Positions 1 through 35,900 of a stretch of 35,900 nucleotides of DNA are shown here, in pieces. A program made the translations under genes and the position numbers. Every line of letters begins with the position of its first letter. Position 1 is the first letter of the stretch. The notes beneath the pieces were generated by a model. The model had not been told where the DNA came from. It saw only the letters and a program-made list of their open reading frames with translations, and searched no databases. The DNA comes from an uncultured Ruminococcus sp. (GTDB lineage: Bacteria > Bacillota > Clostridia > Oscillospirales > Ruminococcaceae), in NCBI GenBank assembly GCA_902783005.1, contig CACZPI010000130.1:1-35900 (forward strand). The letters are read 5' to 3'.

Positions 1-1
1 A

Positions 2-799
2 TTCCGGGAATATCTGCGGGAGCATCTTCCGGAGGAGATCGCAGAGGCGCTCTGGAACCGGCGTGATCTGTGCATCCCGATCGAATACGAAAAGACAGAC
101 GACAGTGCAATTCCCGTCGGCGCCAGCAAATCCGGCGGCGCTCCGGATCTGCCGCCGTCGATCCCGTATCCGACCATGTGCGGATTTCGCTGGAAATCCC
201 CGAAAACCGGTGAGATCCGCGAGGAATACCCCGAAGAATCGGCCATGCAGCTTGTGATGCAGCTCAATCTCAGGGAAGTGAATGACCCGATGGGGAGGCT
301 TCCGAAGGAGGGAATGCTGTATATCTTCTGGTCGGGGGAATTCGGATCGCTCACCTCGAACCGCTATGCGGAGTATGAATGCTTCGGAGACAACCGCGAT
401 GTATTCCGCGTGATCTATTACAATGGTCTGGAAATGCTCGAACGCACACAGCCGCTGTTTCCGTTTTACAAAAAATATTTTGAGGAGGCCTTTGAGAGCT
501 ATCGCGTGACGTTCAGTGAACCGAAATGGGATATTGATCCCTACGCCTTTACTGAAGCGGCGGGGAAAGCCTCCTGGAGCGTCTGCGATTTCGACGAATA
601 TAACGAAGAGGGCGACAAGCTCTTTGGCTATCCGACCCATCAGGCCAATGCCCAGCCGCCGGGTGAGGGCTGGAAGAATTTTTTGCAGTATGATTACAAT
701 GCAGGCTGTATCTGGGGGCTGTGGTGGTATATGAAAGAGAATGCCATCCAAATCGGCTTCCCGAAGGATGCCTTCGCAATGGAGGAGGAATGTGACTGA
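2..799 (+). CDS. YwqG/DUF1963 family protein, 5' end missing
   Basis: The reading frame is open from base 2, so the gene starts outside the window; 265 codons plus the stop are visible. The internal ATG at 176 is not the real start, because the sequence just before it (SKSGGAPDLPPSIPYPT, bases 128-178) is the typical conserved N-terminal motif of DUF1963/YwqG proteins. Further family features are a QLNLREV...LPKEGMLYIFW stretch (around base 260-330) and a C-terminal Gln/Tyr-rich sheet region. Members are soluble cytoplasmic proteins of unknown biochemical role, sometimes found near toxin-immunity or stress genes. It is followed after one base by a lipoprotein gene whose ribosome site lies in its last codons, so the two are probably cotranscribed. 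Family assignment is fairly sure; function is unknown. Confidence 0.8.
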   Translation, partial: FREYLREHLPEEIAEALWNRRDLCIPIEYEKTDDSAIPVGASKSGGAPDLPPSIPYPTMCGFRWKSPKTGEIREEYPEESAMQLVMQLNLREVNDPMGRLPKEGMLYIFWSGEFGSLTSNRYAEYECFGDNRDVFRVIYYNGLEMLERTQPLFPFYKKYFEEAFESYRVTFSEPKWDIDPYAFTEAAGKASWSVCDFDEYNEEGDKLFGYPTHQANAQPPGEGWKNFLQYDYNAGCIWGLWWYMKENAIQIGFPKDAFAMEEECD

Positions 800-800
800 C

Positions 801-1850
801 ATGAAACGAATCATTTGCATGGCACTGGTGCTTGCCTGCATGGCAGGGTATTCCGGTTGCAGTTCGCCCGGGACATCGGCAGAATCCGGTGCTCAGCCGG
901 ATCCTCCCGCAGAAACCATGACACCGGAAACAGCCTCCGTCCAGGACTGGGGCGCTGCCTACAAGGCAAAGATCCGCGAGGTTGCAAACGGCTATTCGCC
1001 TATGTTTTCCATTCGTGATATTGGTGGGGATGCTGTACCGGAGCTGATCGTTTCGGCGGACGGCGGCACATATTTCTACGCCTATCAGGACGGTATCCGT
1101 GAGATTGCGGTGCTCGATGCCGGTTATATGGAGTATTACCCGGAAGACGGCGTGATCGTCTATACCTCCGAGCCGGCGCTGAACGGAAAAACAGACCGGT
1201 ATGCATCCTGGAACGGCCAGGAAATGACAGATCCGGGAAAAGGCGGCAGCGGGGATCACCTGCGGCTGTCCCGGGATTTTGACTGCACAGACTGCATGAT
1301 CGAAGCTGCCTGCACCGAGAAGGCGTCCTGGCAGGAATGCTATTCGGATTTCCTGAATGCCTACATTGCGGAATATACCATCAACGCGGAAACAAACCCC
1401 ACGACCTTCTCTCTCCATGATCTGGATGCGGACGGCATTCCGGAGCTTTGTGTTTCGCAGGGAGATTATCATGCTGCTTCTGTCTGGATCTTTACCTACC
1501 GCGGTTATCTGGTGTCGTATGGACTGCATGGCGCCTACGGTTCTGTAGGCTGGTATCCGGAACAGCAGATGCTTGGCTTCGGGGATTTGCATATGGGATA
1601 TTCCATGGCTCTGTATTCTGTACTGAACAAAGAAGCACTTGCCTTCTGTGACCGGTATGTCTTTGAGGACAACAGCGGTGCTGTCATGGAAGAGGATGAG
1701 GTATATTATCTTGTCAACGACGAGCAGGTGACAAAGGAAGAATCCGATCGCATTTTCAGGGAACAGATCCCGCAGCAGGATCCGGTATACCTGGGTGCAG
1801 ATTTCCCGCTTACCCCTGAGAATGTCGCATCTGCGATCGCAGCTTATTAA
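801..1850 (+). CDS. Secreted lipoprotein with two aspartate-rich repeats
   Basis: This 349-residue protein begins with a lipoprotein signal (MKRIICMALVLACMAGYSGC), so it should be lipid-anchored through the Cys of the YSGC lipobox and face the outside. I chose the ATG at 801 over an in-frame ATG at 741 because it starts the signal peptide and has GGAGGAGG at 781-788. Two related segments follow: one with FSIRDIGGDAVPELIVS (near residue 72) and one with FSLHDLDADGIPELCVS (near residue 200). The D-x-D-x-D-G-x-PEL pattern resembles the calcium-binding-like loops common in ruminococcal lipoproteins. The role is unknown. It lies between ywqG and luxS on one strand, with luxS starting 9 bases after its stop. 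Confidence 0.75.
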   Translation: MKRIICMALVLACMAGYSGCSSPGTSAESGAQPDPPAETMTPETASVQDWGAAYKAKIREVANGYSPMFSIRDIGGDAVPELIVSADGGTYFYAYQDGIREIAVLDAGYMEYYPEDGVIVYTSEPALNGKTDRYASWNGQEMTDPGKGGSGDHLRLSRDFDCTDCMIEAACTEKASWQECYSDFLNAYIAEYTINAETNPTTFSLHDLDADGIPELCVSQGDYHAASVWIFTYRGYLVSYGLHGAYGSVGWYPEQQMLGFGDLHMGYSMALYSVLNKEALAFCDRYVFEDNSGAVMEEDEVYYLVNDEQVTKEESDRIFREQIPQQDPVYLGADFPLTPENVASAIAAY

Positions 1851-1859
1851 GGAGGATCT

Positions 1860-2330
1860 ATGAAAACCATTCAGAGTTTTACCATTAACCATGATATTCT
1901 GGGCAAGGGCATGTACACCTCCCGCGTTGACGGGGATGTTGTGACCTACGACATCCGCATGAAGATCCCGAACAATCCGGAGGGGGACTATCTGACAAAC
2001 GGCGCTGCCCATACCTTTGAGCATCTGTTTGCGACCTATGCACGCAATTCCGTGCATTCCGACAAGGTCGTCTATGTCGGCCCGATGGGCTGCCTGACGG
2101 GGTTCTATTTTCTGGTGCGCGATACCCTGACGCCCGCGGAGACAATCCGGCTGGTGCAGGAGAGCTTTGCCTTCATCCGTGACTTTGAGGGAGAGATTCC
2201 CGGCAGCAAAAAAATCGAATGCGGCAATTACAAAATGCACGATCTCCCCGGTGCAAGAGCCATTGCGGCAGATATGTGCGAGGTATTGAAGGACTGGACA
2301 GTGGAACAGCTGGTCTATCCGACTGCGTAA
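1860..2330 (+). CDS. luxS: S-ribosylhomocysteine lyase LuxS
   Basis: LuxS cleaves S-ribosylhomocysteine to homocysteine and DPD, the precursor of autoinducer-2, and so recycles the methionine/SAM cycle. The 156-residue length is normal. The metal-binding HTxEH motif is present (H51, E54, H55), as are the catalytic Cys in GPMGC (C78) and the third metal ligand in ECGNY (C121), so the enzyme looks intact. GGAGG at 1851-1855 lies just 4 bases before the ATG, slightly tight. The gene ends the plus-strand group 1-2330 and is followed immediately by a hairpin terminator. Its partners in the activated methyl cycle are not in the window. Confidence 0.97.
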   Translation: MKTIQSFTINHDILGKGMYTSRVDGDVVTYDIRMKIPNNPEGDYLTNGAAHTFEHLFATYARNSVHSDKVVYVGPMGCLTGFYFLVRDTLTPAETIRLVQESFAFIRDFEGEIPGSKKIECGNYKMHDLPGARAIAADMCEVLKDWTVEQLVYPTA

Positions 2331-2334
2331 AAAA

Positions 2335-2368
2335 ATCACCCGGCACAGATCCGGGTGATGCTCACTTT
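2335..2368. terminator. Bidirectional terminator between luxS and a convergent gene
   Basis: A perfect 9-base stem (2335-2343 with 2351-2359) encloses a 7-base loop. An A-run (2329-2334) precedes it and a short T-run (2366-2370) follows, so it can end luxS on the plus strand and the membrane-protein gene on the minus strand, where the A-run reads as the U-tract. Confidence 0.85.
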
Positions 2369-2910
2369 TTATGCCGCTTGCCTGTGATCCTTGGCTTGAC
2401 GATACGCCGGTAGGCTTCACAGAGTCCCGTCAGGGAGTAGTCATACATCAGGAAGAACGGATTGAGAATGACGAGTGTGATGATCCCGCCGTATTTTCCA
2501 AAGTCCTCGAATGCTTCAAGGAGATCCGTCAGGCCGAAGAGATGGACGTTGATGTAGAAATACAGCACCATGCTCACATTGAAGAGAACGAGCTTGATGA
2601 GCAAGCGCGGCAGCCTTGCCGGGATGCGGTTGAGATACAGCCGCAGGATCGGGTAGCAGCCGAAGAACATGATAAAGATGAGCGCTGCCTCCTTGTCATA
2701 GGTGACAAAAAGCGACAGCAGCCCGACAGCGATGTAGGTTACCCATCCCCATTGGATCCCGACCTCTTCGACGACAATGAGGAGCAGAACGCCTGAAATC
2801 ATCGGCAGTACCAGATATAGAAGGGGGAACACCCCTGTCAGAAACATTCCTGCCAGACAGAATGCAGATACGATGCCGCCTAAGGCAACGCGGTAGCTGA
2901 CACGATCCAA
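2362..2910 (-). CDS. Multi-pass membrane protein of unknown function
   Basis: The 182-residue product is mostly hydrophobic, with about five to six predicted membrane segments (residues about 8-28, 30-48, 54-70, 74-90, 105-125 and 140-160) and a basic C-terminal tail rich in Arg and Lys. It has the look of small substrate-binding-type membrane components in Clostridia, but I do not recognise a family motif and assign no function. The start is a TTG at 2910, supported by GGGAGG at 2918-2923 in the right position and by a consensus promoter just upstream. It converges on luxS and shares its terminator. Confidence 0.75.
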   Translation of the reverse strand: MDRVSYRVALGGIVSAFCLAGMFLTGVFPLLYLVLPMISGVLLLIVVEEVGIQWGWVTYIAVGLLSLFVTYDKEAALIFIMFFGCYPILRLYLNRIPARLPRLLIKLVLFNVSMVLYFYINVHLFGLTDLLEAFEDFGKYGGIITLVILNPFFLMYDYSLTGLCEAYRRIVKPRITGKRHKK

Positions 2911-2942
2911 GGCAGCACCTCCCTGATTAGATTTCTTATAAT

Positions 2943-2971
2943 ATTGTACCAGTTCCCGGCGGATTTGTCAA
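2943..2971 (-). promoter_or_regulatory. Sigma-A promoter for the 2362-2910 gene
   Basis: On the minus strand TTGACA (2966-2971) and TACAAT (2943-2948) are separated by exactly 17 bases. A perfect TATAAT also reads on the plus strand at 2937-2942, with no good -35 element, and could serve the divergent transporter gene at 2995; the two promoters would then overlap. Confidence 0.8.
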
Positions 2972-2994
2972 GAGCCGGGGGAATGGAGTGAACC

Positions 2995-3879
2995 ATGCAA
3001 GTAAAACCCCGCTATAAAGGCATTCTCCTGATCGTATGCTCGGCATTCTGCTTTGCTTTCATGAATGCCTTTGTGCGGCTGTCCGGTGATCTGCCTTCGG
3101 TGCAGAAGAGCTTTTTCCGCAATTTTGTCGCGCTGATCGTTGCAGTAGTAATGTTTGCCCGCGAAGGCGCAAAGCCGAATGTACCAAAGGATGCTTATGT
3201 GCCGCTGTTTTTGCGGGCGGCATTCGGTACGGTCGGAATCCTCTGCAATTACTATGCCATTGACCATCTGGTGCTGTCGGATGCGTCGATGCTCAATAAA
3301 ATGTCTCCCTTCTTTACAATCCTGTTCTCGTGGCTGCTTTTGAAGGAAAAGCTCAGACCGGCGCAGGGTGCCGCGGTGCTGTGCGCTTTTCTTGGAAGCA
3401 TGCTCATCGTGAAGCCGTCGCTGGATTTCTCGGATTTTTCCGCATCCTTCTCCGGCTTCTGCAGCGGTATTGCAGCAGGTCTGGCCTATGCGATGGTGCG
3501 GATCCTTGGTACCAAGGGCGTGAATAAGACCCTCATCGTTCTGTTCTTCTCGGGATTTTCCTGCCTGACGACGCTGCCCTATCTGCTGCTGCATTTTCAT
3601 CCCATGACATGGGTGCAGCTTCTGACGCTGATCGGTGCGGGTGTCGCAGCGGCGGGCGGCCAGTTCACCATTACAGCCGCCTACTGCTATGCACCGGCCA
3701 AGGAAATTTCGGTATATGATTATTCTCAACTGATTTTTGCTACGGCGCTGGGATTTTTCCTCTTTGGCGAGATCCCGGATCTCTGGAGCTTTATCGGCTA
3801 CGCGGTGATCATTCTGGCAGCAGTTGCCATGTTCTGGTACAATAACTATTATCTTCCGAAGCACACAGCAGAATCCTGA
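2995..3879 (+). CDS. EamA/DMT-superfamily transporter
   Basis: This 294-residue integral membrane protein has the ten-helix, two-repeat layout of the drug/metabolite transporter superfamily (EamA). Each half begins with a small-residue helix followed by a helix pair: the first repeat runs to about residue 145 and the second starts near FSGFCSGIAAGLAYAMVRI. The LLLKEKLRP loop between helices 4 and 5 and the FLFGEIPD loop near the end are classic EamA positions. Members export metabolites or amino acids; the substrate cannot be read from the sequence. The ribosome site is a modest GGAG at 2985-2988. It ends shortly before the promoter of the dockerin gene and no terminator is obvious after it. 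Confidence 0.88.
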   Translation: MQVKPRYKGILLIVCSAFCFAFMNAFVRLSGDLPSVQKSFFRNFVALIVAVVMFAREGAKPNVPKDAYVPLFLRAAFGTVGILCNYYAIDHLVLSDASMLNKMSPFFTILFSWLLLKEKLRPAQGAAVLCAFLGSMLIVKPSLDFSDFSASFSGFCSGIAAGLAYAMVRILGTKGVNKTLIVLFFSGFSCLTTLPYLLLHFHPMTWVQLLTLIGAGVAAAGGQFTITAAYCYAPAKEISVYDYSQLIFATALGFFLFGEIPDLWSFIGYAVIILAAVAMFWYNNYYLPKHTAES

Positions 3880-3908
3880 ATCGTTTTAAGAAAATTTTAA
3901 GTATTCTG

Positions 3909-3917
3909 TGCTACAAT
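3909..3917 (+). promoter_or_regulatory. Extended -10 promoter for the dockerin beta-helix gene
   Basis: TGCTACAAT forms an extended -10 element about 60 bases before the ATG at 3980. The upstream region is A/T-rich (3881-3904), with no clear TTGACA, as often found with extended -10 promoters. Confidence 0.5.
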
Positions 3918-3979
3918 ACCAATAATCCCGGATCGCGGGGCTTGTATGAGAAAAATCCAATAGAAAAGGGGAATCCGAT

Positions 3980-5353
3980 ATGAAACACACAGTAACTCAT
4001 TTCCGCCGCAGGATCGCTGCATTGACTGCTGCCGCTGCAATGTGTGCAGCCCTTCCGGCGCTGCCTCTGCATGCCGCACAGACGCTGGCCGGTGATGTGG
4101 ACGGCAGCGGTGCGGTAGAGGTCACCGATATTGTACTGCTCCAGAAATATCTGGTCGGACTTGAAACGCTCGATCAGACGGCGCTGAACAATGCCAATGT
4201 CTATGCGGATGATGCCGTGGATATTTTCGATCTGGCCAGGCTCAAGAATATGGTTCTGACACCCGCGGCCGCACCGGTGACGATCCATCTGGCTGATACA
4301 GGCATTTCGGCTGAGGGCGACAATGCGAATGCGGTGCAGATCAGCGGCACGGATGTGAAGATCACCGCTTCCGGTGTGTACTATGTGGACGGCAGCATTA
4401 CAGACGGACAGATTTTGATCGAGACTGCGGCAGACGACATTGAGGATGTGGAGATCGTGCTGAACGGTGCTTCCTTTGTGAATACCACCAAGCAGGCGAT
4501 CCTGACATCTGCCTCCTCCGGCAATGACAAGACGAAGATCACGCTCCTTGGCGACAATACCATGACAGACGGAGCGGTTGCGGCCTATACCACTGGCGGT
4601 GCAGTGATCTATGCAAACAACAAGCTGACCTTCACCCGCAATTCTACGGGCACGCTTACGATCAGCAGCCTGTTCAATGACGGCATCCATGCCGAAAAGA
4701 AGCTCAATCTCAACGGCGGTACCATCAGCATTGATACCGATACCGTCCCTGAGGGCAGCAATGCAGTTCCCGATGCCGACGGCATCACGTCGGACAAGAG
4801 CATTGAGATCGAGGGTGCCGTGCTTGATCTGGATACCTCGGCAGACGGCATCAAGAGCGACGCCGGCATCTATCTCTATGACGGCGATGTGCAGATCAAA
4901 TCCGGCAATGATGCGATGCAGGCCGTAACGGAGATCGCTGTTTCCGGCGGCAATCTGACAGCGTCCGGCGACCGCGGATTCCGTCTGACCGGCGATACCT
5001 CGACCGGACTTGTCGGCAAGCTCTCCATCACCGGCGGCAAGGTCATGGCGACCGCGACAGACTATCAGGCGGACGGCAATGAGACGATCGACCTGACCGG
5101 TACCGCCCAGACGGTGATGCTCTTTGATATGGCGGAGCAGTGGAAGAAGGCTTCTGCGATCGGTGTTGGAGATCTTGAATTTACTGCCAACAAGAAGTAT
5201 AACTATGTACTTGTTTCCGATCCGGCTCTTGCAGCGGATGGCAGCTATACCGTTACTGTCGGCGGCACAGCGGCGGTTTACGGAGATGCAGCATCCGGTA
5301 CCTTCCAGAATACCGGTGTTGTGAACCGGTATACGGCTGTGGCCGTGCAGTAA
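3980..5353 (+). CDS. Secreted carbohydrate-binding beta-helix protein with N-terminal dockerin
   Basis: The 457-residue product has a signal peptide (about residues 1-33, ending LPLHAAQ). A type I dockerin follows at about residues 36-95: its first loop, GDVDGSGAVEVTD, is canonical, while the second (NVYADDAVDIFD) has Asn and Tyr in the first and third calcium positions and may bind weakly. From about residue 100 onward it resembles the Cthe_2159-like carbohydrate-binding domain (formerly DUF4353), a right-handed beta-helix shown in Clostridium thermocellum to bind polygalacturonate. The GVYYVDGSITDGQI start and repeated SxDGI(H/K/T)S turns such as NDGIHAEKKLNL, DGITSDKSIEI and DGIKSDAGIYL support this. 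It would dock onto a scaffoldin and hold pectin near the enzymes. RBS AAAAGGGG lies at 3963-3970. Confidence 0.85.
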   Translation: MKHTVTHFRRRIAALTAAAAMCAALPALPLHAAQTLAGDVDGSGAVEVTDIVLLQKYLVGLETLDQTALNNANVYADDAVDIFDLARLKNMVLTPAAAPVTIHLADTGISAEGDNANAVQISGTDVKITASGVYYVDGSITDGQILIETAADDIEDVEIVLNGASFVNTTKQAILTSASSGNDKTKITLLGDNTMTDGAVAAYTTGGAVIYANNKLTFTRNSTGTLTISSLFNDGIHAEKKLNLNGGTISIDTDTVPEGSNAVPDADGITSDKSIEIEGAVLDLDTSADGIKSDAGIYLYDGDVQIKSGNDAMQAVTEIAVSGGNLTASGDRGFRLTGDTSTGLVGKLSITGGKVMATATDYQADGNETIDLTGTAQTVMLFDMAEQWKKASAIGVGDLEFTANKKYNYVLVSDPALAADGSYTVTVGGTAAVYGDAASGTFQNTGVVNRYTAVAVQ

Positions 5354-5418
5354 GCGGGATTCCTGGGGTAGGAACGCAGCTTTCGATTTTTCCATTACAT
5401 TCCTTTATTCATACAGGG

Positions 5419-5462
5419 ACATGCGGCAGCGGGTTTCCGTTGCCGTATGTTCCTTTCTCTTT
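5419..5462 (+). terminator. Terminator after the dockerin beta-helix gene
   Basis: A 14-base stem with a few G-T pairs (5419-5432 with 5437-5450) and a 4-base loop is followed by a T-rich stretch. Its tail overlaps the -35 element of the next promoter. Confidence 0.7.
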
Positions 5463-5488
5463 ACAAATGCGGATGAATGTGCTATACT
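5460..5488 (+). promoter_or_regulatory. Sigma-A promoter for the 5509 gene
   Basis: TTTACA (5460-5465) and TATACT (5483-5488) are 17 bases apart, with a TGC extension before the -10. The predicted start site is only about 15 bases before the ATG, giving a very short leader that begins near the ribosome site. Confidence 0.8.
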
Positions 5489-5508
5489 ATGAATGGGAGG
5501 GATGCTGC

Positions 5509-6036
5509 ATGAAAGAAAGCTTCCGTTTCAAAAGCGGCTGGTACTATCTGTTTTTCGTGGCAGTGATGATCGGATCGCTGTTTATACCGATTCTGGCGGC
5601 CACTGTCGCGGTTGAGAGCGGAGGGAATCACGAATCCGGACTCGGGATCGCCCTTGTGATCCTGCTTGTCTGGGTTGCACTTGCAGGTGTAGGGGGCTGG
5701 CTGCTTGGTGCCGTGCCGTCTTCCTATGAGGCGGATGAATCTGCCGTGACCTTCCGCATTCTGTTCCTGACGACGCGCGTTTCCTATGCGGACATCAAGT
5801 CCATGGAGATCACGCGGGAATTCCAGAAAGCCTTCATCCGCGGAGATATTCCGCATTACGAAGAGCAGCTGCATTTCACATTGCATGACGGTACGGAACA
5901 CTGGCTCCAGGCAAGGCTTGATCTGGACACGGATGAAATTGCAAGACATCCAGAAAAAACCGAAGAGCAGTTTGAAAAGGGAAAGCTGTGTCAGCTTCAC
6001 AGATACATTGAATCCCATAGAAAAGGAGAATCCTGA
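5509..6036 (+). CDS. Two-helix membrane protein with PH-like cytoplasmic domain
   Basis: The 175-residue protein has two membrane helices (about residues 12-34 and 45-67) followed by a soluble part of about 105 residues. That part begins PSSYEADESAVTFRILFLTTRVSYADIKSMEI, the layout of bacterial PH-like domains (a beta-strand pair followed by a Y-x-D-I-K-S strand). This is a fold-level guess and no function is assigned. I use the ATG at 5509 rather than the upstream ATG at 5440, because the latter lies before the promoter and terminator, while GGGAGG sits at 5495-5500. The stop codon lies one base before the dipeptidase start, so both genes form an operon. Confidence 0.75.
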   Translation: MKESFRFKSGWYYLFFVAVMIGSLFIPILAATVAVESGGNHESGLGIALVILLVWVALAGVGGWLLGAVPSSYEADESAVTFRILFLTTRVSYADIKSMEITREFQKAFIRGDIPHYEEQLHFTLHDGTEHWLQARLDLDTDEIARHPEKTEEQFEKGKLCQLHRYIESHRKGES

Positions 6037-6037
6037 A

Positions 6038-7426
6038 ATGCAATACCAAACCGAAATACACGGATGGATCGCCGCGCATCGTGACGAGATGCTTGCGGAT
6101 CTGTCTGAGCTGATCGCCATTCCGAGTGTACAGGGAGCCCCGGCTCCCGGCAAGCCGTTCGGAGAGGAGCCTGCACGCGCACTGGCTTTGATGCTGGACA
6201 AATGTCAGAAATACGGTTTTGCAACCGAAAATACAGACAATTATGCCGGCAGCGCCGATCTGAATGCACAGGAGCCTTCCCTCGGCATTCTGGCACATCT
6301 GGATGTAGTACCGGCAGGGGAGGGCTGGCTGCATGAGCCCTTTCAGATGACCCATGAACCGGAGACCGACAAGCTGATCGGCCGCGGCACCTCGGATGAC
6401 AAGGGGCCGGCTGTGGCAGCGCTGTATGCGATGCGTGCAGTGAAGGCGCTTGGCATACCGCTCCGTTCCGGCGTCCGCCTGATCCTTGGTACGGATGAGG
6501 AAAACGGGTCGGAGGATATGGCCTATTACATGCAGAAGCATACGCTCCCGCCGATGGTATTCACGCCGGATGGGGATTATCCGGTGATTACGCTGGAAAA
6601 GGGAATGATCCGGCTGCGTCTGACAGCAGCATTTGACGACGGGAAATCCTCGGTAGTCTCCCTGCAGGCAGGCAATGTCGTCAATGCCGTACCTGCGCTT
6701 GCAGAGGCACGCGTGCGCGGGATTGATATTGAAACCTTCCTTGCGACCCGGCAGAAGGAATATCCCGGCACCTCCATTTCGGTACGGATGGAGGGAGAGG
6801 AGCTGTATATTGCCGTTGACGGTGTCAATGCCCATGCTTCGACGCCGGAGCAGGGAAGAAATGCACTGACCTGCATGCTCGAGCTGCTTTCGTTGCTGCC
6901 GATCACAGGACAGCAGGCAGATGCGATCCGCAAGCTGTCAGCGCTGTATCCGTATGGCGAGACAGACGGTGCTTCCTGCGGCATTGCAGCTGCGGATGAC
7001 GTTTCCGGTGCATTGACGCTGGTGTGCAGTGTGATGGAACTGGATGCGGGACATATGACAGTCTGGAATGACATTCGTTTCCCGGTCAGCTGCACGGGTG
7101 CGCAGCTTGTCGGGCAGATGCAGGAAAAGCTGTCTCCCTTCGGATGTGAAGCGGTGCTGTGCGATGAGCCGCATCATACGGACGAAAATTCCCCCTTTGT
7201 TCAGACGCTTCTGCGGGTGTATGAGGAGGTTACCGGAAACAAGGGCGAATGCCTTGCCATCGGCGGCGGTACCTATGTGCATCATATCGAAGGCGGCGTG
7301 GCATTCGGTGCGACCTTCCCGGGAACAGATGTCCATATGCACGGCGCGGAGGAATTCATTTATTCCGAGCATCTATTGAAGGATGCGGAGATGATGGCAC
7401 TGGCCATTGTGGAGCTGTGTAAATAA
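6038..7426 (+). CDS. pepV: M20-family dipeptidase, PepV-like
   Basis: This 462-residue enzyme is a zinc-dependent cytoplasmic dipeptidase of the M20 family that hydrolyses Xaa-Xaa or Xaa-His dipeptides taken up from outside. The metal site is visible: HLD (H87 with D89), the bridging Asp in GRGTSDDKGP (D120) and the catalytic-base Glu pair in GTDEENGS (E154, E155); the late GGGTYVHH motif supplies the last His. An inserted lid domain follows, as in PepV. The ATG at 6038 follows the previous stop by one base, with AAAGGAGAA at 6022-6030. No clear terminator follows; a new promoter begins 14 bases after the stop. Confidence 0.92.
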   Translation: MQYQTEIHGWIAAHRDEMLADLSELIAIPSVQGAPAPGKPFGEEPARALALMLDKCQKYGFATENTDNYAGSADLNAQEPSLGILAHLDVVPAGEGWLHEPFQMTHEPETDKLIGRGTSDDKGPAVAALYAMRAVKALGIPLRSGVRLILGTDEENGSEDMAYYMQKHTLPPMVFTPDGDYPVITLEKGMIRLRLTAAFDDGKSSVVSLQAGNVVNAVPALAEARVRGIDIETFLATRQKEYPGTSISVRMEGEELYIAVDGVNAHASTPEQGRNALTCMLELLSLLPITGQQADAIRKLSALYPYGETDGASCGIAAADDVSGALTLVCSVMELDAGHMTVWNDIRFPVSCTGAQLVGQMQEKLSPFGCEAVLCDEPHHTDENSPFVQTLLRVYEEVTGNKGECLAIGGGTYVHHIEGGVAFGATFPGTDVHMHGAEEFIYSEHLLKDAEMMALAIVELCK

Positions 7427-7439
7427 TTCACAGAAATAC

Positions 7440-7468
7440 TTGATTTTTTAGGATCAATATGGTATAAT
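7440..7468 (+). promoter_or_regulatory. Sigma-A promoter for the 77-residue peptide gene
   Basis: TTGATT (7440-7445) and a perfect TATAAT (7463-7468) are 17 bases apart. Together with the strong AGGAGG at 7489-7494 this predicts high expression of the small gene at 7504. Confidence 0.85.
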
Positions 7469-7503
7469 AGTAATATCCTAAAATCAGCAGGAGGTATACC
7501 ACC

Positions 7504-7737
7504 ATGGATATCAAAGCAAAAATCGAAGAAATCGTAAATAAGGCCAAGAATGACAAGGATTTCATGGCCAAGCTCCAGAAGGATCCGATCAAAACCGTTG
7601 AGGATCTGCTGGGTGTTGATCTGCCGGATGAGCAGATCAAGGCAGTTGCCGAGGGTGTCAAGGCAAAGCTCGCAGCCGGTGAGGCTGGCGGCATTGTTGA
7701 CAAGATCAAGGGCATCTTTGACAAGAAGGACGAATAA
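7504..7737 (+). CDS. Small acidic protein resembling NHLP/Nif11 leader peptides
   Basis: The 77-residue product is highly charged and helical. Its centre reads DKDFMAKLQKDPIKTVEDLLGVDLPDEQI in overlapping pieces (residues 18-45), which has the F..KL..DP....(L/V)..LG..LP signature of nitrile-hydratase-like leader peptides and Nif11-type leaders of ribosomal natural products. A Gly-Gly at residues 62-63 is followed by a 14-residue amphipathic tail (IVDKIKGIFDKKDE) that lacks Cys, Ser and Thr. No maturation enzyme or peptidase-transporter is nearby, so it may instead be a free-standing cellular protein of the same fold. Promoter and ribosome site are both strong, and a hairpin follows directly. 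Gene reality is likely; function is unknown. Confidence 0.85.
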   Translation: MDIKAKIEEIVNKAKNDKDFMAKLQKDPIKTVEDLLGVDLPDEQIKAVAEGVKAKLAAGEAGGIVDKIKGIFDKKDE

Positions 7738-7742
7738 TGCCA

Positions 7743-7775
7743 ATGCCCCGGTGCCTGCGGCATCGGGGCATAGTA
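7743..7775 (+). terminator. Strong GC hairpin after the small gene
   Basis: A 13-base stem (7743-7755 with 7759-7771, one G-T pair) with a 3-base loop starts 5 bases after the stop codon. The following T-run is weak, so it may be a partial terminator or a 3' stabiliser that favours the small gene over ybaK. Confidence 0.6.
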
Positions 7776-7792
7776 TTTGTGAGGATTGATGA

Positions 7793-8293
7793 ATGGAGAA
7801 AATTGAAAAAACGAATGTGATGCGGATTCTGGATCAGAAGAAGATCCCGTACAAGAGCTATTGCTATGCCGATACCTCTGCCGTCAGCGGCGTTGAGGTC
7901 GCCCAGGTGCTCGGGCAGGATCCGGCACAGGTCTTCAAGACGCTTGTGACCGTATCGGGCAAGAATGTCAATTATGTATTCGTGATCCCGGTGGCCGAGG
8001 AGCTGGATCTGAAGAAAGCGGCGAAGGCGGTCGGTGAAAAGAGCATTTCGATGCTCAAGTCAAAGGATCTGCTTCCGCTGACGGGCTACATTCACGGCGG
8101 ATGCTCTCCCATCGGAATGAAGAAAGCATTCCGCACCGTCATTCATGCGACAGCCGAGGCGCTTCCCACGATCATTTTCAGTGCCGGCAAGATCGGCTAT
8201 CAGGTCGAAGTCGCACCAGAGCTGCTTGGCAAGGTCGTCCGCTTTACCTATGCTGACATAATTGTATCAACAAATGCCGTTCCTACATCATGA
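7793..8293 (+). CDS. ybaK: YbaK/EbsC Cys-tRNA(Pro) deacylase
   Basis: Members hydrolyse Cys-tRNA(Pro) and related mischarged tRNAs, acting in trans as a proofreading enzyme in the cytoplasm. The 166-residue length fits the family. Signature segments are present: QVFKTLVT with the conserved Lys near residue 49, the LDLKKAAKAVGEKSISM helix and the GGCSPIGMKK loop that forms the substrate pocket. The ribosome site is weak (GAGGAT at 7781-7786), so the gene may depend partly on read-through from the small gene upstream. Its stop codon lies inside the loop of the shared terminator. Confidence 0.93.
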   Translation: MEKIEKTNVMRILDQKKIPYKSYCYADTSAVSGVEVAQVLGQDPAQVFKTLVTVSGKNVNYVFVIPVAEELDLKKAAKAVGEKSISMLKSKDLLPLTGYIHGGCSPIGMKKAFRTVIHATAEALPTIIFSAGKIGYQVEVAPELLGKVVRFTYADIIVSTNAVPTS

Positions 8294-8307
8294 GGAACGG
8301 CATCTTT
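8274..8307. terminator. Bidirectional terminator between ybaK and the AraC-type regulator
   Basis: A perfect 11-base stem (8274-8284 with 8293-8303) encloses an 8-base loop. T-rich and A-rich flanks lie on either side (CTTTGTTT after, AACAAA before), and two converging genes end here. Confidence 0.8.
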
Positions 8308-8309
8308 GT

Positions 8310-10511
8310 TTAGCTGTCAGACTTTCCGCGGCGATACTCTGTCGGGGTAAGACCGAATTCCTTTTTGAAGGTACGCATGAAATGGGAGTAATCATATCCG
8401 CATTTGCGTGCGACCTCCTGCAGGGTGTCGGAGGTATGCAGGAGAAGCCATTTGGCATGTTCGAGCTTGCTGCGGTGAATGTCACTGGCACAGCTTACAC
8501 CGAATGCCTTCTGATAGATCCGGTGGAAGTAGGAGCTGGAGATATTAAGCTGCTCTGAACACATCGCCAGCGACCAGTCACGCTCGGGATGCTTGTAGAT
8601 ATTCCGGCGCAGTTCAGCAAGATCGGCATAATGCAGCTGCTCGGAATAGCTCGGCTGTGCCGCCTTGGCCTTTGACAGCAGCGACATGGCAGCAGACTCG
8701 CATTCCTCGGCATTCCGCGGCATCTTCTCCTCTGTCTGCACCGCATATTGCAGCGGCAGGCGGGACTGACCGAGCAGATTCTGGTACTGCTCAAAGCTCT
8801 CCCGGATATTCTGCACCAGCAGATTGTGGTAATGGGACTGATCCGGCTCCGTGCCAAGGATCAGAAAATCACCCTCTCCGGCACGCAGACACTTTTCATT
8901 GTGACTGCAAACATTCTGGAGCTGTTCGGAAAATGCGACAATGAGCTTATCCTTTTCCAGGCTGCCCCGGGCTTCGGTCAGGCGGTACAGCCCCGTAATG
9001 GACAGCGCGATCCAGAAGCGCTTTTCCTTGGAGGCGTATGCGCTCTGCATATAATCCTCCCACAGATGCGGCAGGCTGCGCAGGTTGTACATGCCCGTCA
9101 TGGTATCCCGTACCTGCGTCAGCAGGTTGTGGTAGGCCAGGCTTTTGAGCGCATTTTGCACCCGCAGGAATTCCAGCGCATTGTTGACCTCGCGGCAGAA
9201 TCGCAGATAATGGGGATTAAAGCCGTCCACGATATTGTCATACCGCAGGATCGCATATCCGAAGCAGCGATCCTGGAAATGTACCGCTGTGAAGAAGGTG
9301 ACAGCCGGTGCATCCCCGAGATCCAGATGCTCCTTCGGTACCATATCCGAAATCGGGAACGATTCCGGCGGCAGCCCATAGCAGGTCTGGAGCATGGTGT
9401 CGGAATAGCCGTGAACGCGGTAACCGCGGTCATGTACACTACTTTTATCCCAGTCATCGCACAGGCACAGGCAGTAATGCGTCAGGCCATAGTAGCGTTC
9501 GTCGATGAAGACGAAGGTGCTGTCATACATTGTCCGCACAAAGCTGTCCAGATTTTCACAGGAGAGCAGCCTTGTAGACAAATTGTTGTCCAGGTAGCTG
9601 TCCTCCATCTTCTGATAGTTGAAATCCTTCTCGTCGCCGGAATGCATTTCGGAGGTGCATCCGCAGCTTTCCCGGCAGATGAGTGTTCCGGATTCCTGGA
9701 GATACGGCGCCATTTTATCGCCGGTAATCAGCTCATAGAGCAAAGTAAAGGCATTGCGTCCGAGCTGCCGCCACGAGGTGCGGTAGGTGGTGATCGGCGG
9801 CACATGAATGGCAGATTCGATCGTGCCGTCATAGCCCGTGACGATCACATCGCCCGGGACACTAATGCCGCGGTCGCGCAGCGCATCACACAAGGCAATG
9901 GCCATGGTGTCATTCGCACAGACGATGGCATCCGGAATGTGCCGTTTTCCCGTGGAAAGCTCCTCGGCAAGCTGCCGCGCGGTATAGATCCAGAAGTCAC
10001 CGAAGATGATGTTTTCTTCCGGAACCGTGATGTCTGCTTCCTTGCAGGCATCGAGAAAACCGGCCAGACGCTCATGGGAGACACTCTGGAAATCCTGTCC
10101 GGTCAGGCAGATCATATCCCTGCATCCGTGAACCTCGATCAGATGCTTTGTCAGGACTGCGATCTCTGCCCGGTCATGGAACCAGATGGAGGTGAATGGC
10201 TCCGGCTCCATGCCGACGCGAACGATCGGGATCGGACAATTTTCCTGCAAAAAGCGCTGGATATAGTTCCAGTATTCTGTGGAAGAGAAGGTGTAGGGCA
10301 GGAAAATAATACCGTCGAGCCGGGAGAAATTGATCATGGAAAACAGGTTTTCCTCTCCCAGGGTAATTCCTTCGTCATTATTCTCCTCGGTCAGTGTGAA
10401 GACGTATGCACTCATTCCGCGTGCATAGCATTCCTCCAGCATACCGCAAAGCTGCTGGCGGTTGACCTCCTTGTAGACCTTACCCATGATAATACCGATG
10501 CGCTTCTGCAT
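8310..10511 (-). CDS. Hybrid regulator: LacI-type sensor, degenerate GGDEF, AraC DNA-binding domain
   Basis: The 733-residue protein joins three modules. Residues about 1-285 form a LacI-type periplasmic-binding fold without a LacI headpiece (RIGIIMG start, PDAIVCANDTMAIALCDALRDRG, VPGDVIVTGYDG), likely a sugar or ligand sensor. A Cys pair (CGCTSE) sits near residue 282. Residues about 462-580 look like a GGDEF domain that lost activity: RDTMTGMYNLRSL matches the D-x-LTGLYN start, but the signature is GEGDFLIL. Residues about 630-733 are an AraC-type double helix-turn-helix ending YDYSHFMRTFKKEFGLTPTEYR. The ATG at 10511 is chosen over the GTG at 10520, since AGGGAG is 8 bases upstream of it. 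It follows an XRE regulator gene by 27 bases. Target genes are unknown. Confidence 0.9.
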   Translation of the reverse strand: MQKRIGIIMGKVYKEVNRQQLCGMLEECYARGMSAYVFTLTEENNDEGITLGEENLFSMINFSRLDGIIFLPYTFSSTEYWNYIQRFLQENCPIPIVRVGMEPEPFTSIWFHDRAEIAVLTKHLIEVHGCRDMICLTGQDFQSVSHERLAGFLDACKEADITVPEENIIFGDFWIYTARQLAEELSTGKRHIPDAIVCANDTMAIALCDALRDRGISVPGDVIVTGYDGTIESAIHVPPITTYRTSWRQLGRNAFTLLYELITGDKMAPYLQESGTLICRESCGCTSEMHSGDEKDFNYQKMEDSYLDNNLSTRLLSCENLDSFVRTMYDSTFVFIDERYYGLTHYCLCLCDDWDKSSVHDRGYRVHGYSDTMLQTCYGLPPESFPISDMVPKEHLDLGDAPAVTFFTAVHFQDRCFGYAILRYDNIVDGFNPHYLRFCREVNNALEFLRVQNALKSLAYHNLLTQVRDTMTGMYNLRSLPHLWEDYMQSAYASKEKRFWIALSITGLYRLTEARGSLEKDKLIVAFSEQLQNVCSHNEKCLRAGEGDFLILGTEPDQSHYHNLLVQNIRESFEQYQNLLGQSRLPLQYAVQTEEKMPRNAEECESAAMSLLSKAKAAQPSYSEQLHYADLAELRRNIYKHPERDWSLAMCSEQLNISSSYFHRIYQKAFGVSCASDIHRSKLEHAKWLLLHTSDTLQEVARKCGYDYSHFMRTFKKEFGLTPTEYRRGKSDS

Positions 10512-10538
10512 GTTGTTCACTCCCTGCAGATCCGTCGA

Positions 10539-10769
10539 TTACAGCTCCTCCGTGCGGCCGGTCAGGTAGTCCAGGCTTGTGCCGAACAGGTCGGCAATGA
10601 CTACCAGCACCTCGACAGGCATTGCATGAACACCCCGTTCATAGTTGGCGTAGGTTCTCCGGCTGATCTGCAGCCGATGCGCCATCTCCGTCTGGGTGAA
10701 GTGTTCCTTTTTGCGGAGGGTACGGATCCTGTTGTACATAATTTGTCTTGTTGTCGTGAATGCTTCCAT
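10539..10769 (-). CDS. Small XRE-family transcriptional regulator
   Basis: The 76-residue protein consists almost wholly of one Cro/C1-type helix-turn-helix: MYNRIRTLRKKEHFTQTEMA, then LQISRRTYANYERG, then MPVEVLVVIADLFGTSLDYL. It should bind DNA as a dimer. The ATG at 10769 is preceded by GAGGAGG in the right place, so the longer frame to 10829 is not used. It is the first gene of a two-gene unit with the AraC-type regulator and may control that unit. Its own promoter has a perfect -10. Confidence 0.9.
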   Translation of the reverse strand: MEAFTTTRQIMYNRIRTLRKKEHFTQTEMAHRLQISRRTYANYERGVHAMPVEVLVVIADLFGTSLDYLTGRTEEL

Positions 10770-10815
10770 TCCGGCAGACCTCCTCTGATTTGATATAGCG
10801 GGCTGCAAGCCCTCT

Positions 10816-10821
10816 ATTATA
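10816..10821 (-). promoter_or_regulatory. -10 element for the two-regulator operon
   Basis: A perfect TATAAT on the minus strand lies about 47 bases before the XRE start codon. No convincing -35 hexamer is seen at 16-18 bases upstream, which fits a promoter that needs an activator. Confidence 0.55.
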
Positions 10822-10944
10822 TAAGACAATTCAGAAGGTCAGATTTTGACACTTTTTTCGTTTTTTCTGAAAACTTTGGAATATATGTCAATTCCGAATG
10901 GCAAAATTTATTCACAATGCCGAAGCAAAACAGCTCCGGAATAG

Positions 10945-10974
10945 AGAAAGGGCAGGAGAGTGCCTGCCCTTTCT
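10945..10974 (-). terminator. Hairpin terminator after the rubrerythrin gene
   Basis: A perfect 12-base stem (10945-10956 with 10963-10974) with a 6-base loop lies 10 bases past the stop codon in the minus direction. The T-run that follows is weak. Confidence 0.65.
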
Positions 10975-10984
10975 GCCTTGACGG

Positions 10985-11650
10985 TCAGCCAAAATAACGC
11001 TTGTACAGGCTCTCGAAGGCCTTGCCGTGGCGAGCCTCATCTCTTGCCATCTCATGAACGGTATCATGGATCGCGTCAAGATTGAGCTCCTTGGCGCGCT
11101 TGGCGAGCTTGAGCTTGCCCTCTGTTGCGCCCTGTTCTGCGAGCATACGCTTGTAGAGGTTTTCCTTGGTGGAATCAGACAGCACCTCACCGAGCATCTC
11201 TGCGAACTTGGCAGCATGCTCTGCTTCCTCGAAAGCAGCCTTCTCATAATACATGCCGACCTCCGGATAGCCCTCGCGGTAAGCGACTCTGGCCATTGCC
11301 AGGTACATGCCGACCTCGGTGCATTCACCGGTGAAATTCGAGCGAAGACCCTCGATGATCTCCTCGTCGGTCACAGCCTTGGCAACGCCGAGAACGTGCT
11401 CGCAGGCAAATTCGAGCTTTCCGCCGCTTTCCTTTACCTCAAACTTGTCGCCGGGCACACCGCACTGCGGGCATTTCTCTGGCGGCTCAGTGCCTTCATA
11501 GACATAGCCGCAGACAGGACAGACATAGGTCTTGACCTCGGCCTCTTCAACGATGAACTTCTCACCAGGTACACCGCACTGCGGGCACTTCTCCGGAGCT
11601 TCGTCACCCTCATGGACGTAGCCGCAGACAGGACATACATATTTCTTCAT
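10985..11650 (-). CDS. Reverse rubrerythrin with two tandem rubredoxin domains
   Basis: Rubrerythrins reduce hydrogen peroxide in the cytoplasm of anaerobes, using electrons passed through rubredoxin iron centres to a diiron site. Here two near-identical N-terminal rubredoxin-like domains (residues about 1-36 and 39-74) each carry CPVCGY and CPQCGVPG (Cys 6, 9, 22, 25 and 44, 47, 60, 63). A ferritin-like four-helix domain follows, with GEC/TE near residue 109, EEAEH at 141-145 and DEARH at 204-208 as diiron ligands. The N-terminal placement of rubredoxin defines reverse rubrerythrin; the doubling is unusual. The start at 11650 is set by AGGAGG 10 bases upstream. It has its own consensus promoter and terminator, so it is transcribed alone. 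Confidence 0.92.
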
Positions 11651-11719
11651 AACAGATCGACCTCCTGAGTCAGATGATACGGAGAATGCAGAGGATACTG
11701 TCGCATTCTTCACACTCTT

Positions 11720-11748
11720 ATTTTAGCATGACTTTGAAAAAATGTCAA
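11720..11748 (-). promoter_or_regulatory. Sigma-A promoter for the reverse rubrerythrin gene
   Basis: On the minus strand TTGACA (11743-11748) and TAAAAT (11720-11725) are 17 bases apart, with a TGC extended -10. The predicted leader of about 60 bases starts with an inverted repeat (11683-11689 and 11703-11709). Confidence 0.85.
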
Positions 11749-12008
11749 TGAAATTGTGTTGCTTTCGTGGATTATCACAAGCATGAATGTTGCTTTTTGT
11801 GTATTCTCACGATTTGCAATAATAAAAAATGCAATAAAAAACCATAAACATACATCATAATAAGATGTGCAATATTGACTTGCATTTCGTGTTTTTTAGA
11901 CTACACCTGTCTATTTTGTCTACTTATTAAGCATGTTTAATAAGTAAATTTATTCAGATTTGTTCAATATTGCCAAAATGAGATAATATTTTTCGTGAAA
12001 TATACCAC
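11749..12008. other. AT-rich intergenic control region upstream of the pectate lyase gene
   Basis: No gene is seen in this stretch, which is much richer in A and T than its surroundings. It holds a perfect 10-base inverted repeat with a 6-base spacer (11921-11930 and 11937-11946; half-site TACTTATTAA) about 60 bases upstream of the pectate lyase -35 element. It also holds a TGCAAT-type repeat near 11817, 11830 and 11869. It is likely a regulatory region for the secreted pectinase. Confidence 0.6.
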
Positions 12009-12037
12009 TTGTTATTTTTTACATGTTCTGCTATAAT
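12009..12037 (+). promoter_or_regulatory. Sigma-A promoter for the PL1-PL9 pectate lyase
   Basis: TTGTTA (12009-12014) and a perfect TATAAT (12032-12037) are separated by 17 bases, with a TGC extended -10. The ATG at 12073 has AAAGGAG at 12056-12062. Confidence 0.8.
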
Positions 12038-12072
12038 GGAATCATCGATAGATAGAAAGGAGTTCATCCGTT

Positions 12073-15000
12073 ATGAAGATGAATGCTATGAAGAAAAGTC
12101 TTGCGGTGCTTCTTGCAGCAGCCAGTGCGCTCTGTTCTTTCACTGCAGGGGGGGTACAGGCTGTCACAACTGTTCCGGTCACGACCGGCTATACAGCTAC
12201 AGCCTCTACAGCATCTGTCGCTGTTTCTGCTTCTGCGGGCTACAGTGAAGGCGCCTATGCGGAGTGGACAGCCGTCTCCGGTGCTACCGGCTACAATGTG
12301 TATGCCGACGGCACCAAGATCGACTCCATGCTGATCCGTCAGTATGCCGGCTGCTTCCGTGCGGATGCGCTGGGTCTGAAGGCAGGATCCCACACACTCA
12401 GAATCGTTCCGATCATCAGCGGCAGCGAAGACAGCTCCAAGGCCGGCGAGGTCAAGGTGAATGTCACTGCACATGACCGCAGCGGATTCGGCTGGGTGAA
12501 CGGAACCTCCTCCGGCGCCTACAATGAAGACGGTACCCTGAAGGCAAATGCAACCGTTGTGTATGTGACCGAAAAGACCAAGGACACTGTGACAGTCACG
12601 CTCCCGGACAAGAAGGGAAATGCGACAGAGCTCACCGGTGTGCAGAACATCATTACAAATCTGAAGAGCAACACCAAGGCAGGCCCCGTCTGCATCCGCT
12701 TCATTGGCAACATTTCGGATCCGGCCAATATGCCCAGCGGTGATCTTTATGTAGATACCGTGACCTGTGGTTTGACGATCGAGGGCATTGGTGCCGATAC
12801 GACCTTCAACGGCTTTGGTCTGGTCATCAAGAACAGCTCTAATGTTGAGGCCAGAAACATCGGCTTCATGAACTGCAACAGCTCCGAGGGCGATAATGTC
12901 GGCCTCCAGCAGAAGAATGACCATATCTGGGTTCATCACTGCGATATGTTCTACGGTGACGCCGGCTCCGATGCCGACCAGGTCAAGGGCGACGGCGCAC
13001 TCGATACCAAGACTTCTTCCTATATTACCCATTCCTACAATCACTTCTGGGATAACGGCAAGTGCAATCTGCAGGGTATGAAGTCTGAATCTACCGAGAA
13101 TTATATCACCTACCACCACAACTGGTATGACCATTCCGATTCCCGTCATCCGAGAATCCGTACCTGCACGGTACACATCTATAATAACTATTTCGACGGC
13201 AATGCCAAGTACGGCGTTGGCATGACAATGGGCGGCTCTGCATTTGTGGAGAACAACTACTTCCGCAACTGCAAGTATCCTATGCTGATTTCCATGCAGG
13301 GCTCTGATATTGCATCCGGTGCCGGCTCCTTCTCCAGCGAGGACGGCGGTGTCATCAAGTCCTTCGGCAACTACATGACCGGTGACAAGCAGAAGTCCTA
13401 TGTGACCTACCAGCAGGATGCCACCGAGTTTGATGCGTATGAGGCTTCCTCCCGCGCAGAACAGGTTCCGTCCTCTGTCAAGGCAAAGCAGGGTGGCACG
13501 ACCTACAATAACTTTGATACCAATTCCAGCCTGATGTACAGCTATACGCCCGACAAGGCTGAGGATGTTGTTTCAGTTGTTACCGCCGGCGCAGGCCGTG
13601 TACAGGGCGGCGACTTCAAGTGGACATTTGACAACAGCACGGCAGATGAGAGCTATGCGGTCGATACTGCACTCAAGGCTGCACTTGTTGCCTACAAGGA
13701 TTCCATCGTTGCCATTGGTTCCGGCTTCACCGACAGCACCGATCCGACTGCTACAACGGAGCCTGCGGCAACTACTGCCACCACCACCACAACGGCGACT
13801 ACTGCACCTGCACAGTCTACCGAACAGACGACGGTGGTTACGGCTCCCCCGGCACAGGTGGATTATGCACAGATCATCTTTGCTTCCCCGAACGGCACCG
13901 GCTCCGGTAAGACCGAGGCTGACCCGACCGATGTCCTGACGGCAATCAAGAATGTTCCTGCCGGCGGTATCATTTATCTGCTCGGCGGCACCTACAAGTA
14001 TAGCGAACGCATCGTTATTGAACAGAGCAATGCAGGTGCAGCAGGGAAGTACAAGACCATTGCCGCTTACAATGGCGCAGACGTCGTTTTTGACTTCTCC
14101 GGCGAATCAACTGCAAGCAGCAATTACGGCTTCGTGCTTGACGGCTCCTACTGGCATTTCTACGGCTTTACCGTACAGAATGCCGGCGATAACGGCATGC
14201 TGCTGTCCGGTAACAACAACATCGTGGAGATGATGGTATTCAACAACAACCAGGATACCGGTCTTCAGATCTCCCGCTTCCGCAGCGCTGCTGCCACTGT
14301 GGCAGAATGGCCGACCGGAAACCTGGTCAAGAACTGCACCTCCAAGAATAACTGCGATGATGCCACAATGGAAAATGCAGACGGATTTGCAGCAAAGCTG
14401 ACCTGCGGTGAGGGCAACGTCTTTGACGGATGCATCTCCTACAACAACTCCGATGACGGCTGGGATCTCTATGCCAAGGAAGAAACCGGACCGATCGGCG
14501 TTGTGACGATCAAGAACTGCATTGCATTCCGCAACGGCTTCACGGAAGACGGCCGCGGCTACGGCAACTGCGACGGCAACGGCTTCAAGCTCGGCGGCGG
14601 CGGCATCGGTACCCGTCACAAGGTAGAAAACTGCCTGGCCTTCGAGAATCTCAACTGCGGCTTTACGGACAACAACAATCCGGAATTCGGTGATATGAAG
14701 GACTGCACCGCCTACAATAACAACCTTTCCGGCGGTGACAAGGCGAACTTTAAGATCTATCGCAACAGCCCGACAGCGACCTTTGCCAATATGCTGTCCT
14801 ACACCAGCACGGGCAATGTTTCCAAGACCAATGCCCCCGGCATCAAGGCTGCCAATGACAAGATCGTCGGCACGCTGACCAACGGTCTGTATTACAATGC
14901 CAAGTACTACTACACCAAGACTGCCGTGACCATGGAGAACGGCTCCAAGCTCGGTGATGTGGTAACGCCTGCCGATTCTGATTTCATTACCCTGAATGTC

Positions 15001-15897
15001 GGTGCCATGGGCAACACCGATTTCCACAAGGTCTGGAGAAATGCAGACGGCTCCCCGAACCCCGGCGGATTCGCAGAGACGCCCTCCAACGGCACCTATG
15101 CAACACTTGGCTATCATATGAGTAAGGGTGTTTCCCAGGTAGCTACTCCGGCAATTGGCACAGGAGCAACCACGCCGGTTTCGACGGAAACGACTGCTTC
15201 CACCACTGCTTCTGAGCAGACAACCACGGAGACCACCGCAACCACTGCCACTACAGCAAATGTTCCTGTTTCCGGTGATTATGTTCACAACTTCACACTC
15301 AATGAGAAGAACAGCACCTTCTACACGATCGTCGGCAACATGAATTCCAAGAGCGACACGATCACCTGGAACGGCCTGACGCTCTCGAAGTCCCTGAAGC
15401 TCGAATCCGCAACGGCCGTAACCTTTACCGCACCTGCTGACGGCACCCTGACTCTGGTGCTTGGCACAGCGGCAGGCACGATCAAGGTCGATGGCACCAA
15501 GTACACAGCAGCGGACAATGTTGTTACTGTTCCGGTATCCGCCGGCAGTCACACCATTGCCAAGGCAGATTCCGGCAACCTGTTCTATATCGCATACCAG
15601 CCGGGTGCTGCTGCAACCACCGAAACAACCACGGCTGTGACTACCGAAACGACCACAGAAACCACGGCTTCTGTACCGACTGATACCGATGTGGTTTACG
15701 GCGATACGGACGGCAACGGTCAGGTTGAGCTTCTGGATGTCATCCTGCTCAACAAGAACCTGCTCGGCATGGAAAAGCTTGAAGACAAGAGCATGGCCAA
15801 TGCAGATGTCAATCTGGACAAGAAGGTAGACGGTACCGATTCGCTCCTGATCCTCAAGAGCCTGGTATCCCTTGTAACTCTGCCGTATACCGGTTAA
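12073..15897 (+). CDS. Bimodular pectate lyase (PL1 + PL9) with C-terminal dockerin
   Basis: The 1274-residue secreted enzyme cleaves polygalacturonate by beta-elimination. In order: signal peptide (1-32); a fibronectin-like stretch (about 45-130); a PL1 parallel beta-helix with DHIWVHHCD near 283-291, DGALDTKTSSYITHSYNHFWDN near 307, and HSDSRHPRIR, whose R361 is the likely catalytic Arg; a Thr-rich linker (554-596); a PL9 lyase (about 597-1018) with NADGFAAKLTCGEGN, where K775 probably is the catalytic base, and the DDGWDLYAK motif; a second Thr-rich linker; a beta-rich module of about 105 residues (1069-1176), perhaps carbohydrate-binding; a third linker; and a type I dockerin with two intact calcium loops (GDTDGNGQVELLD and ADVNLDKKVDGTD). 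It should be attached to a cellulosome scaffoldin and work with the dockerin protein at 3980. Confidence 0.94.
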   Translation: MKMNAMKKSLAVLLAAASALCSFTAGGVQAVTTVPVTTGYTATASTASVAVSASAGYSEGAYAEWTAVSGATGYNVYADGTKIDSMLIRQYAGCFRADALGLKAGSHTLRIVPIISGSEDSSKAGEVKVNVTAHDRSGFGWVNGTSSGAYNEDGTLKANATVVYVTEKTKDTVTVTLPDKKGNATELTGVQNIITNLKSNTKAGPVCIRFIGNISDPANMPSGDLYVDTVTCGLTIEGIGADTTFNGFGLVIKNSSNVEARNIGFMNCNSSEGDNVGLQQKNDHIWVHHCDMFYGDAGSDADQVKGDGALDTKTSSYITHSYNHFWDNGKCNLQGMKSESTENYITYHHNWYDHSDSRHPRIRTCTVHIYNNYFDGNAKYGVGMTMGGSAFVENNYFRNCKYPMLISMQGSDIASGAGSFSSEDGGVIKSFGNYMTGDKQKSYVTYQQDATEFDAYEASSRAEQVPSSVKAKQGGTTYNNFDTNSSLMYSYTPDKAEDVVSVVTAGAGRVQGGDFKWTFDNSTADESYAVDTALKAALVAYKDSIVAIGSGFTDSTDPTATTEPAATTATTTTTATTAPAQSTEQTTVVTAPPAQVDYAQIIFASPNGTGSGKTEADPTDVLTAIKNVPAGGIIYLLGGTYKYSERIVIEQSNAGAAGKYKTIAAYNGADVVFDFSGESTASSNYGFVLDGSYWHFYGFTVQNAGDNGMLLSGNNNIVEMMVFNNNQDTGLQISRFRSAAATVAEWPTGNLVKNCTSKNNCDDATMENADGFAAKLTCGEGNVFDGCISYNNSDDGWDLYAKEETGPIGVVTIKNCIAFRNGFTEDGRGYGNCDGNGFKLGGGGIGTRHKVENCLAFENLNCGFTDNNNPEFGDMKDCTAYNNNLSGGDKANFKIYRNSPTATFANMLSYTSTGNVSKTNAPGIKAANDKIVGTLTNGLYYNAKYYYTKTAVTMENGSKLGDVVTPADSDFITLNVGAMGNTDFHKVWRNADGSPNPGGFAETPSNGTYATLGYHMSKGVSQVATPAIGTGATTPVSTETTASTTASEQTTTETTATTATTANVPVSGDYVHNFTLNEKNSTFYTIVGNMNSKSDTITWNGLTLSKSLKLESATAVTFTAPADGTLTLVLGTAAGTIKVDGTKYTAADNVVTVPVSAGSHTIAKADSGNLFYIAYQPGAAATTETTTAVTTETTTETTASVPTDTDVVYGDTDGNGQVELLDVILLNKNLLGMEKLEDKSMANADVNLDKKVDGTDSLLILKSLVSLVTLPYTG

Positions 15898-15926
15898 GCT
15901 TATTTCTCTCCATTCTTCCCATATAG

Positions 15927-15961
15927 CACAAATCCCCCTGATTCTGTTAGGGGGATTTGTG
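15927..15961. terminator. Bidirectional terminator between the pectate lyase and the histidine kinase
   Basis: A perfect 13-base stem (15927-15939 with 15949-15961) with a 9-base loop lies between two convergent genes, 29 bases after one stop and 2 bases past the other. Confidence 0.8.
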
Positions 15962-15963
15962 TG

Positions 15964-18279
15964 TTATTCAGCTGTCTGTTCGGGTGGTGCGGCTGCCGGC
16001 AGCGTTACTGTGACCTTGAACAGGTCGCCGTCGATCTGCAGGTCGAGGTTACCGTCATGCAGTGCGATCAGGCTTTGCGCGATGGATAAGCCAAGCCCGC
16101 TGCCTTCGGTATTCCGGGAGCGGTCTCCCTGCACGAAGCGCTCCATGAGTGCTTCCGCGCTGATGCCAAGCTGATTGGCTGAGATGTTGCGCAGCAGGAG
16201 GAAGATCCTGTCACCCTGCTGCATGGCATTCAGATAGACGCGGGTACCGTCCATCGCATATTTGCGGATGTTGGCGAAGAGATTGTCCATGACACGCCAC
16301 AGAAGGCGTCCGTCAGCGAAGACATACAAGGGATCCTCAGAAATATCGCTGATGATCCGGAGATTCTTTGCATCGAATTGTTCCGTGTATTCCCCAACCA
16401 TCTGTTCAATGAGGATGCGCAGATCCATTGTCTGCTTATCGGTTTTGATGCTTCCGGTCGTTGCCTTCGAGGCTTCCAGCACATCCTCTGTGAGTTTGCG
16501 AAGGCGGGCGGACTGCCGGGAGAGAACGTCGATGTATTCGAGTGCCTGTGTATCCTTTAGATCGAGCTTGGAGAGCAGATCCGTATAATTGATGATGGAA
16601 GTCAGCGGAGTGCGGATGTCATGTGAGACATTGGCGATCAGCTCCGTGCGGAACATTTCGCTTTTCAGCCGTTCGGAGATCGCTTTGTTCATGCCGTCTC
16701 CGAGAGAATTCAGACAGTCGGCGTGCTCTCGGAAGCGTCCGAACAAATGCTTCTCCGGAATCTTCGTTTCAAAGTCGCCGCCGGACATGGTTCTGCCGCC
16801 CTTGGAAAGAATATGCAGATTATAGACCACAGCGATCAGCAGAACGGATCCCGCTGCAAAGAGCATTATCTGCAAGATAATACCAAGCGGTTGGTATACG
16901 CTGGCCAGCAGGACATCTGACAGGAGCAGCACGCCGAAGATGCCTGCCAGCACCAGTGCCAGCTGCCAGAATCCGGGAAGTGCGGTAATGCAATCCCAGA
17001 GAAACCGGAAAAGCCGACTCAGTCCGTGCCAGATCCCAAGTACGATTTTCAGGATCAGATTATTCCGGAACAGCTCTCCCGTCCGGATGCGAACCGCAAG
17101 GGAATGCATCCACCAGAGCACCAGAACGGCACAGAAGAAGAATCCTCCCGAGATCACGCCCAGATTGATGACATGCTCATCTGAAATTTCCAGGATATGG
17201 ATTGCCAGAGCAAGGGCAGACCCCATGATCATCCCGAGGGCAGCAGTGAATACATCGAACGGCACCCGTTCAAAGATCCCGCCATGCGGTTCCTCCGGAT
17301 CGCCTGCATAGCCCGACTGCGACAGCAGCAGGATGATGCAGAGCAGGAAGCAGACGGCCGCTGCTGCGGTCACAGCGGGAATGACATACCGGAGCTGATA
17401 CCTGCGGTAGACTGTGCTGCGGACAGTGTAGTAGTGATCGTGCGCTGCAAGATCTGCCCGGACACAGCCGGTGATGTAGTACCCCGGCTCTGCATGCGGG
17501 ATCTGGTAGGTCACATGTGCATAGGTCTGCGGTTCCTCTGCCGGATCGGGTATGCGGTCGGTATATTCCAGGTAAGGCGTTCCTTCGTCGTCGAACCGGA
17601 ATTTGCAGTAATAATTTTCATCGTCATATCCTTCTACATATACGCCCTGTTCATCACTTCCGGCTTTGGAATCGTGCAATGCGTTGACGTCGGGCGTTTC
17701 AAAATCGGCAGCCTCCGATGCATCTTCACCGTAGCCGTACCGTTCCCTTTCTTCGTCCGAGGCGATGAGGTATTCCTCGATCATGATATTTTCGGCATTT
17801 TCCGGATAGCTGAATTCCTCCAGCTCATCCCAGCTGATATTGAAGGTCACATCCTCGTAGGTAACATCGGTATAGACCTGCACCCGTGACGCCTGCGGTT
17901 CAGCTGCATAGGACTGCAAAAGCGGCTTGTCATCCATATCATAGATGGTAAAATAGAAATTGCTCTGCGATTCATGATAGCCGTCCATAAATCCGTTTTC
18001 GAGCTGTGTCCGCAGCTGTTCCGAGATGGTTTCATCAAAATACCCTTCCTCACGCAGCGAAAGGAATTTATTTCGCAGGTTGAACATGTCATCGGCGCAC
18101 AGGTCATTGATCAGTTCATGGCAGAGCGTTTCGTAATCGGCAGCATAATATCTTGCGTTGTACAGGTACAATGTCACAAATCCGCCGCCTGCTGTGACCG
18201 CTGCACTGACAGCATACAGCAGAATCAGGATCAGCCGGAACCATCTTCTGCGGAGCAGGGGAATCTTCTGTTTGCTCAT
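15964..18279 (-). CDS. Membrane sensor histidine kinase
   Basis: The 771-residue kinase senses a signal at the membrane and phosphorylates its partner response regulator. It has one N-terminal helix (about 14-40), an extracytoplasmic domain of about 290 residues that is rich in acidic and Tyr residues, then a cluster of about six membrane helices (about 330-515). The cytoplasmic part has the H-box NVSHDIRTPLTSII with phospho-acceptor H553, an N-box DNLFANIRKYA, and a G-box EGSGLGLSIAQSLIALHDG. The ATG at 18279 is supported by AAGGAGG (18288-18294), which overlaps the stop of the upstream regulator gene. The two form one operon. The signal is unknown. Confidence 0.93.
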   Translation of the reverse strand: MSKQKIPLLRRRWFRLILILLYAVSAAVTAGGGFVTLYLYNARYYAADYETLCHELINDLCADDMFNLRNKFLSLREEGYFDETISEQLRTQLENGFMDGYHESQSNFYFTIYDMDDKPLLQSYAAEPQASRVQVYTDVTYEDVTFNISWDELEEFSYPENAENIMIEEYLIASDEERERYGYGEDASEAADFETPDVNALHDSKAGSDEQGVYVEGYDDENYYCKFRFDDEGTPYLEYTDRIPDPAEEPQTYAHVTYQIPHAEPGYYITGCVRADLAAHDHYYTVRSTVYRRYQLRYVIPAVTAAAAVCFLLCIILLLSQSGYAGDPEEPHGGIFERVPFDVFTAALGMIMGSALALAIHILEISDEHVINLGVISGGFFFCAVLVLWWMHSLAVRIRTGELFRNNLILKIVLGIWHGLSRLFRFLWDCITALPGFWQLALVLAGIFGVLLLSDVLLASVYQPLGIILQIMLFAAGSVLLIAVVYNLHILSKGGRTMSGGDFETKIPEKHLFGRFREHADCLNSLGDGMNKAISERLKSEMFRTELIANVSHDIRTPLTSIINYTDLLSKLDLKDTQALEYIDVLSRQSARLRKLTEDVLEASKATTGSIKTDKQTMDLRILIEQMVGEYTEQFDAKNLRIISDISEDPLYVFADGRLLWRVMDNLFANIRKYAMDGTRVYLNAMQQGDRIFLLLRNISANQLGISAEALMERFVQGDRSRNTEGSGLGLSIAQSLIALHDGNLDLQIDGDLFKVTVTLPAAAPPEQTAE

Positions 18280-18293
18280 GCACAATGCCTCCT

Positions 18294-19001
18294 TTAATGC
18301 GTTCCGCCGCTGTCGAGCTTGTAGCCCTGACCCCAGACGGCTTTCAGATACCGGGGATCAGCCGGGTTGATCTCGATTTTCTCGCGCAGGTGGCGGATAT
18401 GGACGGCGATCGTGCCTTCCGCCCCGTAGGGAAGCTCTCCGCGCACGGCTGTGTAGATCTCCTGCGGCGAGAATACACGATTCGGCGACTGCATCAGAAA
18501 CAGCAGAATGGCGTATTCCGTGGGCGTCAGATTGACGGGCTCGCCGTCTACCGTAACGGATTTTTCGGCATCATTGACCGCGATGTTGCCCACCCGCAGA
18601 AGCTGTCCGGCAGGTGTGCTGACAGCGCTGCCAAGCTGTGTATACCGCCGAAGCTGAGACCGTACACGGGCAAGCACCTCCATGGGATTGAAAGGCTTTG
18701 TGATGTAATCATCCGCCCCCAGATTCAGTCCGAGGATCTTATCCGTGTCCTCACTCTTTGCGGTCAGCAGAATGACAGGAATATTATAGCTTTCGCGCAG
18801 ACGCTGCATCATTTCAATGCCGTCCATTTCCGGCATCATAATGTCAAGCAGCACCAGGTCGATCTGTTCCTTCGCCAGAACGTCCAGACCTTTCTTGCCG
18901 TTATACGCGGTGTGCAGGGTGTAGTCCTCACCGGAGAGGTAGATTTTCAGTGCGCTGACGATATCGCGCTCGTCATCGCAGATCAGGATGTGATGTGACA
19001 T
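18294..19001 (-). CDS. OmpR-family response regulator
   Basis: The 235-residue protein has a receiver domain (about 1-118) with the acidic pocket ICDDE, phospho-acceptor D53 in LLDIMMPEMDG, the conserved Thr in LLTAKSE and the Lys in YITKPF. A winged-helix output domain (about 140-232) follows, with LTPTEYAILLFLM and VHIRHLREKIEI as the recognition elements. Its partner is the kinase encoded 14 bases downstream. The ATG at 19001 is preceded by AAGGAG, so the longer frame to 19127 is not used. TTAA repeats upstream of its promoter suggest autoregulation. Confidence 0.95.
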   Translation of the reverse strand: MSHHILICDDERDIVSALKIYLSGEDYTLHTAYNGKKGLDVLAKEQIDLVLLDIMMPEMDGIEMMQRLRESYNIPVILLTAKSEDTDKILGLNLGADDYITKPFNPMEVLARVRSQLRRYTQLGSAVSTPAGQLLRVGNIAVNDAEKSVTVDGEPVNLTPTEYAILLFLMQSPNRVFSPQEIYTAVRGELPYGAEGTIAVHIRHLREKIEINPADPRYLKAVWGQGYKLDSGGTH

Positions 19002-19032
19002 AGCAGGCTCCTTTTCAATTCGTACTGATTCT

Positions 19033-19098
19033 ATTATAAATGAAATCTGCAATGGATGCAATAGGAAAAGCATTAAGTTTCGTTTAATTCCCTTAATT
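19033..19098 (-). promoter_or_regulatory. Promoter and TTAA repeats upstream of the two-component operon
   Basis: TTGCAT (19056-19061) and TATAAT (19033-19038) on the minus strand are 17 bases apart. Directly upstream, TTAA occurs at 19073, 19084 and 19093, roughly one helical turn apart, the pattern usually bound by OmpR/PhoP-type regulators. Confidence 0.65.
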
Positions 19099-19182
19099 CT
19101 TCCGAATGGATGACCAGATAACTGCACATACTGTCTGCGGACATATCAATTGTAAACAAAATATGAACTTTTGGAAAATTGC

Positions 19183-19220
19183 TTGACAAATCAAATTAGA
19201 TTTGATACAATTGAATTGTA
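19183..19220 (+). promoter_or_regulatory. Promoter of the peroxidase-thioredoxin operon with embedded palindromes
   Basis: TTGACA (19183-19188) and TACAAT (19206-19211) are 17 bases apart. The spacer is a perfect 7-3-7 palindrome (19190-19206, half-site ATCAAAT). A perfect 7-1-7 palindrome (19206-19220, half-site TACAATT) covers the -10 element. The 7-1-7 shape is that of Fur/PerR-family boxes, which fits a peroxide-responsive repressor, but the actual regulator is not known. Confidence 0.75.
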
Positions 19221-19288
19221 CACAAGAGATGTACAGGACAAACAAGCAAGACAGTTCTATCAAGGAAACCGAAAAGGAGGAATTCATC

Positions 19289-19828
19289 ATGAGTATCTAT
19301 GATTTCAAGGTAAAGAAGAGAAAGAAAGGCGAGCTTGACCTCGCAGAAATGCGCGGCAAGGTCATGCTGATCGTTAATACCGCAACCGGATGCGGATTTA
19401 CCCCGCAGTATGAGGGGCTTGAGAAGCTCTACGAGAAGTACCATGCACAGGGCTTTGAGGTACTCGATTTTCCGTGTAACCAGTTCGGCAACCAGGCGCC
19501 GGGGGATGATGCGGAGATCCATGAATTCTGCACCGCACGATATAAGACCCGGTTTGACCAGCTTGCCAAGGTGGAAGTCAACGGCGAGCAGGAGAGCCCG
19601 GTATTTACGTTTCTGAAGGAAGCGGCTCCGACAGAGGAGGTCAAGGGTCTCAAGAACAAGATGACGATGAAGGCCATTGCGAAGATCAGTACGACCGCGC
19701 AGAAGCCCTCTGATATTCAGTGGAATTTCACGAAGTTTCTGGTAGACCGCGAGGGCAATGTCGTCAAGCGCTATGGCCCGACGACTGAGCCGGAGGTCAT
19801 CGACGCAGATATTGCGAAACTGATCTGA
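19289..19828 (+). CDS. Glutathione-peroxidase-family thiol peroxidase
   Basis: The 179-residue enzyme reduces peroxides in the cytoplasm. It has the GPx fold motifs: NTATGCGFTPQY with peroxidatic C35 (Cys, not selenocysteine), FPCNQF (61-66) and WNFTKFLVD near the C-terminus. EFCTARYKTRF carries C81 at the position of the resolving Cys in thioredoxin-dependent members, so reduction by thioredoxin is more likely than by glutathione. This is borne out by the next two genes. It is somewhat longer than typical bacterial members because of an insertion of Lys-rich sequence before WNFTKF. ATG at 19289 has AAGGAGG 8 bases upstream. Confidence 0.93.
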   Translation: MSIYDFKVKKRKKGELDLAEMRGKVMLIVNTATGCGFTPQYEGLEKLYEKYHAQGFEVLDFPCNQFGNQAPGDDAEIHEFCTARYKTRFDQLAKVEVNGEQESPVFTFLKEAAPTEEVKGLKNKMTMKAIAKISTTAQKPSDIQWNFTKFLVDREGNVVKRYGPTTEPEVIDADIAKLI

Positions 19829-19866
19829 AAACGAACCGATTACAGAAAATAGAAGGAGTGATTCAA

Positions 19867-20184
19867 ATGCAGGTCATTGCAGTAACGAAGGAAAATTTTG
19901 AGGCAGAGGTTCTCCGATCTGAGAAAACCGTCATTGCCGATTTCAATGCCGACTGGTGCGGCCCGTGCAAGATGCTGCGTCCGGTTCTGGACGAGCTGGC
20001 AGCGGAGCGTGAGGATGTGAAGTTTGTTTCCATTAATATTGATGACGAGGATGAGCTTGCAGATGCGTATGATGTCTCTTCGATCCCGTGCCTCGTGGTA
20101 TTCCGCGGCGGTGCTGAGGTGACCCGCAGCATCGGTCTCAAGCCCAAGGATGCAGTTGCAGCACTGGCAGATGCGGAGGGATAA
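19867..20184 (+). CDS. trxA: Thioredoxin
   Basis: A 105-residue thioredoxin with the redox motif WCGPC (C31, C34) after ADFNAD and the cis-Pro segment SSIPCLVVF, where an extra Cys follows the Pro in place of the usual Thr. It is the likely electron donor for the upstream peroxidase and substrate of the downstream reductase. The ATG at 19867 is used because AAGGAG is 8 bases upstream; the GTG at 19858 overlaps that site. Its stop is 3 bases before trxB. Confidence 0.96.
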   Translation: MQVIAVTKENFEAEVLRSEKTVIADFNADWCGPCKMLRPVLDELAAEREDVKFVSINIDDEDELADAYDVSSIPCLVVFRGGAEVTRSIGLKPKDAVAALADAEG

Positions 20185-20187
20185 GGC

Positions 20188-21096
20188 ATGTACGATATTA
20201 TCATCATCGGCGCCGGCCCTGCGGGAATGACGGCTGCCATCTATGCCAGACGTGCTGCCAAATCCGTTCTGGTGCTGGAGGCAACCGGCTACGGCGGCCA
20301 GATCATCAATACCCCGGACATTGAGAACTATCCGGTCGAAGCGCATATTTCCGGATTCGACTTTGCCACGAAGGTCTATGAGCAGGCGCAGGCACTCGGC
20401 GCGGAGTTTGTCTTCGAGAAGGCAGTCGGCATTGAGGATTCCGGTGCGGAAAAGACCGTCATCACGACCAAGAACCGGTATACCGGCCGTGCGGTGATTC
20501 TTGCGACCGGATCCGAAAACCGGAAGCTCGGACTGGAAAATGAAGATGCGCTGGTAGGACGAGGCGTTTCGTACTGCGCGACCTGTGACGGTGCATTCTA
20601 CCGCAAGAAGACGGTTGCCGTTGTCGGCGGCGGCAATACGGCACTCGAGGATGCACTGTATCTCTCCGATCTGGCAGAAACGGTCTACCTGATCCATCGC
20701 CGTGATCAGTTCCGCGGAGAGGAATCGACCGTTGCGCGTCTGAAGGAACGTGAGAACATCCGGTTCGTCTACAACAGCACCGTCACGAAGCTGAATGCGG
20801 AGAAGAAGCTGCAAAGCATTGAAGTGACCAATCAGGACGGTACGGTGTCCACGATCGAAGTCAACGGCTTGTTTATCGCAGTCGGACGGATTCCGGAGAA
20901 TCAGAATTTTGCCTCTGTGATGGATCTCGATGAAGCCGGTTATGCGGTCGCGGCAGAGAACTGCCGGACGAAAACCCCCGGCATTTATGTAGCAGGGGAC
21001 AACCGCGTGAAGGATGTCCGCCAGCTTGTGACAGCCACCGCAGACGGTGCAGTTGCAGCCACAGAAGCCATCAGATATATCGGTACCCTGAAATGA
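20188..21096 (+). CDS. trxB: Thioredoxin reductase
   Basis: The 302-residue flavoenzyme transfers electrons from NADPH through FAD and a disulfide to thioredoxin. Visible motifs are the FAD-binding GAGPAG (8-13), the redox pair CATC (C130, C133), the nucleotide-binding GGGNTALEDA and HRRDQFR, which favours NADPH, and the second FAD motif GIYVAGD. Length is slightly below the usual 305-320. It is the last gene of the gpx-trxA-trxB unit and is followed by a terminator. Confidence 0.96.
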   Translation: MYDIIIIGAGPAGMTAAIYARRAAKSVLVLEATGYGGQIINTPDIENYPVEAHISGFDFATKVYEQAQALGAEFVFEKAVGIEDSGAEKTVITTKNRYTGRAVILATGSENRKLGLENEDALVGRGVSYCATCDGAFYRKKTVAVVGGGNTALEDALYLSDLAETVYLIHRRDQFRGEESTVARLKERENIRFVYNSTVTKLNAEKKLQSIEVTNQDGTVSTIEVNGLFIAVGRIPENQNFASVMDLDEAGYAVAAENCRTKTPGIYVAGDNRVKDVRQLVTATADGAVAATEAIRYIGTLK

Positions 21097-21102
21097 AACA
21101 TC

Positions 21103-21146
21103 AGCAGCCCCGGCAGGAAACTACCGGAGCTGCTTTGTGTTCTTTA
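21103..21146. terminator. Bidirectional terminator between trxB and the beta-helix gene
   Basis: A stem of 6 + 4 base pairs with one mismatch (21103-21113 with 21124-21134) and a 10-base loop is followed on the plus strand by TTGTGTTCTTT. The convergent gene stops at 21144. Confidence 0.65.
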
Positions 21147-22502
21147 TGCCTGTTTGACGGATTTCTTCTTTCTTTTCTTCTTTTTCTTTTTGCGCTTGGA
21201 AGCAGAGAGAACAAGCAGAAGTACGATAATTGCGATCACCAGAACGCCCAGAATGATCAGAATGGCAATGGTGCTCAGCCCCTGGAAGGAACGGTGAAGG
21301 GTAAGATTCCCGTCCTTTTCCTTCATGGTGAAATCAGGTGTATCCATGGTAAAGAGGTTATCGCCGGACCATCCATACGCAAAGGTATATTCATTCTTGC
21401 CGCCTGTGTAGCTCACACCGATGGCCGAGGAGGAGGTGTTCAGACCGGCATTCTCAATGCGGCTCCCGGCGAAGGTTCCGTTCTTGTCCGAATAGAAGGA
21501 CAGATTGCTGGTATCGCCGTTGGAGAGCAGGTTGCCCGAGATCGTAACAACACCGCTGACCTGGATCGGGACATTGGACATATCAAGAATGCCGCCGCCG
21601 CCCCAGGGCACATCCGGAGAATGTGCGATATTTTTCTGAATGACAGAGCCGTCCTTCAGATTCAGTACCGCATCCGAATTGATAGATAAGCCGCCGCCCG
21701 TTGCAGCAGAATTGGATTCCAGGCTGAAGGTCATGATCTCTGCGCTGCCGCCCTGGAGATAGATGCCGCCGCCCGAACCGGAAGCTCGGTTTTTGGTAAA
21801 CTGGCCGCCGATGATCCGGATGGTTCCGTCTACGGAAGCCAGACCACCGCCGTTCTGGGAGGCAGAATTGCCTGTGACAATACCGCCTGTCATATTCAGC
21901 GAGGCCCCCGATCCGCCGAGCATGATGCCGCCGCCGTTGCCGTCGGTTTTATTGCCTGTGATGCTGCCGCCCCACAGATTCAGGCTTGCGCCGGGTTCAA
22001 CAAAAATACCACCGGCACCGGATGTGCTGTTGCCGCCGCAGAGCTTTCCGGTATTACCAGACTTTGTATCACTCAGATACAGCGATCCGCCTTCCTGAAT
22101 GCAGAGCACCTCTCCGTTGTCGATCGCGGAATCAAGCGCACGGTCAACCGAGAAGCCGTTGAGATCAATCGTGATCTCACAGCCTGTCGGGACACAGATC
22201 ACGCCGCCGTTGACAAATCCGCCGCCGTCTTTGCCGAAGCTGCCGTCCTCAGCAGCACGCCAGTCCGCATACAGCGTCACGGTAGCATTGTGCTTGGCAA
22301 CCGCCTCATTCCACATCGCGGAAGCGCCGCCGGATTCGATCGTGTCATAATAATAAGTGGTCTTGCCGGAAGCGGTCACAGCGCCGACAGCGTCCGGAGG
22401 TGCCGATTCTGCATTGACCGGCAGTATAGACAGCATGCCGGACAAACAGAACCCGGCGGCTGCAATACCGATCAGTTTTTGCAGTGTCGATTGATATTTC
22501 AT
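21144..22502 (-). CDS. Surface right-handed beta-helix protein with C-terminal membrane anchor
   Basis: The 452-residue product has a signal peptide (about 1-31, ending LPVNA), a repeated central part and one hydrophobic anchor (about 405-430) followed by a very basic tail with runs of Lys and Arg. The repeats, about 25 residues each, contain GGSITGNKTDGNGGGIMLGG, GGIVTGNSASQNGGGL and FTKNRASGSGGGIYL, the pattern of right-handed beta-helix and chlamydial-type Pmp repeats. It should be held on the membrane with its helix outside the cell. No sortase LPxTG signal is present, since the tail is a transmembrane-type anchor. Function could be adhesion or polysaccharide binding, which is inference. 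It is transcribed from its own promoter. Confidence 0.8.
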   Translation of the reverse strand: MKYQSTLQKLIGIAAAGFCLSGMLSILPVNAESAPPDAVGAVTASGKTTYYYDTIESGGASAMWNEAVAKHNATVTLYADWRAAEDGSFGKDGGGFVNGGVICVPTGCEITIDLNGFSVDRALDSAIDNGEVLCIQEGGSLYLSDTKSGNTGKLCGGNSTSGAGGIFVEPGASLNLWGGSITGNKTDGNGGGIMLGGSGASLNMTGGIVTGNSASQNGGGLASVDGTIRIIGGQFTKNRASGSGGGIYLQGGSAEIMTFSLESNSAATGGGLSINSDAVLNLKDGSVIQKNIAHSPDVPWGGGGILDMSNVPIQVSGVVTISGNLLSNGDTSNLSFYSDKNGTFAGSRIENAGLNTSSSAIGVSYTGGKNEYTFAYGWSGDNLFTMDTPDFTMKEKDGNLTLHRSFQGLSTIAILIILGVLVIAIIVLLLVLSASKRKKKKKKRKKKSVKQA

Positions 22503-22538
22503 GAAAAATCTCTCCGTTCTTTGACTGAATCTACTATT

Positions 22539-22567
22539 ATTATACTAAAAATCCGCCGGAATTACAA
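22539..22567 (-). promoter_or_regulatory. Sigma-A promoter for the beta-helix gene
   Basis: On the minus strand TTGTAA (22562-22567) and TATAAT (22539-22544) are 17 bases apart, about 37 bases before the ATG at 22502. A GGAGAG ribosome site lies at 22510-22515. Confidence 0.75.
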
Positions 22568-22673
22568 GCAAGGAAAAGCCGGATTTTCCTGTACAGGTAT
22601 TCTATTTTTTGTGTAAAACGACAAAAACGTGTACAATATTTCCATTTCTGTCAGCGCTTTTCCGGGGAAGGAC

Positions 22674-22702
22674 TTGACAAAAACGCAGTTATCCGGTATA
22701 CT
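22674..22702 (+). promoter_or_regulatory. Sigma-A promoter for the rhomboid-like gene
   Basis: TTGACA (22674-22679) and TATACT (22697-22702) are separated by 17 bases. The start codon at 22737 follows AAGGAGG. Confidence 0.85.
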
Positions 22703-22736
22703 GAATATAATCGTATCCAAAGAGAAGGAGGACATT

Positions 22737-23462
22737 ATGAACCATAAGATCCTGAATAAACTGGAACGGAAATTCGGACGCTTTGCCATCCCGAATCTGA
22801 TGATGATTGTCATTTTTGGCATGGCGCTCGTGTTCCTGATCGACACGTTTATCAATCCGGAGTATACCTTCAATCTCAGCTCGCTCATCATGTTTTCAAG
22901 GGAGGACATTCTGGCCGGGCAGGTCTGGCGGATCCTGACCTTTGTATTCCTGCCTCCGTCCTACAGCATTATCTTTATCGCATTTACGCTGTATTTTTAT
23001 TACCTGATCGGCACGGCGCTGGAAAGCCAGTGGGGCAGCTTCCGGTTTAATGTCTACTATTTTACAGGCATTATCGGCTCTATCATTGTCGGGTTGATCA
23101 CCGGGTTTGCCACGAATGATTATCTGAATATGACGTTGTTCCTGGCATTTGCAATGCTGTTCCCGAATTTTGAAGTGATGCTGTTCTTCTTCATTCCGGT
23201 GAAGATCAAGTGGCTTGCGTGGCTGGATTCCGTGCTGATGTTTGTCAGCTTCCTGTTCTCCTCCTGGCCGCAGCGGTTTGCACTGCTGGTTGCATTTGCG
23301 AATTTCCTGTTTTTCTTCGGGCCGGAGCTTTTGTACCATGGCAAGATGATCGCAAGGCGCATTGGGCTGAAATTCAAGAAAAAGAAGTACACACCGAATG
23401 AGCACAAGCAGAACTGGAAGAATCATTGGTGGGATGACCACAACAATAACCCCTTCCGATAA
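22737..23462 (+). CDS. Rhomboid-like membrane protein without a catalytic motif
   Basis: The 241-residue protein has about six membrane segments. The stretch WRILTFVFLPP...FYYLIGTALESQWGSFRFNVYYFTGIIG (about residues 61-120) follows the layout of rhomboid helices 2-3, where rhomboids read WRL(L/I)T..FLH and the L.LE...GS.RF loop. The catalytic Ser motif GxSG and the partner His are not visible: the matching helix reads GIIGSIIVGLITGF and later helices lack the GxxxAHxxG pattern. It is therefore probably a rhomboid-fold pseudoprotease. The C-terminal tail is soluble, basic and ends HWWDDHNNNPFR. I use the ATG at 22737, as the longer frame from 22629 would begin upstream of the promoter. Confidence 0.75.
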   Translation: MNHKILNKLERKFGRFAIPNLMMIVIFGMALVFLIDTFINPEYTFNLSSLIMFSREDILAGQVWRILTFVFLPPSYSIIFIAFTLYFYYLIGTALESQWGSFRFNVYYFTGIIGSIIVGLITGFATNDYLNMTLFLAFAMLFPNFEVMLFFFIPVKIKWLAWLDSVLMFVSFLFSSWPQRFALLVAFANFLFFFGPELLYHGKMIARRIGLKFKKKKYTPNEHKQNWKNHWWDDHNNNPFR

Positions 23463-23474
23463 TCTTTGATCCAA

Positions 23475-23515
23475 TTCCCTCCATACCAGGCGGTATGGAG
23501 GGAAATTTTTGTTTT
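23475..23515 (+). terminator. Strong terminator after the rhomboid-like gene
   Basis: A perfect 13-base stem (23475-23487 with 23492-23504) with a 4-base loop is followed by ATTTTTGTTTT. It isolates the sulfate operon from upstream transcription. Confidence 0.92.
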
Positions 23516-23525
23516 CTTCAAAAGT

Positions 23526-23657
23526 CATAGTAAACCTATGTGTTTTATTTGTATAATTTCATACCCGCCTGAATTTTCTTTTCGTTCACGCCTACAAAAA
23601 AGAGAATGGGGTATTGACTTTCGGAAGGCAGATGCGTATAATAAAAGCATAGTAAAC
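23526..23657. repeat. Repeated CATAGTAAAC element around the sulfate operon promoter
   Basis: The 10-base word CATAGTAAAC occurs at 23526-23535 and again at 23648-23657, 122 bases apart. The first copy extends into a perfect 5-5-5 inverted repeat (CATAG, spacer, CTATG, 23526-23540). One copy lies upstream and the other immediately after the promoter, the arrangement expected of operator sites for a repressor of sulfate uptake. The regulator is unknown. Confidence 0.5.
23614..23642 (+). promoter_or_regulatory. Sigma-A promoter of the sulfate uptake operon
   Basis: TTGACT (23614-23619) and a perfect TATAAT (23637-23642) are 17 bases apart. The transcript would begin near 23649 and carry the leader ORF before sbp. 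Confidence 0.88.
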
Positions 23658-23697
23658 ATACCAAACAAATATGAATACGGTATAAAGGAGCAAAATC

Positions 23698-23757
23698 ATG
23701 AAACAGAGCTACTGGCAGGCATTTGCCGCCGGAGGGATCATCCGTTGTTGTGGCTGA
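23698..23757 (+). CDS. 19-residue leader peptide with tandem cysteines
   Basis: A short ORF starts at an ATG with a strong AAAGGAG (23684-23690) 7 bases upstream and encodes MKQSYWQAFAAGGIIRCCG before a TGA. It lies between the sulfate promoter and sbp, ending 69 bases before the sbp start. Two consecutive Cys codons (TGT TGT) two codons before the stop are what a cysteine-sensing attenuator would show: in actinobacteria, short ORFs ending in Cys runs control sulfur genes by ribosome stalling. I see no clear terminator hairpin after it, so control might act through Rho or translation coupling. Expression as a leader is inferred, not shown. Confidence 0.6.
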   Translation: MKQSYWQAFAAGGIIRCCG

Positions 23758-23826
23758 CCCCCGCAGTTTTCCCGTTGGTAATTTCCCTGTACAATCGTTT
23801 ATTATAAACAGAAAGAGGTAATAGAT

Positions 23827-24861
23827 ATGAAACATCGTTTTTCACGTTTTGCAGCCCTGAGCCTTGCCGTCGTCCTTGGCGCATCCGCCCTGACAGGCTG
23901 CGCAGCACAGCCGAGTGATGCTGCCACAAGCGGCAGCTATTCCATCATCAATGTTTCCTACGATCCGACCCGTGAGCTGTATGCAGCCTATAACGAAGCA
24001 TTCAAGGCACACTGGGAATCCGAGCATGATTCCACGGTGGAGATCACCCAATCCCATGGCGGTTCCGGCAAGCAGGCGCTTGAGGTCGCCAACGGCAATC
24101 CTGCCGATGTGGTCACACTTGCCCTGGAATATGACGTCAAGGCCGTTGAGGATGCCGGATTGATCGAACCCGGCTGGGTAGACGAATTCCCGCTGGATTC
24201 TTCTCCGTACACCTCCACCATCGTCTTCCTTGTCAGAAAGGGCAATCCGAAGAACATTCTGGACTGGGGCGATCTGGTGCGTGAGGATGTCGGCATCATC
24301 ACACCGAATCCCAAGACCTCCGGCGGTGCCCGCTGGAATTATCTGGCCGCCTGGGCATGGGCACAGGGTGAATACAACAATGATGAAGCCAAGGTAACCG
24401 AATACATCAAGCAGCTCTACAAGAATGTACTGGTTCTGGATTCCGGCGCACGCGGTGCCACGACCTCCTTCGTGGAGAATGGCCAGGGTGATGTGCTGCT
24501 GGCATGGGAGAATGAAGCATTCCTCTCTTTGCAGGAATATCCGGATGATTACGAGATCGTTACTCCGTCCATTTCCATTCTGGCACAGCCGTCGGTTGCG
24601 ATCGTGGACAGCGTTGTGGATCAGAACGGTACACGCGAAGTGGCAACAGAGTATCTGAATTATCTGTATTCCGATGAAGCACAGCGCATTGCCGGTGACA
24701 ATTTCTACCGTCCTTCCAATGAGACCATTCTGGCAGAGTATGCCGATACCTTTGATCTGAACATCAACCTTGTCACGATCAATGACTTCGGCGGCTGGGA
24801 CGAGGCGTTTGCAAAGCATTTTGCAGACGGCGCCCTGTTCGATCAGATCTACGAGGAATAA
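23827..24861 (+). CDS. sbp: Sulfate ABC transporter substrate-binding lipoprotein
   Basis: The 344-residue protein captures sulfate (or thiosulfate) outside the membrane and delivers it to CysT/CysW. It has a lipoprotein signal with lipobox ALTGC (C25). The mature part shows the SBP family motifs: INVSYDPTRELY at the N-terminus, ITQSHGGSGKQA (anion-contacting region), NPADVVTLALEYDV, and NPKTSGGARWNYLAAWAWA, which are nearly universal in sulfate-binding proteins. RBS AGAGG at 23814-23818. It is the first structural gene in the sbp-cysT-cysW-cysA operon. Confidence 0.96.
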   Translation: MKHRFSRFAALSLAVVLGASALTGCAAQPSDAATSGSYSIINVSYDPTRELYAAYNEAFKAHWESEHDSTVEITQSHGGSGKQALEVANGNPADVVTLALEYDVKAVEDAGLIEPGWVDEFPLDSSPYTSTIVFLVRKGNPKNILDWGDLVREDVGIITPNPKTSGGARWNYLAAWAWAQGEYNNDEAKVTEYIKQLYKNVLVLDSGARGATTSFVENGQGDVLLAWENEAFLSLQEYPDDYEIVTPSISILAQPSVAIVDSVVDQNGTREVATEYLNYLYSDEAQRIAGDNFYRPSNETILAEYADTFDLNINLVTINDFGGWDEAFAKHFADGALFDQIYEE

Positions 24862-24873
24862 GGAGCGTTATCC

Positions 24874-25704
24874 ATGAAAAAGAAGGTAAGAATCATTCCC
24901 GGATTCGGGCTTTCCATGGGTGTGACACTGGCACTTCTGAGCCTGATCGTTCTGATCCCGCTGGCATCGCTTGTGGTCTTTACTGCGAAGATGAGTCCTT
25001 CCGAGATCTGGGAGGTCATCACCAGAAAAAGAGTACTTGCCAGCTTTGAGGTAAGCGTTCTGACGGCGTTTATCGCATCTGCGGTCAATGCGGTCATGGG
25101 GGTGATTCTTGCCTGGGTTCTGGTACGGTATGATTTCCCGTTCAAGCGACTGCTTGACGGCATGATCGAACTGCCCTTCGCGCTTCCGACAGCGGTTGCC
25201 GGTATTTCTCTGACTTCTCTGTATGCAGATACAGGGCTGATGGGCAGACTGTTTTCCAAATTTGGCATCAAGGTCGCATATACCAGACTCGGCATCATTG
25301 TAGCATTGATCTTCATTGGGATCCCGTTTGTTGTCCGCAGCGTGCAACCTGTTCTGGAAAAGCTCGATCCGCTGTATGAGGAGGCTGCCGGCATGCTGGG
25401 TGCCAGTCGTACCCGCATTTTCTGGAAGGTCATACTCCCGGAGCTGCGGCCGGCGATCTTTACCGGGTTCGGACTTGCATTCGGCAGATGCCTTGGAGAA
25501 TACGGAAGCGTGGTATTCATCGCAGGCAATCATCCGTATGAAACGGAGATCACACCGCTCATCATCATGTCGGAATTGCAGGAATATGATTATTCCAGTG
25601 CAACAGCAATTGCGCTCGTGATGCTTGCGGCAGCATTTCTGATACTGTTTCTGGTGAACCTGATCCAGATCCATAATTCCCGGATTCTGAAGGGAGGTCA
25701 CTGA
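24874..25704 (+). CDS. cysT: Sulfate ABC transporter permease CysT
   Basis: One of two membrane subunits that form the sulfate channel. The 276-residue product has about six membrane helices and the cytoplasmic EAA loop EEAAGMLGASRTRIFWKVILPEL that contacts the CysA ATPase; LPFALPTAVAGISL and GEYGSVVFIAGN are characteristic of CysT/CysU. The ATG lies 12 bases after sbp, with AAGGAG in between. It pairs with CysW encoded one base downstream. Confidence 0.96.
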   Translation: MKKKVRIIPGFGLSMGVTLALLSLIVLIPLASLVVFTAKMSPSEIWEVITRKRVLASFEVSVLTAFIASAVNAVMGVILAWVLVRYDFPFKRLLDGMIELPFALPTAVAGISLTSLYADTGLMGRLFSKFGIKVAYTRLGIIVALIFIGIPFVVRSVQPVLEKLDPLYEEAAGMLGASRTRIFWKVILPELRPAIFTGFGLAFGRCLGEYGSVVFIAGNHPYETEITPLIIMSELQEYDYSSATAIALVMLAAAFLILFLVNLIQIHNSRILKGGH

Positions 25705-25705
25705 T

Positions 25706-26572
25706 ATGGCAAAGAAAGATGCACAGGTAAGCTCGCGTGAAGGAACGATCTCCATTCATGAAGAGACCCGCGGCGCCCGGGCGGTGAAATATCTCCTGAT
25801 CGGCGTCAGTGTTCTGTTTCTGTTTGTCATGCTGGTGCTCCCGCTGGTGACAGTCATAATAGAATCCTTCAAGAAGGGCTTTGGTCAATATCTGAATGCC
25901 GTTACCGATGCCGATACGATCAGTGCCACACTTCTGACGCTGGAAGCGACTGTGATCGCGGTGGCAATCAATACGGTATTTGGATTGTTTGCAGCATGGG
26001 CAGTTACGAAATTCCATTTCAAGGGCAAGAAGGTGCTGGTGACGCTGATTGATCTGCCGGTGACAGTTTCTCCCATCATTGCAGGTCTCATCTATGTTCT
26101 GACCTTCGGACGCCAGAGTGCAGTCTATCCGTTCCTGTCCGCGCATCATCTGGAGGTCGTATACGCTGTTCCCGGCATCATTCTTGCGACGGTATTTGTC
26201 ACCTTCCCGTTTATCTCCCGCGAAATCCTTCCTGTTCTGGAAGCGCAGGGAACAGATGAGGAGGAGGCAGCCGCCATGATGGGTGCAAGCGGACTGACGA
26301 TCTTCCGGCGCATAACCCTGCCGCATATCAAATGGGCATTGCTCTACGGTATTGTACTCTGTGCTGCCAGAGCAATGGGCGAATTCGGCGCGGTATCCGT
26401 GCTGTCCGGCCATCTGCGCGGCAAGACTGTCACATTGCCCCTTCAGGTGGAGATCTTGTTCGGTGACAATAAATTCATGCAGGCATTTGCTGTCTCATCA
26501 ATTCTTGTCGTGCTGGCAGTGGTGATTCTGATTATCCGCAGCATCGTGGAATATGTCGGAAAGGAGAAGTAG
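25706..26572 (+). CDS. cysW: Sulfate ABC transporter permease CysW
   Basis: The second membrane subunit of the sulfate importer, 288 residues with about six helices. The EAA loop reads EEEAAAMMGASGLTIFRRITLPHI; DLPVTVSPIIAGLIYVLTFG and ARAMGEFGAVSVLSGHLRGKT are standard CysW blocks. The N-terminus carries an extra 25 or so hydrophilic residues before the first helix. Start codon one base after cysT stop, with GGGAGG inside the end of cysT; cysA starts 2 bases after its stop. Confidence 0.96.
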   Translation: MAKKDAQVSSREGTISIHEETRGARAVKYLLIGVSVLFLFVMLVLPLVTVIIESFKKGFGQYLNAVTDADTISATLLTLEATVIAVAINTVFGLFAAWAVTKFHFKGKKVLVTLIDLPVTVSPIIAGLIYVLTFGRQSAVYPFLSAHHLEVVYAVPGIILATVFVTFPFISREILPVLEAQGTDEEEAAAMMGASGLTIFRRITLPHIKWALLYGIVLCAARAMGEFGAVSVLSGHLRGKTVTLPLQVEILFGDNKFMQAFAVSSILVVLAVVILIIRSIVEYVGKEK

Positions 26573-26574
26573 TC

Positions 26575-27633
26575 ATGTACATAGAACTCAAGGACATCAA
26601 TAAGACCTACGGAAGCTTCAAAGCCTCGGATCATGTGAGCTTCGGGATCGAAAAGGGAAAGCTCGTGGCGCTTCTCGGCCCGAGCGGCAGCGGCAAGACA
26701 ACGATCCTGCGCATGATCGCCGGATTGGAAAAGCCGGATTCCGGAGAAATCATCATTGACGGAAAGGTTGTCAATGACATTCCAGCCAGCAAGCGCGGCA
26801 TCGGATTCGTATTCCAGAGCTATGCATTGTTCCGGTATATGACCGTGTATGATAATATCGCATTCGGACTGCGCGTGCTGAAGACACCGAAAAAAGAAAT
26901 TGACACCCGTGTCCGGGAGCTGGTGCAGCTGATCGGACTGGAGGGCTTTGAAAACCGCTACCCCAGCCAGCTTTCCGGCGGACAGCGGCAGCGCGTTGCA
27001 TTTGCCAGAGCGCTTGCGCCGCATCCGCAGGTTTTGCTTCTGGATGAGCCGTTTGCAGCAATTGATGCCAAGGTGCGCCAGGAGCTGCGCAGCTGGCTCA
27101 GGGAAATGATCGAGAAGCTGGGAGTGACCAGTATCTTTGTGACCCACGATCAGGACGAGGCGATTGAGATTTCCGATCAGATCATCGTCACCAATCGCGG
27201 CAGGGTCGAACAGACCGGTACCCCCATCGACATTTACCAGCATCCGGAAACGGCATTCACATCCGCCTTCTTCGGCGTGACCTCGGAGCTTGCAGATTAT
27301 ACGGCATTCCGTTCCTTTGACGAGATCGACCACTATGACAAGGCGATCATCCGGCCGGAATTCGTGAAGATCACCAAGAAGGAGGAATTCCAGAAATACA
27401 AATCCTCCGCTGTTGAGGGGATCGTGGAACGCACGGCATTCCGCGGTAATAGTATCGAATTTACCGTGCGCTGCAATGGCAGCCTGTTTACTGCAAGACG
27501 CACGCTCGATGAAGCGCCTGTTGCAGTCGGGGAGAAGGTTGACGTCTTCATCTATCGTATTTTTGTGACGCAGGGCGATGAGGTGCGGATGCTCCAGAAC
27601 AATGCGATCCGCGAAGAATCGGTGGTGATCTGA
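26575..27633 (+). CDS. cysA: Sulfate ABC transporter ATPase CysA
   Basis: The 352-residue cytoplasmic subunit powers sulfate import by ATP hydrolysis. Motifs in order: Walker A GPSGSGKT (35-42), Q-loop VFQSYALF, signature LSGGQRQRVA, Walker B LLLDEPFAAID, and switch His in FVTHDQDEA. From about residue 235 a regulatory, OB-like C-terminal domain follows, with IRPEFVKI, as in CysA and related importers. AAGGAG lies at 26561-26566, inside the end of cysW. It ends the operon before a strong terminator. Confidence 0.97.
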   Translation: MYIELKDINKTYGSFKASDHVSFGIEKGKLVALLGPSGSGKTTILRMIAGLEKPDSGEIIIDGKVVNDIPASKRGIGFVFQSYALFRYMTVYDNIAFGLRVLKTPKKEIDTRVRELVQLIGLEGFENRYPSQLSGGQRQRVAFARALAPHPQVLLLDEPFAAIDAKVRQELRSWLREMIEKLGVTSIFVTHDQDEAIEISDQIIVTNRGRVEQTGTPIDIYQHPETAFTSAFFGVTSELADYTAFRSFDEIDHYDKAIIRPEFVKITKKEEFQKYKSSAVEGIVERTAFRGNSIEFTVRCNGSLFTARRTLDEAPVAVGEKVDVFIYRIFVTQGDEVRMLQNNAIREESVVI

Positions 27634-27641
27634 TTCTCTAT

Positions 27642-27687
27642 ATGCAGCTTCCAAATCAGGAGGCTGCATTTTTCTATCTTTTTTCAA
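27642..27687 (+). terminator. Terminator after cysA
   Basis: An 11-base stem (27642-27652 with 27659-27669, one G-T pair) with a 6-base loop is followed by TTTTCTATCTTTTTT. It separates the sulfate operon from the tetrapyrrole operon. Confidence 0.9.
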
Positions 27688-27694
27688 AAACCTA

Positions 27695-27723
27695 TTGAAA
27701 TGATAAGAATAATATGGTATAAT
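27695..27723 (+). promoter_or_regulatory. Sigma-A promoter of the tetrapyrrole operon
   Basis: TTGAAA (27695-27700) and TATAAT (27718-27723) are 17 bases apart. The leader before hemA is only about 13 bases, too short for a riboswitch. Confidence 0.85.
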
Positions 27724-27742
27724 ACCAGAGGGAGATGATGAG

Positions 27743-28855
27743 ATGGTTTGTCTGAGTATTCCGTTCCAGACGGCAGATGTATCTGTGCGGCAGCACTTTG
27801 CCTTTTCAGAGGAGCAGCGTTCTGCGATTCGCCGGCAGATCCCCGGGGCAGTTCTGCTCTGCACCTGCAACCGCATGGAATTATATGCAGCAGGGGATCC
27901 GGCACCGGAGGCGCTGGCGGGGATTTTGTCGCAGGCAGCAGGACTTGCTGCGGAGGAATTTGCCGGTTGCCTTCGTATCTACACCGGCAGCAAGGCCATC
28001 CGGCATCTGTTCCGGGTTGCCTGCGGAATTGATTCAATGGTAGTTGGCGAGGATGAGATCCTCCGGCAGGTCAAGGAGGCCTACCGGGAATCTGCCATGC
28101 AGGGGACAGCAGAATTTGAGATCCATACGGTATTTCAGTCGGCTGTGACCTGTGCCAAGCGTGTCAAGACCGACACAGCGCTGTCCCGCACGCCGGTATC
28201 TGTGGCGACTCTTGCTGCCAATGAAGCCGCCAGGCTTGGCGAGACGGTGCAGGTGCTTCTGATCGGCGCAAGCGGCAGGATCGGCAGTTCCGTTCTGAAA
28301 AATCTGGCATCCCATCCGCAGATCCGCATTACCATGACCATTCGTTCCCATGAGGTGCCGTTCACATTGCCGTCCCATGTCTGTGCCGTACCGTATGCCG
28401 AACGGATGCAGCATGCCGATGCGGCGGATTGCATTATCAGTGCGACCAGCAGTCCGCATTATACTGTCACGGCCAAGGCATTGCGCGAGGGCATCCTCAC
28501 CCGGAAGCCAAGACTCCTGATTGATCTGGCTGTGCCGCCGGATATGGAGCGTTCCTGCGGACATCTGCCGGGTGTCCGGATGATCGGCATTGACGATTTT
28601 GAGCAGATCGCGCAGGAAAACCGGATCCGTAAGCAGGATATGGTCACGCAGGCGGAGGCGATCATTGCAGAAGAGCTTGAGGTCTGTCTGAAAAAGAGCA
28701 TTTTTCATGGGCTGCAGCCGGATCTGGAACGCATTCGCAGCCAGATGAGCGCAATGACGCCGGATGGACTGATCTACCATTTGCGTGAGACACTTGACAG
28801 CAGTCAGTTTGCAGCCGTTGCCAGTGCGCTGCGTCAACTTGGAATGGAGGATTGA
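27743..28855 (+). CDS. hemA: Glutamyl-tRNA reductase
   Basis: HemA reduces glutamyl-tRNA(Glu) to glutamate-1-semialdehyde with NADPH, the first committed step of the C5 tetrapyrrole route. The catalytic Cys lies in LLCTCNRMELY (C42), followed by the substrate-binding GEDEILRQVKEAY, and a nucleotide-binding LLIGASGRIG. At 370 residues it is shorter than the usual 400-450, mainly in the C-terminal dimerisation helix, a trait of clostridial forms. RBS GGGAG at 27731-27735. First gene of a six-gene operon; the next gene begins one base after its stop. Confidence 0.95.
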   Translation: MVCLSIPFQTADVSVRQHFAFSEEQRSAIRRQIPGAVLLCTCNRMELYAAGDPAPEALAGILSQAAGLAAEEFAGCLRIYTGSKAIRHLFRVACGIDSMVVGEDEILRQVKEAYRESAMQGTAEFEIHTVFQSAVTCAKRVKTDTALSRTPVSVATLAANEAARLGETVQVLLIGASGRIGSSVLKNLASHPQIRITMTIRSHEVPFTLPSHVCAVPYAERMQHADAADCIISATSSPHYTVTAKALREGILTRKPRLLIDLAVPPDMERSCGHLPGVRMIGIDDFEQIAQENRIRKQDMVTQAEAIIAEELEVCLKKSIFHGLQPDLERIRSQMSAMTPDGLIYHLRETLDSSQFAAVASALRQLGMED

Positions 28856-28856
28856 A

Positions 28857-29489
28857 ATGGGATATTTCCCGTTTTTTATGGATATTTCCGGAAGGAGCTG
28901 TGTCATCGTCGGCGGCGGCACCGTAGCGCTTCGGAAAGCAGAAAAGCTGTATCCATTTTCGCCGCAGATCACCGTGATCGCGCCGGAGATTGCACCGGAA
29001 TTTTCATTGCTGAAAGGGCTTCGCCTTGAAGTGCGCCCCTTCCGGGATTTCGATATTGCGGGAGCATTTCTGGTGATCGCCGCAACCGATGATCCTGCTG
29101 TCAATGAGAGGATCTATCATCTTTGCAGACAGCGGCAGATCCTTGTCAATTCCGTGGACGATCCCGCGCATTGTACTTTTTATTTCCCGGCGCTGGTGCA
29201 TCAGGATGATATTACGGTCGGCATTTCCACCGCGGGAACAAGCCCGGTAATGGCGCGTTATCTCCGGCAGCAGACAGAAGCGCTGCTTGACCGGGATCTG
29301 CTTGGCACAGCAGCCGTCCTGAAAAAATGGCGCCCGTATGTCAAGGCACATTTCGAAACTGCCGCACAACGCCTGAATGCGATGGATGCACTTATGGAGC
29401 ATTGTCTTGCTTCGGAAGAACTGCCTGACGATGCGGCCACTTTGCTATTTCTGGAGGAACTCTATGAAACTGACAATCGGAACCCGTAA
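28857..29489 (+). CDS. Precorrin-2 dehydrogenase / sirohydrochlorin ferrochelatase-type protein
   Basis: The 210-residue protein oxidises precorrin-2 to sirohydrochlorin with NAD and, in many homologues (Met8 type), also inserts iron to make siroheme. The N-terminal Rossmann fold shows FFMDISGRSCVIVGGGTVALRKAEKL, and the dimerisation region shows CTFYFPALVHQDDITVGISTAGTSPVMARYLR. Whether it has ferrochelatase activity cannot be read from the sequence. The start at 28857 follows hemA by one base with GGAGG at 28846-28850; the end overlaps hemC by 26 bases. It commits this operon to siroheme or cobalamin. Confidence 0.92.
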   Translation: MGYFPFFMDISGRSCVIVGGGTVALRKAEKLYPFSPQITVIAPEIAPEFSLLKGLRLEVRPFRDFDIAGAFLVIAATDDPAVNERIYHLCRQRQILVNSVDDPAHCTFYFPALVHQDDITVGISTAGTSPVMARYLRQQTEALLDRDLLGTAAVLKKWRPYVKAHFETAAQRLNAMDALMEHCLASEELPDDAATLLFLEELYETDNRNP

Positions 29490-30315
29490 CAGCCGTCTGG
29501 CAAGGATCCAGACAGATCTTGCAGCAGCGGCCATCCGCGCACATTGGCCGGAAGCACAGATCACGATTCTGCCGATCATAACCCGTGGTGACCGGATCGC
29601 GGATCGTCCCTTGACGCAGATCGGCGGGAGGGGTGTCTTTATCGAGGAGATCGAACAGGCATTGCTTTCCGGGAAAATAGATCTTGCTGTGCATAGTGCC
29701 AAGGATCTTCCCGTGAAGCTGGCAGAGGGCACCTGTGTTCCGGCTGTCCTGCCGCGGGCGCAGGCAGGGGATATGCTGGTGACCAGAATGGGAACGGTGC
29801 TTCGGGAAACATGCCGGATCGGTACCAGCAGTCTCCGTAGAGCACAGGCAGTCAGAAACAAATATCCCAATGCAGAAATTGCAGATCTCCGCGGCAATGT
29901 GGAGACACGCCTGAAAAAACTTGCTGACGGGCAGTATGATGCCATCATTCTGGCAGAGGCAGGGCTGTCGAGGCTGGGATTGCTGGAGGATCCGCGGTTT
30001 GATTTCAGGGCATTCACCCTGGATGAGATCGTTCCTGCACCCTGTCAGGGGATCATTGCCTTGCAGACCCGGACGGAGGATGCTGCATGGTACCGGATGG
30101 TGAATGATACAGATACGTATTATTGCTTTGAAACAGAGCGGTTTTTGCTGGAAAGGCTGGATGCCGGATGCTCCTCTCCGACCGGAGCACTTGCTCAGAT
30201 CCGGAAGGAGCGGATCGTTCTGACGGCAACGCGCGATCAAAAGCGCATTCTCAGGGAGGAAGCGCCTGTTTCGGAACGCTTCGCACTTGCAGAAAGGATG
30301 GTAAATGCATTATGA
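29464..30315 (+). CDS. hemC: Hydroxymethylbilane synthase
   Basis: HemC polymerises four porphobilinogens to hydroxymethylbilane. The 283-residue protein begins MKLTIGTRNSRLA, shows HSAKDLPVKL, GTSSLRRAQAV and DLRGNVETRLKKL, and carries the dipyrromethane-cofactor Cys in DAGCSSPTGA (C236). It is about 25 residues shorter than typical members. The ATG at 29464 lies within the end of the preceding gene, with GGAGG at 29454-29458. Its TGA overlaps the next start codon (ATGA). Confidence 0.95.
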   Translation: MKLTIGTRNSRLARIQTDLAAAAIRAHWPEAQITILPIITRGDRIADRPLTQIGGRGVFIEEIEQALLSGKIDLAVHSAKDLPVKLAEGTCVPAVLPRAQAGDMLVTRMGTVLRETCRIGTSSLRRAQAVRNKYPNAEIADLRGNVETRLKKLADGQYDAIILAEAGLSRLGLLEDPRFDFRAFTLDEIVPAPCQGIIALQTRTEDAAWYRMVNDTDTYYCFETERFLLERLDAGCSSPTGALAQIRKERIVLTATRDQKRILREEAPVSERFALAERMVNAL

Positions 30316-31751
30316 CCGGATCTGTGATTCTGGCGGGAGCCGGATGCGGCGCCTATGATCTCATTACGCTGCGAGGACTCCGGGCGCTGCGGCAGTGTAC
30401 AGCAGTTGTATATGATGCGCTGATTGATGCCCGCCTGCTGGACGAAGTACCGGAGGATGCTGTCCGCATCTGCGTGGGAAAACGTGCCGGAGCCCACAGC
30501 GCACAGCAGGAGGAAATCCATACCATTCTGATTTCATTGGCGCAGGAAGGCCACACTGTTGTCCGGCTCAAGGGCGGGGATCCGTTTGTATTCGGACGCG
30601 GCGGGGAAGAGATCACGGCACTTCAGAAGCAGCACATTCCCTATACGGTCATCCCGGGCATTTCGTCGTGTATTGCAGTTCCGGAGCTGGCGGGCATTCC
30701 TGTGACGCATCGTCAGGTAAGTCGTGGTTTTCATGTTATTACCGCGCATCATGCACAAGGCACTGCGGATTTCCGGCGTTATGCAGGGCTGGAAGGAACG
30801 CTCGTATTTCTGATGGGGCTCCGGATGCTGCCACTGATAGCCGGGGGACTTCAGGAAGGGGGCATGGACGGTGCGACGCCGGCGGCTGTCATTTCCGATG
30901 GTGCCTCTACACGGCAGCAGATTGTCCGCAGTACCTTGTCACATATCGCAGAGGATGCATCCGGTCTGCCGGCTCCTGCGGTCGTGGTCGTCGGTGAAAC
31001 GGCAGGCTATGATTTTGCCCCGACAGTCCATATGCCGCTCGAAGAAATCCGTGTCACGGTGGCAGGAACAGCAGAATTTACCGGGCGCGTTTCTGATCTG
31101 CTGACTGCCGGCGGTGCTATTGTGCAGCGTGTGCCGCATATCCGGATCGTACAGCCGGCGCCGCTGCCTGCTCTGGAGGGATGGGATCACATTGTACTGA
31201 CGAGCCGTAACGGCGCTGCATTGTTCATTCAGCAGCTCCGGGAAAACCATGTGGATCTGCGGTCGCTGCACCAATCGAAATTTGCAGTGATCGGATCCGG
31301 AACGGCAGCAGTATTAGAAGAAGCCGGGATCTACCCGGAGCTGATCCCGCCCGTATTCACCTCTGAGGCACTGGCTGAATCCATTGCCGGATCTGTAAAA
31401 CCCGGAGAGCGCGTGCTGCTTCTGCGGGCTGAGAACGGATCGGAGGCATTGCCGCGGATCCTTGCAGAGCATGGCATCACTTACTGCGATGAGGTGCTGT
31501 ACCGGACAGATGCAGATTTGTCTGCGGTGCCGGCATCTGTGGAATCCGATTATCTTGTTTTCGGCAGCGCCTCCGGTGCAGCGCAGTTTTTCAGAAGCGG
31601 TGTGTCCGTATCTCCTGCCACAAGACTTGTCTGCATCGGTACCAGAACCGCGCAGACGGCGATGCAGCTTACGAAAAGACCGGTGCTGACAGCTTTGCCG
31701 CATACGGCAAAGGGTATTTTTGAAAAGATCAAGGAGGATTATCATGCGTAG
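30312..31751 (+). CDS. cobA-hemD: Fused uroporphyrinogen-III methyltransferase / uroporphyrinogen-III synthase
   Basis: The 479-residue fusion does two consecutive steps: its C-terminal HemD half (about 245-479) cyclises hydroxymethylbilane to uroporphyrinogen III, and its N-terminal CobA half (about 1-240) methylates this to precorrin-2 with SAM. CobA motifs are [36 protein letters not shown] and [20 protein letters not shown]. The HemD half is divergent, as normal, with [11 protein letters not shown] and FAVIGSGTA. Such fusions are known in Clostridia. The start ATGA overlaps hemC by 4 bases; the end overlaps hemB by 8. Channelling of uroporphyrinogen III towards precorrin-2 is the likely benefit. 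Confidence 0.94.
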
Positions 31752-32709
31752 ATTCAGAAGGCTGCGCACCGGCATCGCCATGCGGGATCTGGTGCGCGAG
31801 ACAAGGGTAGACCGTAAGAATCTGATTTATCCGATTTTTGTGGCAGAGGGAGAGCAGATCCGCAAGCCGGTGGATTCCATGCCGGGTGTATTCCAGTATT
31901 CTATCGATACTATGGAGGAAATTCTGAAGCAGATTGCAGCCTCCGGCATTTCCGGACTGATGATCTTCGGCATTCCCGCACACAAGGATGAGCAGGCGAC
32001 CTCGGCCTACGACCCGAACGGCATCACTCAGCGGGCGGTACGGCAGATCAAGGAGCGCTATCCGGATCTTCTGGTCATTGCAGATGTCTGCCTGTGTGAA
32101 TACACCTCCCACGGACATTGCGGCGTGGTATGCGGGCATGAGATCGTCAATGACAGCACGCTGCCGCTGCTGGCAAAGATGGCCGTCAGCCTTGCACAGG
32201 CGGGTGCTGACATCATTGCACCGTCGGATATGATGGACGGCCGCGTGGCTTATCTGCGTAATGCCCTGGATGAAGCCGGCTTTGTCAATACGCCGATCCT
32301 GTCTTACAGTGCGAAATTTGCATCGGCATATTATGCACCGTTCCGAGATGCGGCAGAATCCGCTCCCGGATTCGGAGACCGGAAGACCTACCAGATGGAT
32401 CCTGCCAACGGCAGGGAAGCGCTGCGGGAGATCGAGGATGACATTGAGGAGGGCGCCGATCTTGTCATGGTCAAGCCAGCGCTTGCCTATCTGGATGTGA
32501 TCCGGGCAGCAAGAGACCGGTTTGATCTGCCGATCGCGGCCTACAATGTCAGCGGGGAATACGCAATGGTCAAGGCAGCCGCCGCAAACGGCTGGATTGA
32601 TGAGGAGCGTATCGTCATGGAAAATCTCACGGCGATCCGACGTGCAGGTGCGGACATCATCATCACCTATCATGCGCTGGATGCTGTCAAATGGATGGAG
32701 AAACGATGA
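31744..32709 (+). CDS. hemB: Porphobilinogen synthase (delta-aminolevulinate dehydratase)
   Basis: HemB condenses two 5-aminolevulinates to porphobilinogen. The 321-residue enzyme shows the zinc-site cysteines in [14 protein letters not shown] (C116, C118, C126), which mark the Zn-dependent class, the catalytic-Lys regions [17 protein letters not shown] and [13 protein letters not shown], and the GEYAMVKAA segment. Length is normal. GGAGG at 31733-31737 precedes the ATG at 31744, and the end overlaps hemL by 4 bases. Confidence 0.97.
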
Positions 32710-33965
32710 ATACAACACAATCAGAGAAGCTGTATCAGACAGCAATGGAATATATGCCCGGTGGTGTCAACAGTCCGGTGCGAGCCTTCGGCAGTGTCGG
32801 CAGAAGCCCCTTGTTCATCACCTCTGCAAGCGGTGACCGCATCACCGATGCGGACGGGAATACATACATCGACTATGTATGCTCCTGGGGGCCGGATATT
32901 CTGGGACATGCCCATCCTTCTGTGATTTCCGCAGTGAAGGCACAGTGCGAAAATGGTCTGACATTCGGCGCCTGTCATGCAGGTGAAATCGAACTTGCCT
33001 CTGTGATCCGGTCTCATATGCCTTCAATGGAGCTGATCCGTCTGGTCAGCTCCGGCACGGAGGCGGTCATGAGTGCAGTCCGTGCTGCCCGCGGGTATAC
33101 CGGGCGCGACCTGATCGTGAAATTTGAGGGCTGCTACCACGGTCATTCCGACGGGCTCCTTGTCAAGGGAGGCTCCGGTCTTCTGACGGGCTCGATCCCG
33201 AACAGTGCCGGCGTTCCGAGAGGATTCACAGACTGTACTCTGGTTGCTGCTTACAATGATCCGGATTCTGTTGAAGCATTGTTTGCACAGCATCCCGATG
33301 AGATCGCCTGCGTCATTGTTGAGCCGTGTGCTGCCAATATGGGTGTGGTGCCGCCGAAGCCGGGTTTTCTGGAATTCCTGCGGGAAATCACACAGCAGCA
33401 TGGGGCGCTTCTGTTGTTTGACGAGGTCATTACAGGCTTTCGTCTGGGGATCGGGGGCGCCCAGGGTGTCTGGGGCATTACACCGGATCTGACAGCGCTT
33501 GGCAAGATCGTCGGCGGGGGAATGCCGCTTGCTGCCTACGGAGGCCGCAGAGAGATCATGGAATGCGTTGCACCGCTCGGCTCGGTCTATCAGGCAGGAA
33601 CATTGTCCGGCAATCCCATTGCAGTTGCAGCGGGTCTTGCCACACTCCTGGAGCTCGAAAAGCACCCGGAACTGTACAGTGAGCTGGATACGAAGACCGC
33701 CCGTCTTGCGGATGCCGCACGCACAGCCGGTATGCAGGTAAACCGCTGCGGGTCGCTGATGACGGTATTCTTCACGGATGCAGAGGTCACCGACCATGCC
33801 GGCGCCATGTCCTCTGATACAGGGGCATATGCAGCGTATTTCAATTATCTCCTTGAAAATGGCGTGTATACTGCGCCTTCCCAGTTTGAAGCGATGTTTG
33901 TTTCGGCTGCCCATACCGATGCGGATATTGACAGAACCTGTGATCTGATCCGTTCTTATGCATGA
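32706..33965 (+). CDS. hemL: Glutamate-1-semialdehyde 2,1-aminomutase
   Basis: HemL converts glutamate-1-semialdehyde to 5-aminolevulinate with pyridoxamine phosphate. The 419-residue protein begins with [13 protein letters not shown] and has [31 protein letters not shown] and the PLP-binding Lys in [10 protein letters not shown] (K267). With HemA it completes the C5 path. Start ATGA overlaps hemB. It is the last gene in the operon; the only strong terminator lies about 185 bases downstream. Confidence 0.97.
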
Positions 33966-34150
33966 TGTCATACAGCAAATCTGTCTGGATTTGTCATGTT
34001 GATTCATTCACGCGCGTGCTCTGTCTCCTGATTTGATGACCGCTTTTGACTGTGCTGGCTGATGATACGGAAAAGCTAAGGGAGTCCCTGTGCAGTCATG
34101 GATGATGCGGCTTATACAAAATATCCGAACGATACTTCCATTGGCAAACG
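33966..34150 (+). other. Non-coding stretch between hemL and its terminator
   Basis: No gene is supported here. The stretch would be the 3' untranslated end of the tetrapyrrole transcript. It contains a possible nested structure (GACTG at 34049-34053 with CAGTC at 34093-34097, enclosing AGGG/CCCT near 34079-34088). No known riboswitch core or tRNA was recognised. Confidence 0.4.
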
Positions 34151-34194
34151 ATCACAAAAAGCGGGTATCATCTCGCTTTTTGTGATTTTTTTAA
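34151..34194 (+). terminator. Strong terminator at the boundary of the tetrapyrrole operon
   Basis: A perfect 13-base stem (34151-34163 with 34174-34186) and a loop of about 10 bases are followed by a run of T (34186-34192). It separates the housekeeping operon from the defence gene to its right. Confidence 0.93.
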
Positions 34195-34259
34195 GCAGGA
34201 ATGGGAAATATCCAGATCATCAAATAGGATATGGATTTCGCAAAAAACACAAAATCTTA

Positions 34260-34288
34260 TTGAAATATGAGGTGCCATATGATATAAT
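34260..34288 (+). promoter_or_regulatory. Sigma-A promoter upstream of the BREX gene
   Basis: TTGAAA (34260-34265) and TATAAT (34283-34288) are 17 bases apart. The leader before the brxC start is about 200 bases, long enough to hold a short ORF or a regulatory structure. Confidence 0.8.
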
Positions 34289-34319
34289 AATTACATGAAT
34301 CAGAGTACATAGTCAAACA

Positions 34320-34442
34320 ATGTCGAAATATATGCTTTCTGATATGACCGTAAAAAATGAGTTTATCCGTTTTGCGCTTGCACAATATCCGGCATCTCTT
34401 TCCGGAAATTCCCGTAGTGAGGCATTATCCCGGCGCCTATGA
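34320..34442 (+). CDS. Possible 40-codon ORF in the BREX leader
   Basis: An ATG at 34320 opens a 40-residue frame that reads MSKYMLSDMTVKN at its start and ends SEALSRRL, basic at the C-terminus. No Shine-Dalgarno sequence precedes the ATG. The match to BrxA or BrxB, the usual first genes of type I BREX operons, is not convincing. It may be a remnant, a leader peptide or chance. It lies on the presumed brxC transcript and ends 52 bases before its start. Confidence 0.25.
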   Translation: MSKYMLSDMTVKNEFIRFALAQYPASLSGNSRSEALSRRL

Positions 34443-34494
34443 CGGACAGGCAATTACTACCGTGCATTCAACATGATCTAAAGGAGCAACCAAA

Positions 34495-35900
34495 ATGCTT
34501 TTACAGAATATATACAAGTCAGACATCAATCGTGATATCAACGGCGTAATTAAGGTGGCGCAGGACGATGAACAGTCTATCGTGCAGGAGCTTTCAGAAT
34601 ATATCATTACAAAGGAGCTGCGCCGTCATTTTAACACATTCTTGAATCATTATGAGCGCTCCCTTGAAACACCGACAGACAAGATCGGCGTGTGGATCTC
34701 CGGATTTTTCGGAAGCGGTAAATCTCACTTTCTGAAAATCCTGTCCTACCTGTTTTCCAACAAGAGCGTCGGCGGCAAGAAGGCTGTGCAGTACTTTTCG
34801 GATAAGTTTGATGATCCGATGATGTTCGCACAGCTTGAAAACTGCGTGAGGGTTCCCACCGAAACGATACTTTTTAATATTGACTCAAAAAGCCCTCTGA
34901 CGAAGGACAAGACGGCGATTCTGCGTGTTTTCGCCAAGGTGTTCTACGAGCATCAGGGCTTTTATGGCAATGATCTGAAAGTCGCAAAGCTGGAGCAATT
35001 CATCGCAAAGAGCGGCAAGACGGAGCTGTTTAAGGAAAGCTTTGAGCGTATCAACGGCGGTGCGTGGGAGGATTCCCGGGACTCATTTGCTTTCTTTGAG
35101 GACGATATCGTGGAGGCGATGTCCGAAGCGCTTGGCATGAGCGAGACTGCCGCCCGAAACTGGTTCAACGGCGAGGAAGAAATTGAGCTTAGTATCGAAC
35201 AGCTTGTCAAGGAAATCCGTGAATATATTGACAGCAAGGGCAAATACTGCCGCCTTATGTTCATGATTGATGAAGTTGGTCAGTACATCGGCTCGGACTC
35301 CGACCGGATGCTCAATTTGCAGACGATCGTGGAGGAGATCGGCACGAAATGCGGCGGCAGAGTGTGGGTCATGGTGACATCGCAGGAAGGGATCGACAGC
35401 ATCACCAAGATCAGCGGCGATGATTTTTCCAAGATCCAGGGGCGTTTCAATACCCGTCTGAGCCTGAGCTCCAGCTCGGTTGACGAAGTGATCAAAAAGC
35501 GTATCCTTGCCAAGACCGACAGCGCCGAACAGCTTCTCATTCAGCAGTATGACAAAAACAATCAGGTGCTGAAAAATCTGTTCACGTTCAATAATGCGGT
35601 GCTTGATCTCAAGGGCTATTCAGGTGAGGGGGAGTTTGTGGAGACTTATCCCTTTGTACCATATCAGTTCCGGCTCATGCAGAATGTACTGGCTGAAATC
35701 CGCAAGCACGGCAATTCCGGCAAGCACCTTTCGGGCGGTGAGCGTTCCTTGCTTTCGGGATTCCAGGAGGCAGCGCAGGCGATCCAGGACAGGGACGAGT
35801 ACGCCCTTGTGCCGTTCTATCTTTTCTATGATACGGTGCATACTTTCCTTGAAAGCTCGATCCGCCGTGTGATCGACCGCTGCCAGAATGCTGCCGATAA
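34495..35900 (+). CDS. brxC: BREX system P-loop protein BrxC/PglY, 3' end missing
   Basis: The frame is open from the ATG at 34495 to the right edge (468 codons visible of a protein that is usually about 1,100-1,250 residues). BrxC is an AAA-type ATPase essential for BREX defence, which blocks phage DNA replication and methylates host DNA. The N-terminus (LLQNIYKSDINRDINGVIK, then QELSEYIITKELRRHF) is the characteristic start of the family. Walker A is GFFGSGKSHF (70-79), and Walker B is FMIDEVGQYIG (D259, E260). A GERSLLSGFQEA motif follows near residue 420. AAGGAG at 34481-34486 sets the start. As the first recognisable gene of its operon it is unusual, since brxA and brxB normally precede it. 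Confidence 0.92.
   Translation, partial: MLLQNIYKSDINRDINGVIKVAQDDEQSIVQELSEYIITKELRRHFNTFLNHYERSLETPTDKIGVWISGFFGSGKSHFLKILSYLFSNKSVGGKKAVQYFSDKFDDPMMFAQLENCVRVPTETILFNIDSKSPLTKDKTAILRVFAKVFYEHQGFYGNDLKVAKLEQFIAKSGKTELFKESFERINGGAWEDSRDSFAFFEDDIVEAMSEALGMSETAARNWFNGEEEIELSIEQLVKEIREYIDSKGKYCRLMFMIDEVGQYIGSDSDRMLNLQTIVEEIGTKCGGRVWVMVTSQEGIDSITKISGDDFSKIQGRFNTRLSLSSSSVDEVIKKRILAKTDSAEQLLIQQYDKNNQVLKNLFTFNNAVLDLKGYSGEGEFVETYPFVPYQFRLMQNVLAEIRKHGNSGKHLSGGERSLLSGFQEAAQAIQDRDEYALVPFYLFYDTVHTFLESSIRRVIDRCQNAAD

Follow-up and report, generated by a model that had tools for sequence, protein, structure and literature searches.

A tiny leader gene upstream of the sulfate-uptake operon of an uncultured Ruminococcus sp. 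is probably a cysteine gauge that is read by the ribosome. It lies in a 35,900-nucleotide stretch of contig CACZPI010000130.1, hereafter the window. Its likeliest function, which we hold with reasonable but not high confidence, is that of a translated regulatory leader reporting the supply of cysteine (or Cys-tRNA) to the operon. The best account of such a gauge is translational attenuation, which is supported by the anatomy of the leaders in relatives and which we infer for the window.

The leader ORF and the sulfate operon

The leader open reading frame (ORF) occupies positions 23698-23757 of the window and consists of 19 codons encoding MKQSYWQAFAAGGIIRCCG, followed by TGA. All features located here are on the forward strand. 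The sequence AAAGGAG (23684-23690) constitutes the ribosome-binding site of the leader and is spaced 7 bases from its ATG. A sigma-70 type promoter, TTGACT-17-TATAAT (23614-23642), matches the consensus at 11 of 12 positions; a single promoter-like match in the leader stretch is not unusual on its own, with 0.7 expected in shuffled sequences. A class A motif, AAGGIIRC, as defined below, was located within the ORF at 23725-23748 by pattern search and alignment, and the class A pattern has no other match in the source genome.

The leader stop is followed after 69 bases by sbp (23827-24861), encoding the substrate-binding protein of a sulfate ABC transporter (NF008022 / TIGR00971; E 6e-133 for NF008022). 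The preliminary description of the locus had placed a 19-codon ORF with a strong ribosome site between a consensus promoter and sbp, and this anatomy is confirmed. The ribosome-binding site of sbp is AAAGAGG (23812-23818). The region around it is the part that fold predictions show to be masked in some relatives; leader-dependent masking is not seen in the window.

The operon continues with two sulfate permease subunits (both PF00528), cysT-like (24874-25704) and cysW-like (25706-26572) by gene order, and an ABC ATPase that is cysA-like by the same standard (26575-27633; PF00005 and TOBE_2). Downstream of the ATPase, Pfam assignments identify hemA, a siroheme-type dehydrogenase, hemC, a uroporphyrinogen methylase-HemD fusion, and hemB. 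Genes for a glutathione peroxidase (PF00255), a thioredoxin (PF00085), and a thioredoxin-reductase-like protein (PF07992) lie on the same strand upstream of the operon, at 19292-21096.

The window leader, queried with one additional upstream codon, matched no NCBIfam family. Six leaders of relatives with at least 20 residues likewise matched none, and a Pfam search with these six returned one sub-threshold match to DUF624 and nothing else. The ORF nevertheless stands above chance, because a similar motif precedes sbp in other genera and its codons drift synonymously.

Leaders upstream of sbp in the genus and family

The sbp gene is present in 8 of 38 genomes of the genus. Three congeners (G033, G010, and G007) carry the leader MRSFFSSAGGMIRC before sbp and a fourth (G011) carries MMRRCCSAGGIYRM. 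Two further congeneric leaders, MYRIMRMY in G034 and MYRIMRMH in G035, are devoid of Cys. One genome, G008 (L007), was left out of the leader count as its upstream region is not readable. The preliminary description had held that loss of the Cys codons in close relatives would speak against a cysteine attenuator. This objection applies in part: G034 and G035 lack Cys, but other relatives keep Cys leaders.

In a sample of 396 family genomes, 21 possess sbp at a cut-off of E 1e-40 or better, the genome of the window included. Fourteen of them have a leader with one of two C-terminal motifs, together spanning 10 genera; ORFs of relatives were listed only if preceded by a ribosome-site-like sequence. 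Class A, approximately SAGGxIRC or (S/A)AGGxIRC, is found in nine genomes (G000, the source of the window, G056, G435, G213, G403, G475, G458, G306, and G198, the last counted only loosely with SVGGIMCC). Class B, approximately LRANFRFGRC or (L/V)RANFR(F/C)GRC, is found in five (G421, G206, G293, G284, and G381), with a GTG start in G206. Two other leaders bear Cys: MIEFLIISINFLAAVRCLERC in G194, which ends in VRCLERC, and MKVINFIGVMYLECCSNRMCSSM in G180, which ends in LECCSNRMCSSM. Four genomes have no leader that stops before sbp; G302, G060, and G270 have none, and G085 has an RRCC-containing ORF without a stop before sbp. For the remaining genome, G288, no sequence upstream of sbp is available. 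In G302 (L050), where no Cys leader ORF precedes sbp, a possible hairpin, CGGAGAA...TTCTCCG, is situated directly upstream of the sbp ribosome site.

Among 80 listed matches to named sbp loci, at least 14 have a class A or class B leader on a loose reading; this is a lower bound, and two of the 80 (L083 and L084) have no readable sbp start. The motif-bearing loci among the matches listed are labeled Ruminococcus, Ruminiclostridium, Robinsoniella, Oscillospiraceae, Clostridiales, or Clostridia. Neither motif was noticed among the listed ORFs of the remaining loci, Pseudomonas and Bacillus-type records included.

Two loci, L065 and L069, display hybrid leaders in which a class B-like stretch (NWRNGRMC) is combined with a class A-like end (GGI.YC). 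They look as if two sensors had been fused, or as if one class had been derived from the other.

Conservation of the leader peptide

A set of 33 sbp leaders was compiled, comprising 19 of class A, 8 of class B, 2 hybrids, and 4 unclassed. Duplicates (G010 and the second copies of G421 and G306), G194, G085, and the cysK leaders described below were left out. Cys is present in 31 of the 33 leaders and is the final residue in 17. The preliminary description had built its model on stalling at two tandem TGT codons. The Cys leader itself is conserved, but a Cys-Cys pair, present once in the window, occurs in only 7 of the 33; a lone Cys, frequently as the last codon, is the rule among relatives.

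The 18 distinct class A leaders were aligned on Gly-Gly, which is thus invariant by choice. Ala is kept in 16 of them, Arg in 14, and Cys in 17. The expectation that Cys would be conserved while other codons drift is therefore borne out for Cys, but the other residues are not free to vary. The mean entropy at codon positions 1, 2, and 3 is 0.68, 0.47, and 1.55 bits, respectively, or 0.90, 0.62, and 1.52 bits when the Gly codons are removed. For all eight class B leaders the values are 0.49, 0.27, and 0.83 bits. Grouping the leaders by peptide favors this result, yet most were found by their position upstream of sbp. Since entropy is highest at the third position, reflecting synonymous drift, the leader is, as judged from its codons, kept as a peptide and not merely as RNA, and more of it is kept than a Cys codon would need.

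This pattern bears on a second reading, namely nascent-chain arrest. The conserved peptide itself, rather than Cys-tRNA alone, would halt the ribosome, either on sensing a sulfur metabolite or at termination, with Cys as part of the arrest motif. Residues preceding Cys are conserved whereas the N-terminal halves of the leaders drift, as seen in the Ala and Arg of class A and in RANFR(F/C)GRC, which is kept in six of the eight class B leaders. The terminal Cys of 17 of the 33 leaders would suit arrest at termination, and the Cys-less leaders of G034 and G035 also fit. The class A and class B motifs, however, share little except Arg-Cys, which leads back to the Cys codon. We consider arrest doubtful as the sole explanation and rate it next after the cysteine gauge because of the conserved residues before Cys and the frequent terminal Cys. 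The two can overlap and possibly form one mechanism, in which the peptide makes a single Cys codon decisive.

Related leaders upstream of cysK

A gene-blind motif search of 394 genomes of the order revealed MKQLCVCMAAGGLVRC upstream of cysK in G062. The pattern matched 16 of the 394 genomes, with four control matches; two of the 16 are leaders before sbp or cysK and 13 are neither. In L164, an SD-led ORF has no readable gene downstream. A second pattern, reshaped after the find in G062, was run on the 396 family genomes and matched 10, against 2 matches for the reversed control. Seven of these 10 are short ORFs led by a ribosome-binding site directly upstream of a cysteine gene. Three precede sbp and were already known (G056, G403, and G475), and four precede cysK, those in G232, G301, and G398 being new in addition to G062. 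The other three matches (G157, G247, and G452) contain no such ORF. The CysK assignment is based on TIGR01139 (E 1e-133).

The four cysK leaders belong to one genus. Six of its seven genomes have cysK, and all six cysK loci carry a Cys-bearing leader with (A/V)RC. Motif-bearing leaders account for four of the six; the other two contain ...GALARCCRS... (G471) and ...TTARCYCLH (G438). The genus is absent from the 21 sbp genomes of the family sample, apparently drawn from the same 396 genomes. Neither motif was found at 24 cysK loci read in other genomes (L188-L211); 13 further cysK matches without a locus stand outside this count. The cysK leaders extend the link to cysteine beyond sbp alone, by one genus. 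With a conserved ORF led by a ribosome-binding site, Cys near the stop, and an association with cysteine genes (sbp in 10 genera, cysK in one), the candidacy of the leader as an attenuator is supported in part.

Specificity differs among the patterns. The class B pattern matched 5 of the 21 sbp genomes, and every match is an sbp leader. A relaxed class A pattern matched 17 places in 13 of these genomes. Ten are sbp leaders, four lie in frames of more than 200 codons, and three lie in frames of 17, 43, and 50 codons. An AGG-x-IRC pattern without the stop was discarded, as it matched 20 places in 19 of the 396 genomes with only three leaders among them and five control matches. A consensus fold of the four cysK leaders was also set aside; it contains 31 pairs, of which two show two-sided changes, too few for an argument.

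Terminators, folding and pairing with the sbp ribosome site

In its usual form, the model first put forward for this locus relies on transcription termination controlled by codon starvation, as known from trp and his operons. A leader ORF with end-product codons upstream of a pathway operon is what this mechanism would use, but no terminator-like site is found at 23560-23900 of the window. A simple script detected a terminator in one of the 33 leaders (L062) and none in the other 32, and an Rfam search at the gathering score returned no T-box or other riboregulator in the window or in seven loci. We regard termination-based attenuation as very unlikely, although Rho-dependent termination would have escaped these tests.

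Pairing between the leader and the sbp ribosome site points to an effect on translation. In each leader, a stretch of 25 bases beginning with the key codon was paired with the Shine-Dalgarno (SD) sequence of sbp and compared with 500 dinucleotide shuffles at a cut-off of 95%. The key codon was Cys in 30 of the 33 leaders, and the last codon in L009, L003, and L011, which have no Cys there. Pairing beats 95% of shuffles in 13 of the 33 leaders (9 of 19 in class A, 4 of 8 in class B, 0 of 2 hybrids, and 0 of 4 unclassed), which suggests translational attenuation as far as these predictions go. The other 20 leaders, including both hybrids and all four unclassed, gave p >= 0.05. The loci were selected for the presence of a leader and include several close relatives; with such related rows not being independent, a combined p is too small and overstates the case. 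One of the 13 positives, the class A leader L009 of G011, was measured from Met, its last codon; its Cys pair lies earlier, and stalling at Cys would thus not cover its anti-SD site.

The strongest pairing is predicted in L043, in which an unbroken helix of -21.9 kcal/mol joins the Cys and stop codons of the leader to sbp at its ribosome site and start region. With the leader cut away, a ribosome footprint placed at the key codon raises the predicted exposure of the SD by more than 0.2 in 10 of the 33 leaders and lowers it in 2; with the leader kept, the numbers are 8 and 1, respectively. In L004 and L006, the N-terminal codons contain candidate anti-SD sequences.

The window locus itself contains no anti-SD sequence after its Cys codons (p = 1.0). 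A stalled ribosome leaves the predicted exposure of its SD unchanged (0.12 to 0.16, or 0.55 to 0.50, in the two settings). The whole-leader fold is no better than those of shuffled sequences (z 0.18). Folding of the leader for alternative hairpins, a check proposed at the outset, thus gave a negative outcome in the window, with neither a terminator nor SD pairing. The switch of the window may have been lost, may rely on another structure or on Rho, or the switch model may be wrong.

Promoter palindromes and Rrf2-type genes

An inverted repeat, ATACC...GGTAT (23658-23683), is located just past the expected transcription start of the window promoter and is paired in the predicted fold. It is a possible candidate operator, judged by its sequence. 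Palindromes are also seen by eye in the sbp and cysK leader promoters of relatives (L043-L047 and L167), for example CCTATTGAC...TAGG around the -35 box and AACCTAC...GTAGGTT downstream of the -10 box. We take these palindromes, the window repeat included, to resemble, by eye, a candidate operator of the Rrf2/CymR type. In L002 (G056), a perfect 12-base inverted repeat, AAACATAGTATT...AATACTATGTTT, is positioned between the promoter and the leader. In L004 (G033), a gene for an Rrf2-type regulator (2820-3218, minus strand; PF02082, E 6e-28) lies upstream of the leader and sbp. The source genome of the window contains two Rrf2 genes, both on other contigs.

The Rrf2-type gene of L004 and the palindromes allow that transcriptional control alone could suffice. 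The ORF would then be a translated spacer under an Rrf2-type promoter, or else a functional micropeptide, which peptide-level conservation fits as well; neither would entail attenuation. Such roles are at odds with the placement of the leaders in cis before sbp or cysK, the drift of their N-terminal halves, the position of Cys mostly near the stop, and the anti-SD sequences of a subset, and we judge them unlikely.

Comparison with known leader peptides

The leader probably works like a cysteine attenuator, yet it lacks tested features of both the classical and the mycobacterial families. End-product codons typical of trp and his attenuators are present (Cys in 31 of 33 leaders), but the intrinsic terminator that would go with an antiterminator is found in only one of the 33 and not in the window. 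TnaC is a peptide that halts the ribosome together with tryptophan. Arrest peptides of the TnaC type (PMC10941005) resemble the present leaders in having conserved nascent-peptide residues; no likeness in sequence is claimed.

Mycobacterial polycysteine ORFs regulate the next gene through the cysteine-dependent speed of the ribosome, according to the accessible portions of PMC9094748 and PMC9031893. They share with the present leaders a short Cys-coding ORF before a regulated gene. They are, however, leaderless and contain contiguous Cys codons (PMC9094748, PMC9031893), whereas the Clostridia leaders are preceded by a ribosome site and in most cases contain one Cys, with conserved residues leading up to it. 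The window has a contiguous pair, but the group as a whole does not (7 of 33), and the AAAGGAG upstream of the window ATG differs from a leaderless start.

Cys leader peptides have also been predicted for cys operons of Mycobacterium and P. acnes and for cbs of B. longum (PMC1262725, in part). As in the leaders described here, their Cys codons are near the stop and no conserved terminator hairpin is present. They differ in being actinobacterial and in having runs of Cys codons, and the available part of PMC1262725 notes no SD-masking switch for cys; for leuA, it describes leucine codons that pair with the SD. The uORFC-8-2 motif before cysS in Rhodobacterales is likewise a short Cys-codon ORF before a cysteine-related gene, but that alphaproteobacterial motif has tandem Cys and an intrinsic terminator in the part of PMC8632094 consulted, whereas the window leader precedes sbp and has no terminator. 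A literature search returned no such leader described for Clostridia, which is weak evidence of absence, most subscription journals being beyond its reach. The word cysteine is absent from the main texts of PMC11109978 and PMC6429828 in a term search.

A proposed cysteine gauge

In the proposed mechanism, a ribosome would translate the short peptide, and the C-terminal stretch, approximately (S/A)AGGxIRC, may slow it. When Cys-tRNA is scarce, the ribosome would halt at the Cys codon, which in many leaders immediately precedes the stop. In the readable part of the family, the bases downstream of this codon would act as an anti-SD sequence masking the start of sbp. The halted ribosome would cover the anti-SD sequence, so that sbp would be translated when cysteine is low.

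A bolder proposal, which we offer as tentative, is that in Clostridia these leaders represent a new class of arrest peptides that sense cysteine. SAGGxIRC or LRANFRFGRC would position the ribosome at a Cys codon directly before the stop or close to it, so that one Cys would be enough for a gauge, and the stalled ribosome would lift an anti-SD helix able to embrace the Cys and stop codons. The leader would accompany sbp in genomes with sulfate import and cysK in the genus in which no sbp was found.

In Firmicutes, repressors and T-boxes are credited with most cysteine control. If the cysteine gauge holds true, Clostridia would have another layer of control, a leader read by the ribosome where sulfur assimilation begins. 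The leader might reveal how one Cys codon can be enough, and it is a compact, testable candidate for an arrest peptide. Its motif may be used to find leader ORFs that have escaped annotation.
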